Shown in pieces: positions 1-64,000 of a stretch of 64,000 nt of DNA (positions are counted from its first letter, which is position 1; each line of letters begins with the position of its first letter). Origin of the DNA: Lysobacter sp. S4-A87 (GTDB taxonomy: Bacteria; Pseudomonadota; Gammaproteobacteria; Xanthomonadales; Xanthomonadaceae); contig NZ_CP093341.1 in the NCBI RefSeq assembly GCF_022637455.1, forward strand, positions 1,426,001 through 1,490,000, written 5' to 3'. Under the pieces are notes generated by a model. It saw only the letters and a program-made list of their open reading frames with translations. It was not told the origin of the DNA and ran no database searches. A program made the position numbers and the translations under genes.

Positions 1-249
1 GGCGCGGTGAGCCTCGGCCCAAGTGGCCGCCCTGAACCCTCTGGGGCTGGAAAGGATCAAACAGGACTCAGACGGCTCGTAGCTGCACCTGCCATTGGCG
101 AGTGACGCCTCAAACAGATCGTCAGGGTTGTGGCAGACACGGGCGAGCAGCTTGTCCGGCTTCTTTTCCGCCTCATGCACGAAGCGATCGCGGAACTCCG
201 GCCTGACAAAGGCCGACGCGAATGCCTCCAAGGTTTCCTTGTCACCCAT
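1..249 (-). CDS. Cassette 15 hypothetical protein (partial, runs off left edge)
   Basis: The frame opens with ATG at 249-247, immediately after the attC of cassette 14, and stays open for 83 codons to the first base of the window. It starts MGDKETLEAFASAFVRPEF and has an acidic/basic, soluble composition with cysteines near residues 40, 56 and 64. The start lies a few bases inside the cassette boundary, as for its neighbours. I do not recognise the family. The product is incomplete here, so neither its length nor its C-terminus is known. Confidence 0.7.
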   Translation of the reverse strand, partial: MGDKETLEAFASAFVRPEFRDRFVHEAEKKPDKLLARVCHNPDDLFEASLANGRCSYEPSESCLILSSPRGFRAATWAEAHRA

Positions 250-253
250 AGCA

Positions 254-312
254 GCTAACGCCTGAGTTAAGCCGAGCCACGAAGTGGCTTCGGCTTGAAT
301 GAATTGTTAGGG
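254..312 (-). repeat. attC site of cassette 14
   Basis: Imperfect palindrome bounded by gCTAACg and GTTAGgg. Its central stem reads GCCAC-gaa-GTGGC where most sites have GCCGC-gaa-GCGGC, so both arms changed together. Confidence 0.92.
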
Positions 313-1044
313 CCCGTTCTTTGGCCGTCGGAGGTCACAGCGCGAAACATCATCAGCGCTTGCACTGGGAACAGAGTGAAGTGTCATGCAGTACTCGTAC
401 TCCACGATCTCCGGGACAGCGCCTTTTTCGCGAAGGGACGACACAGCAGCCTCAGCCTTTCGATAGTCACGGCGCACGAGCGCCGAAATATTGGCCGCCA
501 GAACTGCGTCCGACCCGTACTTGCGATCAATCAGCAGGGATGTGATCACATAGATTGCATCAAACTGATAGCGAGGACTGAGAGGTAGATTGTCGGAGAA
601 CTCTGGAATGAGTGCGCATTCTGCCGTGCTCCCCTTACCCTGGCAGTTCAGGCTCAATAGTTGTTCCGCGTCCTGATGTTTGCCAAGCACGTCCAAGGCG
701 ACGGCGCGCTGATAGTTTCGATACGCCTGCAGGTCTGGCCTTGGACTCTTGCCCACCTTCTCGTTGAACTGCAGAGATTTCCGGGCATCCGAAATATCGT
801 GATTGAGGTAGGCACGCGTCAAGTAGATGTCTGCCAGAATGGCGTTGGCAAGCAGTGCGTCGTCCGCATCATCCGACTCGGCCAGCCTAGACAAACTGGT
901 GAGCGCCTCGATATCGCTACCACCGTCATAGGCTCTCATTGCATTGCTATAGAGATCTTCCCGTCCAGGCGCCCCGCGCTGCGAGCACGCTATCAGCGAG
1001 CCTACAGCCAGCACCATTGCCAGCCGAATGATCGAAATCACCAA
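307..1044 (-). CDS. Cassette 14 putative lipoprotein, unknown function
   Basis: A 245-residue product with an N-terminal hydrophobic stretch followed by a lipobox, GSLIAC, which predicts export and lipidation. The mature part is mainly helical, with alanine- and leucine-rich segments around residues 30-150 reminiscent of short TPR/Sel1-type repeats (for example a region with ALDVLGKHQDAEQLL). The frame opens with TTG at 1044 or GTG at 1041; both lie 6-9 bases after a clear AGGGGAG ribosome binding site. The stop codon TAA is supplied by the attC at 307-309. No specific function can be assigned. Confidence 0.75.
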   Translation of the reverse strand: MVISIIRLAMVLAVGSLIACSQRGAPGREDLYSNAMRAYDGGSDIEALTSLSRLAESDDADDALLANAILADIYLTRAYLNHDISDARKSLQFNEKVGKSPRPDLQAYRNYQRAVALDVLGKHQDAEQLLSLNCQGKGSTAECALIPEFSDNLPLSPRYQFDAIYVITSLLIDRKYGSDAVLAANISALVRRDYRKAEAAVSSLREKGAVPEIVEYEYCMTLHSVPSASADDVSRCDLRRPKNGP

Positions 1045-1075
1045 GTCAGACTCCCCTGCATTGCGCCCGGTGTGG

Positions 1076-1135
1076 GCCTAACGCCTGAGTTAAGCCGAGC
1101 CGCGAAGCGGCTTCGGCTTGAACGAATTGTTAGGC
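1076..1135 (-). repeat. attC site of cassette 13
   Basis: 60 bp palindrome from gCCTAACg to GTTAGGC with the common GCCGC-gaa-GCGGC stem. One base differs in the outer spacer (aacgaattg rather than aatgaattg). Confidence 0.93.
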
Positions 1136-1141
1136 GCCGAC

Positions 1142-1585
1142 CTAGTCACGGCAAGCGCTGACATAAACACTGAACTGTAGTTGGCGATCAGGTAGGGAGG
1201 CGATCTGTAGGGGCTCGCCGAAATCCTGATAGGGCACGACGGCCTCCAGCCGCCCCTTCGGCGGAACCTGCAGCTTCCCACCGCAGCCACCCGGGCAATA
1301 GCGGGACATCAGTGAATTTCCGGCGCGGGAAAATGCGAGATCTCCGGACACTACGAACATCGGGTCACCGCTCGCCCGGCCTGTCGGCCATGCGCCTTCC
1401 GCCAGGCATAGCGCTCTTGAGTCTTGGGAAGAGAGCACGAGCTTGAAGCGCTGTTGGGCTGGCTCGTCTTGGATGTCCAGGCGGTACGAAGCGGGCGCTG
1501 TATCGCGTCCCGGTACGCTGCAGGCGGAGAGGCACGCTAAGGTCAGCGCGCCTATTGCGAACTTCACGGAGTTCAGAAGATGCAT
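1142..1585 (-). CDS. Cassette 13 putative lipoprotein, unknown function
   Basis: 147 residues with a signal segment (ALTLACLSAC) ending in a lipobox cysteine near residue 22, which predicts a lipid-anchored periplasmic or outer-membrane protein. The mature domain is rich in beta-type sequence and contains four further cysteines (RALCLAEG, SRYCPGGCGG and SACRD near the end), possibly forming disulfides. Start ATG at 1585 lies about 10 bases inside the cassette. The stop is just outside the attC. No known family recognised. Confidence 0.75.
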   Translation of the reverse strand: MHLLNSVKFAIGALTLACLSACSVPGRDTAPASYRLDIQDEPAQQRFKLVLSSQDSRALCLAEGAWPTGRASGDPMFVVSGDLAFSRAGNSLMSRYCPGGCGGKLQVPPKGRLEAVVPYQDFGEPLQIASLPDRQLQFSVYVSACRD

Positions 1586-1593
1586 GTTCCGAC

Positions 1594-1653
1594 GCCTAAC
1601 GCCAGAGTTAAGCCGCGCCGCGGAGCGGCGTCGGCTTGAATGACTTGTTAGGC
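1594..1653 (-). repeat. attC site of cassette 12
   Basis: 60 bp palindrome with GCCGC-gga-GCGGC stem and the outer-arm variant gccagag/atgacttg. Identical to the attC of cassette 5 at 4217-4276. Confidence 0.93.
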
Positions 1654-1900
1654 CTTAGCGCCCTAACCGGAGCCCAGAAACTGCGGCCGGCTGCAGTGCC
1701 ATGACCTAACCCCAGGCGGAAATGTATCAGCTCGCCGGGCCTGGCGCCGCCGGAGACGGGGGCCCGACCGAAGCGGGAGAAATGCCGCTGGCAATGACCG
1801 AGGATGGGGGCGTTGTGCGCACCACCGAAGCACATAGCCGGACGCGTACCCGCTGCCAGAGCATGTCGATTCCGGACCGGCCGCAACGCTGCGACTACAG
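1654..1900 (-). other. Cassette 12: gene-less cassette, copy A of a threefold-repeated cassette body
   Basis: 247 bp body almost identical to those at 4277-4523 and 4594-4840. The only long minus-strand frame begins with TTG and runs straight through the attC, and the few differences between copies all change amino acids in that frame. The opposite-strand 63-codon frame is also altered by the substitutions. I therefore see no sign of a conserved protein. A role as promoter, small RNA or filler cassette is possible but not shown. Confidence 0.7.
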
Positions 1901-1970
1901 GCCTAACGCCTGAGTTAAGCCGACACCAAGCGCGTAGCGATTGGTGTTCGGCTTGAATGACTTGTTAGGC
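1901..1970 (-). repeat. attC site of cassette 11 (70 bp variant)
   Basis: Longer palindrome whose inner stem is GACACCAA...TTGGTGTT around a gcgcgtagcga loop. It is base-for-base identical to the attC of cassette 4 at 4524-4593. Confidence 0.92.
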
Positions 1971-2182
1971 CTAGCGCCGTGACCGGAGCCGAGAACTGCA
2001 GCCGACCATGCCCTGGGCCTTCCCCGGACCGAAATGTAGCAGCTTGCGGCGGCCTGTGAACCAGGCCCCTCCCCTGCCCGAACGCGGAATGCAAGAGGAT
2101 CGACCGGGCCACCGAAGTCACGCGCGACGCGACAGAGTCCATGTGGCTCTACACCCTTACGGCTGCACAGCGGCGACAAGAG
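1971..2182 (-). other. Cassette 11: gene-less cassette, diverged relative of the repeated cassette
   Basis: 212 bp body that aligns with the repeated cassette at its attC-proximal end (shared cTAGCGCC..tgACCGGAGCC and gaAATGTAnCAGCT patterns) but has diverged elsewhere. No reading frame has a good start and stays within the cassette. It carries the same 70 bp attC as cassette 4. Confidence 0.6.
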
Positions 2183-2242
2183 GCCTAACGCCTGAGTTAA
2201 GCCGAGCCGCGAAGCGGCTTCGGCTTGAATGAATTGTTAGGG
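2183..2242 (-). repeat. attC site of cassette 10
   Basis: 60 bp palindrome from gCCTAACg to GTTAGGG with the common GCCGC-gaa-GCGGC stem. Confidence 0.93.
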
Positions 2243-2248
2243 GCGCGC

Positions 2249-2554
2249 CTAGTCACCGACAAACCAAATGTAGGTATGCGACCGGACGGCGCCCTCAAGC
2301 AGGTCCACGATAGCTTGAAGGTGTGTGTGGGCCCGTGCGTTGGAAACGGCAGGCAGCAGCTCACGCATCTCAGTTACCAGAAGCGGGCGCTGTAGCTGAT
2401 TGAAACAGGCATCTCCGGCGGGATCTATGAAGCGCAAGCAAGTGCTGCCGGATTGGCGATAGAACTGGTGGCTCAGATCGCTCAGCACACCGTTGTCCTC
2501 GACTGTGCCGAGGACCTCCCCGCGCTCATCTTTCCAGTAGACGTCAATCCCCAT
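2249..2554 (-). CDS. Cassette 10 hypothetical protein
   Basis: 101 residues, soluble, beginning MGIDVYWKDERGEVLGTV and ending in YIWFVGD. It has no signal peptide. Start ATG at 2554 sits five bases after AGGGG, where the ribosome binding site is formed by the end of the neighbouring attC (GTTAGGGG). Composition and size resemble small immunity-like or cytosolic adaptor proteins often found in cassettes, but no family can be named with confidence. Confidence 0.7.
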   Translation of the reverse strand: MGIDVYWKDERGEVLGTVEDNGVLSDLSHQFYRQSGSTCLRFIDPAGDACFNQLQRPLLVTEMRELLPAVSNARAHTHLQAIVDLLEGAVRSHTYIWFVGD

Positions 2555-2560
2555 TTGCGC

Positions 2561-2620
2561 CCCTAACGCCTGAATTAAGCCGAGCCGCGAAGCGGCTTCG
2601 GCTTGAATGAATTGTTAGCG
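2561..2620 (-). repeat. attC site of cassette 9
   Basis: 60 bp palindrome with the common stem; outer boxes CCCTAACg and GTTAGcg. Confidence 0.92.
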
Positions 2621-2914
2621 CCCATTGGTGCGGTTGACCATGAGCGCGTAAACGAAGGTCACTGGCCAGGCAAAGAAGCACGCCAGAAGCCAAAACCAAC
2701 TACCGGCAAGGTACGCACGACGCATTGCCACGGCCATGGCCCCGAAAACGGACAGCGGCACCGCCAAGCAAAAGGCTTTCTCGGCAAGGCTCATCTCGTC
2801 GCCGGAGAGTCCGCCGTCAGCCATGCGAGGTTGCCCAGAAATGAGCCATAGGTAGGCAGCCGCAGCGAGCAGAAGCAAAAGAGCCAGATAAGGGATCGCG
2901 TTATCTCTAGTCAT
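2615..2914 (-). CDS. Cassette 9 small membrane protein
   Basis: 99 residues with three hydrophobic segments (about residues 8-26, 48-64 and 70-90) separated by short polar loops, so probably an inner-membrane protein. Start ATG at 2914 is only a few bases inside the cassette. The stop TAA comes from the attC inverse core at 2615-2617. No family recognised. Confidence 0.72.
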   Translation of the reverse strand: MTRDNAIPYLALLLLLAAAAYLWLISGQPRMADGGLSGDEMSLAEKAFCLAVPLSVFGAMAVAMRRAYLAGSWFWLLACFFAWPVTFVYALMVNRTNGR

Positions 2915-2920
2915 GGGGGC

Positions 2921-2979
2921 GCTAACGCCTGAATTAAGCCGAGCCGCGAAGCGGCTTCGGCTTGAATGAACTGTTAGGC
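2921..2979 (-). repeat. attC site of cassette 8
   Basis: 59 bp palindrome with the common stem; outer boxes GCTAACg and GTTAGGC; inner spacer aatgaactg. Confidence 0.92.
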
Positions 2980-2985
2980 GCCACC

Positions 2986-3303
2986 CTACGGCCCGAAGCC
3001 AGCAGGAAGCAACTGGACGTCAGTTGCCATGCAAATGCCATTGCCGCCCGAAAGCGGACGTACGCCCAAGATGGTGCCGTGAGGTGCTGTCTCTGCCTGG
3101 ACGATCACGACAGGTTGTTCAGAGCCATCCTCAAGCGACTGCATAGCGCAGCAAGGCAATGTCATTGGAGCGGCGGCTGACTCGCCCGCGACGTAGAAGA
3201 CTGCAGAGCCTGCAACAACGTCAGCCTCAGTGGCCGGACGACCGACGACACATGGCGTGCTGCGCCAGTCACTTACCGAGATTGGACCCCAGAGATCGAC
3301 CAT
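2986..3303 (-). CDS. Cassette 8 hypothetical protein
   Basis: 105 residues starting MVDLWGPISVSDWRSTPC, with no export signal and mainly beta-strand character (alternating hydrophobic residues such as QPVVIVQAE and GTILGV). Start ATG at 3303 lies 13 bases inside the cassette and the stop is just before the attC. No family recognised. Confidence 0.68.
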   Translation of the reverse strand: MVDLWGPISVSDWRSTPCVVGRPATEADVVAGSAVFYVAGESAAAPMTLPCCAMQSLEDGSEQPVVIVQAETAPHGTILGVRPLSGGNGICMATDVQLLPAGFGP

Positions 3304-3315
3304 GTCCGATGTGGC

Positions 3316-3375
3316 GCCTAACGCCTGAATTAAGCCGAGCCGCGAAGCGGCTTCGGCTTGAATGAATTGTTAGGG
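3316..3375 (-). repeat. attC site of cassette 7
   Basis: 60 bp palindrome with the common GCCGC-gaa-GCGGC stem. The cassette 7 gene reads into it and stops at the TTAA in its left arm. Confidence 0.93.
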
Positions 3376-3788
3376 CGCAGACTACGGTAGTCCGCGACCG
3401 CAAGGTAAACGATTGCGCTGGCCGCAATGGCACAGGATGCCACTATCAGATAGTGATGCGGGCTGAGCCACGACAGCCCCCAGAGCGTGAAAAAGGCGAT
3501 TGCCAGCAGATAGGCCAGAGCTAGCCCGGCCACGGCCAGGAGAAGCCAGTGACGTGAGCTTGGCCCCATGCGGAGAGCTCGACCAAGTGAAGACAGCCCG
3601 ACAACCGCCACAAGCAGGGCGGCACCAACCACAGAAAGTTCTGCTGTTTCCGCCAGCGGGATGCCAATCGAGTCGGCATTGACGGGATAGACGCCGTTCC
3701 GCTGGTTCGTTGCGAGGACGGCTCTAACCGTGCCGTTAACCAACAGTAGCGATGCTGCAGACACCAACAGTTTGCTGATTAGCTTCAT
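3330..3788 (-). CDS. Cassette 7 membrane protein reading into its attC
   Basis: 152 residues with about four transmembrane segments (near residues 5-20, 42-62, 75-98 and 105-130). ATG at 3788 is the first start inside the cassette, six bases from the boundary; longer versions of the frame would cross into the next cassette. The last ~15 residues (RPNNSFKPKPLRGSA) are translated attC sequence, and the frame ends at the TAA within the attC arm. Function unknown. Confidence 0.7.
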   Translation of the reverse strand: MKLISKLLVSAASLLLVNGTVRAVLATNQRNGVYPVNADSIGIPLAETAELSVVGAALLVAVVGLSSLGRALRMGPSSRHWLLLAVAGLALAYLLAIAFFTLWGLSWLSPHHYLIVASCAIAASAIVYLAVADYRSLRPNNSFKPKPLRGSA

Positions 3789-3793
3789 CTGCG

Positions 3794-3853
3794 CCCTAAC
3801 GCCAGAGTTAAGCCGCGCCGCGGAGCGGCGTCGGCTTGAATGAATTGTTAGGC
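3794..3853 (-). repeat. attC site of cassette 6
   Basis: 60 bp palindrome with the GCCGC-gga-GCGGC stem; it differs from the cassette 5 and 12 sites mainly in aattg versus acttg near the right core. Confidence 0.92.
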
Positions 3854-4084
3854 CGCTGCTGCACGATGTGGCTGCATCGACCCTGGACGCCAACCAAGGA
3901 GGCGGGCAGGTAGGAAAAGAATAGCCTGCAGAAGTGCGAACAATGCAGAGAACGTAATGCCTACCAAGCGGAATGGAATGGTGAGCAGCCAGGCGATTGG
4001 CCAGAGAACCAAAGCCAGCAGGGCCAGCGGCCAGCAAAGAACAAACAAGATGCACCAAGCAACAACGGCTATTAGCGCCTTCAT
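3848..4084 (-). CDS. Cassette 6 small hydrophobic membrane protein
   Basis: 78 residues starting MKALIAVVAWCILF, with two or three long hydrophobic segments rich in Leu, Ala and Trp and a short basic tail. I chose the ATG at 4084 over an upstream start at 4195, because a strong AGGGAGA ribosome binding site precedes it by eight bases and the hydrophobic protein begins there. About 130 bp of the cassette lie upstream of the gene and could hold its own promoter. The stop comes from the attC. Function unknown. Confidence 0.75.
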   Translation of the reverse strand: MKALIAVVAWCILFVLCWPLALLALVLWPIAWLLTIPFRLVGITFSALFALLQAILFLPARLLGWRPGSMQPHRAAAA

Positions 4085-4216
4085 ATCTAGTCTCCCTGCG
4101 GCTCGGATCTGTGACGGAAGGGGGAACATTGCGACCCTATGGCGCTGTTGGCAACTGGCGAGCGACATACCGGCCCAAATCTCTGACGAAGCCACAAATA
4201 CGCCGACGAAAGCACG

Positions 4217-4276
4217 GCCTAACGCCAGAGTTAAGCCGCGCCGCGGAGCGGCGTCGGCTTGAATGACTTGTTAGGC
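4217..4276 (-). repeat. attC site of cassette 5
   Basis: 60 bp palindrome identical to the attC of cassette 12 (1594-1653). Confidence 0.93.
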
Positions 4277-4523
4277 CTTAGCGCCCTAACCGGAACCCAG
4301 AAACTGCGGCCGGCTGCAGTGCCATGACCTAACCCCAGGCGGAAATGTATCAGCTCGCCGGGCCTGGCGCCGCCGGAGACGGGGGCCCGACCGAAGCGGG
4401 AGAAATGCCGCTGGCAATGACCGAGGCTGGGGGCGTTGTGCGCACCACCGAAGCACATAGCCGGACGCGTACCCGCTGCCACAGCATGTCGATTCCGGAC
4501 CGGCCGCAACGCTGCGACTACAG
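4277..4523 (-). other. Cassette 5: gene-less cassette, copy B of the repeated body
   Basis: 247 bp body differing from copy A (1654-1900) at about three positions and from copy C (4594-4840) at about four. No convincing gene, for the reasons given for copy A. Together with both flanking attC sites it forms a 377 bp block matching 1594-1970. Confidence 0.7.
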
Positions 4524-4593
4524 GCCTAACGCCTGAGTTAAGCCGACACCAAGCGCGTAGCGATTGGTGTTCGGCTTGAATGACTTGTTAGGC
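4524..4593 (-). repeat. attC site of cassette 4 (70 bp variant)
   Basis: 70 bp palindrome identical to the attC of cassette 11 (1901-1970). Confidence 0.93.
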
Positions 4594-4840
4594 CTTAGCG
4601 CCCAAACCGGAGCCCAGAAGCTGCGGCCGGCTGCAGTGCCATGACCTAACCCCAGGCGGAAATGTATCAGCTCGCCGGGCCTGGCGCCGCCGGAGACGGG
4701 GGCCCGACCGAAGCGGGAGAAATGCCGCTGGCAATGACCGAGGCTGGGGGCGTTGTGCGCACCACCGAAGCACATAGCCGGACGCGTACCCGCTGCCACA
4801 GCATGTCGATTCCGGACCGGCCGCAACGCTGCGACTACAG
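4594..4840 (-). other. Cassette 4: gene-less cassette, copy C of the repeated body
   Basis: Third near-identical 247 bp body, adjacent to copy B but carrying the longer attC type. The only minus-strand frame starts with TTG and runs out through the attC. Confidence 0.7.
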
Positions 4841-4900
4841 GCCTAACGCCTGAATTAAGCCGACCCGCGAAGCGGGTTCGGCTTGAATGAATTGTTAGAG
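4841..4900 (-). repeat. attC site of cassette 3
   Basis: 60 bp palindrome whose inner stem is CCCGC-gaa-GCGGG, a paired change relative to the common type. Confidence 0.92.
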
Positions 4901-5176
4901 CTTGGCCCGAATTGCATCGGCGACCTCCCCAGCCCCCATGTTGCTTGCTGCTAGTAGAAGTTCCTGCCAGAACTCCGGCGGAGCACTACAAGCCTCGCCA
5001 AGGCCAACCAGGTAGTCAAGTGCCAAGCCAAGCTCATTGTGATGCAGATAGTCTTCTGCCTCAGACCAAGACTGGGCCGCCTCTGCGCTTGGCAAATCCT
5101 GGGGTAAGTAGAAACGGCTAGCTGCCAGGTGGCGCAGTGACGTCGCCCAGGAAGCTCTCAACTCAGGACTCGACAT
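4895..5176 (-). CDS. Cassette 3 small helical protein, possibly immunity-like
   Basis: 93 residues from ATG at 5176 (a TTG four codons upstream is the only alternative). The sequence is acidic and helical, with a segment HHNELGLALDYLVGLGEA followed by a PPEFWQELLLAA helix. That arrangement recalls short immunity-type proteins (MafI-like), but the match is from memory and weak. No signal peptide. The stop TAA comes from the attC at 4895-4897. Confidence 0.68.
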   Translation of the reverse strand: MSSPELRASWATSLRHLAASRFYLPQDLPSAEAAQSWSEAEDYLHHNELGLALDYLVGLGEACSAPPEFWQELLLAASNMGAGEVADAIRAKL

Positions 5177-5190
5177 TGATTGCGGCAAGC

Positions 5191-5249
5191 TCTAACGCCT
5201 GAGTTAAGCCGCACCGCGGAGCGGTGTCGGCTTGAATGAATTGTTAGGC
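5191..5249 (-). repeat. attC site of cassette 2
   Basis: 59 bp palindrome with inner stem ACCGC-gga-GCGGT, again a paired change. Confidence 0.92.
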
Positions 5250-5750
5250 ATCAGCCCGGCGACCTCTGCTTGGCTTCCAGAGCGGGCGTGGCTCATAGGC
5301 GACGTAGCCCGTGCCATCGTCATAGCCAAGGACCTTGTGACCGAAACACTCAATGAAAGCCACGAGACACGATATGCCGCCATATGGATAGGCGCCTGGT
5401 TCGAACGTGAGAACGTGCCGGCCGCACCTCTCGGTGAGGCCGCCAAGCTCGTACTCACCATTCCAAATTGCCTCATACATGGATGGAAGATCCCACTGTG
5501 GACACACCATCGTGGGAGAGAGTCGAACGGCTACAGGAGTGCAATTCCAGTGAGCGTTCCATTCATCCCATTCATCAGGCGAGAACTGCGAAAAGTATGC
5601 CTGCTCTTGCGGGTTCAATAGCGCGGTCAATCTCACCTCATCGACTTCCAACTCGCTGGACTTCATAGCCCTGATGAGCGAGAGCATCTCTCCGGTTCGA
5701 AGAAGCTGCTCGGCGCCGGCTGGCGCGAATTCGATGTAACAGGACTCCAC
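5244..5750 (-). CDS. Cassette 2 hypothetical protein
   Basis: 168 residues starting with GTG at 5750, which follows AGGGG by seven bases. The protein is soluble, acidic and tryptophan-rich (DEWDEWNAHWNC, CPQWDLPSMYEAIWNGEYEL). It ends with a GYDDGTGYVAYEP segment and a basic tail. It has no signal peptide and I recognise no family. The stop codon is supplied by the attC. Confidence 0.72.
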   Translation of the reverse strand: MESCYIEFAPAGAEQLLRTGEMLSLIRAMKSSELEVDEVRLTALLNPQEQAYFSQFSPDEWDEWNAHWNCTPVAVRLSPTMVCPQWDLPSMYEAIWNGEYELGGLTERCGRHVLTFEPGAYPYGGISCLVAFIECFGHKVLGYDDGTGYVAYEPRPLWKPSRGRRADA

Positions 5751-5765
5751 AGCGTTTCCCCTGAT

Positions 5766-5825
5766 GCCTAACGCCTGAATTAAGCCGAGCCGCGAAGCGG
5801 CTTCGGCTTGAATGAATTGTTAGGT
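5766..5825 (-). repeat. attC site of cassette 1
   Basis: 60 bp palindrome with the common GCCGC-gaa-GCGGC stem; right core GTTAGGT. Confidence 0.93.
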
Positions 5826-6134
5826 GCGCAGGCGGCGGCGCACGAATGCCGCGACTGCCACCAGCGAGCCAACGAGAGCAACCAAAGCTGAGTTGTAGAA
5901 CACAAAAGCGAGAGCCTTGAATCCGCCATCTTTGTGCCACGCGTTAAGCGCCACTGCCGGATCATGCTTCAGATAGCGATCTGCAATTAAGCAGAAGGCG
6001 ACCGTGGATACAACGACCCAAGCGGCAACCGCACCGTGCCAGAGGCGGCGACTCCTGGTCGTGGGAAGGAGACGGCCAGCCAACCTCACTACAGCCAACG
6101 CTAGGAACGGTAGGAGGAGAACTAGCAGACCCAT
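5820..6134 (-). CDS. Cassette 1 membrane protein (attI-proximal)
   Basis: 104 residues with about three hydrophobic segments (residues 2-18, 32-50 and 72-95) and positively charged loops, so probably an inner-membrane protein. As the first cassette it should be the best expressed from an integron promoter in attI. ATG at 6134 lies seven bases after the AGG of the attI core GTTAGGT, which may serve as ribosome binding site. The stop is in its attC. Function unknown. Confidence 0.75.
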   Translation of the reverse strand: MGLLVLLLPFLALAVVRLAGRLLPTTRSRRLWHGAVAAWVVVSTVAFCLIADRYLKHDPAVALNAWHKDGGFKALAFVFYNSALVALVGSLVAVAAFVRRRLRT

Positions 6135-6140
6135 TTCTGC

Positions 6141-6283
6141 ACCTAACTATCTAATCGAGGACAGATTGGGGCGTAATCCCGGTGCGTATCTGTCGTGGTT
6201 AATGGTTGAACTTCAGGAATTCCCCACCCAAACAACCGCTTGTCGCCAATGTAGGCGTGTAACCCCGGTGCCTAACCTGTCGT
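6141..6283 (-). other. attI region
   Basis: The junction core GTTAGGT (minus strand, 6141-6147) marks where the first cassette meets intI-side DNA; no attC-like palindrome surrounds it, as expected for attI. Two imperfect direct repeats of about 24 bp (6173-6196 and 6259-6283, sharing CCCGGTGC and TGTCGT) lie between it and intI. They could be integrase-binding repeats like those known in attI1. The second repeat contains its own GTTAGGC on the minus strand (6270-6276). Confidence 0.7.
6148..6176 (-). promoter_or_regulatory. Candidate cassette promoter Pc
   Basis: On the minus strand TTACGC and TAGATA are separated by 17 bases, just upstream of the attI junction and reading into cassette 1. 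The -35 box is a poor match, so this is a weak positional guess. Confidence 0.25.
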
Positions 6284-6310
6284 TCCGCCAGTTCTGTTCA
6301 GGATGCCCCG

Positions 6311-7333
6311 ATGCGACGCTATCACCGGCCTGCGAACGGGACAAGCGAAGCCACGTTGGGCGTCGGCGCGCCTGCCGGACCGCCGCGATTGCTAGATCGG
6401 GTTCGCGAGCGCGCTCGCCGCCTGGGCATGGCCAAGCGCACCGAGGAGGCCTACGTTGGCTGGGTGCGGCGGTACATCCTCGCCCATGGCAAGCGCCATC
6501 CGGACCAGATGGGTGCCAGGGAGGTCGAGCAGTTCCTCACCCTGCTGGCGGTGCGCGACAACGTGGCGCCCTCGACCCAGAACCAGGCTTTGGCGGCGCT
6601 GCTCTTCCTCTATCGCGAAGTGCTGGGGCAGTCGCTCCCCTGGATGGATGAGGTCCGTCGCGCGAAGAAGCCGCAACGGCTCCCGGTGGTGCTGTCTCGC
6701 TCCGAAGTGGCGGCCTTGCTCGGCGAAATGTCGGGCGTGCACGGTTTGATGGCATCGCTGCTCTACGGCAGCGGGCTCAGGCTCATGGAGTGCATCCGAC
6801 TACGGGTCAAGGACGTCGACCTTGAGCGGCACGAACTGCTGGTGCGCCAGGGCAAGGGCGGAAAGGACCGGCGCACCATGCTGCCCCAGGCATTGGGGGC
6901 TCGCCTGCGCGTGCAGATCGACGAAGCGCGCACCCTGCACCAGCGCGACCTGGCGGCAGGTTTCGGCCAGGTCTGGATGCCCGACGCACTGGCGCGCAAG
7001 TTCCCCAACGCTGCACGGGAGTTCGGTTGGCAGTACATCTTTCCGGCGAAGACACGCAGCGTGGATCCCCGCTCGGGTGTGTTGCGCCGGCATCACCGCG
7101 ACGAGAAGGGCCTGCAGCGCGCGGTCCGGGCGGCGTCACTTCGGGCCGGCACGGTCAAGCCAGCCACTTGCCACGCACTGCGCCACTCCTTCGCGACGCA
7201 CCTGCTGGAGGCCGGGTACGACTTGCGCACCATCCAGGAACTGCTGGGGCACTCCGATGTACGCACCACCCAGATCTATACCCATGTGCTGAACCGCGGC
7301 GGCCGCGGCGTGCTGAGCCCGTTGGATCGCTGA
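6311..7333 (+). CDS. intI: Integron integrase IntI
   Basis: 340-residue tyrosine recombinase that inserts and excises cassettes at attI and attC. All six catalytic positions are visible: Arg157 (GSGLRLME), a lysine near 182 (GKGGKD), His288 and Arg291 ([12 protein letters not shown]), His314 (LGHSDVRTT) and Tyr323 ([11 protein letters not shown]). The extra region that distinguishes IntI from XerC/D is present around residues 213-262 (from DLAAGFG to LRRHH). Start ATG at 6311 follows CAGGA by seven bases. No frameshift or stop is seen, so the integron is likely still active. Confidence 0.95.
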
Positions 7334-7465
7334 AACCTGCGCGGCCTGCGCGCCTGCCGGATCCAACGCGCTCGCCTTCATCCACTCGCTGCGCGACGGC
7401 GCCTACAGTAGCGCCACGCCATGGCCCTCCGGCCCAGGCGTCCTTTACCGCAATGGAGTGATGCC

Positions 7466-8533
7466 ATGTGGCATGACAACGCTTTCGCCCGGCGCCTGGG
7501 TCTGCAGTATCCGATCGTGCAGGGGCCGTTCGGCGGCGGGCTGTCTTCGATCGATCTGCTGGTGGCGGTTTCCGAGGCGGGCGGTCTGGGCTCGTTCGGT
7601 GCGCATCACCTCGCGCCGGAAAAGCTCGATGAACTCACCCGGCAGATCCGCGCCCGCACGCAACGACCCTTTGCACTGAACCTGTGGGTGTCGAACCAGG
7701 ATCCCGGCGGCGACCGGCTCACGGCGGAGCAGTTCGCAGCCGCCATCGAACGCTTCCGCCCCTATTACGATGCGCTCGGCATGACCCCGCCGCCGATGCC
7801 CGAGCGCTATGGACAGCGCTTCGATGACCAGGTGCAGGCCATGCTCGATGCACGGCCGCCGGTGATGAGTTTCGTGTTCGGGATTCCGTCCGCTGCCATC
7901 CTCTCGGAATGCCGACGTCGCGAGATCGCCACCATGGGCACCGTTACCACGATCGACGAAGCGATCGCGATGGATCAGGCCGGCGTGGATGTCATCGTCG
8001 CCACCGGCTTCGAAGCCGGTGGACACCGCGTGTCGTTCCTGCGCCCGGCCGAGGAGTCGTTGACGGGCACGCTCGCGCTGATTCCGCAGGTGGTCGATCG
8101 CGTGTCGACGCCGGTGATTGCGGCGGGCGGCATCGCCGACGGGCGTGGCGTTGCTGCGGCGCTGACGCTCGGTGCGCAGGGCGTGCAGATCGGCACGGCG
8201 TTCCTGGCGTGCGAGGAGTCCGGCACGAACGCGCTGCACCGCGAGATGCTGTTCAGCGATGACGCGAAGTACACGGCGCTCACGCGCGCATTCAGCGGGC
8301 GCCTCGCGCGCGGCATCCGCAATCGCTTCGTCGAAGAGTGGGAAGGAAGTTCACCGTTGCCCTACCCGATCCAGAACTGGTTCACCGGGACGTTCAAGGC
8401 GACGGCGGCGGCGCAGGGTCGCGGCGACATGATTTCGCTTTGGGCGGGACAGGGCGCGCCGCTGTTGAAGCATCGACGCGCGCGCGAGCTGTTCGATGCG
8501 CTGGTCGCTCAGACGGGGGCGTTGTTGCGTTGA
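7466..8533 (+). CDS. Nitronate monooxygenase (NPD family)
   Basis: 355-residue FMN-dependent TIM-barrel enzyme that oxidises alkyl nitronates. The N-terminal IVQGPFGGG, the EAGGHR segment (His187, the usual catalytic base) and the phosphate-binding AAGGIADGRG...GAQGVQIGTAF stretch are characteristic. ATG at 7466 was chosen because GGAG lies eight bases upstream and the conserved N-terminus begins there. It stands alone downstream of intI and is probably not part of the integron. Confidence 0.9.
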   Translation: MWHDNAFARRLGLQYPIVQGPFGGGLSSIDLLVAVSEAGGLGSFGAHHLAPEKLDELTRQIRARTQRPFALNLWVSNQDPGGDRLTAEQFAAAIERFRPYYDALGMTPPPMPERYGQRFDDQVQAMLDARPPVMSFVFGIPSAAILSECRRREIATMGTVTTIDEAIAMDQAGVDVIVATGFEAGGHRVSFLRPAEESLTGTLALIPQVVDRVSTPVIAAGGIADGRGVAAALTLGAQGVQIGTAFLACEESGTNALHREMLFSDDAKYTALTRAFSGRLARGIRNRFVEEWEGSSPLPYPIQNWFTGTFKATAAAQGRGDMISLWAGQGAPLLKHRRARELFDALVAQTGALLR

Positions 8534-8548
8534 CGCTTGCAGGCGTTG

Positions 8549-8621
8549 ACCCGGGTGCGGCCGTTGGCCTTACCCGGGCTACGCCCTCACCCCAACTCCT
8601 CTCACGCACGCGGGAGAGGAG
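8549..8621. repeat. Intergenic repeat: ACCCGGG pair plus CTCCTCTC hairpin
   Basis: The gap holds ACCCGGGTGCGG...CCTTACCCGGGCTACGC. The same motif recurs in reverse orientation near 63584-63615. A hairpin follows (CTCCTCTC at 8596-8603 pairing with GAGAGGAG at 8614-8621). It resembles the dispersed palindromic elements common in this bacterial family and may also end transcription of the two convergent genes. Confidence 0.55.
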
Positions 8622-8633
8622 CGTTCTAGGCAA

Positions 8634-10712
8634 TTACTCGCCGATGTGCTGCTTCAGCCAGGCATTGACCGTGTCATGCCACTGCACGGAGTTCTGCGGC
8701 TTGAGCACCCAGTGGTTCTCGTCCGGGAAGTACAGGAACTTCGACTCGATGCCCTTGAGCTGCAGCGTGGTGAAGGCACCGATGCCCTGCTCCACCGGGA
8801 TGCGGAAGTCGAGCTGGCCGTGCACGACCAGCATCGGCACGCGCCAGTCCTTGACGTGGTTGACCGGGTTGAACTTCTCGTAGTTGGCGGCCTTGTCGAT
8901 CGCGGTGCCGCCCTGCTCCCACTCGGTGAACCACAGCTCTTCGGTGGCGAAGCCCATCATGCGCTGGTCGAACACGCCGTCGTGGTTGACCAGGCACTTC
9001 CACGGCTGGTTCCAGTTGCCGGCGATCCAGTTGACCATGAAGCCGCCGTAGCTGGCGCCCAGCGCGCAGGCCTTGTCGCCGTTGAGGAAGCCGTACTTCT
9101 GCTGCGCCGCGGCCCAGCCCTTCTGCAGGTCTTCCAGCGGACGGTCGCCCCAGTGCTGGCTGATCGCGTCGGTGAAGGCCTGGCCGTAGCCGGTGGAACC
9201 GTGGAAGTCGATCATGACCACCGCGTAGCCCTGGCCCGCGTACGTCTGCGGGTTCCAGCGGTAGCTCCAGCCGTTGCCGAAGCTGCCCTGGGGGCCGCCG
9301 TGGATCAGGAACGCCACCGGGTACTTCTTGCCCTCGACGTAGTTCCACGGCTTGACCACGTAGCCGTGCACGGTGTCGCCGTTCCAGCCCTTGAAGTTGA
9401 ACTGCTCGAAGTCGCCGAATGCAACGTCCTTGAGCGTTTCGCCGGTGGTCGCGGTGATCGCGCGCAGCGGCGCAGTTGCATCGCTGCTGGTGGTGTAGAG
9501 CACGTCGCCGCTCTTGAGCGAGTTGCGCGTCAGCGCCAGGGTCGGGCCGGCCAGGTCGATGGCCGACACGCTGCCCCCGCCGACCAGCTTGCTGGCCTTG
9601 CCGCTGGCGATGTCGACGGCGAAGAGCGGGTGCTCGCCCAGGTCGGTCGCGGTGGTGTAGATGCTCTTGCCGTCCGCCGACAGGGTGATGCCGTCCGCCG
9701 AGCGATCCCACTGCGGTGCGATCTCGCGACGCTGGCCGCTGGCCAGGTCGAGCGAGATCAGAGCGAAGCGGTCTGCCTCGAAGCCCGGACGCTTCATCGC
9801 GCGGTAGTACAGGGTCTTGCCGTCGGCGCTGAAGGTGGCGCCGGTGTCCCAGGCGGGATTGGCAGCGGTCAGGTTCTTCGCCGCGCCGGTGCCGTCGGCA
9901 CTGACCTGGTAGAGGTCGAAGTTGGTCGAGGTCGGTTCCTTGGCGTCGGCGATGCGTGCGCTGAACACCAGGCTCTGGCCGTCGGGCGCCCAGGTGTACT
10001 CGCCGCTGTCACCGAACGGACGCGAGGGCACGTCGCCGATCACCTCGCCGCTGACCAGCGTCGCCGTCGTCGCCGGCTTGTCGGCCAGCGCGGTCACGAA
10101 CAGGCGATTGAGGCGGCCGTCGTTCCACGCATCCCAGTGACGGATGAAGATGCGGTCGAACAGCATGCCGCTGTTCTTCTGCTTGCCCTTGTCGTCCAGG
10201 CGCTTCTGCGAGCAGGCGAAATCGCCCTTGCAGTCGGCGAACACTTCGGCGTTGAAGGCGATGCGCTTGCCGTCGGGCGAGAGCTTGTAGCCGCCGACGT
10301 CGGTGTTGAACGCGGTCAGCTGCTTCGGCGTGCCGCCGCTGGCCGCGATCGAGTACAGCTGCGAGCTGCCCGACTTGGCGCTGAGGAAGTAGACGGTCTT
10401 GCCGTCCGCCGAGAAGCTCGGCGAATTGACGTTCCAGCCCTCCGGCGTCAGTCGCACCGGCGGCGCGGCATCGCGCGCGAACAGATCCTCGATCCACAGC
10501 GACGATGCGCCCTTGTTGGCGGCGAAATCGACCACGCGCTTGGCGAACACGACGCGGCGACCGTCGGGCGACAGCGTCGGCGACGACACGCGGTCGAGGG
10601 TGGCCATGTCACGGACCTCGAAGCCACGCGGGGCGGCCGGGGCGGCCGAGACGGAAAGGGGGGACAGCGCGGCCGCCAGCATCAGCGGCAAAAGGGCGCG
10701 GCGAAACGTCAT
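8634..10712 (-). CDS. Secreted S9 family peptidase (prolyl oligopeptidase/acylaminoacyl type)
   Basis: 692 residues with a clear Sec signal peptide (MTFRRALLPLMLAAALSPLSVSA). An N-terminal beta-propeller with repeated LSPDGKR/FSADGKT strands (about residues 25-400) precedes an alpha/beta hydrolase domain. The nucleophile motif GASYGGF is near residue 555 and the histidine sits in DENHWV near 665. It should cleave short peptides in the periplasm. ATG at 10712 is preferred over a longer frame because the signal peptide begins there. It lies next to two peptide transporters. Confidence 0.9.
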   Translation of the reverse strand: MTFRRALLPLMLAAALSPLSVSAAPAAPRGFEVRDMATLDRVSSPTLSPDGRRVVFAKRVVDFAANKGASSLWIEDLFARDAAPPVRLTPEGWNVNSPSFSADGKTVYFLSAKSGSSQLYSIAASGGTPKQLTAFNTDVGGYKLSPDGKRIAFNAEVFADCKGDFACSQKRLDDKGKQKNSGMLFDRIFIRHWDAWNDGRLNRLFVTALADKPATTATLVSGEVIGDVPSRPFGDSGEYTWAPDGQSLVFSARIADAKEPTSTNFDLYQVSADGTGAAKNLTAANPAWDTGATFSADGKTLYYRAMKRPGFEADRFALISLDLASGQRREIAPQWDRSADGITLSADGKSIYTTATDLGEHPLFAVDIASGKASKLVGGGSVSAIDLAGPTLALTRNSLKSGDVLYTTSSDATAPLRAITATTGETLKDVAFGDFEQFNFKGWNGDTVHGYVVKPWNYVEGKKYPVAFLIHGGPQGSFGNGWSYRWNPQTYAGQGYAVVMIDFHGSTGYGQAFTDAISQHWGDRPLEDLQKGWAAAQQKYGFLNGDKACALGASYGGFMVNWIAGNWNQPWKCLVNHDGVFDQRMMGFATEELWFTEWEQGGTAIDKAANYEKFNPVNHVKDWRVPMLVVHGQLDFRIPVEQGIGAFTTLQLKGIESKFLYFPDENHWVLKPQNSVQWHDTVNAWLKQHIGE

Positions 10713-10853
10713 GACGGCTCCAGCGGGTACAAAGCCCCGGATACAAAGACCGTCGATGTTAGGCGTCCGTGACGGCGGCCGCAAAGGTCAAAGCGCCCGC
10801 CGTCATTGCCGGGTTTGCCGGCTTGGGCCGGCCCTCCCCGTTCAGCCGCTCCG

Positions 10854-12881
10854 TCAGGCAGCCGCAGCCTTGGCGCTGACCCGCTCGGCCCAGCGGTACA
10901 GCACGAACACGACCGCGACGAATGCCGCGCCGCCGATCCACACCGCCGGGCCGGCAAAGCCGTCGCCGACCAGGCCGAGCGGGAAGTCCTCGCCGGAGAA
11001 CGCCACGATCGCTGCGATCGCCACGCCGATCAGGCCTTCGCCGACGATCATGCCCGAGGCCAGCAGCACGCCCATCTGCTTGGTCGATTCCGGCTTGGCG
11101 CTGCGCTCGGCACGGCGGTCGTAGAGCCAGCCGATGATCGCGCCCACCACCACCATCAGCGTGGCCGAGGTCGGCAGGTAGATGCCCAGGCCAACGGCCA
11201 GCGGCGACAGGTGCGCCGACTTGGTCGTGCGGCGCAGCACCATGTCGACGACGATCAGGCCGGCGCCGATGTAGGCGCCGATGCGGATCAGGCTCCAGTC
11301 GATGTTGCCCAGGATCACGCCCTGCGCCAGCGCCGAAATCAGGCCGGCCTGCGGCGCGGCCAGCGCGCGGCCGGGAACGGCACCCGGCGCACCGGTGAAG
11401 CCGTAAGCCTGGTTGAGCAGGTCGAGGATCGGCGGAATGATCGCCGCGCCGGCAAGCACGCCGACCACCAGCGCCCACTGCTGCTTGGACGGCGTCGCGT
11501 CCACCAATTGGCCGGTCTTGAGGTCCTGCAGGTTGTTGTTGGCAATCGTCGCCACCGCAAACACCACCGCGGTGACGAACAGTGCGAATGCGACCAGCCC
11601 CTTCTCGTTGCCCGGTGCCAGCAGCGGCTTGATACCGAAGACCAGCAGCAGCGCCGCGCCGATCACCACCAGGATGCCGATGCCCGACAGCGGGCTGTTG
11701 GACGAGCCGATCAGGCCGGCCATGTAGCCGCACACCGCCGACACCAGGAAGCTCATCACCACGACATAGAGCAGCCCGCCGATCACCAGCTTCCACATGT
11801 GCTCGCCCAGGCCGCTGCCGAGGGCGAAGTGCCCCAGCAGGAAGGCGATCGGGATGAAGCAGGCCACGGAAATCATGCCAACCACGCCGATCGGGATGTC
11901 CTGTTCCTGGCGCGGCAGCGAACCGGCCTGGCCGGCCTTGCGCACGCGCGAGGCGGCCATCGCCGAGGCCAGGCCGCTGGCGACCGGCTTGACCAGCTTG
12001 GCCAGCGTCCAGATCGCGGCAACACCAATCGTGCCGGCACCGATGAAGCGTACGTAAGTCGCCCAGGTCTGCTGGCCGAGATCGGCCGCGGGGCCTGCCG
12101 TGGCGGCCAGTGCCGAGTAGTGCGGTACCGCCCAGCCCCAGGCGATCAGCGCGCCCACGCCCATCGCCACGCCGACCCACAGGCCGACCAGGTGGCCGAC
12201 CGCGAGCAGCGCCATCGACAGGGTGAAATCGAATCCGGTCACGCCACCGCGGTCACCGCCGAGGCGGAAGTACGCGCCAACGTTCGAACCAAAGATCCGG
12301 GTGGCGACGATCAGCGAGAACGCCGCGGCCACGACCGAACCCCACACCACCGCCAGCAGGCCGTAGCGGCTTTCCTCAACGCCGGAGGCAGTGGACGTGT
12401 CGCCGCCGCTGCCCACCTTCAGCACCTCGGCGCAGGCCACGCCTTCCGGATACGGCAGGTCGGAATTGGTCACCAGCGCGCGCCGCAGCGGTATCGAATA
12501 CATCACGCCGAGGATGCCGCCCAGGGCGCAGATCGCGAACGACTCCCAGTAGGGGAAGCCGGTCCACCAGCCGATCATCACCAGGCCCGGCAGGACGAAG
12601 ATGATCGACGACAGCGTGCCCGCCGACGAGGCGACGGTCTGCACGATGTTGTTTTCCTGGATCGTGGAGTCCTTGAAGTTGCGCAGCAGGGCCATCGAGA
12701 TCACCGCCGCCGGAATCGAGGTGGCGAAGGTCAGACCGGCCTTGAGGCCGAAGAACACGTTGGCCGCGGTGAACAGCAGCGTGATGACGACGCCGAGGAT
12801 GAGGCTGCGCACGGTCAGTTCGGTGCGCGGTGCGGTGTCGGACAGGCTGGTGCTGGTCACTGGATCGGGCCCCTGGCTCAA
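10854..12881 (-). CDS. OPT family oligopeptide transporter
   Basis: 675 residues with some 14-16 hydrophobic segments, beginning with the conserved ELTVRSLILGVVITLLF and FFGLKAGLTFATSIPAAV stretches of the bacterial OPT family. Members import oligopeptides (some import metal chelates) across the inner membrane. The gene is divergent from the POT transporter, with a 119 bp shared intergenic region that must carry both promoters. It is on the same strand as the S9 peptidase downstream. Confidence 0.88.
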   Translation of the reverse strand: MSQGPDPVTSTSLSDTAPRTELTVRSLILGVVITLLFTAANVFFGLKAGLTFATSIPAAVISMALLRNFKDSTIQENNIVQTVASSAGTLSSIIFVLPGLVMIGWWTGFPYWESFAICALGGILGVMYSIPLRRALVTNSDLPYPEGVACAEVLKVGSGGDTSTASGVEESRYGLLAVVWGSVVAAAFSLIVATRIFGSNVGAYFRLGGDRGGVTGFDFTLSMALLAVGHLVGLWVGVAMGVGALIAWGWAVPHYSALAATAGPAADLGQQTWATYVRFIGAGTIGVAAIWTLAKLVKPVASGLASAMAASRVRKAGQAGSLPRQEQDIPIGVVGMISVACFIPIAFLLGHFALGSGLGEHMWKLVIGGLLYVVVMSFLVSAVCGYMAGLIGSSNSPLSGIGILVVIGAALLLVFGIKPLLAPGNEKGLVAFALFVTAVVFAVATIANNNLQDLKTGQLVDATPSKQQWALVVGVLAGAAIIPPILDLLNQAYGFTGAPGAVPGRALAAPQAGLISALAQGVILGNIDWSLIRIGAYIGAGLIVVDMVLRRTTKSAHLSPLAVGLGIYLPTSATLMVVVGAIIGWLYDRRAERSAKPESTKQMGVLLASGMIVGEGLIGVAIAAIVAFSGEDFPLGLVGDGFAGPAVWIGGAAFVAVVFVLYRWAERVSAKAAAA

Positions 12882-13000
12882 GTTCGGGCGAGTATTGCAG
12901 ACCGGCTACTGCGACGTACATCGCCCCCTGCCCGCGCCGGAGGGTGCGCGCAGGGCCGTTCCAGGCCCTAGAATTCGGCGACGTCAGTCACGGATCGCCC

Positions 13001-14788
13001 ATGTCCACCATCGCAGCCCCGGCCGTCCCCGGCGACGTCGTCATCCGCGACGCCCGCGATGAGCTCTTCGGCCACCCCAAGGGCGTCTACGTCTGTTTCT
13101 TCACCGAGATGTGGGAGCGGTTCTCCTTCTACGGCATGAAGGCGCTGCTGCTGCTGTACCTGCTGCAGCACCACAAGTTCGGCGACCGCTCCGGCCTGGA
13201 CGTGCTCGGTGCCTACGGCGGCCTGGTCTACTGTCTGCCGGTGGTGGGCGGGTTGCTGGCCGACCGCTACCTGGGCATGCGCAAGGCGGTGGTGTTCGGC
13301 GGCCTGCTGCTGGTCGCCGGCCACCTGGGCATGGCGGTGGAAGGCCATGCCGCGCAGATCACCCATGGCGTGGTGGTGCGCGATGAAGCCTCGCTGCGGG
13401 TGTTCTACCTGTCGCTGTCGCTGATCATCCTCGGCGTGGGCTTCCTCAAGCCCAACATCTCCACGATCGTCGGGCGCCTGTATCCCGACAACGACCCGCG
13501 CCGCGACTCGGGCTTCTCGCTGTTCTACGCAGGCATCAACCTGGGCGCGCTGTTCGCCTCGCTGGTGTGCGGCTACCTCGGCCAGACGCTCGGCTGGAGC
13601 TGGGGCTTCGGCGCGGCCGGCATCGGCATGCTGCTGGGCCTGGGGCAATTCCTTTGGGGCCAGAAGTACCTGCACGGGCATGCCGAACCGCCGGATCCGG
13701 CACGCCTGCGCGAGCGCGTGTTGGGCGTGCCGCGCGAGTGGGCAATCTATCTGGGGACGATGCTCGGCCTGGTGCCGATCGCCGCGCTCATGTGGGCCGT
13801 GGCCAACGGCCGCTTCGCCCTCGGCGGCGAGATCTCGCTGGCGCTGCTGCTGATGCTGCTGGTGATGCTGGCTGTGCTGGCCTGGTTCGCCTGGTTCGTC
13901 ACCGCCCGCTGCACGCCGGTGCAACGCCAGCAGATGATCTCGCTGCTGGCGATGATCTTCATGTGCCTGGTGTTCTTCACCCTGTACGAGCAGACGTACG
14001 GCTCGTGGGTCACCTTCACCGATCGCATGCTGACCAAGGACGTGGCGCCATCGCTGGTGATCCGTGAAGGCACGCCGTGGCCGTGGTCGACGATCTCGCT
14101 GCTGCTGGCGCCGCTGGCGTTCATGGTTTCGGCGGCGCTGTCGGACCGCCATCCCGAGTCGCGCATGCCCAAGCTGCTGTTCGCCGGCGCGGTGCTGGTG
14201 ATGCTGGTGTTCCTGCTGCGCGACTGCCTGGTGCTGCCGCAGACCGCCGGCTCGCTGACCTACCTGGGGGCGCTGTTCCTGGTGCTGCTGGCGCCGCTGT
14301 TCGGCCGCCTGTGGGACGTGCTCGACCGCCGCGGCATGGACCCGTCCAAGCCGGTGAAGTCGGCCTTCGGCCTGTTGTTCGCCGGACTGAGCTTCATCCC
14401 GCTGGCATTGGCCGCGCAGCATGCCGGCGTCACCGGCGAAGTGGCCAGCGTGTGGTGGCTGGTGCTGGCCTACCTGGTGCTGGAGATCGGCGAGATGTGC
14501 CTGGCGCCGGTCGGCCTGGCGGCGGTGACGCAGTTGTCGGTCAAGAGCGTGGTCAGCCTGATGATGGGCACCTGGTTCCTGGCCACCGCGTTCTCCGAAA
14601 CCCTGGCCGCGCTGTTCGGCAAGCTCGCCGCGATTGATATCCCCGAAGGCACCACGCTCGACTTCGCCGTCGCCGGCAGCAAGTACGCCAGCCTGTTCTG
14701 GCTGATGATGTGGATCGGTATCGGCTGGGCCGTGGTGGCGCTGATCGCGTCGCCGGTGCTGCGACGGATGATGCATGGAGTGAAGTAG
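13001..14788 (+). CDS. POT/PTR2 family proton-coupled peptide transporter
   Basis: 595 residues, 12-14 transmembrane segments. The ExxERFxFYG signature (FFTEMWERFSFYGMKALL) is intact near residues 33-50, and the second PTR2 motif region (FSLFYAGINLGALF) near 180. It imports di- and tripeptides with protons. ATG at 13001 is the first start giving this N-terminus; an upstream frame extension lacks any membrane character. A strong hairpin follows the stop. Confidence 0.9.
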   Translation: MSTIAAPAVPGDVVIRDARDELFGHPKGVYVCFFTEMWERFSFYGMKALLLLYLLQHHKFGDRSGLDVLGAYGGLVYCLPVVGGLLADRYLGMRKAVVFGGLLLVAGHLGMAVEGHAAQITHGVVVRDEASLRVFYLSLSLIILGVGFLKPNISTIVGRLYPDNDPRRDSGFSLFYAGINLGALFASLVCGYLGQTLGWSWGFGAAGIGMLLGLGQFLWGQKYLHGHAEPPDPARLRERVLGVPREWAIYLGTMLGLVPIAALMWAVANGRFALGGEISLALLLMLLVMLAVLAWFAWFVTARCTPVQRQQMISLLAMIFMCLVFFTLYEQTYGSWVTFTDRMLTKDVAPSLVIREGTPWPWSTISLLLAPLAFMVSAALSDRHPESRMPKLLFAGAVLVMLVFLLRDCLVLPQTAGSLTYLGALFLVLLAPLFGRLWDVLDRRGMDPSKPVKSAFGLLFAGLSFIPLALAAQHAGVTGEVASVWWLVLAYLVLEIGEMCLAPVGLAAVTQLSVKSVVSLMMGTWFLATAFSETLAALFGKLAAIDIPEGTTLDFAVAGSKYASLFWLMMWIGIGWAVVALIASPVLRRMMHGVK

Positions 14789-14808
14789 CGGCTGCCCTGC
14801 AGGCAAAA

Positions 14809-14833
14809 AAAGGGGCTGCAATGCAGCCCCTTT
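14809..14833. terminator. Bidirectional rho-independent terminator
   Basis: An 11 bp stem AAAGGGGCTGC/GCAGCCCCTTT with a three-base loop sits between two convergent genes, flanked by an A tract on one side and a T run on the other. Confidence 0.85.
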
Positions 14834-14844
14834 CAATCAACGGT

Positions 14845-16830
14845 CTACTTCGCCGACTTTGGCGCACTCGTGCCGGTCGTCGCCACCGCGCCGCCGAGGC
14901 TGCGCGACAGGAACGCCAGCAGGCGGGTATAGAACTCGCGCTCGTGCTCTTCGAGGTAGAAGCCGTGGCCTTCGGTGTCGTAGTAGAGCGTCTCGACCGG
15001 CACGCCGGCCTTGCGCAGCGCCTGCTCCATCATCCTGCTGTGCTCGATCGGCGCACGCTCGTCCTCGCCACCGGCCGCCAGGAACACCGGCACCTTGATG
15101 CGATCGGCCATGCGGTTGGGTGACACGGCAGCGACATCTTCGCGGCTGCCCACCCATTCCTTCAAGAAGGTCTCACCGGAACCGCGCTCCTGGACATCGC
15201 CGTCGGTGTGCAACGTCGGCAGGTCGTAGATACCCACGTAGCCGGCCGCACAACGGTACAGCGCAGGTTCCTTGGCCGCGCCCATCAACGAGGCGTAGGC
15301 GCCGTAGCTGGCGCCGTAGAGACAGATCTTCTGCCCGTCGGCAATGCCCTCCTTGATGGCCCAGTGGGTCGCATCGGTCAGGTCGTCCTGCATCGTGCCG
15401 CCATACTGCTTCGCACCAGCCAGGCTGAACGAGCGACCGTAGCCGGGCGAACCGCGGAAATTCACCTGCAGCACGGCATAGCCGGCATTGGCCAGGATCT
15501 GCACATCCGTACTGAAACCCCACACGTCGCGGACCTGGAACGGGCCGCCATGCGGCATCACCACCATCGGCAGCCCCTTGCCGGTCGAGCCATTGGGCAC
15601 GGTCAGGTAGCCATGCAGCGGCAGGCCGTCGCGCGCCGTGAGCTGGATCGGCTTCATCGCCGCCATGTCTTCGGGGGCGAACCAGTCGCGCCGGCTGACC
15701 AGGTGGCTGGCCTTCTTGGCAACCGTGTCGAAGATGTAGAAATCGCCCGGATTGCGATCGCTCTGCACCTGCACCAGCGCCAGGTGGCCGTCGGTGGTCT
15801 GCGAGGCGATCCGCACGGGTTCGCCAAAGGCCGCTTCCAGGCTGCGGTACAGCCTCGCCTCCGGCGCGGCCGGGTCGAAGAACTCCGCCCGCGGCTTGCC
15901 GTCCATCACGATCGCGCCGATCGGAGTCCTGGTGCCGTTGCGGTAGATGATTTCACTTGGGTCCGTGTCGTCGTCGCGCAGCACCTGCTTGCGCTGCTTG
16001 CTGGCGATGTCGTACGCCTCGATCGAATCGGGGCCCTGGCCGTGCTCGACCTTCAGGTAAGCCACCTTGTCGTCGGCCGAGAAGCCGAGCGCCTCTTCGA
16101 CGAGGTGGCTTTCGGCCTCGTCGTTGATCAGCTGCCATTGCGCACCATCGCCTTCGCGGTAGTACAGCTTGTTGGCATTGTCGGTGCCGCTTCCCAGTGC
16201 GAAGCGGACGACGCCCTGGTTGTCGGTGACAAAGCTGGCATTGCGCACCGGAGCGCGCGCAAGTTGGGTGCGTCGTCCGGTATAGACATCGAGCATGTCG
16301 GCTCGCGTAAATGGATCGGCGGAAAACGGCGAGATCGAGACGACGACGGATTTGTCGTTGCCCGCAAGCTCGTCAACCAGATCCGCGGCCACCTTCTCGA
16401 CCTTCTTGGGCTGGATCTTGGTGCCCGGACCGCCACCGAGCATGCGTTGGCCCACCAGGAACTCCGGCTTTCCGCCATCGGCATTGATGGCGTACAGCTC
16501 GCCCGTCGCCTGCGGCTGGTCCAGTGCGCCGATCTTCTCGGCCATGCTGATGACGACGCGTTCCGGGTTGACCCACCAGAAGTTGTCGACATGCGTGTTG
16601 TTGCCGAGCCTGAAGTTTGCCGTCAGCGCGTTGTCGGAGCGGCGCATGATCGCCAGGGCAGTGCGGTCTTCCAGCACCACCGTCGCCGCGTAGTAGTCGC
16701 CGTTGGGCGACAGCTTGATGTCGCGGAAGGCTTCCTTCTTGACGAACGCACGAACGTCCACCGCCTGTGCGAGGGCAGGCGTCAGCATCAGCGCCGCCAT
16801 GACGGCAGCGACGCACTTGATCTTGTTCAT
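14845..16830 (-). CDS. Secreted S9 family peptidase
   Basis: 661 residues with a signal peptide (MNKIKCVAAVMAALMLTPALAQA). A degenerate beta-propeller (residues 25-390) precedes a hydrolase domain with Ser508 in GASYGAYAS, Asp590 in GGEDERAP and His622 in EGHGFY, a complete catalytic triad. It is likely a periplasmic or extracellular oligopeptidase or dipeptidyl peptidase. It is convergent with the POT transporter and shares its terminator. It is only distantly similar to the S9 protein at 8634-10712. Confidence 0.88.
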   Translation of the reverse strand: MNKIKCVAAVMAALMLTPALAQAVDVRAFVKKEAFRDIKLSPNGDYYAATVVLEDRTALAIMRRSDNALTANFRLGNNTHVDNFWWVNPERVVISMAEKIGALDQPQATGELYAINADGGKPEFLVGQRMLGGGPGTKIQPKKVEKVAADLVDELAGNDKSVVVSISPFSADPFTRADMLDVYTGRRTQLARAPVRNASFVTDNQGVVRFALGSGTDNANKLYYREGDGAQWQLINDEAESHLVEEALGFSADDKVAYLKVEHGQGPDSIEAYDIASKQRKQVLRDDDTDPSEIIYRNGTRTPIGAIVMDGKPRAEFFDPAAPEARLYRSLEAAFGEPVRIASQTTDGHLALVQVQSDRNPGDFYIFDTVAKKASHLVSRRDWFAPEDMAAMKPIQLTARDGLPLHGYLTVPNGSTGKGLPMVVMPHGGPFQVRDVWGFSTDVQILANAGYAVLQVNFRGSPGYGRSFSLAGAKQYGGTMQDDLTDATHWAIKEGIADGQKICLYGASYGAYASLMGAAKEPALYRCAAGYVGIYDLPTLHTDGDVQERGSGETFLKEWVGSREDVAAVSPNRMADRIKVPVFLAAGGEDERAPIEHSRMMEQALRKAGVPVETLYYDTEGHGFYLEEHEREFYTRLLAFLSRSLGGAVATTGTSAPKSAK

Positions 16831-16916
16831 TACTTCCCCTTGGTGATCCGCACCGGGCCCCTCCCCGGCGTTCGCCGCAAGCCTACCTCAGGCCCGACCG
16901 GGGCTGCCATGCGAAT

Positions 16917-17816
16917 TCAGCTCAGACGTGCGCCGGCCAGGGTGGTGCCGAGGGCGTCCCGCCAGTCCGGCAGGGCAATGCCGTGCTCCGACTGCAGGCG
17001 ACGGGTGTCGAGCACCGAATAGGCGGGCCGCCGGGCGCGCGTGGGGTAATCGGAAGTTGCGATGGCGGTCACACGTGGCGCACGTTCGATGAGACCGGCG
17101 GGGACCGCCCCGGCGAAGATCGCCTCGGCGAACCCGTGCCAGCTGGTTTCACCGCCGGCCACCAGGTGCATCACGCCGGACCTGTCGAAGCCGTTGCGCA
17201 GGAGTTCCGCGGTCACGTCCGCGATCAGCCAGGCCGGCGTCGGCGTGCCGCGCTGGTCGGCGACCACGCGCAACTCATCGCGCTCGGCGCCGACACGCAG
17301 CATCGTGCGCAGGAAGTTGGCGCCGTACAGGCCGTACACCCAGGCCGTACGAAGGATCAGATGACGCACGCCGCTTGCGGCGATCGCCTCCTCGCCGGCC
17401 AGCTTGCTCTGGCCATAGACACCAATGGGAGCGGTGGCGTCGTCCTCGCGGTAGGGGCGGCTGCCCTGCCCGTCGAAGACGTAGTCGGTCGAGTAGTGCA
17501 CCAGGGCGATGTCACGCGCGGCACATTCCACGGCGAGCCGCCCCGGACCTGCGGCGTTGGCACGGAAAGCCGCTTCGGCATCGTCCTCGGCCCGGTCGAC
17601 GGCAGTGTAGGCCGCGGCATTGACGACAACATCCGGCCGAACGCGATCCAGCAACGGCGCGATCGCGTCGAGGTCGGCCAGGTCGAACTGCTCGCAGGCA
17701 GCACCGTCCGCCAGCTGGCCACTGCGCGTGGTTGCGACGACCTCGCCCAGCGTGGCCAGGCTGCGCAGCAACGCGTGCCCGACCTGACCATTCGCGCCAG
17801 GCACCAGCACCTTCAT
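16917..17816 (-). CDS. rfbD: dTDP-4-dehydrorhamnose reductase
   Basis: 299-residue short-chain reductase-type enzyme that reduces dTDP-4-keto-L-rhamnose to dTDP-L-rhamnose with NAD(P)H. The nucleotide-binding GANGQVGHAL is at the N-terminus and the YGQSKLAGE catalytic Tyr/Lys pair near residue 140. It is last in rfbBACD, and its start overlaps the rfbC stop by four bases, which suggests coupled translation. Confidence 0.95.
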   Translation of the reverse strand: MKVLVPGANGQVGHALLRSLATLGEVVATTRSGQLADGAACEQFDLADLDAIAPLLDRVRPDVVVNAAAYTAVDRAEDDAEAAFRANAAGPGRLAVECAARDIALVHYSTDYVFDGQGSRPYREDDATAPIGVYGQSKLAGEEAIAASGVRHLILRTAWVYGLYGANFLRTMLRVGAERDELRVVADQRGTPTPAWLIADVTAELLRNGFDRSGVMHLVAGGETSWHGFAEAIFAGAVPAGLIERAPRVTAIATSDYPTRARRPAYSVLDTRRLQSEHGIALPDWRDALGTTLAGARLS

Positions 17817-18370
17817 GGCACGTAGACCGGCAGGCGTTCCTGGGCAATTTCGTCGAGAAACGGAGCGCGCGCGTCCTTGTCCGACAGCGACACGTCGGTC
17901 ACCGGCCAGTCGATGCCAAGGCGGGCGTCATTCCAACGAATCCCGGCGTCGGCCTGGGCGTCGTAGGTGGCCGTGCACAGATAGGTGAAGACTGCACGCT
18001 CGCTCAGGGTCACGAAGCCGTGGGCGAAGCCTTCGGGAATCCAGAAATGGCGCTTGTTCTCCGCGCTCAGCAGCACGGCCGTCCAACGTCCGAAATGCGG
18101 GGAGCCGCGACGGATATCCACCGCGACGTCCCACACTTCGCCTTCAACCACCGAGACGTACTTGCCCTGCGGATTGGGCCACTGGTAGTGCAGGCCGCGC
18201 AGCACGCCGCGACTGGACGACGACACGTTGCCCTGGACGAAGTGCGGCTGCAGGCCATGTTCGGCGAGCCTGTCGTGGTTGAACGATTCGAAGAAGAAGC
18301 CGCGGTCGTCGCCAAACACACGTGGCTCGAAAACCACGCAGCCTGGCAGATCGGTTTCGATCACTTTCAC
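17813..18370 (-). CDS. rfbC: dTDP-4-dehydrorhamnose 3,5-epimerase
   Basis: 185-residue cupin-fold epimerase of the dTDP-L-rhamnose pathway. It carries the family segments [18 protein letters not shown] near the start, [13 protein letters not shown] (catalytic histidine region, about residue 60) and PEGFAHGF near residue 118. The length matches the family. It overlaps rfbA and rfbD by four bases each. Confidence 0.95.
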
Positions 18371-19251
18371 GGCACATAGCCCCGATCGGCCAGGCTAAGC
18401 AGGTACTGGCCGTAGCCGTTCTTGGCCAGCGGCCGCGCCAGTTCGTTGAGTCGCTCGGCGTCGATCCAGCCATTGTTCCAGGCGATCTCCTCCGGGCAGC
18501 ACACGCGCAGGCCCTGCCGCGCTTCGATCGTCTCGATGTAGTTGGAGGCCTCGAGCAGCGATTGGTGCGTGCCGGTGTCGAGCCAGGCGTAACCGCGTCC
18601 GAGCTGCTCCAGATGCAGCGAGCCCTCCTCGAGGTAGCGGCGGTTGAGATCGGTGATCTCCAGTTCGCCGCGAGGCGACGGCTTGAGCTCGGAAGCGAAA
18701 TCGCTGGCGCGGCCGTCGTAGAAATACAGACCGGTCACTGCATAGTTGGAACGCGGCTTGGCGGGCTTCTCCTCCAGACCGATCACCTTGCCGGCCTGGT
18801 CGAATTCGGCAACGCCATAACGCTCGGGATCGCGGACCCAGTAACCGAACACCGTAGCGCCCTCGTCGCGCGAGTCGGCGCGCTTGAGCATGGCCGTCAG
18901 GCCCGGGCCGTGGAAGATATTGTCACCAAGGACCAGGCAGCTCGGCTGGCCGGCGACGAAATCGCGCCCGATCAGGTAGGCCTGCGCCAGGCCATCCGGG
19001 CTCGGCTGCACGGCGTACTCGATGTTCATGCCCCACTGCGAACCGTCACCCAGCAGGGTACGGAACAGGGCCTGCTCGTGCGGCGTGTTGATGATCAACA
19101 CATCACGGATGCCCGCCAGCATCAGCACGCTGAGCGGGTAATAAATCATCGGCTTGTCGTACACCGGCAACAGCTGCTTGCTGATGCCCTGCGTGATCGG
19201 ATACAGCCGGGTTCCGGAACCTCCGGCGAGGATGATGCCCTTGCGGTTCAT
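18367..19251 (-). CDS. rfbA: Glucose-1-phosphate thymidylyltransferase
   Basis: 294-residue nucleotidyltransferase making dTDP-glucose, the first step to dTDP-L-rhamnose for lipopolysaccharide and exopolysaccharide. The signature [11 protein letters not shown] is at residues 8-18; VLGDNIFHG and the C-terminal helices are present. The length fits the family. It overlaps rfbC by four bases and lies ten bases after rfbB. Confidence 0.95.
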
Positions 19252-19261
19252 GTGCGCGCCC

Positions 19262-20314
19262 TCAGGCCTGTCCGATGCGTTCGAGGCGGTAGCTCCCGTC
19301 CAGCACGCGGCTGACCCACGGCTGGTTCTGCAGGTACCACTCCACGGTCTGCGCCATGCCCTGTTCGAAGGTTACGGTGGGTGCCCAGCTCAGTTCGGTC
19401 TTCAGCTTCGACGCGTCGATCGCGTAACGGCGATCGTGTCCCGGGCGATCGGCCACGAACTTGATCAGCGTTTCGCGGGCACGACCATCGGCCAGCGGCA
19501 GGCGCTCATCGAGCAGCTTGCAGATGGTCTTGACCACGACAATGTTCTCGCGCTCGGCATCGCCGCCGACGTTGTAGGTCTCGCCGACACGGCCGGCTTC
19601 CAGCACGCGGCGGATCGCCGCGCAGTGATCGGCAACAAACAGCCAGTCGCGAACATTGCGGCCGTCGCCATAGACCGGCAGTGCCTCGCCGGCGAGTGCC
19701 TTGGCAATCACCAGCGGAATGAGCTTTTCGGGAAACTGGTACGGGCCGTAGTTGTTCGAGCAGTTGGTCGTCAGGACCGGCAGGCCGTAGGTGTGATGGA
19801 AGGCGCGCACCAGGTGGTCCGACGCGGCCTTCGACGCCGAGTACGGCGAGTTCGGTGCGAACGGCGTCTCCTCGGTGAACTTGCCGGTCTCGCCGAGCGT
19901 TCCGTAGACCTCGTCGGTGGAGACGTGCAGGAAACGGAACGATGCACGAGCGGCGTCGTCGAGGGACTTCCAGTAGTCGCGCGTCTTCTCGAGCAGGCTC
20001 AGCGTGCCCACGACATTCGTCTGCACGAATGCGGCCGGGCCATCGATCGACCGGTCGACGTGGCTTTCGGCGGCAAAGTTGATGACCGCGTCGGGGCGAT
20101 GCTGGCGCAGCAGGTTCTCGACCAGCCCAGCGTCGCCGATGTCGCCCTGCACGAAGACGTGGTTCGGATCGTCCTGGATGGACTTCAGCGTATCCAGGTT
20201 GCCGGCGTAGGTAAGGACATCCAGGTTGACGACCCGGATGCCCTGCCTCACTGCCTCAAGAACAAAGTTTCCGCCAATAAAACCGGCGCCGCCGGTAACA
20301 AGCCAGGTGGGCAC
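19262..20314 (-). CDS. rfbB: dTDP-glucose 4,6-dehydratase
   Basis: 350-residue extended short-chain dehydrogenase. The NAD-binding [12 protein letters not shown] is at the N-terminus, [10 protein letters not shown] near residue 132 and the catalytic [10 protein letters not shown] near 160. It converts dTDP-glucose to the 4-keto-6-deoxy sugar. It is the first gene of the rfb operon; about 50 bp separate it from ssb upstream on the same strand. Confidence 0.95.
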
Positions 20315-20365
20315 TTACTGGAACTCCATGTCAATTTCAAGAATGTTCGTACGCAGCCATCCGAC

Positions 20366-20881
20366 TCAGAACGGAATATCGTCGTCGGCGAAATCATCGG
20401 CGAAGTCATTGCTCTTGGCCGCCGGGGCCTCGCGACGCGGTGCGGATTCCTGGCGTGCTGCCGGCGCGCGTGCCGGACGTTCGCTGCGATCGCCACCACC
20501 GCGGAACTCGCCACGACCGGCACCACCGCCGCCGCCACCGCCCTCACCGCGGCCGCCGAGCATCTGCATCTCGTCGGCGATGATGTCGGTGGAATAGCGC
20601 TCGACGCCGTCCTGGCCGGTGTACTTGTCGTAACGGATCGAGCCTTCGACGTAGACCTGGCTACCCTTGCGCAGGTACTCGCCGGCGATCTCGCCGAGCT
20701 TGCCGAAGAAGGTCACCCGGTGCCACTCGGTGCGTTCCTGGGTGTTGCCCTCACGGTCCTTGCGCACGCTGGTGGTGGCCAGGCGGGCCTTGGTCACGGC
20801 CATGCCGCCCTGGGTGTACTTGGTTTCCGGATCGTCACCGAGATTGCCGACCAGGATCACCTTGTTTATGCCACGTGCCAT
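20366..20881 (-). CDS. ssb: Single-stranded DNA-binding protein
   Basis: 171 residues. The N-terminal OB fold (about 1-115) begins [19 protein letters not shown]; a glycine/arginine-rich linker follows, then the acidic tip DDDIPF that binds repair and replication partners. It protects single-stranded DNA in replication, repair and recombination. The length and domain order are normal. The 186 bp upstream, towards the DUF5076 gene, should carry its promoter. Confidence 0.96.
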
Positions 20882-21067
20882 GGGTATGCGTGCCCCCTCG
20901 TATGGTTATTCAATAGTTTGCGCCGGCTGCCGCCACCCCCGGGGGGTCGGGCGCTGCCGGATCGAAGACCATCATAGCAGTCCGCCCAGACCGCCCCGGA
21001 CGCCCGGAGCGGCTGTCAGGGCCAGGGACTGCCGCTGCGCCCGCAGGGACTCAACGCCGGGCCGCCC

Positions 21068-21397
21068 TCAGTGCTCCGAAACGCCGCCGCAGCGGATCCG
21101 GGCATGGGTGTGCTGGAGGAATCCCAGCAGCATGCCTTCGCGGCATTCCATCAGCGACCGGCCGCTGCGCCTGGAGTACTTCCAGCAGGCATGGCTGAAA
21201 AGGTCGGCCAGCAGGACGCCGAAATCCTCTGCTTCGCCTTCGACGTCGGGACGCAGGTTCATCGAGAGGCGGCCGTTTGCCACCCATAACCGGAGGATTT
21301 CGAACGCGGCGGGATCTGCCTCGACACCCGGCGGCGTGGCCAGCGCTTCGGCGCCCAGCACCTTGCCCGCTGCGGTGATCTTCCTGCCCTCTTCCAT
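21068..21397 (-). CDS. DUF5076 domain protein
   Basis: 109 residues from ATG at 21397 (MEEGRKITAAG). The core, with FEILRLWVANGRLSMNLRP followed by DFGVLLADLFSHACWKY, matches what I know of DUF5076, a small cytosolic family of unknown function common in Alpha- and Gammaproteobacteria. A longer frame to 21487 exists, but its extra residues look non-conserved. It may be co-transcribed with the hypothetical gene just upstream. Confidence 0.72.
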   Translation of the reverse strand: MEEGRKITAAGKVLGAEALATPPGVEADPAAFEILRLWVANGRLSMNLRPDVEGEAEDFGVLLADLFSHACWKYSRRSGRSLMECREGMLLGFLQHTHARIRCGGVSEH

Positions 21398-21490
21398 GAC
21401 TGCCTCACGCGTCGAAAAGATCGCCGTCCTCGGGGTCCGGGCGGCCGGCACCCTGCCGGCACCGTCCTTCGGAGTCATCCGCAGCACCCG

Positions 21491-21850
21491 TTACGGTCCA
21501 CGGCCCGATTGAAGTGCCCCGCCCTGGCCACCCCTCGAGCGGACCACCTGGTGCTGGAGGTCCCGGGAAATCAGGCTGAGCACGCCGTCCATGGCATCGT
21601 CCGCCAGGTGGCGTGTATTGCTGCCCTGCACGTCCGCAGCCAGGTACTGGACGATCGCGTGCGCCATCAGCTGGAACAGGGCATCGCCGGCGTCGCCGTC
21701 GCGAATGGCAACTTCGCGCAGGCTGTCGGCAACCAGATCGACAAACCGCCGGCCGGGCCACGTCGGCAACACGACCGGGGGAGCTGTACCCTGCAGCCGC
21801 GCGCCGCGCGCATGCAGGCCGGCACGCGTGTCGCAATGGAGTTCTTGCAT
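21491..21850 (-). CDS. Hypothetical protein
   Basis: 119 residues from ATG at 21850 (MQELHCDTRAGLHARG). The central part (VDLVADSLREVAIRDGDAGDALFQLMAHAIVQYLAA) is clearly helical and the tail is glycine/arginine-rich. There is no signal peptide and I do not recognise it. It ends about 90 bp before the start of the DUF5076 gene on the same strand. Codon usage is consistent with the surrounding genome, but the assignment as a real gene is moderate. Confidence 0.5.
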   Translation of the reverse strand: MQELHCDTRAGLHARGARLQGTAPPVVLPTWPGRRFVDLVADSLREVAIRDGDAGDALFQLMAHAIVQYLAADVQGSNTRHLADDAMDGVLSLISRDLQHQVVRSRGGQGGALQSGRGP

Positions 21851-22090
21851 CTCGAGACCTCGCCGGATCCGGCCAGCGGAGCGACCGCAACCGCGCGCTC
21901 CAGGAGGGGCCAGCTTGGCCACGCGGTTTGCGGCCGGACATCAGAATCGTCTGAATATCCGCGGGGGCGGGCGGAGGCATCGCAGTGGACGTGCCCGCCC
22001 CAACCCGGCACGACGGCAAAGGCGCACCCGCGACCACGGACTTTCTGAGCTGCCGCTTATAATCCCAGCCCCAACCGATACGGTCCCCCC

Positions 22091-23104
22091 ATGCACCCCA
22101 GCCCCACGCTCCTGGCCGTCCCCGACCTGGTCGCCATCCAGGCCCTGGCCCGCGAGGACATGGCGGCCGTCGACGCGCTGATCCGGCGCCGGCTCGCCTC
22201 GGACGTGGTCCTGATCAACCAGGTCGCCGAGTACATCGTCGGTGCCGGCGGCAAGCGCCTGCGTCCGATGCTGCTGCTGCTCGCCACCGGTGCGCTGGGC
22301 GGCCGCAACGGCCAGGGCATCGGTGCCGATGCCCACCAGCTGGCGGCCGTGGTCGAGTTCATCCACACCGCGACCCTCCTCCACGACGACGTGGTCGACG
22401 AGTCGGACCTGCGGCGCGGTCGCCGCACCGCCAACGCCGTGTGGGGCAACGCCGCCAGTGTGCTGGTCGGCGACTTCCTGTATTCGCGCAGCTTCCAGCT
22501 GATGGTCGAGCTCGAGCTCATGCCGGTCATGCAGATCCTCGCCGACACCACCAACCGCATCGCCGAAGGCGAAGTGCTGCAGCTGCTGCACGTGCGCAAC
22601 CCCGACACCGACGAGGCGGCCTACCTGCGCGTGATTGAGCGCAAGACCGCCGTGCTGTTCGCCGCAGCCACGCGCCTGGGCGCCCTGCTCTGCGACGCCG
22701 ACGCCGCGACCTGCGATGCCCTGCACGACTACGGCCTCAACCTGGGCTACGCCTTCCAGATCGCCGATGACGTGCTCGATTACGCCTCCGATGCGCAGAC
22801 GCTCGGCAAGAACCTCGGCGACGACCTGGCCGAAGGCAAGGCGACGCTGCCGCTGATCCACGCCATCGCCCACAGCAACGACGCCACCCGTGCCGTGCTG
22901 CGCGCGGCCATCGAGCAGGGCGACACGGACGCATTGCCGCAGGTGCTGGCGGCAATCCACGCCAGCGGCGGACTCGACTACAGCCGTCGCCGCGCCGCCG
23001 AGTATGCGCAGGCCGCCGAGCGCGCGCTCGACGGCCTGGACGACAACGACTACACGGCTGCCCTGCGCGGGCTCGCCCGGTACGCGGTCAGCCGCGACCA
23101 CTGA
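22091..23104 (+). CDS. ispB: Octaprenyl diphosphate synthase-type polyprenyl synthetase
   Basis: 337-residue trans-prenyltransferase that builds the long isoprenoid side chain of ubiquinone. Both aspartate-rich motifs are present: DDVVD (99-103), and QIADDVLDY (224-231) followed by GKNLGDDLAEGKATLPLI. The GGKRLRPML substrate-binding stretch is at 53-61. The length matches IspB. It stands alone behind a ~240 bp upstream region and converges on the next gene 12 bp away. Confidence 0.93.
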   Translation: MHPSPTLLAVPDLVAIQALAREDMAAVDALIRRRLASDVVLINQVAEYIVGAGGKRLRPMLLLLATGALGGRNGQGIGADAHQLAAVVEFIHTATLLHDDVVDESDLRRGRRTANAVWGNAASVLVGDFLYSRSFQLMVELELMPVMQILADTTNRIAEGEVLQLLHVRNPDTDEAAYLRVIERKTAVLFAAATRLGALLCDADAATCDALHDYGLNLGYAFQIADDVLDYASDAQTLGKNLGDDLAEGKATLPLIHAIAHSNDATRAVLRAAIEQGDTDALPQVLAAIHASGGLDYSRRRAAEYAQAAERALDGLDDNDYTAALRGLARYAVSRDH

Positions 23105-23116
23105 CCGCGCGCGACG

Positions 23117-23902
23117 TCATTTCGCGGCGAAACGCTCGCGGAAGAAGTCGAACATCATTTCGTAGGCGCGCTTGGCCGCGCGCTCGTTGTAGGCGCAGCC
23201 CGGCGGATTGTTCGCTTCGGGCTCGGCAAAGCAGTGCACCGCGCCGCTGAAGTTGACGAACTGCCAGTCGGCCCCGGCCGCGTCCATCTCCTTCTCGAAG
23301 GCGGCGATGTCCTCGTCGGTGACGCTGCGGTCGTCGGCGCCGTTGAGCACCAGCACCGGCGTGCGCACGCCATCGTCCTTGGCCGGTGCGGCCGTCGCCA
23401 GCGCGCCGTGCAGGCTGACCACGCCAGCGAGCTGGTCGCCGCCACGCACCAGTTCAAGCGCGGTCGTTCCGCCGAAGCAGAAGCCGAGCGCGCCGATCCG
23501 GGTGGCATCCAGCGGCACCTTGCCCGCCTGCTCCTTCAACACGGCGACTGACTTCTCGGCGCGCGCGCGCAGCGTCGCGCGGTCCTCCCGCAACGGCACG
23601 GCCACCTTGCCCGCCTCTTCGTCGGTCGTCGGCCGGACCTTGCTGCCGTAGACATCGGCCACCAGCACGACGTAGTCGTCGCCGGCGATCTGCTTGGCCT
23701 TCTCGATCGCGGCGGGATTGATCCCTTTCCAGTTGGGCACCATCACCAGGCCCGGGCGCTTGATCGCGTTGGTGCCGTCGTAGACAAGCACACCGGTGAA
23801 CGTGTCCTTGCCGATGGTCCAGTCGACCGGCTTTTCGACCATGGCCGCCATCGCGGGCAGCGTGCACAGCGACAGGATGGCAGCGAGCATCAGGCGTTGC
23901 AT
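23117..23902 (-). CDS. Exported dienelactone hydrolase family protein
   Basis: 261 residues with a signal peptide (MQRLMLAAILSLCTLPAMAA). The alpha/beta-hydrolase core has a cysteine nucleophile Cys142 in GFCFGG, the acid in GADDRSV (about 190) and His223 in AVHCF, as in dienelactone hydrolases. The substrate is unknown; periplasmic members are annotated only by family. It is convergent with ispB. Confidence 0.88.
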   Translation of the reverse strand: MQRLMLAAILSLCTLPAMAAMVEKPVDWTIGKDTFTGVLVYDGTNAIKRPGLVMVPNWKGINPAAIEKAKQIAGDDYVVLVADVYGSKVRPTTDEEAGKVAVPLREDRATLRARAEKSVAVLKEQAGKVPLDATRIGALGFCFGGTTALELVRGGDQLAGVVSLHGALATAAPAKDDGVRTPVLVLNGADDRSVTDEDIAAFEKEMDAAGADWQFVNFSGAVHCFAEPEANNPPGCAYNERAAKRAYEMMFDFFRERFAAK

Positions 23903-23983
23903 CTGGACTCTCCCCTTGCGTTGGCCGGATCAGTGGAGACTGCCGCGCGAGCCTACCCCGCGCCTGTCCTCGACGCGTGAAGC

Positions 23984-25402
23984 TCAGGAGATCCCGATAC
24001 CGGCAATGGCGCTGATCATGTCCGGGTCGAAGCCGGCCAGTTCGGCGAAATGGCGGCCGCGCGCAACGTAGTCGCGGTAAGGGCCGAAGCTCGGTGCGCC
24101 CGGCGACAGCAGGACGACGCCTTCGTCCCCGAGCACCGCGCGGGCCTGGGCCATGGCATCGGCCAGATCGACCGCGGCGCTGAGGTGGAAGTCAGACTCG
24201 CCGGCAATGGGTGCCAGCAGCGCGTGGATGCGTGGCCCGTTCTGGCCCATCGTGATCACTGCGACCGGCGCCTGCGTGCGCATCGCCTCGGCGAACTCCT
24301 CCCACGGCAGGCCGCGATCGTGCCCGCCCACCAGCAACGCCACGCGACGATCGCCGAAGCAGTCGAGCGCGGCCAGGCTGGCATGCGGCGTGGTGCTGAT
24401 GGAGTCATTGACGTAGGCGATGCCGTCACGCGTGCCCAGCGTCTGCAGGCGATGCGGCAGCGGCTGGAAACTGGCGGCATGCGGCGCCAGTGCGACCGCG
24501 TCCAGGCCAAGCGCTTCGATCGCGGTGAGCACGGCGCAGAGGTTGCCGCGGTTGTGGCGACCGGGCAGCGGCAGGCTGCGCGTGTCCATCACCCAGGCGT
24601 CGCCGCGGTACAGCGCATCCTCGCGCAAGTGCCAGCCACCGCGGTCACCGAACCAGTACACGTCGGTGCCGGCGTCGCGGCTGGCGGCGACGCCTGCGGC
24701 CACCAGGCGCGAATCGTTGCTGTTGAGCACGGCGATCGCCGGCGCGGCTTCGGTCAGCAGGCGCAGCTTGTCCTCGACGTAACGCTCGTGCGAGCCGTGC
24801 CAGTCGAGGTGTTCGGGAAATATGTTCAGCACGACCGCAACCTGCGGGTGCGCTTGGCTCGCGGCGACATCGCCGGTCTGGTAGCTCGACAACTCGATCA
24901 CCCAGAACTCGGGCGCCTGTGGCGGATCGAGCACCTCCAGCAGCGGCATGCCGATGTTGCCGGCCAGCGCGGTGACATGGCCCCCGCAGCGCAGCAGGTG
25001 CGCCAGCAGTGCCGTGGTCGTGCTCTTGCCCTTGGTGCCGGTCACGCACACGGTGCGGGCGACCACGCCGTCATCGCCGGCGTGCTCGCCGAACCACAGC
25101 GCGGTGCCGCCGATGAAGCGCGTGCCGCGCGCAGCGGCAGCGCTGGCTTCATTGCCGTAGGGGCTGATGCCCGGCGACTTCACCACCACCTCGAAAGCCG
25201 ACAGGCGCTCGGCGCTGGCGTCGGTTTCGGTGGCGAGAGCCGGATCGGCCAGCGCGGCGCCCTCGGCGGCCTCATCGCGCGAACAGAACAGCGTCAGCGC
25301 AAGGTGCGGCAGCCGCGAACGGATGGCGTGGTAGGCCGCGCGGCCCTCACGGCCCCAGCCCCACAGCGCGACCTTTCGACCTTCAAGCTGCCAGATGCGC
25401 AC
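23984..25402 (-). CDS. murD2: UDP-MurNAc-L-Ala--L-Glu ligase (MurD2 type)
   Basis: 472 residues of the Mur ligase fold: an N-terminal Rossmann part, a P-loop [11 protein letters not shown] (120-130) and the C-terminal Mur domain. Its tight partnership with murL identifies it as MurD2, which adds L-glutamate rather than D-glutamate to UDP-MurNAc-L-Ala, as described in Xanthomonas. The P-loop reads TGTKGKST where MurD usually has TGTNGKST. Its start overlaps the end of murL by 20 bases, so translation is probably coupled. Confidence 0.88.
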
Positions 25403-26744
25403 GCAGGCGCTCCCACAACGCAGGCGGCATGCGCTGCTCGTCGTCGATCACCAGCAGCGGCTCGATTCGCAGGTCCTCTGCATCGAGCTGGGGACGGATC
25501 TCGTTGGCGAAGCGTTCGACCAGTGCGTCCTCGCGCCACTCCGGGCGAACGGTCAGTGCGGCCATGGCGGCGCGCGATTCGCGGCCCTCGCCCACGCACT
25601 CGAACGGCTTGTGGTCCTGGTACTCAAGCAGGGCGTCGTAGCCCGCGGTCTGCGCCGTGTCGTCGAGGAGATTGCGGCCGAAGATCCCCACCAGCCTCGG
25701 CTTGGGCATGAACGGCGCCAGCGCCAGGAACACGAAATGGCACTTCGGGCACACGCCGCACCAGCGATTGGCAGGGCGCTCGCCGAGGATATGGAAGTTG
25801 CGGTTGCAGCTGCTGAAATGGGCGTCGTAGCGGTCGGTGCGGGTGAACTGGCGCGCCACGGCGAGCTCGCTGAGCGGACGCAGCAGCGAGTAGTAATGCA
25901 GGTCGGCGGCGATATGACGCTGCACGTGGTCGCCGATCGCCGACTCGCAGGCCCAGCCCTTGGACCACTGGTGGTTCACCTCGCCGGTACCTTCAATGAG
26001 GCTGCCATAGCTGGCCGAACGCTCGTTGGAGAACACCACCTGGTCGACGCCCAGCAGCAGCGCGGCGAACAGCATGATCATCGAGTTGATCGCCGTCACC
26101 GGGATGTGGCCGTTCCAGGCGCCTTCGCGGTTGTAGTCGAACAGCTGCGGGGCCAGCGAGCGGCCGATGTTGAACGTCGCCAGGCCGGTGCGATCGGCGC
26201 AGGCGCGGATCAGCTGCGAACCGCCGATCCAGGTCACGGTCTGCTCGACTCCCAGCGCACGCAGCGCTTCGATGCTGACCAGCGAGTCCTTGCCGCCGCC
26301 GATGGCGACGAGGGCGTGGTGCTTCAGGCCGAGCGTGGGCGCGACCTCCCCCGCGGTGGCGTTCACCGGGAACTTGATCCTGCCGTGCAGGTTCAGGCCG
26401 TTGCGGTAGGCGAACTCACCCAGGCCGTTGACGTACAGCAGTTCCAGCAGCGCCGCGGTGTCTGCGTCGATGTCGTAGCTGTCGATCAGGATCTGTTCGG
26501 GCACCGCGGCCTTGTAGTAGCTGACGCCGGTGAACAGGTGCAGCAGCCGCAGCGCGCGTTCGACCGCCGCCGCGCGCTCGCCTTCGAGCACGAACGGAGC
26601 ACCAGGCACCGTGACCGTCTCGATCAGCTCCGGGCCATCGTCGAAGGCGTACACCAACTGCGCCACGCCGGTCTGCGCATCGAACGCGCAGCGCACGAAG
26701 CGGAACGCGCGGATGGCGTCGCGTTTGAATTTCCACTCACTCAT
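25383..26744 (-). CDS. murL: UDP-MurNAc-L-Ala-L-Glu epimerase
   Basis: 453 residues from ATG at 26744. A GGGKDS loop (149-154) resembles the ATP-binding loop of PP-loop proteins, and Cys329/332/335 in [10 protein letters not shown] form a likely metal or catalytic cluster. Family and context match MurL, which inverts the terminal L-Glu made by MurD2 to D-Glu. This bypasses glutamate racemase for peptidoglycan. The start overlaps the lysAC stop by four bases. Confidence 0.9.
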
Positions 26745-29338
26745 TCGATTACGTCCTCTGCCGGCAGGGCCCGCAGGTTGTAGGTGTTGGCCATCGCCAT
26801 GCCGTAGGCACCGGCGTCGGCGACCAGCATCACGTCGTCCTCGGCGGTGTCGACCGGGAGCGTGCGGCCGCGGCCGAGCACGTCGCTGCTCTCGCAGACC
26901 GGACCGACAACGTCGAATGCCGCCGTCTCGCCGTCGTCGAGGCGGCTCAGGTTGAAGATGCCATGGTAGGCCTCGTACATCGCCGGGCGCATCAGGGCGT
27001 TCATGCCGGCATCGCAACCGATGCGCAGCACGCCGTCCTTCTCGATCACCTGGGTCACTGCCAGCAGCAGCACGCCGCTCTCGGCGACCAGGTAACGACC
27101 GGGCTCGATCACCAGGCCGTAGCGCGGATACGCCGACTTGATCTCTTCCAGCCCGCTGCGCCACTGCGCCAGGTCGAACTCGGGCGACTCGGGCGTGTAC
27201 GGGATCGGCAGGCCACCGCCGATGTCGATCGTTTCGATCGTGCCGACGCTGTCGGCCAGACCGGCCAGGTGCGCATAGACGCCGCGCCAGTGCTGCGGAT
27301 CCTCGATGCCGCTGCCCAGGTGCGCGTGCAGGCCGCTGATGCGCACGCCGAGCTTGCGCGCCTCTTCGATGAAGCCGTCGAAGCGCGTCATCGGCAGGCC
27401 GAACTTGGCCGCCACGCCACCGGTGCGGACCTTCTCGTGGTGGCCTTCGCCGTGGCCCAGGTCGATGCGCAGCCAGATCGTGCGGCCGCGGAACACCTCC
27501 GGCCAGCGTTGCAGCGCTTCGATGTTGTCGAGGGTGACGATGATCCCGCGCGCGAACGCGGCCTCGTACTCGCGCCGCGGCGCGAAGCTCGGCGTGAACA
27601 GCACACGATTGGGCGACAACCCGGGCAGCGCGGCGAACACGTGTTCGAACTCGCCCTGCGACACGCATTCCAGGCCGAAGCCTTCGCCGGTGATGGCCTT
27701 GAGGATGGCCGGGTGCGGATTGGCCTTGATCGCGTAGAAGCAGCGGTCGACCGCGACCGTGGACGTCAGCGAACGGGCGCGCTCGCGCACCGTTGCCAGG
27801 TCGTAGACATAGCGCGGCGTGCCCTGCGCGGCCAGCGCCAGCAGCTGCTCACGCCGACCGCGCCACCATGCCGGCACGCGCTGCGGCTTGCCGTGCGCGA
27901 TCTCGCGCCAGCTCGGGCCGAACACGCTGGCGTCGCGTACCGGCATCGCCCGCGAACGTATCAGTTCGGCGTGCAGGTGCGGCAGCAGGCCGTCGGCATC
28001 GGCCTCGTCGATCACGAAGGTCAGGTTGAGGTCGTTGGACGACTGCGAGATCAGGTGCACGCGCTCGCGACCGAACGTCGCCCAGATGTCGGACAACCGG
28101 TGCAGCAGCGAACGCATGCCACGGCCGACCAGGGTGATCGCCGCGCACGGCGCGATCACCTTGACCCGGCACACCTCGGCCAGGTCGGCACTGAGCGCTT
28201 CCAGCACGTTGGTGGTGACCAGGTTCTCGCTCGGGTCGAGCGAGACGGTGACGTTGGTCTCCGACGAGCCGATCAGGTCGATCGACAGGCCATGGCGCTT
28301 GAAGCGTTCGAACACGTCGGCCAGGAAGCCGACCTGCTGCCACATGCCGATGCTTTCCATCGACACCAGCACGATGCCGTTGCGGCGGCTGATCGCCTTG
28401 ACGCCCGGCACGGTTGCCGCGGTCGCGTCGATGCGCGTGCCCGGAAGGTCCGGGCGCTCGGTATCGAGGATCGCCATCGGCACGCCGGCGTCGCGGCACG
28501 GCGCGATCGAGCGCGGATGCAGGACCTTGGCGCCGGTGGTGGCGATTTCCTGCGCCTCGGCATAGTGCAGCCGGGTGAGCAGGCGCGCCTCGGGCACGTC
28601 GCGCGGATTGGCGCTGAACATGCCCGGCACGTCGGTCCAGATTTCAACGCGCTGCGCCTTCAGCAGCGCACCGAAGTACGCTGCCGATGTATCGGAGCCG
28701 CCGCGGCCGAGGATCGCCGTGCCACCGTCGCCGTGACGGGAGATGAAGCCCTGGGTGATCAGCATCGGCGCCGCCTGCGCGGAGAAGCGCTCGCGGAACG
28801 ATCCTTCACCGGGTGCGCCGTCGCCGTCGAGGCGGCAGTTCACCGACAGGCGCTGCGACCAGGCGTTGGCATTGGGCAGCGACACCGCATCGAGCCAATG
28901 GCGGGCATCGCACCAGCCGAAGTCATGGCCCTGCGTACGCAGATAGGCAGCACCCAGCGTCGACGAGAGCAGCTCGCCCTGTGCCAGCACTTCGGCCTGC
29001 CAGTCGAGCGTGCGCCCGGCCGCGCGCGTGTCAGCGGCCAGTGCCTGCAGCAGCCCCAGGCGCTCGCCCAGCACGACGTCGGCATCCAGGTCGAGTTCGA
29101 CGCAGAACGCGCGGTGGCGCTCGACCAGCGCGGCGATGCGCGCATCGATGCCATCACCGTTGGCAATGGCCTGCAGCTCATTGGTCACGCCCGACAGCGC
29201 CGAGACCACGACCAGCACGCGAACCCCCTCTTCGGCCATGCGTTTTCCGGCGAGGCGTCCGATGGTGTCCCAACGATTGCGGCGAGACACTGATGTGCCG
29301 CCGAACTTGAGTACTACCCAGCGATTCGCTTCCGCCAC
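26741..29338 (-). CDS. lysAC: Bifunctional aspartate kinase/diaminopimelate decarboxylase
   Basis: About 865 residues fusing two enzymes. The N-terminal aspartokinase has VLKFGGTSVSRR and FLGRGGSDT-like (ILGRGGSDTSAAYFG) motifs plus ACT domains. The C-terminal PLP decarboxylase has FYAIKANPHP carrying the lysine, HLGSGIED, EPGRYLVAE and VCESSDVLG. It thus covers the first and last steps of lysine synthesis. No ATG fits; a GTG near 29338 gives the expected N-terminus. It is the first gene of lysAC-murL-murD2, tying lysine/meso-DAP metabolism to muropeptide synthesis. Confidence 0.93.
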   Translation of the reverse strand: MAEANRWVVLKFGGTSVSRRNRWDTIGRLAGKRMAEEGVRVLVVVSALSGVTNELQAIANGDGIDARIAALVERHRAFCVELDLDADVVLGERLGLLQALAADTRAAGRTLDWQAEVLAQGELLSSTLGAAYLRTQGHDFGWCDARHWLDAVSLPNANAWSQRLSVNCRLDGDGAPGEGSFRERFSAQAAPMLITQGFISRHGDGGTAILGRGGSDTSAAYFGALLKAQRVEIWTDVPGMFSANPRDVPEARLLTRLHYAEAQEIATTGAKVLHPRSIAPCRDAGVPMAILDTERPDLPGTRIDATAATVPGVKAISRRNGIVLVSMESIGMWQQVGFLADVFERFKRHGLSIDLIGSSETNVTVSLDPSENLVTTNVLEALSADLAEVCRVKVIAPCAAITLVGRGMRSLLHRLSDIWATFGRERVHLISQSSNDLNLTFVIDEADADGLLPHLHAELIRSRAMPVRDASVFGPSWREIAHGKPQRVPAWWRGRREQLLALAAQGTPRYVYDLATVRERARSLTSTVAVDRCFYAIKANPHPAILKAITGEGFGLECVSQGEFEHVFAALPGLSPNRVLFTPSFAPRREYEAAFARGIIVTLDNIEALQRWPEVFRGRTIWLRIDLGHGEGHHEKVRTGGVAAKFGLPMTRFDGFIEEARKLGVRISGLHAHLGSGIEDPQHWRGVYAHLAGLADSVGTIETIDIGGGLPIPYTPESPEFDLAQWRSGLEEIKSAYPRYGLVIEPGRYLVAESGVLLLAVTQVIEKDGVLRIGCDAGMNALMRPAMYEAYHGIFNLSRLDDGETAAFDVVGPVCESSDVLGRGRTLPVDTAEDDVMLVADAGAYGMAMANTYNLRALPAEDVIE

Positions 29339-29522
29339 CGCAACTGCCCTCTGAGGTTGGATGTGAGTGATGTTCAGGATTGGTAAGTAATTTCGACTGC
29401 AACCGTACGGGCAACGCGCCCCTACAGAACCTAGAATGGCGCGCCAGCTGCGGACTGATGCCCAGGCGCGGCCACAAAGAACGGCAATTCTAATCGATTC
29501 GACCACCTCGGACCCCCGCCGA

Positions 29523-30419
29523 ATGACGCTTCGCCGCTACCTGCAACTGGACGTGTTCGCCGACCGGCCCGGCGCCGGCAATCCCCTGGCCGTGGTGCTG
29601 GACACCGATGGCCTCGACGATGTCCAGATGCAGGCCATCGCCCGCTGGACCCGGCTGCCCGAAACGACGTTCGTCTTCGCCCCGACCCAGCCCGGCGCCA
29701 GCTATCGCATCCGCATGTTCAGTCCGCGCCGCGAGGTCCCGTTCGCCGGACACCCCAGCGTCGGCACCGCGCACGTAGTGCTGGAGGCCGGCCTGGCCGA
29801 AGCCAGCCAGGGCCGCTTGCTGCAGGAAGGCGTGGCGGGCCTGTTGCCGCTGGCGGTCGACGGCGCCGGAGCCTCGCGCACGATCGCCGTTCGCACGCCG
29901 AAGGCGCAGGTGGTCGAGATCGCAGCCGGCCACGATCCGCGCCTGCAATCGGCGCTGTCCGGCCTGGCCCTGGGCGCGCTGCCGCCGGCATTGATGGACG
30001 GAGGCCGGCGCTGGTGGCTGGCCGAGCTGGCCAGCGAATCGGCCCTGCGCGGGGCCAACCCGGACTGGGACGCGATCGCGGCGCTGGCCGAAAGCACCGC
30101 GAGCATGGGCCTGTGCGCCTTCGCCCGTGCCGATGGCGGCCGCGACTACGACCTGGTCGTGCGCGCATTCGTCGGCGCCCCGGCGCGATTCGAGGATGCC
30201 GCCTCAGGCGCCGCCAATGCCACGCTGGCGGCCTGGCTCAATCACAACCACGCCCTGCCCGGCCGTCGGCAGGACGATGGCGGCCACCGTTACAGCGTCA
30301 GCCAGGGTCGCGAGGTCGGTTTCGATGCGCGACTGGAGCTGCGCGTGGACGGCGATGGCGAGGTCTGGTCGGGCGGCCAGGTCTGCAACGTGGTCCGCGG
30401 CACGATCGACTGGGCCTGA
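29523..30419 (+). CDS. PhzF family isomerase/epimerase-like protein
   Basis: 298 residues with the diaminopimelate-epimerase fold. It shows DVFADRPGAGNPLAVV at the start, the catalytic glutamate Glu47 in RLPETTF, FSPRREVPFAGHPSVGTAH near 70, and the C-terminal SQGREVGFDARLELRV. Cellular PhzF homologues have unknown substrates, so phenazine synthesis should not be assumed. ATG at 29523 begins the conserved N-terminus. The gene diverges from lysAC across a ~185 bp region. Confidence 0.85.
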   Translation: MTLRRYLQLDVFADRPGAGNPLAVVLDTDGLDDVQMQAIARWTRLPETTFVFAPTQPGASYRIRMFSPRREVPFAGHPSVGTAHVVLEAGLAEASQGRLLQEGVAGLLPLAVDGAGASRTIAVRTPKAQVVEIAAGHDPRLQSALSGLALGALPPALMDGGRRWWLAELASESALRGANPDWDAIAALAESTASMGLCAFARADGGRDYDLVVRAFVGAPARFEDAASGAANATLAAWLNHNHALPGRRQDDGGHRYSVSQGREVGFDARLELRVDGDGEVWSGGQVCNVVRGTIDWA

Positions 30420-30468
30420 GATCGCCGTCATCCCGTCGAACGCCGGGGTCCAGGCCGTCGTCAGGCCG

Positions 30469-31155
30469 TCAGCCCCAGAGCCACGCCACCACTTGCGCGG
30501 CCACGTCCGCTGCGTCCCGTCCCAGCAGCGGTCCAACGTGCGTTGAACCCGGCAGCCGAAGCAGGCTGGCGTTCCAGGCACCGGCCAGCGCCGCGGTCAC
30601 GGCCGCCGGCACGTCTTCATCCAACTCCGAGGCCACCAGCAGTACCGGGCACTCGGGGATGGCAACCTCCAGCCCCGCCTGCGCCTGGCGCAGCACCGCG
30701 CCGGACTCGTCGCGCCAACGCCGGAAGGCGAACAGCGCGGTCGCATCGTCGGCGTCGGCCAAGGCGGCCCGGGTCGAGGCCAGCCGTGCTTCGAGCCGCC
30801 AGGGCACCAGGTCGGGCCACTCGCGTCGCGCAAGCCGTGCCGACCAGGGTGCCGGAGGCAGCGGGTTGACCAGCACCAGCGCATCGGCGGCATCGGCGCA
30901 GGTCGCCGCCAGCAATCCGCCCAGGCTGGCGCCAATCAGCACACGCGGACGCGGCACCGCTTCCAGCACCGTCCGCAGCTGCGCCCGGTAGTCGTCGAAG
31001 GTGGTGGCGGCCAGCCCGGCATCCACCGGCGCAAGATCGAAGCAGGCGCAGGCGATGCCGTGCGCCTCAAGCACTCCGCACCAGAGGTCCCACTCCCAGC
31101 CACCGCCACCGGCGCCGTGCACCAGCACGGCATGGCGGACCTGCGCGGGCGGCAT
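30469..31155 (-). CDS. Alpha/beta hydrolase
   Basis: 228 residues with the oxyanion region HGAGGGGWEWD (13-23), a nucleophile elbow GASLGG near residue 95, an aspartate in SELDEDVP and a histidine in STHVGPL near the end. Small cytosolic esterase/lipase-like hydrolases of this type have unknown substrates. It lies nine bases after the OsmC gene on the same strand and may be co-transcribed with it. Confidence 0.82.
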   Translation of the reverse strand: MPPAQVRHAVLVHGAGGGGWEWDLWCGVLEAHGIACACFDLAPVDAGLAATTFDDYRAQLRTVLEAVPRPRVLIGASLGGLLAATCADAADALVLVNPLPPAPWSARLARREWPDLVPWRLEARLASTRAALADADDATALFAFRRWRDESGAVLRQAQAGLEVAIPECPVLLVASELDEDVPAAVTAALAGAWNASLLRLPGSTHVGPLLGRDAADVAAQVVAWLWG

Positions 31156-31164
31156 CGGCGACCG

Positions 31165-31602
31165 TCAGCCCTGCAGCGAGGCCGAAAGCGTCACCGGCAC
31201 CGACAGCGCGCGCGAAATCACACAGCCGGCCTTGGCCGCTTCGGCGATCTGCTGGAACTGCTCGGCGCTGATGCCAGGCACCTTGGCGCTGACGATCAGC
31301 TGCACACCGGTGATCGTCGGGCCCGGGTCCATGCCGGGATCCATCGACGCTTCGGCGCGCGTCTCGATCCGCTCCGGGGTGAACCCGGACTTGCCCAGGA
31401 CCGCCGAAAGCGCCATCGAGAAGCAGCCGGCATGCGCCGCAGCCAGCAGCTCCTCGGGGTTGGTGCCCTTCTCGTCGCCGAAGCGGGTCTTGAAGGAGTA
31501 GTTCTGGTCGGCGAACAGACCGCTCTGCGGCGTGCTCATCGCACCCTTGCCAGACTGCAGGTCGCCCTGCCAGACCGCTTCGGCGAAACGCTTGAAGGCC
31601 AT
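31165..31602 (-). CDS. OsmC family peroxiredoxin-like protein
   Basis: 145 residues. The two redox cysteines sit at Cys60 (AAHAGCFSMAL) and Cys127 (AKAGCVISRAL), and NPEELLAAAHAGC is the family signature. OsmC proteins reduce organic hydroperoxides. The length matches OsmC rather than Ohr. It precedes the alpha/beta hydrolase gene on the same strand. Confidence 0.92.
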   Translation of the reverse strand: MAFKRFAEAVWQGDLQSGKGAMSTPQSGLFADQNYSFKTRFGDEKGTNPEELLAAAHAGCFSMALSAVLGKSGFTPERIETRAEASMDPGMDPGPTITGVQLIVSAKVPGISAEQFQQIAEAAKAGCVISRALSVPVTLSASLQG

Positions 31603-31683
31603 GTTGGTGCTCCCGTTGCATGAACGAGCGCACAGCCTAGCGCCTGTAACGTTACCGGGGCATCGCGGACCGGCCGCCCGCGA

Positions 31684-31863
31684 CTAGCGCCGCACCCGCC
31701 GGATCTGGCGCCGCACCCGGAAAATGATGGCCTGCACCGCCAGCGACATCAGGCCGACGATCACCATCAGGTAATCACCGCTCTCGAACCCGTGCTTGAA
31801 GACGATCACCGACGCGATCAGGACGTAGGCGCCAACAACCGCCAGCTTGGTGGACATGTTCAT
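31684..31863 (-). CDS. Small membrane protein
   Basis: 59 residues from ATG at 31863 (MNMSTKLAVVGAYVLIASV) with two hydrophobic segments (about 7-22 and 30-47) and a strongly basic tail FRVRRQIRRVRR that should stay in the cytoplasm. Unknown function. A longer upstream frame lacks plausible sequence. Confidence 0.6.
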   Translation of the reverse strand: MNMSTKLAVVGAYVLIASVIVFKHGFESGDYLMVIVGLMSLAVQAIIFRVRRQIRRVRR

Positions 31864-32216
31864 AGGAATCTCGACAGACGAACGCCGCCCGGCAGGCGGT
31901 CGGATCCGGCTCCGACCCAGGCGCACCAAGGCAACTTCACGCCGGATCTACACCGCCCTCGGCCCTGCGACCTCGCATGCGCCGAACGGAGGCGCCAGCT
32001 TGCATCACTGCCGTGACGGTTCGAATAGGAGGATTCCGAAAGTGGGGCCTTCATCGGCTTCGGCAGGCTTGACCCACCCAGCCCCTTGCGCGAGGCTTGC
32101 CCTCCCGGCTCCCCGCCGGCACCCGCCATGACCGCCCGCCGAGCGCCCAACGCTTCGGCGCGAAGCGCGGACAGCCATGACGGCCTTCCCTCCTCAGCAC
32201 CGGGAGAAGTCCGCTC
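31864..32216. other. Intergenic region upstream of the EF-G paralogue
   Basis: 353 bp between two divergent genes. I see a ribosome binding site GGAGAAG (32203-32209) for the gene at 32217 but no convincing gene, RNA or operator. Local direct similarity is low and no strong hairpin is evident. Confidence 0.5.
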
Positions 32217-34274
32217 ATGTCCTACAGCACACAATCCATCCGCAACGTGGCCTTGGCAGGCCACCCCGGCGCCGGCAAAACCACACTGTTCGAAGCCCTG
32301 CTGCAGGCCGGCGGCGCAATCCAGACGGCAGGCAGCATCGAGCGCGGCAGCACCGTGTCCGATTTCGATGCCATCGAGAAGCAGCGCGGCCACTCGATCG
32401 ACTCGGCCATCGCCAGCATCGACCACGTCGCCGCCAACGGCCAGACCATCCACCTCAACCTGATCGACACCCCCGGCTACCCGGATTTTCGCGGCCCGGC
32501 GTTGTCGGCATTCGGCGCGGTGGAAACGGTGGTGATCGTGGTCGATGCCGACAGCGGCGTCGAATACGGCACGCGCCGGATGATGGAGTACGCCAAGGGA
32601 CGAAACCTGTGCCGCGCCCTGGTGATCAACAAGATCGACCACGAGGCCGCATCGGCCGAGCGCGTGCTCGCCGAACTGCGCGACACCTTCGGCCCCGAGT
32701 GTCTGCCGCTGAACCTTCCCGCCGACGGCGGCAAGAAGGTCATTGACTGTCTCGGCAATACCACCGGCGACAGCGACCTGGGGCCGGTTGCCGACTGGCA
32801 CCAGAAAATCATCGACCAGGTCGTGGAGATCAACGAGTCGGTGATGGAGCACTACCTCGACGTGGGCGAAGGCGGCCTGTCGGGCGAGGAGCTGCACGAC
32901 GCCTTCGAACAGTGCATGCGCGAGGGCCACCTGGTACCGGTGCTGTTCTGCTCGGCGCGGATGAACGTGGGCGTGAAGAAACTGCTGGACGTGGCCGAGC
33001 AGTGGTTCCCCAACCCTGCCGAAGCCAACCCGCCGCCGTTCGAGCGCGGCGCCGAGCGCCAGCGCTTCCAGGCCGTTCCCGATTCGAAGGCGCACGTAGT
33101 GGCCGACGTCTTCAAGATCGTCAACGATCCCTTCGTCGGCAAGCTCGGCATCTTCCGCGTCTACCAGGGGCTGATAAAGAAGGACACGCAGTTGTTCATC
33201 GACGACGGCAAGAAGCCGTTCAAGGTCGGGCACCTGTTCAAGCTCAAGGGCAAGGACCACGTCGAGATCGATCAGGCGCTCCCGGGCGATATTGCCGCCG
33301 TGGCCAAGGTGGACGAGCTGCACTTCGACGCCGTGCTGCACGACAGTCACGACGAGGACCAGATCCGCCTGGCACCGCTGGATTTCCCCAAACCGATGTT
33401 CGGCCTGGCGGTGGATGCGGCGAGCAAGGGACAGGAGCAGAAACTCGCCACCGCGCTGCACAAGCTTGCCGAGGAAGACCCGTGCTTCGTCGTCGAGCAC
33501 GAGACCGAGACCAACGAGACGGTGATCCGCGGCCTGTCCGACCTGCACCTGCGCATCAACCTGGAGCGCCTGAAGGACCGCTACGGCGTCGAGGTGACAT
33601 CGCGTCCGCCGCGCATCGCCTACCGCGAAACGGTCAGCGGCAAGGCCGAGGGCCACCATCGCCACAAGAAGCAGACCGGTGGCGCCGGCCAGTTCGGCGA
33701 GGTGTTCCTGCGCATCGAGCCGTTGCCGCGCGGCGGTGGCTTCGAGTTTGTCGATGAGGTCAAGGGCGGCACCATCCCCGGCCAGTTCATGCCGGCGGTG
33801 GAGAAAGGCGTGCGCCAGGTGCTGGGCAGCGGCGCTGTCGCCGGCTATCCGATCCAGGACGTGCGCGTGATTGTCTACGACGGCAAGCATCACCCCGTCG
33901 ACAGCAAGGAAGTCGCCTTCGTCGCCGCCGGCAAGAAGGCCTTCCTGGATGCGATCGGCAAGGCGCGGCCGCAGGTGCTCGAGCCCATCGTCGAACTGGA
34001 GGTCAATGCGCCCGAGCAGCACATGGGCGACGTCAGCGGCGGACTGGCCAGCAAGCGCGCACGCATCAGCGGCACCGACAGCGTCCGCGGCAACGAGATC
34101 GTGGTGAAGGCGCAAGTGCCGCTGTCCGAGCTGGAGGGCTACGCCGCCGAGCTCAAGTCGGTGACCGCCGGGCGCGGGCGCTACTCGCTCGACTTCAGCC
34201 ACTACGAGCCGGTCCCGGCCAATGTCCAGCAGAAGCTGGTCGAAGCGTACAAGCCCCGCCAGGACGAGGACTGA
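32217..34274 (+). CDS. Elongation factor G-like translational GTPase
   Basis: 685 residues with EF-G domain order: G domain with P-loop GHPGAGKTT (15-23), DTPGYPDF and NKID, then domains II-V. It stands alone, not in the str operon, so it is probably a second EF-G-type factor. The switch I segment reads EKQRGHSID where EF-G has a conserved RGITI. Such paralogues can act in translocation, recycling or rescue; the specific role is open. RBS GGAGAAG is seven bases before the ATG. Confidence 0.88.
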   Translation: MSYSTQSIRNVALAGHPGAGKTTLFEALLQAGGAIQTAGSIERGSTVSDFDAIEKQRGHSIDSAIASIDHVAANGQTIHLNLIDTPGYPDFRGPALSAFGAVETVVIVVDADSGVEYGTRRMMEYAKGRNLCRALVINKIDHEAASAERVLAELRDTFGPECLPLNLPADGGKKVIDCLGNTTGDSDLGPVADWHQKIIDQVVEINESVMEHYLDVGEGGLSGEELHDAFEQCMREGHLVPVLFCSARMNVGVKKLLDVAEQWFPNPAEANPPPFERGAERQRFQAVPDSKAHVVADVFKIVNDPFVGKLGIFRVYQGLIKKDTQLFIDDGKKPFKVGHLFKLKGKDHVEIDQALPGDIAAVAKVDELHFDAVLHDSHDEDQIRLAPLDFPKPMFGLAVDAASKGQEQKLATALHKLAEEDPCFVVEHETETNETVIRGLSDLHLRINLERLKDRYGVEVTSRPPRIAYRETVSGKAEGHHRHKKQTGGAGQFGEVFLRIEPLPRGGGFEFVDEVKGGTIPGQFMPAVEKGVRQVLGSGAVAGYPIQDVRVIVYDGKHHPVDSKEVAFVAAGKKAFLDAIGKARPQVLEPIVELEVNAPEQHMGDVSGGLASKRARISGTDSVRGNEIVVKAQVPLSELEGYAAELKSVTAGRGRYSLDFSHYEPVPANVQQKLVEAYKPRQDED

Positions 34275-34386
34275 CCGCGCGCCCGTCAGCAGGGGCCGGT
34301 GCAGCAGGCCCCTGCAGACACGCCTACAGATACAGGCTTCACATCCCCTGACCCAAGCTGTGGCTTCCCCCGCACAGGAAGCACAC

Positions 34387-35712
34387 ATGCGCCACGGGCA
34401 CCTGGTTGTGCTGCACACCGTGCTGGCCATCGCGACGTTCGCTGCCGCCGCCCCGACCTGGGCACAAGCGGGCAACAGTCGCTCCATCCCCAACTTCGCG
34501 CGCCCGGCCGGATTCCCGGACCCGGCGCTGCGCGTCGAGTACGCGCGCGGCAGCGACGCGCCACCGATGATGGTGCGCACCGGACCGGGCTCGTTCGAGC
34601 CGCTGTACCGCCGCGACGGCACGCCGGCGCGCGCGGCCGGCTACCACATCGCGATGTCGTCGTGCCCGTCGATTCCCGACCGCGGCGGCAGTGCGACCAC
34701 GCGCATGATCGATCTGGCCACGGCCGAGTGGGCGTACTTCGGCCTGCCGGTGCTGGACATGGCGGTGGAGCCGCAGGCGATCGTGCCGCGCATGCCACAG
34801 GCCGCGGGCGTGGTCGACATCATCGCGCCAGGCCGCAACGCCTCGATTGGCGATCGCGTGTTGCGCCAGGCCCCGCGCCTGGGCCTGATGGAGGACGACA
34901 GCCAGGTCAGCGGAACCATCGCCGGTTACTGGGCCGCCACCGGCAGCGAGGAAGCGCTGCGCGTGCAGAGCATCGTCAACTACGGCTGGCACGAAGCCGG
35001 CTGGGCGATGCCGTGGTCAGCGGCGTTCATTTCCTGGCTGGCATGCGAGGCCGGGTTGTCGACCGAGCAGTTCCGCCGCAGCGGCGCGCATTACGAGTAC
35101 GTGCGCGCGGCAGTGCGCGCGCGCGACGGCCAGGACTCCTCGCATGTCTATGTCGCTTACGACCTGACCGAAACCGTACCCGCGGCCGGCGACCTGCTGT
35201 GCACGGCGCGCGGCAACGCCACCTTCGCCTCGATCGCCGACGTGCGTGGCGGCATCAGCGATTCGCTGTCGCTGCATTGCGACCTGGTGGTCAAGACCGA
35301 CCTCGAGCACCGCCGGCTGTTCGCCATCGGCGGCAACGTCAACCACGCCGTGACGCTGTCGGTGATCGCCATCGACGGCAAGGGCAAACCCCTGACCGAC
35401 CGCGACATCGTCGGCGCGCATCGCTGGTTCGCCGTGCTCAAGCCGCGCCAGGGTGCCGCACCGACGCACGACCTCGACGGCACGCCGACGGTGCAGCAGC
35501 TGTACCGCGACTACGCCCGTTACTCCAGCAGCACCCGGGCGCCACCGCCCCTGCCGCTGCAGAGGCGCGGCCAGCCCGCCGGAAAGACGCCCGGCCCTGC
35601 GACCGGCCCGGCCGCCACCCCGCCCGGAACCCAGCCCGGAACCCAGCCCAGGGGCGCAACGAAGGAGACCCCGAAGGAGGCCCCGCAGCAGCCGCCTAAG
35701 AAGACGCCCTGA
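34387..35712 (+). CDS. Exported DUF2272 domain protein
   Basis: 441 residues. A signal peptide (MRHGHLVVLHTVLAIATFAAAAPTWA) precedes a domain with WHEAGWAMPWSAAFISWLA and a later AGDLLCTARG, the pattern of DUF2272, an NlpC/P60/CHAP-like group whose histidines, tryptophans and cysteines hint at hydrolase activity. The C-terminal ~70 residues are low-complexity Pro/Thr/Gln (repeated GTQPGTQP). ATG at 34387 begins the signal peptide. Confidence 0.75.
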   Translation: MRHGHLVVLHTVLAIATFAAAAPTWAQAGNSRSIPNFARPAGFPDPALRVEYARGSDAPPMMVRTGPGSFEPLYRRDGTPARAAGYHIAMSSCPSIPDRGGSATTRMIDLATAEWAYFGLPVLDMAVEPQAIVPRMPQAAGVVDIIAPGRNASIGDRVLRQAPRLGLMEDDSQVSGTIAGYWAATGSEEALRVQSIVNYGWHEAGWAMPWSAAFISWLACEAGLSTEQFRRSGAHYEYVRAAVRARDGQDSSHVYVAYDLTETVPAAGDLLCTARGNATFASIADVRGGISDSLSLHCDLVVKTDLEHRRLFAIGGNVNHAVTLSVIAIDGKGKPLTDRDIVGAHRWFAVLKPRQGAAPTHDLDGTPTVQQLYRDYARYSSSTRAPPPLPLQRRGQPAGKTPGPATGPAATPPGTQPGTQPRGATKETPKEAPQQPPKKTP

Positions 35713-35821
35713 TCGCAGGCCGCGTCGGCGGACAGCGGCACGCCCTGAACCCGGCGCCGACTGAGACTTTTCTCATCCATGCCGCACGCGTATCGTCCCG
35801 GGCATCACTGTGGAGCTCTGG

Positions 35822-36403
35822 ATGTCCTTGCGCCGTTCTTTTCCGACCGTCTCCCGCGGCCTCGCCGTGGCCGCCCTCGCCCTCGTCCTTGCGGCCTGTT
35901 CGACCCTCAATGGGCTCGGCGCGCTGCTGGGCAACGAAGTCCGGTTCACCCCGATGCAGTTGCAGGGCTCGCTCGACCGCAACTTTCCGAAGCACTACGA
36001 CAAGCTCGGCGGCCTGGTGTCGCTGACGCTGATGAACCCGCGCCTGACCATTCCGCAAGGCTCCAACCGGCTGCGTGTCGACTTCGACCTCGGTCTGGGC
36101 GCGCTCGGCAGCGACAGCAGCAAGCCGTCCGGCCACTTCGCCCTGACCAGCGCCCTGCGCTACGACCCCGGCACGCGCGGCCTGCACCTGCAGGATCCGC
36201 GCATCGAACAGGTGGATGTACCGTCCCTGGGCGGTGCGATGAACGGCAGTTCGCGCGCACTGCTCAATTCGTGGATGGGCGAGTACTCGCGCGAAGAACC
36301 GATCTACCGCTTCGACAACAGCCTGCTCGACAAGCTGGGCTCGCGCCGGATCGGCACCACGGCGATCGAGAGCGGCACCGTCGTCGTGCACCTGGACCAG
36401 TGA
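35822..36403 (+). CDS. DUF1439 lipoprotein
   Basis: 193 residues with a signal sequence and lipobox (ALALVLAACSTL). The mature domain resembles DUF1439 (YceB-like) proteins, a tubular lipid-binding fold of unknown role in the outer membrane (segment MQLQGSLDRNFPKHY). The next gene begins one base after its stop, so the two are co-transcribed. ATG at 35822 follows GGAG by six bases. Confidence 0.75.
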   Translation: MSLRRSFPTVSRGLAVAALALVLAACSTLNGLGALLGNEVRFTPMQLQGSLDRNFPKHYDKLGGLVSLTLMNPRLTIPQGSNRLRVDFDLGLGALGSDSSKPSGHFALTSALRYDPGTRGLHLQDPRIEQVDVPSLGGAMNGSSRALLNSWMGEYSREEPIYRFDNSLLDKLGSRRIGTTAIESGTVVVHLDQ

Positions 36404-36404
36404 C

Positions 36405-37097
36405 ATGGCAGCGTTCCGGCACCTGATCACCATCGTCGCCCTGGCCGCGGCGATGGCCGCCTGCAGCAGCAGTGACAAACCACCGGGCCAGCGCGGTGGC
36501 GACGACTCGCAGGCGTTGCCAGCGCCCTCGGGCAAGGCCGATGGCAGCGTCACCGGCATGCCCGACAAGCCAGGCCCGGGCCAGGTCGGGCCGCCGCCCC
36601 AGGTCGTCGAGGAGGTTGTGCTCGACGAACAGGGCAATCCGATCGCACCGACAGACGAAGCCGGCCAGCCACTCCCGGGCACCGACACCGGGGCAACCCC
36701 ATCCGATGGCGAAGCGGTGAACGAACCGACCGCACAGGACGCCATGGCCGTCGTCCGCGACTACTACGCCGCCATCAACAGCCGCGCTTACGACCGCGCC
36801 TATTCCCTGTGGTCGGACGGCGGACGCGCCAGCGGCCAGTCACCGCAACAGTTCGCCGACGGCTTTCGCGACACCTCTGGTGTTTCGGTCGAGATCCTCG
36901 CGCCCGGCGCGGTCGACGCCGCAGCCGGTTCGCGCTTCGTCGAAGTGCCCGTGGCGCTGACCGCGACCGCCGCCGATGGCAGCCAGCGCAAGTTCGTCGG
37001 TGCCTACACGCTGCGGCGCGCCGTCGTGGACGGCGCCACCGCCGAACAGCGGGCATGGCGGATCGGCTCGGCCGACCTGCGTGAAGTCACCCCCTGA
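36405..37097 (+). CDS. NTF2-like lipoprotein
   Basis: 230 residues. A lipobox AAMAACSSSD ends the signal peptide near residue 20. A ~80-residue Pro/Gly-rich linker follows, then a domain (AVVRDYYAAINSRAYDRAYSL through the C-terminal AWRIGSADLREV) typical of NTF2-like/SnoaL folds. No catalytic function can be inferred. It starts right after the DUF1439 gene and its 3' end overlaps the PIN gene. Confidence 0.68.
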   Translation: MAAFRHLITIVALAAAMAACSSSDKPPGQRGGDDSQALPAPSGKADGSVTGMPDKPGPGQVGPPPQVVEEVVLDEQGNPIAPTDEAGQPLPGTDTGATPSDGEAVNEPTAQDAMAVVRDYYAAINSRAYDRAYSLWSDGGRASGQSPQQFADGFRDTSGVSVEILAPGAVDAAAGSRFVEVPVALTATAADGSQRKFVGAYTLRRAVVDGATAEQRAWRIGSADLREVTP

Positions 37098-37533
37098 TCC
37101 GTTGAACCACGTCCCGCCGCGGATCGTCCTGGACACGAACGTCTGCCTGGACCTGTTCGTGTTCGGCGACCCGCGCGTGGCCACATTGCGCGCCGCGCTG
37201 CAGGCAGGCGACGTGGTCGCGGTGACCGACGCGGAATGCCGCGGGGAGTGGTTGCGCGTGCTGGACTATCCGGCATTGCGACTGGATGAGACGGCACGCG
37301 CGGGGGCCATCGCCGCATTTGACGCCCACGTGCAACTGGTGTCCGCGGATCCCTTGCCGCAGGTCGCAGTGCCGCGCTGCGCCGACCCCGACGACCAGAA
37401 ATTCCTGCACCTCGCACATGCCTGCGGCGCCCGCTGGCTGCTCAGCCGCGACGACGCGCTGCTGGTGCTGGCGCGACGTACGCGGCGTGATGGCCTGTTC
37501 GAGATCCTCATGCCGGACGCCTGGGCGCCGTAA
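37081..37533 (+). CDS. PIN domain protein (putative toxin-antitoxin family, PIN_3-like)
   Basis: About 150 residues with the PIN nuclease acidic residues: RIVLDTNVCLDLF near the start, ECRGEWLRVL, CADPDDQKFL and SRDDALL. PIN proteins are Mg-dependent RNases. GTG at 37081 overlaps the preceding gene by 17 bases; TTG at 37102 is a possible shorter start. No antitoxin gene is visible beside it, so the toxin label is only by family. Confidence 0.75.
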   Translation: MKSPPDPLNHVPPRIVLDTNVCLDLFVFGDPRVATLRAALQAGDVVAVTDAECRGEWLRVLDYPALRLDETARAGAIAAFDAHVQLVSADPLPQVAVPRCADPDDQKFLHLAHACGARWLLSRDDALLVLARRTRRDGLFEILMPDAWAP

Positions 37534-37574
37534 GGCTCTCGTTCAGTGGCGGAAGCTGTTGCTGTTTGAAGGGC

Positions 37575-39806
37575 TCAGATCTCGAAGCGATAGCTCAGCT
37601 TGACCAGCAGCTGCTCATCGTCCCGCAACTCCAGGCTGTCCCGCACCAGTTCCCCCGTATCCTCCGAGAACGGCTCCTGCTGATACCCACCGCGCCCATA
37701 GACCACGTACAGATACGACAACGGCGCCAGCTCATAACGATAACGAATCTGGAAGCCCAGGTTCTGCACGTTGAAATCGTCCACCGCATCCGCACTGGCA
37801 ATCGAATTGCCACCCGCATCGACCCGGTATGCCTGCCGCAACGGCGCATCCAGACCCAGCGCCTGCAGCTTCACCCGCAGCTCCTGCTTGCTGCCGATGT
37901 TCCAGTCCACGCCGGCACTGATCTGCATCATCTTCTCGTCGAACTCGCCGATCAGGTTGTCCTGTTGCCAGACCAGCCAGCTCGGGATCTGCTCGTAGTA
38001 GGCGCCCAGGTAGACACTGAAGGCGTCATTGAAGAAGTACGTCGGCTGCACGCGGATATCGAAGCCGATCCTGTCGTTGCCGGCCAGGCCACCGCTGAAT
38101 GCATCGGCCTCCAGCTCCCACCCCCAGTTGCCCTTGCGCGGACGCTCGTACTCCAGATACGCATTGAAGTTCGGCGGCAGGTTGACGTTGCCGTTGCCAC
38201 GCGTGATCAGGTCGTCGACGAAAGCACTGTTGATGTTGATCTGCGCGTACTCGGAGCTGCCGTTGCGCAGGCTGCTCTGGCGGCTGATGCGCAGCTGCCG
38301 CTGCAGGCGCTGGCCGTGATCGTTGTCGGTACCGCTGATCCGGCCGCGCCAGTCCTTGGAGGCGTAACGCGACTCGGCCGGCTGGTCGGGGAAGCGGCGC
38401 ATCACCTGCCAGTTGAGATAGTTCAGGTTGGCGCGCGAGAGGTAACCGAAGTCGTTGATCTGCAGGTCTTCGCCAAAATGCATCGCCAGCCACTGCTGGC
38501 GCCAGCCGTCGTCCATCTCGTAGTTGACCCACATGGTGCCGCCGGTGTCGTCGCTGGTGCGGCCGTCCTGGTCGATCTGGCTGCCGATGACGCGCGTCTC
38601 CACGCTGACGCGCTCGTTCGGGCGCCAGTTGTGGTCCACGCCCAGCACCGATGCCTCGCGATCGAGGAACGGTCGTTCGACCTGGGTCAACATCACGCCG
38701 AGGTTCTGGTCGGCGAAGTCGCGCACCACGCGCAACGCGCCGAAGGTGCGACCGACCTCGTCGGCCTCGTCGGCGACGAACACACCGTACTTGGTCGCGC
38801 CGACGCTGCCGTTGAGCTTGACCGCGGCGGTGATGTCGCCGGCGCCATTGCCGTCGTCGGCCGGGCCACCGACGCGGCGGGTGTACAGCAGCTGGCTGAA
38901 GTCCGACGGCGTGGTGAACTCGAAGATGCCCTGGTTCTCGGTGAAGAACGGGCGCTTGTCGCTGATGAAGGTTTCGGTGGCGCTGAAGTTCACCACCAGG
39001 TCGTCGCTCTCGACCTGGCCGAAGTCGGGGTTGATCGTCGCCGACAGCTGGAACTGGCCGTTTGGCTTCCAGAAGATGTCCGCGCCGCCGTCGAAGTCGC
39101 TGTCGCCGCCGACGTTGTCGTACAGGCCGGACACATACGGCGTGATCGCCAGCAGCGACTGGCTGTACTGCGCCATCTGCATCGGCTCGAAATCGGACAG
39201 GAAGCGCGGGCGCTCGAAGCTGGCCGCCGGCCATGCCGAGCGCTCACCGGTGGAGCCGATGACGCGGTCGAAGTAGACCTTGACCGTGCGCATGCCATCG
39301 CTGCCATTGCGCATCGGCGCGATGTACCAGGGGATCAGCATCTCCACGTTCCAGCCGGTGTCGTCCTCGCTGACGGCGTGCTTCCAGTTGCCGTCCCAGT
39401 CGTCGTTGAACTGCGACTCGTTGCTGATGACCGCATCGGCGATGCCGTCGGTGGAGGAGACGGTGAAGTTGTAGCCGGTGCGGCCGTCGCCGTCGTAGTC
39501 GATCATCAGGTTGACGCGGTCGACCTGGGCCTCGAAGTCGCGCTGGACCTTCTGCCGGGTCCGGGTCTCGACCGGCTGGTTGTTGCGGAAGGCCACCGCC
39601 AGGCCCTCGGGCGTCGCCATCACCCACACCTTGGTCTGCAGCGTGGCCGGCTCACGGCTCAGCGGCTGCACCTTGCGGAAGTCGGTGATCTCACGCGCCC
39701 CTTGCCACTCGGCCGGATCGATGCGGCCGTCGATCTCCACGCCCATCGCCGGGGTGGACAGGGCGGCCAGGATGGCCAGGGTCAACGTTGCGCGCATTCC
39801 GTGCAT
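37575..39806 (-). CDS. Exported DUF5916/CBM9-like outer-membrane protein
   Basis: 743 residues with a signal peptide (MRATLTLAILAALSTPAMG). An N-terminal CBM9-like domain (EIDGRIDPAEWQGAREI, residues ~20-200) is followed by DUF5916. The C-terminal half shows alternating beta-strand character and ends KLSYRFEI, typical of an outer-membrane barrel. Function unknown; such proteins are often near sugar- or peptide-degrading systems. ATG at 39806 or 39797 are both possible. Convergent with the PIN gene. Confidence 0.8.
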   Translation of the reverse strand: MHGMRATLTLAILAALSTPAMGVEIDGRIDPAEWQGAREITDFRKVQPLSREPATLQTKVWVMATPEGLAVAFRNNQPVETRTRQKVQRDFEAQVDRVNLMIDYDGDGRTGYNFTVSSTDGIADAVISNESQFNDDWDGNWKHAVSEDDTGWNVEMLIPWYIAPMRNGSDGMRTVKVYFDRVIGSTGERSAWPAASFERPRFLSDFEPMQMAQYSQSLLAITPYVSGLYDNVGGDSDFDGGADIFWKPNGQFQLSATINPDFGQVESDDLVVNFSATETFISDKRPFFTENQGIFEFTTPSDFSQLLYTRRVGGPADDGNGAGDITAAVKLNGSVGATKYGVFVADEADEVGRTFGALRVVRDFADQNLGVMLTQVERPFLDREASVLGVDHNWRPNERVSVETRVIGSQIDQDGRTSDDTGGTMWVNYEMDDGWRQQWLAMHFGEDLQINDFGYLSRANLNYLNWQVMRRFPDQPAESRYASKDWRGRISGTDNDHGQRLQRQLRISRQSSLRNGSSEYAQININSAFVDDLITRGNGNVNLPPNFNAYLEYERPRKGNWGWELEADAFSGGLAGNDRIGFDIRVQPTYFFNDAFSVYLGAYYEQIPSWLVWQQDNLIGEFDEKMMQISAGVDWNIGSKQELRVKLQALGLDAPLRQAYRVDAGGNSIASADAVDDFNVQNLGFQIRYRYELAPLSYLYVVYGRGGYQQEPFSEDTGELVRDSLELRDDEQLLVKLSYRFEI

Positions 39807-40092
39807 TGAGGGGGAATCTCGGAGGTCGGGGGAGCCAGACCGGTTTCCCCCGCCGCAACCGCCGCCATCGAAGGCGGCCGTCCGACCAGATCGTCCGTGC
39901 TGGGCTTGCACACGGGCACCTTGGTACCCGAGCGGTGCACAGCCTATACGCAGTCGCGCCCTGCGCCAGACTGGCGTTAGTCATTGCAACCAAATTTCCC
40001 TGGCGTGCATCACGCCTTGGAGTGGCACCGGTGAAGGGGGCTGCCCCGATGCGCTACCGGCACTCCATGGGAGCGGGAACCCGCCCCGTCGG

Positions 40093-40890
40093 CTACTGCA
40101 TGTGCCAGCCGTGGCTGACCACGAAGCTCTGCCCGGTCAGCGCCGCGCTCGGGAACTCGGCCAGGAAGCGCACCGTCTGGGCGACGTCCTCGACCGTGGT
40201 GAAGATGCCATCGACGGTGTTGCCGAGCATGACCCGGCTCACCACTTCTTCCTCGCTGATGCCCAGCTCCCGCGCCTGCTCCGGGATCTGCCTGTCGACC
40301 AGTGGCGTGCGCACGAAACCGGGGCAGACCACATGGCTGCGCACCGCGTGCTTCGCCCCTTCCTTGGCCAGCGTGCGTGACAGGCCCAGCAGGCCGTGCT
40401 TTGCGGTGACGTAGGCCGACTTCAGCGGCGAGGCCAGGTGCGAGTGGACCGAACCCATGTAGATGACGGTGCCGCCGCGCGATTTGCCATCCGCCCCGTT
40501 TCCGTACATGTGCGGCAGGACGGCCCTGGTGGTCAGGAAGGCGCCATCGAGGTGGATCGCCAGCATCTTCTTCCAGTCGGCATAGGCGAACTGCTCGATC
40601 GGGTTGACGATCTGGATGCCGGCGTTGGAGACCAGGATGTCGACGCCGCCGAGTTCGGCGACCACGCGGGCGACGCCGGCATTGACCGCAGCCTCGTCGG
40701 TGACGTCCATCGCCAGCCCCAGGGCGCGACCGCCGTTGGCCTGGATTTCGGCCGCGACCGCCTGCGCGCCCTGGGCGTTGAGATCGGCGATGGCGATCGC
40801 CGCGCCGGCACGCGCCAGCTCGAACGCGATTTCCTTGCCGATGCCGCTGGCGGCACCGGTGACGATGGCGACCTTGCCTTCGAGGCTCAT
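40093..40890 (-). CDS. bdhA: 3-hydroxybutyrate dehydrogenase
   Basis: 265-residue short-chain dehydrogenase with the NAD-binding [10 protein letters not shown] near residue 11, SNAGIQIV near 90, and [11 protein letters not shown] near 160. The C-terminal segment [11 protein letters not shown] and [14 protein letters not shown] match BdhA, which interconverts 3-hydroxybutyrate and acetoacetate in ketone-body/PHB use. The length fits the family. It is a single gene with no operon partner. Confidence 0.87.
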
Positions 40891-40998
40891 GGGGGCTCCT
40901 TGGATGCGGGGTGGGCGCGCCAGTATCGGCCGCGCGCGTTACCTCAAGTGTGGCCGGACTGCCGGCCGCCGGACCATTGCCCGAAGGTACGGATGGCG

Positions 40999-41556
40999 TC
41001 AGGCCTGCTTGGCCCGCTTCGCCTCGTCGGCCATCTTCCGCTTCTTCTTTTCCTGCTTCTTTTTCTTCTTGTCCGACTTGGGCTGCAGCATCGTGCCGGT
41101 GCAACCCGGCGACCCGCAGCGGCACTCCCAGATCTTCTTCAGTTCAGGGGTGTGCTTCTCGGCCAGGGTGATGCCGTAGTTGTAGGACAGTTCCTCGCCC
41201 GGAGCGATGTCGCGGACCGCCTCGATGAACACCTTGTCGAGCTTGCGGTCCTTGCCCTCGTCCTCTTCCAGCACGGCCTCGCAGTTGGGCATGCAGCTGT
41301 GGTTGATCCAGCGCGCGTCGTTGCCCTTGAAGTTGGCGTCGATGACGTATTCGTCGTTGAGCGTGAACAGGAACGTGTGGCCGGTGTCGATGTCGCCGCT
41401 TTCGCCGGCGTCGACTTCCTCGTGGGTGCGGCGCTGGCCCTTGTACTCGATGACGCGCTCGCCCTTGGCGATCGGCTGGATGGCGAATACGCCGTTGCCA
41501 TGGATGGCGGAGCGACGGGCGGCGATCTTGCGCGGCATGCGGAATCCGGTAGTCAT
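40999..41556 (-). CDS. Bacterial SET-domain protein-lysine methyltransferase-like
   Basis: 185 residues. The SET core runs from SAIHGNGVFA (16-25) through WINHSCMPNCEAV (83-95) to GEELSYNYG (120-128). Post-SET cysteines Cys145, Cys147 and Cys152 (ECRCGSPGC) plus Cys88 can bind zinc. The tail is strongly lysine-rich (KKKKKQEKKKRK). It probably methylates lysines with S-adenosylmethionine; the substrate is unknown. Alternative ATG at 41538 (MPRKIAARRS) is equally plausible. Confidence 0.85.
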   Translation of the reverse strand: MTTGFRMPRKIAARRSAIHGNGVFAIQPIAKGERVIEYKGQRRTHEEVDAGESGDIDTGHTFLFTLNDEYVIDANFKGNDARWINHSCMPNCEAVLEEDEGKDRKLDKVFIEAVRDIAPGEELSYNYGITLAEKHTPELKKIWECRCGSPGCTGTMLQPKSDKKKKKQEKKKRKMADEAKRAKQA

Positions 41557-41664
41557 TGCGGGAAGCGGACATTCTGGCCGGATCGGTCGCGTCGCGCCAT
41601 CGCGTCTGGCCGGTTGCCGCCGATCACTGCGTTGGCGTGGGTCACCACCCGATGTGCATGAACG

Positions 41665-42213
41665 ATGAAGACGATCCGATCCGCCCTCGCCATTACCGCC
41701 CTCCTGTCCGTGGCTGGCTGCCAGCAGGGAGAACACGCCCACCAGGCTAGCAGCGACCACGGCGCGCCGGCGCAGAAGGACCTGCTCGCACGCGGCGAAT
41801 ACCTGGCCCGGACCGCGGGCTGCAATGACTGCCACACGCCGGGTTACGCGGAAAGCCAGGGCGCGGTCGACAAAGCCCAGTGGCTGGTTGGCTCGCCGCT
41901 CGGCTTCCGCGGGCCGTGGGGCACGACCTATCCGACCAACCTGCGCCTGAAGCTGTCGACCATGACCGAGACGCAGTGGCTGGACTACAGCGCCAAGCTG
42001 CGCACGCGCCCGCTGATGCCCGATTTCGCCATCCGCGACATGACCCTCGAAGACCGCCGCGCGATCTACCAGTTCGTCCGCTCGCTCGGCCCCGCCGGGC
42101 AGCCGGCGCCGGACTTCATCCCGCCGGGGCAGGATCCGCAGCCGCCCTACTTCGACCTGGTATTGCCGGCCGCGCCGCCGGTGGCCGCGAGCGCCAGCGC
42201 CGGCGAATCCTGA
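41665..42213 (+). CDS. Cytochrome c lipoprotein
   Basis: 182 residues with a lipobox signal (ITALLSVAGCQQ, Cys19) and a single haem motif CNDCH (Cys53, Cys56, His57). The sequence through QWLDYSAKLRTRPLMPDF resembles small periplasmic class I cytochromes; a Met in that region could be the sixth ligand. It has no obvious oxidase partner in the window. A GC-rich hairpin (42269-42294) follows. Confidence 0.85.
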   Translation: MKTIRSALAITALLSVAGCQQGEHAHQASSDHGAPAQKDLLARGEYLARTAGCNDCHTPGYAESQGAVDKAQWLVGSPLGFRGPWGTTYPTNLRLKLSTMTETQWLDYSAKLRTRPLMPDFAIRDMTLEDRRAIYQFVRSLGPAGQPAPDFIPPGQDPQPPYFDLVLPAAPPVAASASAGES

Positions 42214-42268
42214 ACGAGATGCCTGAACGGGCCGCCTTGGACGGGCAGCCTCCAGACAGGGTGTTCCA

Positions 42269-42294
42269 GGGGCGGTACGGAAGCGTTCCGCCCC
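42269..42294. terminator. Hairpin between cytochrome c gene and suf operon
   Basis: GGGGCGG/CCGCCCC outer arms with CGGAA-gcg-TTCCG inner arms. There is no T-run, so the termination role is tentative. Confidence 0.4.
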
Positions 42295-42319
42295 GATCCT
42301 TGGCGGGGCGGGGCCGAAA

Positions 42320-42338
42320 CCGTACAATTCCGGTACGG
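42320..42338. promoter_or_regulatory. Candidate SufR operator
   Basis: Palindrome CCGTAC-aattccg-GTACGG, 24 bases before the sufR start, where an autoregulated Rrf2 repressor would bind. Confidence 0.5.
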
Positions 42339-42361
42339 ATTAACCCGACCGGCCCGCCCCC

Positions 42362-42817
42362 ATGCTCCGCGTCACCAAGCTCACTGACTACGCCACGGTC
42401 GTCATGACCGTGCTCGCGCACCGTTCCGACGCTGTCCTCAGCGCTTCGGAACTGGCCGAGCGCGCCGGCCTGGAGGCGACGACGGTTTCCAAGGTACTCA
42501 AGCCGCTGGCCCAGGCCGGCCTGGTCGAAGGCTTCCGCGGCGCCAACGGCGGCTACCGCCTGGCCCGCAGCGCCGAGGACATCGGTCTGCTGGAAATCGT
42601 GATCGCCATGGAAGGGCCGCTCGGCATGACCGAGTGCAGTGTCCATGCCGGCAACTGCGGCATCGAGCAATCCTGTGGCGTGCGCGCCAACTGGCGCCGC
42701 ATCAACGACGTGGTGATCGACGCCCTGCGCGGCGTGACGCTGGCGCAGATGCTGGTGCCGCCACCACCGCCCGAACCCACGGCCAAGCGCATCGACCTGC
42801 GCCTGGCCAACGCGTAG
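42362..42817 (+). CDS. sufR: SUF system Rrf2-family transcriptional regulator
   Basis: 151 residues. An N-terminal winged helix ([14 protein letters not shown], then [33 protein letters not shown]) is followed by Cys92, Cys99 and Cys105, spaced like the Fe-S ligands of IscR. It should sense cluster status and control the suf genes immediately downstream. A near-perfect palindrome lies just upstream of its start. Confidence 0.9.
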
Positions 42818-42861
42818 CGGGCCGCGCCCGCCATGCAACAACGAATCCTGTAGGCAGCCCA

Positions 42862-44310
<1,449 letters not shown>

Positions 44311-44345
44311 CCGCCTTTCCCTCAAGCAAGAACAACGGAACCAAC

Positions 44346-45110
<765 letters not shown>

Positions 45111-45111
45111 C

Positions 45112-46407
45112 ATGAGCGCCCTGCTCGACTCCTTCGCCACCGCCTTCGATTCGCTCGCCGCGCGCGACGCCGCCGGCCTCGGCGAAAGCCGCAAGGCCGC
45201 GCTCGACGCAGTGCTGCGCGACGGCATCCCGCATGCCCGCGTCGAAGCGTGGAAGTACACGCCGCTGCGTTCGCTCGAGCGCCGCCATTTCGCCGCGCCC
45301 GACGCTGGTGCGCCGTCCTTCGATGCCGCCCTGCTCGAGGCCATCCCGACGCCGCGCATCGTCTTCGTCAACGGCCGCCTCGATGCCGCCCATAGCGACA
45401 TCGCGGGCCTCGGCGCCGGCATCTCGCTGCAGCCGCTGTCGCAGGTGCTGCGCGAAGGCGAACCGCGCGAGGCGAACTTCCTCGCCCGCCGCTTCGACCG
45501 CGCCGACGAGATCTTCGCCCGCCTCAACTCGGCGCTCGCCGACGACGGCATCGTGCTGCGCGCCCAAGCCGGCGCCCGGGCCGCGCTGCCGCTGCACCTG
45601 GTCTTCATCGGTGCCGCCAGCGAAGGCGACCGTGCCTGGCACCTGCGCAACCTCATCGAGCTGCGTGAGGGCGCCGCGCTGACCGTGGTCGAGCATCAGC
45701 TCGGCGCCGGCGCGCACAGCCACCTGGCCAACGCCGTGACCCACGTGCACCTCGGCCCGAATGCATTGCTCAACCACGCCCGCGTGCAGGACGAAGGCGC
45801 CACCGCGACGCTGATCTCGCGCACCGATGCGGTGATGGCGAAGGCGTCCGAGTACCGCCGCCTCGACCTCGAGCTCGGCGCCGGCCTGTCGCGCCACGAG
45901 CTCAACGTCGCCCTGCACGGCGACGGGGCCAGGCTGCACGCCAACGGCGTCCTGCTCGCCACCGGCAAGCGCCATCTCGACACGCGCCTGGGCATCGACC
46001 ATGTCGGCCGCGACAGCAGCTGCGATCTGACCTGGCGCGGACTCGGCGCCGGTCGCTCCAAGGCCGCCTTCCACGGCGGCATCCTGATCCGCGAGGGCGC
46101 CGACGGCACCGCCGCCAACCTGTCCAACAAGAACCTGCTGCTGAGCGAAGGCGCCGAGATCGACACCCAGCCGGTGCTGGAGATCCACGCCGACGAAGTG
46201 CAGGCCGCGCATGGCGCCACGGTCGGCCAGCTCGACCCGACCGCGCTGTTCTACCTGCGCAGCCGCGGCGTGCCGGCCGAACAGGCGCGGGCGTTGCTGA
46301 CCGCAGCGTTCTGCCGCGAGACCCTGGCCGTGTTCGACGACCGCATCCTGCGCGAGACCCTGACCGCCCGCCTCGACGCCGCGCTGGCACAGCTGGAGAC
46401 CGCATGA
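45112..46407 (+). CDS. sufD: Fe-S cluster assembly protein SufD
   Basis: 431 residues, the SufD paralogue of SufB, with RVEAWKYTPLRSLERR near the start and NKNLLLSEGAEIDTQPVLEI and FYLRSRGVP in the conserved C-terminal part. It partners SufB and SufC. It starts one base after the sufC stop and overlaps sufS by four bases. Confidence 0.93.
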   Translation: MSALLDSFATAFDSLAARDAAGLGESRKAALDAVLRDGIPHARVEAWKYTPLRSLERRHFAAPDAGAPSFDAALLEAIPTPRIVFVNGRLDAAHSDIAGLGAGISLQPLSQVLREGEPREANFLARRFDRADEIFARLNSALADDGIVLRAQAGARAALPLHLVFIGAASEGDRAWHLRNLIELREGAALTVVEHQLGAGAHSHLANAVTHVHLGPNALLNHARVQDEGATATLISRTDAVMAKASEYRRLDLELGAGLSRHELNVALHGDGARLHANGVLLATGKRHLDTRLGIDHVGRDSSCDLTWRGLGAGRSKAAFHGGILIREGADGTAANLSNKNLLLSEGAEIDTQPVLEIHADEVQAAHGATVGQLDPTALFYLRSRGVPAEQARALLTAAFCRETLAVFDDRILRETLTARLDAALAQLETA

Positions 46408-47639
46408 ACGCCTCCCTCGACAGCACCATCGACTGGGCCCGGGTCCGCGCCGACTTCCCGCTGCTGGCCCGCAAGGTCCACGGCAAGCCGCTGATCTACT
46501 TCGACTCGGCCAACACCGGACAGAAGCCGGAGCCGGTGATCGCCGCTGTCGATGACTTCTATCGCCATCACAACGCCAACGTCAGCCGTGCCGTGCACGC
46601 GCTGGGGACCGAGGCGACCGATGCCTACGAGGGCGCGCGCAACAAGCTGGCCCGGTTCGTCAACGTGCGTGGCGACGAGCTGGTGCTGTGCAGCGGCACC
46701 ACCTTCGCGCTGAACCTGGTCGCGTACTCGTGGGCGCTGCCGCGCCTGCAGCCGGGCGATGCGATCGTGCTCACCCGCATGGAGCACCACGCCAACATCG
46801 TGCCGTGGCAGCTGGTCGCCCAGCGTACCGGTGCGACGATCAAGGTTGCCGAGCTCGATGAGCGCGGCGAGCTCGACCTCGATCGCCTGTACGCGCTTCT
46901 GACGCCGGACGTGAAGCTGCTGTCGCTGACCCACGTCTCCAACGTGCTCGGCACCGTCAACCCGGTGCGCGAGATCTGCCGCGAGGCACGCAAGCGCGGC
47001 ATCGTGAGCGTGGTCGACGGTTCGCAGGCGGCGCCGCACCGGGCGCTCGACATTGCGTCGATCGGCTGCGACTTCTACGCCTTCACCGGCCACAAGATGT
47101 CCGGCCCGACCGGTACCGGCGCGCTGTGGGCGCGTCGCGAGCACCTGGCCGCGATGCCACCGTTCATCGGCGGCGGCGAGATGATCAAGGAAGTGCGCTT
47201 CGAAGGCACGGTCTTCAACGACCCGCCGCACAAGTTCGAGGCCGGCACGCCGAACATCGCCGGTTTCATCGGCCTGGGCGCGGCGGTCGATTACCTGTCC
47301 GCGCTGGGCATGCACAACATCGAGGCGCGCGAGCAGGCATTGCTCGCCCATGCCACCGAGGAGCTGTCGAAGGTCGAGGGCGTGCGCATCTTCGGCGAGG
47401 CCCGCGAGAAGGCGGCGGTGATCAGCTTCCTGGTCGAAGGCGCGCATGCGCACGACCTGGCCACCCTGCTCGACCTGGAAGGCGTGGCGATCCGCTCCGG
47501 CCACCATTGCGCGCACCCGCTGATGCACCACTTCGGCGTCGCCGCGACCTGCCGCGCCTCACTGGCCTTCTACAACACCCACGACGAGGTCGAGGCCTTC
47601 GTTGCGGCGCTGCGCAAGGTACGTAAACTGCTCGCATGA
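46404..47639 (+). CDS. sufS: Cysteine desulfurase SufS
   Basis: 411-residue PLP enzyme that releases sulfur from cysteine for cluster building. The Schiff-base lysine is Lys231 (AFTGHKMSGPTG) and the persulfide cysteine Cys369 (RSGHHCAHPLMHHFG), the group II pattern. The length and motifs are normal. No sufE or sufU is seen beside it. Confidence 0.95.
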   Translation: MNASLDSTIDWARVRADFPLLARKVHGKPLIYFDSANTGQKPEPVIAAVDDFYRHHNANVSRAVHALGTEATDAYEGARNKLARFVNVRGDELVLCSGTTFALNLVAYSWALPRLQPGDAIVLTRMEHHANIVPWQLVAQRTGATIKVAELDERGELDLDRLYALLTPDVKLLSLTHVSNVLGTVNPVREICREARKRGIVSVVDGSQAAPHRALDIASIGCDFYAFTGHKMSGPTGTGALWARREHLAAMPPFIGGGEMIKEVRFEGTVFNDPPHKFEAGTPNIAGFIGLGAAVDYLSALGMHNIEAREQALLAHATEELSKVEGVRIFGEAREKAAVISFLVEGAHAHDLATLLDLEGVAIRSGHHCAHPLMHHFGVAATCRASLAFYNTHDEVEAFVAALRKVRKLLA

Positions 47640-48211
47640 CCGCTCCCGACACCGCCGCGCTCGACGCGCCCGCCATCCAGTTCCGCAACGCCACCCACGC
47701 CGACATCGATGCGCTGGTCGCGCTGGTCGAGTCGGCCTACCGTGGCGACGCCAGCAAGCAGGGCTGGACCACCGAAGCCGACCTGCTCGGCGGCCGCCGC
47801 ACCGGCGCCGACGACATCCAGGCCTGCATCGATCGTCCGCAGAGCGTGATCCTCATTGCCGAGCGCGATGGCGGCCACGGCCGTCGCCAGCTGCTCGCCT
47901 GCGCCCATGTGGCGGTCGAGCATGGCGCCGGCTACTTCGGCATGTTCTCGGTCGACCCGACCCTGCAGGGCGGCGGCATCGGCAAGGTCGTCATCAACGA
48001 GGCCGAGCGCCTGGTCCGCGAGGACTGGGGCATGGCCGCGATGCGCATGACCGTGATCGACGTGCGCGAGGAACTGATCGCCTTCTACGAGCGCCGCGGC
48101 TACCACCGCACCGGCATCAAGAAGCCGTTCCCGTACGGCGACGAGCGTTTCGGCCAGCCCAAGCGCGACGACCTGCGGTTCGAAATCCTCGAAAAGCCAC
48201 TGACCGCATGA
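47636..48211 (+). CDS. GNAT family N-acetyltransferase
   Basis: 191 residues with an acetyl-CoA binding core VDPTLQGGGIGKVVINEAERL near residues 103-125 and FYERRGYHRTG near 150. The acceptor is unknown. Its start overlaps sufS by four bases and its end overlaps the ferredoxin start by four, so it is translated as part of the suf operon. Confidence 0.88.
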   Translation: MTAPDTAALDAPAIQFRNATHADIDALVALVESAYRGDASKQGWTTEADLLGGRRTGADDIQACIDRPQSVILIAERDGGHGRRQLLACAHVAVEHGAGYFGMFSVDPTLQGGGIGKVVINEAERLVREDWGMAAMRMTVIDVREELIAFYERRGYHRTGIKKPFPYGDERFGQPKRDDLRFEILEKPLTA

Positions 48212-48531
48212 GCGACTGGGTCTTCGTCTGCGCCACCTCGCAATTGCTCCCGGGCGAATCGACCGTCGCCTGGGACGGCGATACCCCGATCCTGGTGGTC
48301 AACTACGACGGCGATTACTACGCGCTCGAGGACAAGTGCTCGCACGAGGACTTCGAGCTCTCCGCCGGCACCTTCGACGGCGAGGAAGCCACGATCGAAT
48401 GCGTGCTCCACGGGGCCAAGTTCGACGTCCGCGATGGCCGGCCGCTTTGCGCGCCGGCGTACGAGCCTGTGCCGAAATTCCCGGTCAAGGTCGAGGACGG
48501 CGGGATCTGGACCCGCGACGATCGCGCTTGA
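48208..48531 (+). CDS. Rieske [2Fe-2S] ferredoxin
   Basis: 107 residues with the two Rieske boxes: Cys44 and His46 (CSHEDF), Cys65 and His68 (CVLHGAKF). It is like the small ferredoxin subunits of ring-hydroxylating oxygenases, but no oxygenase is nearby. Its place at the end of the suf operon suggests a link to cluster biogenesis or redox supply. It ends before the first iron-receptor gene. Confidence 0.9.
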   Translation: MSDWVFVCATSQLLPGESTVAWDGDTPILVVNYDGDYYALEDKCSHEDFELSAGTFDGEEATIECVLHGAKFDVRDGRPLCAPAYEPVPKFPVKVEDGGIWTRDDRA

Positions 48532-48592
48532 ACCATGCCGGCCTCGCGCTGCAAATACAGCAGCCGCTGAGCCCAACGCGCCACACGCACCA

Positions 48593-48611
48593 AATGCGAA
48601 TGGCTCGCATT
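48593..48611. promoter_or_regulatory. Fur box-like palindrome upstream of TonB receptor 1
   Basis: AATGCGAATggctCGCATT, a 19 bp 9-1-9 imperfect palindrome close to Fur sites of related bacteria, 52 bases before the receptor start. Iron repression is inferred. Confidence 0.65.
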
Positions 48612-48663
48612 AGTATTCCCTGGCATCCGGCGCATCGATGGCGCCGCACACTCAGGGAAATCC

Positions 48664-51018
48664 ATGTCGAACAGGAAGTTCGTAGCGTCGCCGCTCGCCG
48701 GCGCAGTGGCGGTCGCCTTCACCGCTGTCGTTGTTTCCACCCCCGCCCTGGCCAATCCAGCCGATGAGGGCCTGGCCAAGGACCTCGACACGATCGAAGT
48801 CCACGGCCAATACGTCGACAAGCCCTCGTCGGTGAAGTACACCGAGGCGCTGCTCGACACCCCGCAGACGATCACGGTAGTCACCAAGGAAGTGATGGAC
48901 CAGCAGAACCTGATCGGCCTGCGCGACGTCCTCAGCACCCTGCCCGGTATCACGTTCGGCGCCGGCGAAGGCGGTGGCGGCTACGGCGACAGCATCACCC
49001 TTCGCGGCTTCAATGCCAACAGCGACATCACCACCGACAACGTCCGCGACAGCGCCCAGTACACACGCAGCGATACCTTCAACCTCGACGCGATCGAGCT
49101 GATCAACGGTTCCAACTCGGTGTATTCCGGCGCCGGCTCGGTCGGGGGCAACATCAACCTGGTCAGCAAGACCGCACGCAAGGGCGACTTCACCGTGCTG
49201 CAGGGCGGAGCGGGCACCGACAGCTACGGCCGCATCACGGTCGACAGCAACACCGACTTCGACAACGGCACCGCCTTCCGTCTCAACGCAATGGTCCACC
49301 GAAACGACGCCCCCGGCCGCGACTACGAGAGGTTCAAACGCTGGGGCATCGCGCCGTCGCTGGCCTTCGGCCTTGGCAGCGACACCCGCTTCACCGCGAG
49401 CTATCTCCACCAGAGCGACAACAACATCCCGCAATACGGCGTGCCCTACTTCAGCACCTACGGCGGTCCGTTGCCCGGTGTCGACCCGTCCAACTACTAC
49501 GGCTACCACAACATCGACAGGCAGAAGATCGATGTCGACATGCTCACCGGAGTATTCGAGCACGACTTCAGCGACCGGATGACGCTGCGCAGCCTGGCCC
49601 GTTACCAGCAAGTCGACCAGCTCAGCGTCGTCGACGCGCCACAGGGCACCTGGTGCCTGGAAAGCGGCGTCAACCCGGCGACCGGCCTGGCCTGTCCGCG
49701 CCAGCTCCGTCCCGGCAGCTACCAGCCCCGCGGCCCGCGTGGCCATTCGCGCGATACGAGCAACTCCATCGCGATCAGCCAGACCGACCTGACCTCGCGC
49801 TTTGCGACCGGTTCGATCCAGCACGCGCTCGTCGCCGGCATCTCATTCTCGCGCGAAGGCTTCGACCTCGACACAGTCAACCTGCTGCGCAACCCGAACG
49901 GCAGCCCGGCGACGCTGCCGATCATGAGCCTGACCAACCCCGACTCGCTGTGGACCGGTCCGATCAATCCGGTGCTGGTCGGCCGCACCGAGGGCACCCA
50001 GGACAACCAGGCCGTCTACGTGTTCGACACGCTCGAGTTCAACGAGCAGTGGATGCTGAACCTGGGCGCGCGCTACGAGCACAATGAAGGCGACAGCGTC
50101 ACCTGGAACGTCAAGACCTTCACCGCTCCGACCGCAGCCAACCCCAACCCCGACAACACCAATATCGGTGCCATCCTCGGCCGTAATCCGGTCGCCGCCA
50201 ACGAGGACGACCTGTTCTCCTACCGCGCCGGCCTGGTCTACAAGCCACGCAAGAACGGCACCCTTTATGCGTCGTTCTCCAACAGCACGACCCCGTCGAA
50301 GGCATCGGTCAACGGGTCGTGCATCGCCAGCGGTACGAGCGGAACCGCCAGCTGCAACGTCGCCCCGGAGAACGCAGTCAACTACGAGATCGGCACCAAG
50401 TGGGACATCGCCGATCGCCTGGCGCTGACCGCCTCGGTGTTCCGCAACGACCGCGAGAACTACAAGGTCCCCGACCCGCTCAATCCGCTCAACCCGAGCG
50501 GCGAGCAGCAGCGGGACGGCGAAGCTCGCGTCGACGGCGTCACGCTCGGCGCTGCAGGTCAGCTCAGCCACTACTGGTCGATTTTCGCCAACGTCACCTT
50601 CCTCGACAGTGAGGTGCTGCAAGGGGTGTCTGACAGCTGCATCGCCAATCCTCGCGCCGCCTGCGGCAACACCGCGGCCATCCCGGACCCGTTGAAGGGC
50701 AAGCCGCTCAGTGGCACGCCGGAACGATCGGGCAGCGCCTGGACCACCTACGACCTGGACCGGTGGACGCTGGGCTACGGCATCAGCTACCTGGGCAGTC
50801 ATGAGTACTACGTCGGCACCGGCGCCAGGGCCGGCACCATCAAGGGCTATACCACCCACCGGGCAATGGTGGGCTATGACCTCAACCAGCAGGTGAGCCT
50901 GCAGCTCAACGTCAACAACCTGTTCGACAAGGAGTACTTCATCCGCGGCCGCAACACCGGCTGGGCGACGCCCGGCGATACCCGCTCGGTGGTCCTCAGC
51001 GCCGCCTATCGGTTCTGA
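48664..51018 (+). CDS. TonB-dependent siderophore receptor 1
   Basis: 784 residues. A signal peptide (to about residue 31) is followed by the plug domain (TPQTITVVTKEVMDQQNL, then GLRDVLSTLPGITFGAGEG) and a 22-strand-type barrel that ends SAAYRF with the terminal phenylalanine typical of outer-membrane barrels. It is likely to import a ferric siderophore with TonB-ExbBD energy. Adjacent receptor 2 is a close paralogue. No canonical TonB box could be fixed by eye. Confidence 0.9.
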   Translation: MSNRKFVASPLAGAVAVAFTAVVVSTPALANPADEGLAKDLDTIEVHGQYVDKPSSVKYTEALLDTPQTITVVTKEVMDQQNLIGLRDVLSTLPGITFGAGEGGGGYGDSITLRGFNANSDITTDNVRDSAQYTRSDTFNLDAIELINGSNSVYSGAGSVGGNINLVSKTARKGDFTVLQGGAGTDSYGRITVDSNTDFDNGTAFRLNAMVHRNDAPGRDYERFKRWGIAPSLAFGLGSDTRFTASYLHQSDNNIPQYGVPYFSTYGGPLPGVDPSNYYGYHNIDRQKIDVDMLTGVFEHDFSDRMTLRSLARYQQVDQLSVVDAPQGTWCLESGVNPATGLACPRQLRPGSYQPRGPRGHSRDTSNSIAISQTDLTSRFATGSIQHALVAGISFSREGFDLDTVNLLRNPNGSPATLPIMSLTNPDSLWTGPINPVLVGRTEGTQDNQAVYVFDTLEFNEQWMLNLGARYEHNEGDSVTWNVKTFTAPTAANPNPDNTNIGAILGRNPVAANEDDLFSYRAGLVYKPRKNGTLYASFSNSTTPSKASVNGSCIASGTSGTASCNVAPENAVNYEIGTKWDIADRLALTASVFRNDRENYKVPDPLNPLNPSGEQQRDGEARVDGVTLGAAGQLSHYWSIFANVTFLDSEVLQGVSDSCIANPRAACGNTAAIPDPLKGKPLSGTPERSGSAWTTYDLDRWTLGYGISYLGSHEYYVGTGARAGTIKGYTTHRAMVGYDLNQQVSLQLNVNNLFDKEYFIRGRNTGWATPGDTRSVVLSAAYRF

Positions 51019-51070
51019 CCACCCTGTCGTGCCCGGTCCGGCCCGGGTGCCAAGGGTCGTTTCGCCAGCC

Positions 51071-51089
51071 GGACGGGCCTGACCCGTCC
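51071..51089. terminator. Hairpin after TonB receptor 1
   Basis: GGACGGG-cctga-CCCGTCC stem with no T-run; it may be a weak terminator before the second receptor's own promoter. Confidence 0.35.
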
Positions 51090-51122
51090 GCCTGGCCGGT
51101 AACACATTCAGTTTTCGTTGCA

Positions 51123-51141
51123 AATGGGAATCGCTCTCATT
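51123..51141. promoter_or_regulatory. Fur box-like palindrome upstream of TonB receptor 2
   Basis: AATGGGAATcgcTCTCATT, 19 bp, at the same position relative to the next gene (53 bases before the start) as the first box. Confidence 0.65.
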
Positions 51142-51194
51142 ACCATTGTCGATTGCAGCGGCAGCATGCCGCACTCGACCATCAGGATTCCCCC

Positions 51195-53549
51195 ATGCCC
51201 AACAGGAAGTTCGCCGTTTCGCCGATTGCCGGCGCAATCGCGGTGGCCATCACCGCCCTCGTCATCTCCGCGCCCGCCCTGGCCGACCCGGCCGGCGAGC
51301 CGCAGGCAAAGGACCTCGACAAGGTCGAAGTGCACGGCCAGTACGTCGACAAGCCCTCTTCGGTGAAGTACACCGAGCCGCTGCTCGACACCCCGCAGAC
51401 GATCACGGTGGTCACCAAGGAAGTGATGGACCAGCAGAACCTGATCGGCCTGCGCGACGTCCTCAGCACCCTCCCCGGCATCACGTTCGGCGCCGGCGAA
51501 GGCGGCGGCGGCTATGGCGACAGCATCATCCTGCGCGGCTTCAACGCCAACAGCGACATCACCACCGACAACGTCCGCGACAGCGCCCAGTACAACCGCA
51601 CCGACAGCTTCAACCTGGACGCCATCGAGCTGATCAACGGTTCGAACTCGGTCTACTCCGGCGCCGGCTCGGTCGGCGGCAACATCAATCTGGTCAGCAA
51701 GGCCGCGCGCGAGGGCGACTTCACCGTGCTGCAGGGTGGCGCGGGCACCGACAGCTACGGCCGCATCACCGTCGACAGCAACACCGACTTCGAGAACGGC
51801 ACCGCCTTCCGCATCAATGCGATGGTCCACCAGAACGACGCGCCGGGTCGCGATTACGAGACCTTCGAGCGGTGGGGCATCGCACCGTCGCTGGCCTTCG
51901 GTCTGGGCAGCGACACGCGTTTCACCGTGAGCTACTTCCACCAGAGCGACGACAACATCCCGCAGTACGGCGTGCCCTACTTCAGCAGCTTCGGGGGTCC
52001 GCTGCCGGGGGTCGACCCGTCCAACTACTACGGCTACCACAACATCGACAAGCAGGAGATCGACGTCGACACGCTCACCGGCGTGTTCGAACACGACTTC
52101 AGCGATCAGATGACCCTGCGCAGCCTGGCCCGCTACCAGCAGGTCGACCAGCTCAGCGTGGTCGACGCACCGCAGGGCACGTGGTGCCTGGAGGGCGGCG
52201 TCAACGCCGCCACCGGCCTGGCCTGCCCGCGTCCGCTGACGCCCAACACCTACCAGCCCAGCGGTCCGCGCGGTCATTCGCGAGACACCAGCAACAGCAT
52301 CGCCATCAGCCAGACCGACCTCACCTCGCACTTCGCCACCGGTTCGGTGAAGCACTCCCTGGTTGCCGGCATCTCGTTCTCGCACGAGGGCTTCGACCTC
52401 GACACGGTCAACCTGCTGCGCAACCCGAACGGCAGCCCGGCAACGCTGCCGATCATGAGCCTGACCAACCCCGACTCGCTGTGGACCGGTCCGATAAATC
52501 CGGTGCTGGTCGGCCGCACCGAGGGCACCCAGGACAACCAGGCCGTCTACGTGTTCGACACGCTCGAGTTCAACGAGCAGTGGATGCTGAACGTGGGCGC
52601 GCGCTACGAGCACAATGAAGGCGACAGCGTCACCTGGAACGTCAAGACCTTCACCGCTCCGACCGCAGCCAATCCCAACCCGGACAACACCAATATCGGT
52701 GCCATCCTCGGCCGTAATCCGGTCGCCGCCAACGAGGACGACCTGTTCTCCTACCGCGCCGGCCTGGTCTACAAGCCGCGCGAGAACGGCACCGTCTACG
52801 TCTCGTACTCCAACAGCAAGACGCCGTCGAAGGCGTCGGTCAATGGCTCGTGCACCGCGACCAGCACCACCGGCACCGCCAACTGCAACGTCGACCCGGA
52901 GACTGCGGTCAATTACGAAATAGGCACGAAGTGGGACATCGGCAGCCGCCTGGCGGTGACCGCTTCGGTGTTCCGCAACGACCGCGAGGAGTTCAAGGTC
53001 GCCGACCCGGGCAACCCGCTCAATCCGAGCGGCGAGCAGCAGCTCGACGGCGAGGCGCGCGTGGACGGCGTGACCCTGGGCGTCGCCGGCCAGATCACCC
53101 ACGACTGGTCGATCTTCGCCAACGTCACCTACCTCGACAGCGAAGTGCTGCAGGGCGTGTCCGACAACTGCATCGCCAATCCGAGCGTCGCCTGCGGCAA
53201 CACCGCCGCCAACCCCGACCCGCTCGAGGGCCGGCCGATCAGCGGCACGCCCGAGCGCTCGGGCAGCCTGTGGACCACCTACGACCTCAACCAGTGGACG
53301 TTCGGCTACGGCGTCACCTACCAGAGCAGCTACGAGTACTACACCGGCACCGGCGCCAACGCCGGCGACATCAAGGGTTACACCATTCACCGCGCCATGG
53401 TCGGCTATGACATCAATGAGCGCCTGAGCCTGCAGCTCAATGCCAACAACCTGTTCGACAAGGAGTACTACATCCGCGTCCGCAACAATGGCTGGGCAAC
53501 CCCGGGCGATACCCGCTCGGTGGTATTGAGTGCCGCCTACAGGTTCTAA
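51195..53549 (+). CDS. TonB-dependent siderophore receptor 2
   Basis: 784 residues, a tandem paralogue of the receptor at 48664-51018 with the same signal peptide, plug and barrel architecture and the same C-terminus SAAYRF. ATG at 51195 matches the paralogue's start. Most of the gene differs by roughly 5-17% from receptor 1 by eye, but a 390 bp segment is nearly identical. It is followed directly by piuC. Confidence 0.9.
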   Translation: MPNRKFAVSPIAGAIAVAITALVISAPALADPAGEPQAKDLDKVEVHGQYVDKPSSVKYTEPLLDTPQTITVVTKEVMDQQNLIGLRDVLSTLPGITFGAGEGGGGYGDSIILRGFNANSDITTDNVRDSAQYNRTDSFNLDAIELINGSNSVYSGAGSVGGNINLVSKAAREGDFTVLQGGAGTDSYGRITVDSNTDFENGTAFRINAMVHQNDAPGRDYETFERWGIAPSLAFGLGSDTRFTVSYFHQSDDNIPQYGVPYFSSFGGPLPGVDPSNYYGYHNIDKQEIDVDTLTGVFEHDFSDQMTLRSLARYQQVDQLSVVDAPQGTWCLEGGVNAATGLACPRPLTPNTYQPSGPRGHSRDTSNSIAISQTDLTSHFATGSVKHSLVAGISFSHEGFDLDTVNLLRNPNGSPATLPIMSLTNPDSLWTGPINPVLVGRTEGTQDNQAVYVFDTLEFNEQWMLNVGARYEHNEGDSVTWNVKTFTAPTAANPNPDNTNIGAILGRNPVAANEDDLFSYRAGLVYKPRENGTVYVSYSNSKTPSKASVNGSCTATSTTGTANCNVDPETAVNYEIGTKWDIGSRLAVTASVFRNDREEFKVADPGNPLNPSGEQQLDGEARVDGVTLGVAGQITHDWSIFANVTYLDSEVLQGVSDNCIANPSVACGNTAANPDPLEGRPISGTPERSGSLWTTYDLNQWTFGYGVTYQSSYEYYTGTGANAGDIKGYTIHRAMVGYDINERLSLQLNANNLFDKEYYIRVRNNGWATPGDTRSVVLSAAYRF

Positions 53550-53571
53550 TCCGGTCCTGACCGGTCCGCGC

Positions 53572-53595
53572 GCCGCCCGGCCCTGGCCGGGCGGC
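53572..53595. terminator. Strong hairpin between TonB receptor 2 and piuC
   Basis: 11 bp GC-only arms GCCGCCCGGCC/GGCCGGGCGGC with a tiny loop. Without a T-run it may attenuate or stabilise rather than terminate. Confidence 0.4.
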
Positions 53596-53615
53596 CGCAT
53601 CGAAGGAGCACGAAG

Positions 53616-54302
53616 ATGTTGCTGCAGGTGCCGCAAGTCCTCACCGCCGAGCAGGTCACGCATTGCCGCGCGCGGCTGGCGCAGGCCGGCTGGGCCGATG
53701 GCCGCGTCACCGCCGGCTACCAGTCGGCGCAGGCCAAGGACAACGCGCAGCTGCCGGAAAACGACCCGATCGCGCGCGAGCTCGGTGCCCTCGTGCTGGA
53801 AGCGCTGTCGCGCAACTCGACGTTCTTCTCGGCGGCATTGCCGCAGCGCGTCTATCCGCCGCTGTTCAACCGCTACAGCGGCGGCCAGTCGTTCGGATTC
53901 CACGTCGACAATGCCGTGCGCTACGACCGCAGCGGCGGCGGCGCGGAACCGATCCGCACCGACCTGTCGGCGACCCTCTTCCTCAGCGCACCCGAGGATT
54001 ACGACGGCGGCGAGCTGATCATCGAGGACACCTACGGCGTGCAGAACGTAAAGCTGCAGGCTGGCGACCTGGTGCTGTATCCCGGCACCAGCCTGCACAA
54101 GGTCACGCCGGTCACCCGCGGCGAGCGGATCGCCTCGTTCTTCTGGATCCAGAGCCTGCTGCGCGAGGATGCGCAGCGCCGGCTGATGTTCGACCTGGAC
54201 GTCTCGATCCGGCGCCTGACCCAGGACGTTCCCGATCACCCTGCCCTCGTGCAGCTGACCGGCGTCTACCACAACCTGCTGCGGCGCTGGGCGGAGACCT
54301 GA
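53616..54302 (+). CDS. piuC: PKHD-type Fe(II)/2-oxoglutarate hydroxylase PiuC
   Basis: 228 residues. The iron ligands His96-x-Asp98 (FHVD) and His161 (TSLHKV), and Arg168 for 2-oxoglutarate (VTRGER), are all visible. PiuC genes commonly follow catecholate-siderophore receptors. AAGGAG precedes the ATG. It follows receptor 2 after a 66 bp gap containing a hairpin. Confidence 0.92.
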
Positions 54303-54352
54303 GTGCGTCGCATGCCGGCTTCAAACCACACCACCACGGAAGGAACGCCACC

Positions 54353-55270
54353 ATGCAATGGATTGCACCCACGTTCGCCACGCTCATCGCCATGAGCGCG
54401 ACCGCCACCCATGCCGCCCCGGCCAAGGGCCCGGACTCCGGACAGCGACCGATCTGGTCGATTGCGCACCGTGTCCTGACGACCGGTGGCGTAACCACTG
54501 CCGTCGACCACGGCGCCAACGCCATCGAGATCGACATGACCGCGTGGAAGGACGGTTGGTGGGCCGATCACGATGGCCTGCCGACCAGCAAGGGCGACAC
54601 CGCCGAGGCGATGTTCGAGCAGATCGCGCGCGAGCGCCGTGCCGGCAGGACGATCAGCTTCGTCTGGCTCGACATCAAGAATCCCAACCATTGCCGCAGC
54701 GACCGTTCGAACAAGCGCCACTGCTCGGTAGCAGGCCTGCGCGACCTGGCCCGGCGCAAGCTGCACCCGGTCGGAGTGAAGGTGTTGTACGGGTTCTACG
54801 GCAGCAAGGCCGTGGGCGGAACCGGCTGGAACGACGTCGTCCCGCATTTCATCGACGACGAGGCCGCGGCCGTGAGCGGCGAGTACAGGCAGGTGCGCGC
54901 GGCGTTCGATCGCCACTACGTGCCGTCGATCCGGCGTGTCATGGACTATGGCTACTTCAACATCCCCTTCCAGTTCGGCAACTGCCGCGAGCCGGGTTAC
55001 TACACGTGCACCGAGATTCGCCAGGGTGCGGACGCAACGCGTGCCGGCGAGTTCGCGCGCACCTTCAGCTGGACGACGACCGCGCGTTCGACCCGGCAGG
55101 CCCACCTGCTGCTGGACAACGGCGCCGACGGCCTGATCCATGGCTTCAAGGCGACCTACTACTACGACCACAAAGACACCCGCAAGGCCGCCAGGGACAT
55201 CCTCGACTACGTGCAGGCGCGACCGTGGCTGCGCATGGCGACGATGGCCGACAGCCCATTCGGCACCTAG
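54353..55270 (+). CDS. Exported sphingomyelinase D-like phospholipase
   Basis: 305 residues with a signal peptide ([21 protein letters not shown]). Its residues fit the spider/corynebacterial phospholipase D TIM barrel: His39 (WSIAHR), Glu59 and Asp61 (AIEIDM), His73 (ADHDG) and Asp107 (VWLDIK). The spacing His39-Glu59-Asp61 equals that of the Loxosceles active site. It should cleave sphingomyelin or lysophospholipids outside the cell. AAGGAACG lies upstream of the ATG at 54353. Confidence 0.8.
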
Positions 55271-55289
55271 CACGAACCGAAGCCACGAC

Positions 55290-55934
55290 ATGAGCGCCTC
55301 CGCCGCCGCCCCCGACATCGCCGCCCGCCAGCAACGCCGCGGTTTCTGGCTGCGCACGCTGCACCAGTGGCACTGGATCAGCTCGGCGATCTGCCTGGTG
55401 GCGATGCTGCTGTTCTCCGTCACCGGCGTCACGTTGAATCACGCCAGCGCGATCGAGGCCAAGCCGCAGACGCTCAACCGCACGGTCGACATGCCGGCGT
55501 CGCTGCTGAAGGCACTGGGTACGCGCGAGGACGGCAGCGCGCCGTTGCCGGCCAGCGTCAGCGATTGGCTCAACGATGTGCTGCCGGTGGCGATCGGCGC
55601 CCAACCGGCGGAATGGTCGGCGCAGGAGGTCTATCTATCGCTGCCGCGTCCCGGCGGCGATGCCTGGCTCAGCATCGACCGCGCCACCGGTGCGGTCGAG
55701 TACGAGCGCACCTCGCGCGGATGGATCGCCTACCTCAACGACCTGCACAAGGGGCGCAACACCGGCGCCGCATGGCGCTGGTTCATCGACATCTTCGCCA
55801 TCGCCTGCCTGGTGTTCTGCATCACCGGTTTGTTCCTGCTGCAGATGCATGCGCGCCAGCGCCCGACGACCTGGCCCTACGTCGTGCTGGGGCTGGTGCT
55901 TCCGCTGCTGCTGGCACTGCTTTTCATCCACTGA
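55290..55934 (+). CDS. PepSY-associated inner-membrane protein
   Basis: 214 residues with a transmembrane helix ([25 protein letters not shown], quoted in part; about 28-52), a periplasmic PepSY-like region and two C-terminal helices (residues ~165-214). Similar proteins reduce or handle ferric siderophores or haem in the membrane. It contains DRATGAV near residue 135. It follows the phospholipase gene by 19 bases and precedes DUF2271. Confidence 0.8.
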
Positions 55935-55967
55935 TCCGACCGTCACACCGCCTCCCCCGGAGATCCC

Positions 55968-56477
55968 ATGCGTGTCCAACTGACCATCGCGCTGAGCGGA
56001 CTGCTCGCCCTGCCGGCCCATTCGGCCGAGATCAACCTCAACCTGCAGATCCCGCAGCTCAACGTTGCCGAGTACCACCGCCCGTACGTGGCGATCTGGG
56101 TCGAAGGCCCGGACCAGAAGGCCGCCGCCAACCTCGCCGTGTGGTACTCGCAGAAGGCGACCAATGAGGGCGCCGGCACCAAGTGGCTGCCGGACCTGCG
56201 CCAGTGGTGGCGTCGCAGCGGCCGCACGCTGAAGGTGCCGGTCGACGGCGTCACCGGCCCGACCCGTCCGGTCGGCACGCACGCGCTGCAGTTCACCGAC
56301 CGCCATCCCGGGCTGGCCTCGCTGCCGGCCGGTGACTACACGCTGGTGGTGGAAGCCGCACGCGAAGTCGGCGGACGCGAGCTGCTCAGGATTCCGTTCA
56401 AGTGGCGCCGCGCCAGCGACGGCAAAGCGCAGGGCAGCAGCGAGCTCGGCCTGGTCACGCTGGCCAGCAAGCCGTAA
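55968..56477 (+). CDS. Exported DUF2271 protein, candidate flavinylation substrate
   Basis: 169 residues with a signal peptide (cleavage near residue 20, AHSA-E). The segment [12 protein letters not shown] (92-103) resembles the Asp-x-x-Ser/Thr-Gly-Ala-Thr motif to which ApbE attaches FMN, with Pro98 replacing alanine. DUF2271 genes are known to cluster with ApbE and PepSY genes. Function is not proven. 33 bases separate it from the PepSY gene. Confidence 0.72.
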
Positions 56478-56520
56478 CGCCTGCTCCCCACCCCCATCTC
56501 GTTCCGCTGGAGTGTTCCCC

Positions 56521-57330
56521 ATGAAGCAGACCCTCAAGTTCGCCGCACTCGCACTCGCACTTTCCCTGCCGCTGGCCGCGCAGGCACACAAGGCCTGGTT
56601 GCAGCCGTCGCAGACCGTGCTCGCCGGCAACAACCCGTGGGTCACCGTCGATGCGGCGGTGTCCAACGACCTGTTCTACTTCAACCACGTGCCGTTGAAG
56701 ACCGACAACCTCAGCATCACCGCGCCCGACGGCAGCCAGGTCGCCGCCCAGAACAGCGCCACCGGCAAGTACCGCACGGTGTTCGACGTCGAGCTCAAGC
56801 AGACCGGTACCTACAGGATCGGCGTGGTCAACGACTATGTCGTCGGCCAGTGGGAAGAGGACGGCAAGCCCAAGCGCTGGCGCGGTACCGCCGCGGAGTT
56901 CGCGACCGGAGTGCCCAAGGGCGCGAAGAACCTGCAGGTCTCGCAGTCGATCAGCCGCGTCGAGACCTTCGTCACCAACGGTTCGCCCAACGACACCGCG
57001 CTCAAGCCCAGCGGAAAGGGCCTGGAACTGGTGCCGGTGACGCATCCCAACGACCTGTTCGCCGGCGACGAGGCGAAGTTCCGCATGCAGATCGACGGCA
57101 AGCCGGCAGCCGGCATCGATGTCGAGATCGTGCGCGGCAACACGCGCTACCGCAACGCGCAGGACGAGATCAAGGTCAAGACCGACGCCAAGGGCGAGTT
57201 CACCGTGACCTGGCCGGAAGCGGGCATGTACTGGCTCGAAGCCACCAGCGAGGACAAGAAGACCTCCGTGCCGCAGGCCAAGCAGCGTCGCGTCGGCTAT
57301 GTCGCAACGCTTGAAGTGCTGCCGCAGTAA
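56521..57330 (+). CDS. Exported DUF4198 protein
   Basis: 269 residues with a signal peptide ([22 protein letters not shown]) and then [10 protein letters not shown], the usual start of the DUF4198 metal-associated periplasmic family, which often sits near nickel, cobalt or iron uptake genes. The protein is all-beta by appearance (repeated [13 protein letters not shown]-type strands). ATG at 56521 gives the signal peptide. Confidence 0.78.
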
Positions 57331-57351
57331 CCAGACCACGAAGCAGGCGCA

Positions 57352-58332
57352 ATGCAAGCTGCAGGCAACAACCGTGGCGCCGTCGACATCCTCGGCGGCG
57401 CCACCATGGGCACCACCTGGTCGGTGAAGCTGGTCACGCGCCCGCACACCGACCTGCACGCGCTGCACTCGCACATCCAGGCGCGCCTGGATGGTGTGGT
57501 GGCGCAGATGAGCAACTGGACCGCGCATTCCGACCTGAGCCGCTTCAACGCCGCGGCCGCCGGCAGCTGGCATGCGCTGCAGGATGACTTCTGGACCGTG
57601 CTGTCGTGCGCGCTCGACATCGCCCGCAGCAGTGGCGGCGCCTACGACCCGACCCTCGGTGCGCTCGTCGATGCATGGGGGTTTGGCCCGTCCGGTCGCC
57701 ATGAGGGCCGCCATGACGCACCCGTCGACGTACCGGTGCACGTGCTCGCATCGATCGGCTGGCAACGCATCGTGCTCGACCACGGCACCAGGCGCGTCCT
57801 GCAGCCGGGTGGCACGCAGCTGGACCTGTGCGCGATCGCCAAGGGTTACGCCGCCGATGCCGTGGCCGCGCAACTGCTCTCGGACGGCATCGACAGCATG
57901 CTGGTCGAAGTCGGCGGCGAACTCTACGGCCGCGGCCACAAGCCCGACGGCAGCCCCTGGCGCGTGATCGTCGAAGCCTGCGCCGGCGACGAGGACGACG
58001 CCAACGAAGCACGCGTGCTGGCGCTCGACGGGCGCGCCGTCGCAACGTCCGGCGATCGCTGGCATCGCGTCGAGCGCGACGGCCAGCGTTACAGCCACAC
58101 CATCGACCCGCGCAGCGGACGCCCTGCGCGCGGCGCGCCGGCGGCGGTCACCGTGGCCGCCAGCAATGCCATGCTTGCCGACGGCTGGGCTACGGCGCTG
58201 ACCGTGATGGGCGCCGAAGCAGGCCATGCATTCGCATGCGAGCAAGGCCTGGCGGCGCGATTCGTTGTGTCCGGCGCCTGCGGGCAGGAAGAACGCATGA
58301 CGCCGGCGTTCGCGGAACTGTTGCAGGCATGA
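57352..58332 (+). CDS. apbE: FAD:protein FMN transferase, ApbE family
   Basis: 326 residues. The signature GATMGTTWSVK (16-26), FDxGAIAKGYAAD-type region DLCAIAKGYAADAVA near 160 and VEVGGELYGRG near 185 identify ApbE, which moves FMN from FAD to Thr/Ser of partner proteins. No signal peptide is visible, and an in-frame stop just upstream excludes a longer start. It overlaps the next gene by four bases. Confidence 0.88.
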   Translation: MQAAGNNRGAVDILGGATMGTTWSVKLVTRPHTDLHALHSHIQARLDGVVAQMSNWTAHSDLSRFNAAAAGSWHALQDDFWTVLSCALDIARSSGGAYDPTLGALVDAWGFGPSGRHEGRHDAPVDVPVHVLASIGWQRIVLDHGTRRVLQPGGTQLDLCAIAKGYAADAVAAQLLSDGIDSMLVEVGGELYGRGHKPDGSPWRVIVEACAGDEDDANEARVLALDGRAVATSGDRWHRVERDGQRYSHTIDPRSGRPARGAPAAVTVAASNAMLADGWATALTVMGAEAGHAFACEQGLAARFVVSGACGQEERMTPAFAELLQA

Positions 58333-59966
58333 GCACCGGCACCACTTCCCACCGGGCCTGGCTCGGCAATGCGCTGGCGCTGGCGGGCCTGCTGGTGCTG
58401 GCGCTGGCACTGGGCCGCTGGCAGAGCGATGCCTGGTGGCTGGCGTCGCCGCGGCTGGGCAGCTGGCTGCTTGCCGCGCTGGTCCTGCTGGCCTACCTGG
58501 GCCTGTGCGCGTCGATCCTCGCCAGGGCGAGGGCGCAGGCGCAATCGGACTGCATTCGCGAAGACGACGGTGGCACCGATGCCGTGCTGTTGTCCTGGGC
58601 CAGCCAGACCGGCTTTGCCCAGCAGCTGGCCGAGCACACCGCCGATGCGCTGCGCGGTGCGGGCATGGCGGTCCGCGCGATGCCGCTGCATCGCATCGAT
58701 GCCGACGTGCTGCGCAGTCACCGGCGCGCACTGTTCATCGCCAGCACGACCGGCGAAGGCGATCCGCCGGACCACGTGCTCGGTTTCACCCGCCATGTGC
58801 TCGACACCTCCATCGCGCTGGACGGACTGGAGTACGCCGTACTGGCACTGGGCGACCGCGCCTATGAGCAGTTCTGCGGATTCGGACGCCGCCTCGACCA
58901 ATGGCTGCACCACCACGGCGCCAGGCCGCTGTTCGACCGCATCGATGTCGATGCGGGCGACGCGGGCGCGCTGCGCCACTGGCAGCATCGACTGGGCCAG
59001 CTCAGCGGCCACGCCGACTTCGCCGACTGGAGCGCCCCGGCCTACCAGGCATGGCGCCTGGACCACCGCCGCTGGCTCAACGAAGGCAGCTCCGGCGGCC
59101 CGGCCTACCACGTCGCCCTGCTCCCGGATGACCGCGCCGATCTGGATTGGACTGCCGGCGACATCGCCGAGATCGGACCGCGTCACCCGGTCGATGTCGT
59201 CGCCGACTGGCTCGCCGTGTGTGGATTCGATGGCGATGCCGTGGTCAAGGCGGACGACGCTAGCGAGCCCTTGTCGGCGCTGTTGGCGCGATCCCGGCTG
59301 CCCACGTCGAAGGATGTCCTCGGCCGCGGGCCACAGGCCGTTGCCGACGGACTGCAACCGTTGCCCCATCGCGAATACTCGATCGCCTCGCTGCCCAGCG
59401 ATGGCAGCCTGCAGTTGCTGGTCCGGCAGATGCGCCACCCGGACGGGCGCCTGGGCAGCGGCAGCGGCTGGCTGACCGCGCATGCCGCGCCCGGTGCGCG
59501 CATCGACCTGCGCATTCGTCGCAATCGCTCGTTCCATCCGCCGGTCGACGACCGCCCGATGGTGCTGATCGGCAACGGCACCGGCCTGGCCGGACTGCGT
59601 GCGCTGTTGAAGGCGCGCATCGCCGCAGGCCAGCACCGCAACTGGTTGCTGTTCGGCGAGCGCCACGCCCGCCACGATTTCCACTATCGCGACGAACTCG
59701 AAACGTGGCTGCGCGAGGGTCGCCTGCAGGAACTCGACCTGGCCTTCTCGCGTGACGATCCGTCGCGGCGCACTTACGTGCAGCACCTGCTGCGCGAACG
59801 CATCGACCGCCTGCGCGAGTGGATCGCGCAGGGAGCTTCGATCTACGTCTGCGGCAGCCTGGAAGGCATGGCGCCGGAAGTCGACGCGGTGCTGCGCGAG
59901 GCAGTGGGCCTCGACGCACTGGAGACCATGGCCGCCGACGGCCGCTATTGCCGCGACGTGTACTAG
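58329..59966 (+). CDS. Membrane-anchored flavodoxin/FNR reductase
   Basis: 545 residues. Two N-terminal transmembrane helices (about 10-30 and 42-65) are followed by a flavodoxin-like domain (LLSWASQTGFAQQLAEHTADA, quoted in part; 85-215). An FNR part then has the FAD motif REYSIAS, NADPH motif GNGTGLAGLRALL and a terminal aromatic residue (CRDVY). It is likely to feed NADPH electrons to periplasmic or membrane ferric-siderophore reduction. It ends the iron locus. Confidence 0.85.
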   Translation: MSTGTTSHRAWLGNALALAGLLVLALALGRWQSDAWWLASPRLGSWLLAALVLLAYLGLCASILARARAQAQSDCIREDDGGTDAVLLSWASQTGFAQQLAEHTADALRGAGMAVRAMPLHRIDADVLRSHRRALFIASTTGEGDPPDHVLGFTRHVLDTSIALDGLEYAVLALGDRAYEQFCGFGRRLDQWLHHHGARPLFDRIDVDAGDAGALRHWQHRLGQLSGHADFADWSAPAYQAWRLDHRRWLNEGSSGGPAYHVALLPDDRADLDWTAGDIAEIGPRHPVDVVADWLAVCGFDGDAVVKADDASEPLSALLARSRLPTSKDVLGRGPQAVADGLQPLPHREYSIASLPSDGSLQLLVRQMRHPDGRLGSGSGWLTAHAAPGARIDLRIRRNRSFHPPVDDRPMVLIGNGTGLAGLRALLKARIAAGQHRNWLLFGERHARHDFHYRDELETWLREGRLQELDLAFSRDDPSRRTYVQHLLRERIDRLREWIAQGASIYVCGSLEGMAPEVDAVLREAVGLDALETMAADGRYCRDVY

Positions 59967-59973
59967 CTGGCGC

Positions 59974-60585
59974 TCAGGCGCCTGCCAGCGATTCAATCCG
60001 GATCAGCAAGGCTTCGCCGCCGCCGTCGAGGACATGACGCACGCGCTGCGAGCCCGCCGCGATGATCGCGGTATCGGCCGCCGCCAGTGGCGGCAGGCCG
60101 GAGTCGTCGGCAAACCTGGCCTGGCCTGCGATCAGGTGCACGATCCAGGTGCTGTCCGCCTCGGCGAACAGCACCATCGGCCCGACCAGCGGCCGATGCC
60201 ACAGGTCGGCGCGAACACGGTCGCGACGCCACATCAGGTTGAAGTCGTGGGTGAGGCCGTCGAGCAATTCCCCGCTCACGCCACGCTCGCCGGCAAAGCG
60301 GAGTCGATCGTGTGGCGGCAGCAGTTCCTTCACTTCGCCGTCGTCGAAGCGCAGGCGCAGGCCGTTGCCCGCAAGCAGCACCAGCTCGCGGTCGATTCCG
60401 GGAAAAGCGGAGAACGGGGCGTCGCGTTCGATCTCGGCGATCGAAAGACGCCAGTCCCAGGGCGCATCCGCTGCGGGCACGTGCGCGTGGATCTCGCGGG
60501 TCCATCCCATCTGGTTGCGCCAGCGTTCGCGGCGGTATTCGTTGGCCGGTATTACCCAGGACCGGCTGCTGCGTTCGGGTGTCAT
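59974..60585 (-). CDS. hutD: HutD/Ves family protein
   Basis: 203 residues of a double cupin fold: WDWRLSIAEIERDAPFSAFPGIDR (quoted in part; 44-67), LLAGNGLRL, and THDFNLMWRRD near 112. HutD proteins accompany histidine utilisation or stand alone as Ves; their function is uncertain. There are no hut genes here. It converges on the reductase with an 7 bp gap. ATG at 60585 is preferred to the adjacent GTG. Confidence 0.8.
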   Translation of the reverse strand: MTPERSSRSWVIPANEYRRERWRNQMGWTREIHAHVPAADAPWDWRLSIAEIERDAPFSAFPGIDRELVLLAGNGLRLRFDDGEVKELLPPHDRLRFAGERGVSGELLDGLTHDFNLMWRRDRVRADLWHRPLVGPMVLFAEADSTWIVHLIAGQARFADDSGLPPLAAADTAIIAAGSQRVRHVLDGGGEALLIRIESLAGA

Positions 60586-60825
60586 CACCGGGGACGTCGC
60601 CTGTGCGGAAGCTCGAGGCTGACAGTCTAGCGGCGGGCACCGCGGATGCGCTTGTCGGGCGGCCAGACCTGGTTGCGGTGCACGGGCCGAGGCGCCACTC
60701 CGTCGCAGTCCGTTGCAACGAAGTGGCAGTACTTCCTTGTCCAGGGATGTTCCCCTGACTCCCTTCGGGCATCCGTGCCGCCCCTTGCCGACGCCGTCCG
60801 CGCGAACGACGCCGGCAGGAGATGC

Positions 60826-61266
60826 TCAGCGGTTGGCGGTCCTGGCAGGCGCGGCCTTGGCCGGGGGCTTGGCAGGTGCAGGCTTGGCCGGGGGCTTGGC
60901 GGCGGGCTTGGCGGCCGGGGTTCCCGCTGGCCTGCCAGGAACCGGTTTTGCAGTCGCCGGTGCGCCCGCCGCGGCGGGCTTCGCCGGTGCTGCGGCACCG
61001 CTGAAGACGATGCGATCGAGGTTCTTCTCGACGGTCTTGAGGCCGACGCCCTTGACCAGCGCCAGTTGCTCGGCGCTGCGGAATGGGCCGTTGGCCTTGC
61101 GGTACGCAACGATCGCGTCGGCCTTGCCCGGTCCTATGTTGACCAGGACCCGGTCGATCGTGGCGGCATCGGCGGTGTTGATGTTGACCTTCTCGGCGGC
61201 GTGGGCCGCAGCTGCCATCAGCAACGACAGCAGCAGCGGCACGATCTTCCTGACGGGTGATTTCAT
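60826..61266 (-). CDS. ComEA-like helix-hairpin-helix DNA-binding protein
   Basis: 146 residues with a signal peptide (ending AAHA). A ComEA-type HhH pair (KVNINTADAATIDRVLVNIG through GVGLKTVEKNLDRIVF, about 25-90) is followed by an Ala/Pro/Lys tail (PAAKPAAKPPAKPA) of about 50 residues. ComEA binds incoming DNA in the periplasm during natural transformation; some small ComEA-like proteins have other roles. ATG at 61266 starts the signal peptide. The 240 bp between it and hutD holds nothing recognised. Confidence 0.85.
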   Translation of the reverse strand: MKSPVRKIVPLLLSLLMAAAAHAAEKVNINTADAATIDRVLVNIGPGKADAIVAYRKANGPFRSAEQLALVKGVGLKTVEKNLDRIVFSGAAAPAKPAAAGAPATAKPVPGRPAGTPAAKPAAKPPAKPAPAKPPAKAAPARTANR

Positions 61267-61657
61267 GGCGTGGCTCCGTGGGTAGGGTCGGACCAGGGTC
61301 TGGAGGGGAGTCTGGAGAGGCCTGAGGGGAAGGCTCTGAAGAGCACGCCACAGACCAGGGCCGGGACCGTATTGGCACTGGATTTCGGTTCCTGGCCGAG
61401 TTCGTCCGGGCCGCGTTCGCCTGCCATTGCGCGGTGACGACGCGGACAATCAGTCTCTGCGTGCACCAGCGCGCGGCCCATCGCCGTGGGCTTCGCGGCA
61501 AGGCCGGCACACACCGCTGTGGGCGGTCGGGAAACGCCTACGCGGCGTGCGGACCGGGCTCCGGGCGCGGCCACGCGGCAGCCAACCGCCGTTTTACGCA
61601 TCGGATCGACGCCCGCCGGGCGTAAACTGGCGTTTTCCCCTGTTCCGAGGCCCCTCC
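61267..61657. other. Intergenic region between ComEA-like gene and M20 dipeptidase
   Basis: 391 bp between divergent genes. It includes purine-rich tandem GTCTGGAGGGGAG/GTCTGGAGAGGCC units near 61299-61320. No gene, RNA or operator was recognised. Confidence 0.45.
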
Positions 61658-63163
<1,506 letters not shown>

Positions 63164-63286
63164 AGGCGCCCCTCTGCCCGGGCGCCTTCGGCGACCCGTT
63201 CCTCCCCCGCACAGGGGGAGGGCTTTGAGCAGATGGCCCGGTGCTAGGATGCGCTCGCGTCACCAACCACTTCAGGAGGGAGCGAT

Positions 63287-63535
63287 ATGGGCAGCATCGT
63301 CTATACGATCATCATTGGTGCGGTTATTGGAATCCTGGCGCGTTTCTTCAAGCCCGGTGCGGACCCGATGGGCTGGATCCTCACCATCCTGCTCGGCATC
63401 GCCGGCGCCTACATCGGCAGCCTGCTCTATGCCGGCGGTGGTTTCATCGGCTTCATCATCTCGATCATCTGCGCTGTGGTGCTGCTTTTCGTCTACGAGT
63501 TCATCCGCAGCAAGACCGCCAAACCGGCGGCCTGA
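63287..63535 (+). CDS. GlsB/YeaQ/YmgE family stress-response membrane protein
   Basis: 82 residues with three hydrophobic segments and the family's glycine pattern (GAVIGILARFFKPGADPMGW, then LLGIAGAYIGSLLY). These tiny inner-membrane proteins respond to stress; the mechanism is unknown. AGGAGG lies a few bases before the ATG. A strong terminator follows. Confidence 0.88.
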   Translation: MGSIVYTIIIGAVIGILARFFKPGADPMGWILTILLGIAGAYIGSLLYAGGGFIGFIISIICAVVLLFVYEFIRSKTAKPAA

Positions 63536-63551
63536 TCCGCGCAGGAAAAAC

Positions 63552-63579
63552 AAAAACCCCGGCCCAGGCCGGGGTTTTT
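63552..63579 (+). terminator. Rho-independent terminator after the GlsB-type gene
   Basis: AAAAACCCCGGCC/GGCCGGGGTTTTT perfect arms followed by T-rich sequence; it can serve both convergent genes. Confidence 0.9.
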
Positions 63580-63583
63580 GCTT

Positions 63584-63615
63584 GCGTAGCCCGGGTAAGC
63601 GCAGCGCACCCGGGA
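63584..63615. repeat. Dispersed intergenic repeat (GTAGCCCGGGTAAG...CACCCGGG)
   Basis: Shares GCGTAGCCCGGGTAAG and GCACCCGGG with the element at 8549-8585 in opposite orientation. Confidence 0.55.
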
Positions 63616-64000
63616 TCACTCCAGCAGATAGTCGATGACCCTCTGCGCCAGGTGCTCGGCGTTGTCGCTCACCGTGTCGAGCTTCAATTCGGCCGCCTCG
63701 GGCACCTCGTAAGGCGAGTCGATGCCGGTGAAGTTGCGCAGCTGGCCAGCGCGCGCCTTGGCGTACAGCCCCTTCACGTCACGCTCCTCGGCCACCGCCA
63801 GGGGCGTGTCGATGAAGACCTCGACGAACTCGCCGGGCGCGAACAGCTCTCGCGCCATGCGCCGCTCGGCGCGGAACGGCGAGATGAAACTGACCAGCAC
63901 GATCAGGCCCGCGTCCGACATCAGCTTCGCCACTTCGGCGACGCGACGGATGTTCTCGACGCGATCCTCGTCGGTGAACCCCAGGTCCTTGTTGAGGCCG
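63616..64000 (-). CDS. cysC: Adenylylsulfate kinase domain (3' end; CysC or CysNC fusion)
   Basis: The minus-strand frame is open from the right edge to a stop at 63616. It reads [20 protein letters not shown], then [40 protein letters not shown] and a typical APS-kinase C-terminus. It phosphorylates adenylylsulfate to PAPS in sulfate assimilation. The start and any fused CysN domain lie beyond the window. Confidence 0.9.

Follow-up and report, generated by a model that had tools for sequence, protein, structure and literature searches.

A chromosomal integron with an intact integrase gene and repeated cassettes that appear to lack a gene in Lysobacter sp. S4-A87

The integrase gene and the cassette array

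Our analysis of a stretch of 64,000 nucleotides of the Lysobacter sp. S4-A87 genome (hereafter the window) identified, at its start, an integron integrase gene (intI), a candidate attI region and a row of cassettes (Table 1). IntI, the integrase of an integron, acts on attC in the form of its folded bottom strand, which it joins to attI or to another attC; in this way, circular cassettes enter next to attI, and others are excised or copied.

The IntI protein scored 474.9 bits against the NCBIfam model TIGR02249 ("integron integrase"; cut-off 265), and its top solved-structure match was IntI4 (2a3v), the only integron integrase named among 14 structure matches. The alignment with IntI4 covers residues 29–340 with one gap of one residue, and both the catalytic motifs (R, K, H-R, H, and Y, the set that we take to be the IntI catalytic residues) and the integron-type insert align. 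Together with the intact ORF, these results bear out a preliminary description of this DNA, according to which IntI keeps its catalytic residues and its IntI-specific insert. The start ATG is aligned in all 12 sequences compared (our own and 11 relatives), and dN/dS values of 0.16–0.22 against six relatives indicate purifying selection, as a measure of long-term selection only. The same description had treated an intact intI as noteworthy for the family, a view that did not stand: an integrase match at E ≤ 1e-80, a cut-off that favours intact genes and is therefore no measure of the frequency of intI decay, was found in 232 of 395 sampled family genomes, and an internal stop occurs in at least one gene among the matches listed. 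The published record partly favours the original point, since intI damage is described as frequent in several Xanthomonas species, unlike in our array (PMC12444791, in excerpt), and a tendency towards it is reported for Xanthomonadales (PMC3108266, in excerpt); the latter excerpt also reports that LexA control of intI was lost in Xanthomonadaceae. Relatives of our IntI in a genome-contig scan, which returned mostly distant integrases, include Luteimonas and Lysobacter among the matches listed.

Table 1. Features of the integron in the window. Positions are those of the window; "gene-less" marks cassettes in which no protein gene is predicted.
Feature	Position	Strand	Basis
intI, integron tyrosine recombinase, 340 aa, intact	6311..7333	+	ORF, family model, structure alignment
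Candidate attI region between first cassette and intI	6146..6300	-	conserved blocks, 12-sequence alignment
C1 ORF, 104 aa, hydrophobic, without a significant family match; ends on the TAA of R''	5820..6134	-	
attC of C1	5764..5826	-	pattern + hairpin
C2 ORF, 168 aa, no family	5244..5750	-	
attC of C2	5188..5250	-	pattern + hairpin
C3 ORF, ~93-97 aa, MafI-like immunity protein below curated cut-off (22.8 vs 31 bits)	4895..5188	-	
attC of C3	4839..4901	-	pattern + hairpin
C4, gene-less	4530..4846	-	
attC of C4, long hairpin form	4522..4594	-	
C5, gene-less; C4 body, other attC hairpin	4223..4529	-	
attC of C5, short hairpin form	4215..4277	-	
C6 cassette, membrane-type ORF ending at 3848	3800..4222	-	
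attC of C6	3792..3854	-	pattern + hairpin
C7 ORF, 152 aa, membrane-type; final residues and stop from attC	3330..3788	-	
attC of C7	3314..3376	-	pattern + hairpin
C8 ORF, 105 aa, no family recognised	2986..3303	-	
attC of C8	2918..2980	-	pattern + hairpin
C9 ORF, 99 aa, membrane-type; ends on the TAA of R''	2615..2914	-	
attC of C9	2559..2621	-	pattern + hairpin
C10 ORF, 101 aa, no family recognised	2249..2554	-	
attC of C10	2181..2243	-	pattern + hairpin
C11, divergent gene-less cassette	1907..2188	-	
attC of C11, long hairpin form	1899..1971	-	
C12, gene-less	1600..1906	-	
attC of C12, short hairpin form	1592..1654	-	
C13 ORF, 147 aa, lipoprotein-like signal (motif by eye)	1142..1585	-	
attC of C13	1074..1136	-	pattern + hairpin
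C14 ORF, 245 aa, lipoprotein-like signal (by eye)	307..1044	-	
attC of C14	251..313	-	pattern + hairpin
C15, part; cut by window start, continues to G000:C1:1425842	1..258	-	
C16-C26	outside window		

The array reaches 4.9 kb past the window start, upstream, to G000:C1:1421128, and holds 26 attC sites in its entirety, 14 of them in the window. A strict attC pattern matched 17 times in forward and 0 times in reverse orientation in the whole 3.89 Mb genome (backwards control, 0), and a loose half-site with at most two mismatches gave 27 genome matches, 26 of which lie inside the array. The hairpin shared by the 26 sites (25 distinct) has 99.1% of its cells paired and 5 of 14 pairs changed on both sides, a covariation that none of 500 shuffles reached, which confirms the fourteen well-formed attC sites of the preliminary description. 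Each cassette starts with the reverse complement of its own R'' rather than of its neighbour's: the matching run averages 8.3 nt, whereas permutations give 4.95, and none of 20,000 permutations came up to the observed value, even once three duplicate copies had been removed; by this own-end complementarity, the cassettes are circle-derived units. By resemblance, we assign the sites to the Xanthomonadales type of attC, which has been reported from Xanthomonas, Lysobacter, Luteimonas, and others (PMC8352920, in excerpt).

The core of the candidate attI, at about 6146, is the predicted cassette insertion point, and its intI-proximal limit is approximate; 8 of 12 sequences (our own and 11 relatives) carry CCTAAC at the boundary with the cassette. 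Inspection by eye also revealed decayed attC-like sites at the distal end of the array.

Cassette contents

The view that the cargo is largely unknown was upheld, as a family search of 21 ORFs returned one TPR match and one sub-threshold match to a MafI-like immunity protein (Table 1). In addition, 20 of the 26 cassettes were without a match in 60 other integron loci and 11 congener loci. The attC site supplies the stop codon of about half of the ORFs examined (106 of 227 cassette ORFs in one set and 238 of 499 in another), so that the recombination site doubles as the end of translation. Xanthomonas chromosomal integrons likewise combine an integron integrase with cassettes mostly of unknown function (PMC12444791, in excerpt).

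The least usual part of the array is a family of five cassettes with a GC content of 0.67 that, to judge from its indels and substitutions, appears to contain no protein gene. It consists of four near-identical copies (C4, C5, C12, and C19, the last of these outside the window) and a divergent fifth (C11); the bodies of the three near-identical copies in the window are 98–99% identical. Between C4 and C11, 4 of 5 indels are not a multiple of three and substitutions are spread flatly over the codon phases (33/34/28), whereas four coding controls were all phase-biased (8/5/23, 25/7/6, 17/6/8, and 13/39/10), three of these have no indel, and the fourth has one, which breaks the frame. Within the near-identical group of four, the phase counts (9/3/12, no indels) are uninformative and one forward frame, broken in C11, is open throughout, so that the predicted non-coding nature of the family hinges on C11. 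The divergent forms keep one block of about 90 nt near attC, and their middle is unalignable.

No homologue of the gene-less body was found in 395 family genomes, in a search that is weak because two candidates were scored per genome and our own C19 and C11 were missed. One exact pattern of the body was without a match in genome contigs or viral contigs, and plasmids gave no match either. A repeated "empty" cassette present several times in one array has already been reported from Xanthomonas (PMC12444791, in excerpt). The preliminary description took recent duplicates as a sign of ongoing movement; near-identical copies do exist, but they are weak evidence of movement, since the gene-less family is of a kind that is amplified in other arrays as well.

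Repeated cassettes in other integrons of the family

We surveyed 60 further loci, together with our own, for array-specific cassette families with at least three copies per array. All 13 such families look non-coding, and they fall into about nine unrelated groups; their copies are 72–100% identical, which indicates that old copies persist. From this small sample, the survey suggests the rule that cassettes present in at least three copies in arrays of this bacterial family are without a gene. The prediction set before the analysis comprised an ORF criterion and an indel test, and only the indel/phase test held, in 7 of 7 families. It was weakest in L178, which has two indels that both break the frame, and in L184, where 4 of 8 indels have a length not divisible by three. 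In a first set of families, in which L054 and L055 were pooled with L043 and L047, the L052 family has an uneven phase (412/241/270), all of its 30 indels are frame-breaking, and nearly every copy contains stops. ORF length failed as a test for gene-less cassettes because random frames stay open in high-GC DNA: all members of three non-coding-looking families (8/8, 3/3, and 3/3) passed the 80% criterion. A motif common to our own family and the L054/L055 family seemed real by eye but proved not significant (E of 5.5, 7.1, and 0.5) and was dropped.

Possible roles of the gene-less cassettes

The block common to the C4-type cassettes, C11, and a relic in the sister species contains CTGNTACATT, in which an extended -10 motif faces the next cassette. 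The sole variable base of this stretch is the N of the extended -10: one form has A there, another C, and the third G. C11 also carries a promoter-like site at 2060-2033 on the minus strand (TTCACA-16-TACATT, with TG before the second hexamer); the C4-type copies are without a good -35. A promoter scan of window positions 1-6400 found 3 sites against 1.7 expected by shuffling. By a crude sigma-70 score against shuffles, our own gene-less family showed no sense-strand excess (mean z of -0.22 in sense and 0.68 in antisense). As a set, the gene-less families exceeded 50 other cassettes on the sense strand (mean z of 0.55 vs. -0.32), a rough test since they were also higher on the antisense strand (-0.07 vs. 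-0.63). On the strength of the conserved extended -10, it is quite possible, if short of probable, that these are promoter cassettes, in which case C4, C5, C12, C19, and the divergent C11 would restart transcription within the array. Gene-less cassettes in the chromosomal arrays of Vibrio superintegrons have been proposed to do the same, and there promoter activity was measured (PMC11014356, in excerpt), whereas in our array, with its one family of four plus one copies and a GC content of 0.67, it is predicted from sequence. Promoter activity in these cassettes, if real, would offer an answer to the wider question in integron biology of how the distal members of long arrays come to be expressed.

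A serious alternative, although a somewhat doubtful one, is that the repeated cassettes are functionless, copied freely by recombination and simply not selected against. This would account for the non-coding appearance of all 13 surveyed families across unrelated groups, for the missing sense-strand promoter enrichment in our own family, and for the finding that none of 11 members tested gave a fold signal (z between -1.6 and +1.9), yet it sits poorly with the persistence of old copies, with the block kept near attC between otherwise unalignable forms and, as far as that rough test goes, with the sense-strand sigma-70 excess of the set. Much less likely is a third reading, in which the product of these cassettes is a small RNA or else a short peptide from the antisense strand. 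Non-coding content in an integron cassette has a precedent in the sRNA-Xcc1 cassettes of Xanthomonas (PMC12444791 and PMC2996969, in excerpt), and the conserved block, on its other strand, starts with ATG-TA(N)-CAG-CT. However, its second codon is a stop in C11, and the rest of the frame is not conserved by eye. Unlike sRNA-Xcc1, our cassettes have no Rfam match at the gathering cut-off in the whole window, and the relaxed cut-off gave two chance-level matches over positions 1590-4900; the loci of six relatives likewise returned nothing for this family at the gathering cut-off, and the cassettes fold no better than shuffles. A structured RNA was therefore dropped as a candidate. A match to sX15 in the relative L047 lies outside this family.

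A broader form of the promoter reading, which we regard as rather unlikely, holds that each integron lineage of this bacterial family independently raised its own unrelated gene-less cassette, amplified along the array as an internal promoter. If so, selection for copy number would act on gene-less cassettes alone among the cassette types, and a large array would be transcribed in separate blocks instead of being silenced with distance from the first promoter.

Genomic site and history of the integron

The integron lies between cstA and a gene pair encoding NMO and an S9 peptidase, with OPT also on the NMO/S9 side, whereas Xanthomonas integrons are located downstream of ilvD with few exceptions (PMC12444791, in excerpt). 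A comparison of the locus across 12 genomes of the genus, our own included, showed intI to be patchy, with matches at E ≤ 1e-60 in 2 of 12. In the sister species, the site is still present between flanks of 95.5% and 93.7% identity, but it has no intI and five weak or decayed attC sites. These score 38–75 bits against 26 near-perfect sites in our array, a difference that is due in part to the model having been built from our own sites. Of our 26 cassettes, the sister holds traces of C6 (a relic of about 75% identity) and C11 only, so that the two arrays are almost wholly different. The 10 remaining congeners have cstA and the S9 gene at a distance of 0.4–10.5 kb, and the stretch examined contains no attC (E ≤ 0.1) and no intI (E ≤ 1e-3).

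Most likely, the integron was in place before our species and its sister split; the sister would then have lost intI and most of the array, and our species would have kept the integron and turned its cassettes over, an order of gain and loss that we infer. The pair documents one case of integron fate at a shared site, with retention in our species and decay in its sister. It is improbable that the integron is instead a frozen relic, with intI open but unused and the array inherited unchanged. Many Xanthomonas integrons are described as inactive (PMC12444791 and PMC3108266, in excerpt), and the decayed sites at the distal end would fit such a history, but the near-perfect attC sites (subject to the model bias), the turnover relative to the sister, and the purifying selection on intI all argue against it. 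The gene-capture array is apparently complete and working, judging by its sequence, and recombination would be ongoing today in our species. The integron itself is of a known kind, as are repeated "empty" cassettes according to excerpts of the Xanthomonas study (PMC12444791), and the locus is very probably a sedentary chromosomal integron of the ordinary sort found in Xanthomonadales. One cassette, C21, has a counterpart of 89.6% nucleotide identity in the integron of congener G005, an integron that occupies a different genomic site.

Integrase and attC array

The chromosomal integron of Lysobacter sp. S4-A87 is real, intact, and ordinary in kind, and it is probably functional. As the preliminary description had proposed, the integrase is intact: the intI product scored 474.9 bits against the TIGR02249 profile (cut-off 265), and the solved integrase 2a3v aligns with IntI residues 29-340. 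Pairwise comparisons of intI with six relatives gave dN/dS values of 0.16-0.22 (dS 0.86-1.26; dN 0.19-0.22). The ATG at 6311 was aligned in 12 of 12 intI upstream regions (own genome and 11 relatives), whose attI regions could also be aligned, with CCTAAC at the cassette boundary in eight. GC content is 0.598 over the portion of the window that the array occupies, 0.680 in intI, and 0.676 from position 8634 on.

The preliminary description had further treated an intact intI as noteworthy, which our survey does not support: intact integrases are common in the family, since 232 of the 395 genomes sampled, representing 45 of 54 genera, have an IntI match at E ≤ 1e-80, a cut-off that favours intact genes, so that this count does not gauge intI decay. 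Frequent intI decay is reported for Xanthomonas and Xanthomonadales in excerpts of two papers (PMC12444791, PMC3108266). Within the genus, an IntI match at E ≤ 1e-60 was found in two of 12 genomes, S4-A87 and a congener (G005) whose integrase is 64% identical and lies on a different contig from its cstA locus.

All 14 attC sites previously noted in the window were recovered, in the same orientation and pointing away from intI; the window truncates the array, which has 12 more sites in the upstream 4.9 kb (26 in total; cassettes C1 to C26, numbered from attI outward), and decayed attC-like sites are visible by eye beyond these. Genome-wide, a strict attC pattern gave 17 forward matches, none in reverse and none as a backwards control, and 26 of the 27 matches to a loose half-site (≤2 mismatches) fell inside the array. 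Over the 26 sites (25 distinct), 99.1% of hairpin cells were paired (52.1% in the best slid version) and 5 of 14 pairs changed on both sides, values equalled in none of 500 shuffles. Because these sites were themselves used to build the attC covariance model, the way they score against it is not independent evidence. One attC (fetched locus L007, 18820-18882) carries a compensatory stem change, CCG-to-GGG with CGG-to-CCC. As for circle closure, the first bases of each cassette matched the reverse complement of its own R'' (the attC end box containing TAA) over a mean of 8.3 nt, compared with 5.4 nt for the next cassette and 4.95 nt in permutations (0 of 20,000 as high); without three duplicate copies the values were 8.3 and 4.8 nt (0 of 20,000). 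C1, with a start offset by three bases, and the degenerate C26 were each counted as 1, which biases against the observed excess.

Coordinates of features of the integron and its flank (window positions unless a fetched locus is named)
Feature	Position	Strand	Evidence
intI, integron integrase, 340 residues	6311-7333	+	TIGR02249 profile; 2a3v alignment
Nitronate monooxygenase gene (NMO) beside intI	7421-8533		
C3 ORF	4895-5188		MafI-like, below curated cut-off
Hairpin sites on the gene-less body	4215-4277; 4522-4594; 1592-1654; L007 18503-18575		

Cassette cargo

The earlier description of the cargo as largely unknown holds: family searches with 21 cassette ORFs, of which ten lie in the window and eleven fall beyond it or cross its edge, gave few matches. 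Pfam detected TPR matches in one ORF (best 2.5e-06), its remaining matches being 0.0015 or weaker, and these ORFs had no match in PADLOC at E ≤ 1 or in PHROGs at E ≤ 0.01. NCBIfam gave sub-threshold TPR matches in C26 and a MafI-like immunity match in C3 (22.8 bits, under the cut-off of 31); C3 is possibly an orphan immunity gene. In a comparison with 60 further loci plus 11 from congeners (C1 as an approximate 330-nt stretch), 20 of the 26 cassettes had no match, C6 and C11 matched the sister species (G001), C21 shared 89.6% nucleotide identity with the G005 integron, and C17, C22, and C23 had distant matches by translated search.

An amplified gene-less cassette

The most interesting feature of this integron is an amplified gene-less cassette. 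The bodies of C4, C5, C12, and C19 are 98-99% identical to one another (C4-type), and C11 is a divergent form. This one body carries a long attC hairpin in C4 and C19 and a short one in C5 and C12, which suggests hairpin exchange or homologous recombination between cassettes. One frame is open throughout in all four near-identical copies, so these alone cannot decide coding status. Between C4 and C11, four of five indels have lengths not divisible by three and substitutions are spread evenly over the phases (33/34/28); four coding controls were all phase-biased (8/5/23, 25/7/6, 17/6/8, 13/39/10), and one of them had a single frame-breaking indel. These gene-less cassettes did not fold better than shuffles.

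Repeated cassettes were surveyed in 20 loci (L042-L061) plus the own array (OWN), comprising 318 cassettes complete at both ends. At least three copies in one array were seen for six array-specific families (L052, 11; L053, 5, or 6 on a later recount; L054, 6; L055, 6; OWN, 4; L059, 3), and judged by their indels all six look non-coding. Indels were frame-breaking in 30 of 30 cases in L052, 97 of 97 in L053, 13 of 13 in L059, and 498 of 557 in pooled L043/L047/L054/L055, while the OWN test rests on C4 versus C11; substitution phase was flat except in L052 (412/241/270). For a second set of 40 further loci (L153-L192; 34 with at least three cassettes; 582 cassettes), the prediction was written after the loci were fetched and prior to analysis. 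Indels and phase pointed to non-coding in all seven families with at least three copies (L177, 12; L168, 8; L181, 7; L191, 7; L154, 4; L178, 3; L184, 3), which likewise look non-coding. An ORF criterion predicted alongside did not separate the second-set gene-less families, and two-copy families were mixed, some with clear coding phase. The 13 multi-copy families reduce to roughly nine groups with no relation to one another: L054, L055, and L154 belong together, as do L053 and L059, and L181 and L191. In two relatives' arrays, L052 and L177, one gene-less cassette occurs 11 and 12 times. A match to the Rfam sRNA sX15 (122 bits) lies within a relative's fetched integron region (L047, 5912-6072).

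A promoter role is one candidate function. In excerpts of published work, promoters were measured in Vibrio gene-less cassettes and judged by the authors to be unpredictable in silico (PMC11014356), and a Xanthomonas survey describes an "empty" cassette, a possible promoter, that can recur several times within a single array (PMC12444791). A block common to C4-type, C11, and the sister-species relic includes CTGNTACATT; within this sequence a single base varies, the spacer position of an extended -10 element (A, C, or G, depending on the form). C11 carries a complete TTCACA-16-TACATT with TG. Other results weigh against such a role: the promoter score of the OWN family was not above shuffles in sense (z = -0.22; antisense 0.68), and the array region as a whole has 3 promoter-like sites, compared with 1.7 by shuffling. 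Across gene-less families the sense score was 0.55, versus -0.32 for 50 other cassettes, an excess that comes from four of 13 families; the antisense score was also higher (-0.07 versus -0.63). Given some dependence among the families and the roughness of the score, we give slightly less than an even chance to the idea that the gene-less cassettes of this array act as promoters.

Locus history

The integron is flanked by cstA on one side and by NMO, an S9 peptidase gene, and an OPT transporter gene on the other. cstA is present in 12 of 12 genus genomes. NMO may have been acquired together with the integron, because it is limited to two of the 12 (own and sister, E ≤ 1e-80); a search next to intI in 30 other loci (L009-L038) and in four named loci, whose flanks are limited (about 1.5 kb in many), did not detect it. 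In the 10 genomes that lack NMO, a distance of 0.4-10.5 kb separates cstA from the S9 gene, and neither intI (tblastn E ≤ 1e-3) nor attC (cmsearch E ≤ 0.1) was detected in the fetched stretches.

The sister species, with flanks 95.5% (2,312 nt) and 93.7% (5,439 nt) identical to those of S4-A87, has NMO and lacks intI. It retains five attC sites (75 to 38 bits; a sixth candidate, on the opposite strand, scores 15.3 bits, no better than chance) and C6 at about 75% identity. A 90-nt piece of C11 (84%) directly adjoins its NMO gene, at the expected intI position, and distal-end stretches of the two loci match at 79-87%. The simplest history is that the integron would have been present before the species split, with intI and most of the array then lost in the sister lineage; separate gains in each lineage would be a less simple account. 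On the distal side of the decayed sister array lies a 1,030-amino acid ORF (L062, 10303-13395) with subtilase and autotransporter domains.

attC sites as stop codons

Across window positions 1-6146, L042-L061, and L153-L192, about half of well-covered cassette ORFs use the R'' TAA as their stop codon. In the first set, from which 46 gene-less cassettes had been removed and bodies <150 nt skipped, 227 cassettes had an ORF covering at least 80% of the body; 106 of these ORFs stop exactly at the R'' TAA, 40 inside attC, and 78 before it, and 3 read through. The second-set values, which retain gene-less cassettes, were 238, 81, 151, and 29, respectively; a further 81 cassettes had no ORF with that coverage. 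A brief literature search, covering sources in part, found no published count of ORF stops at this TAA. Other ORFs gain a short C-terminal tail from attC, such as NNSFKPKPLRGSA, ahead of a second TAA.
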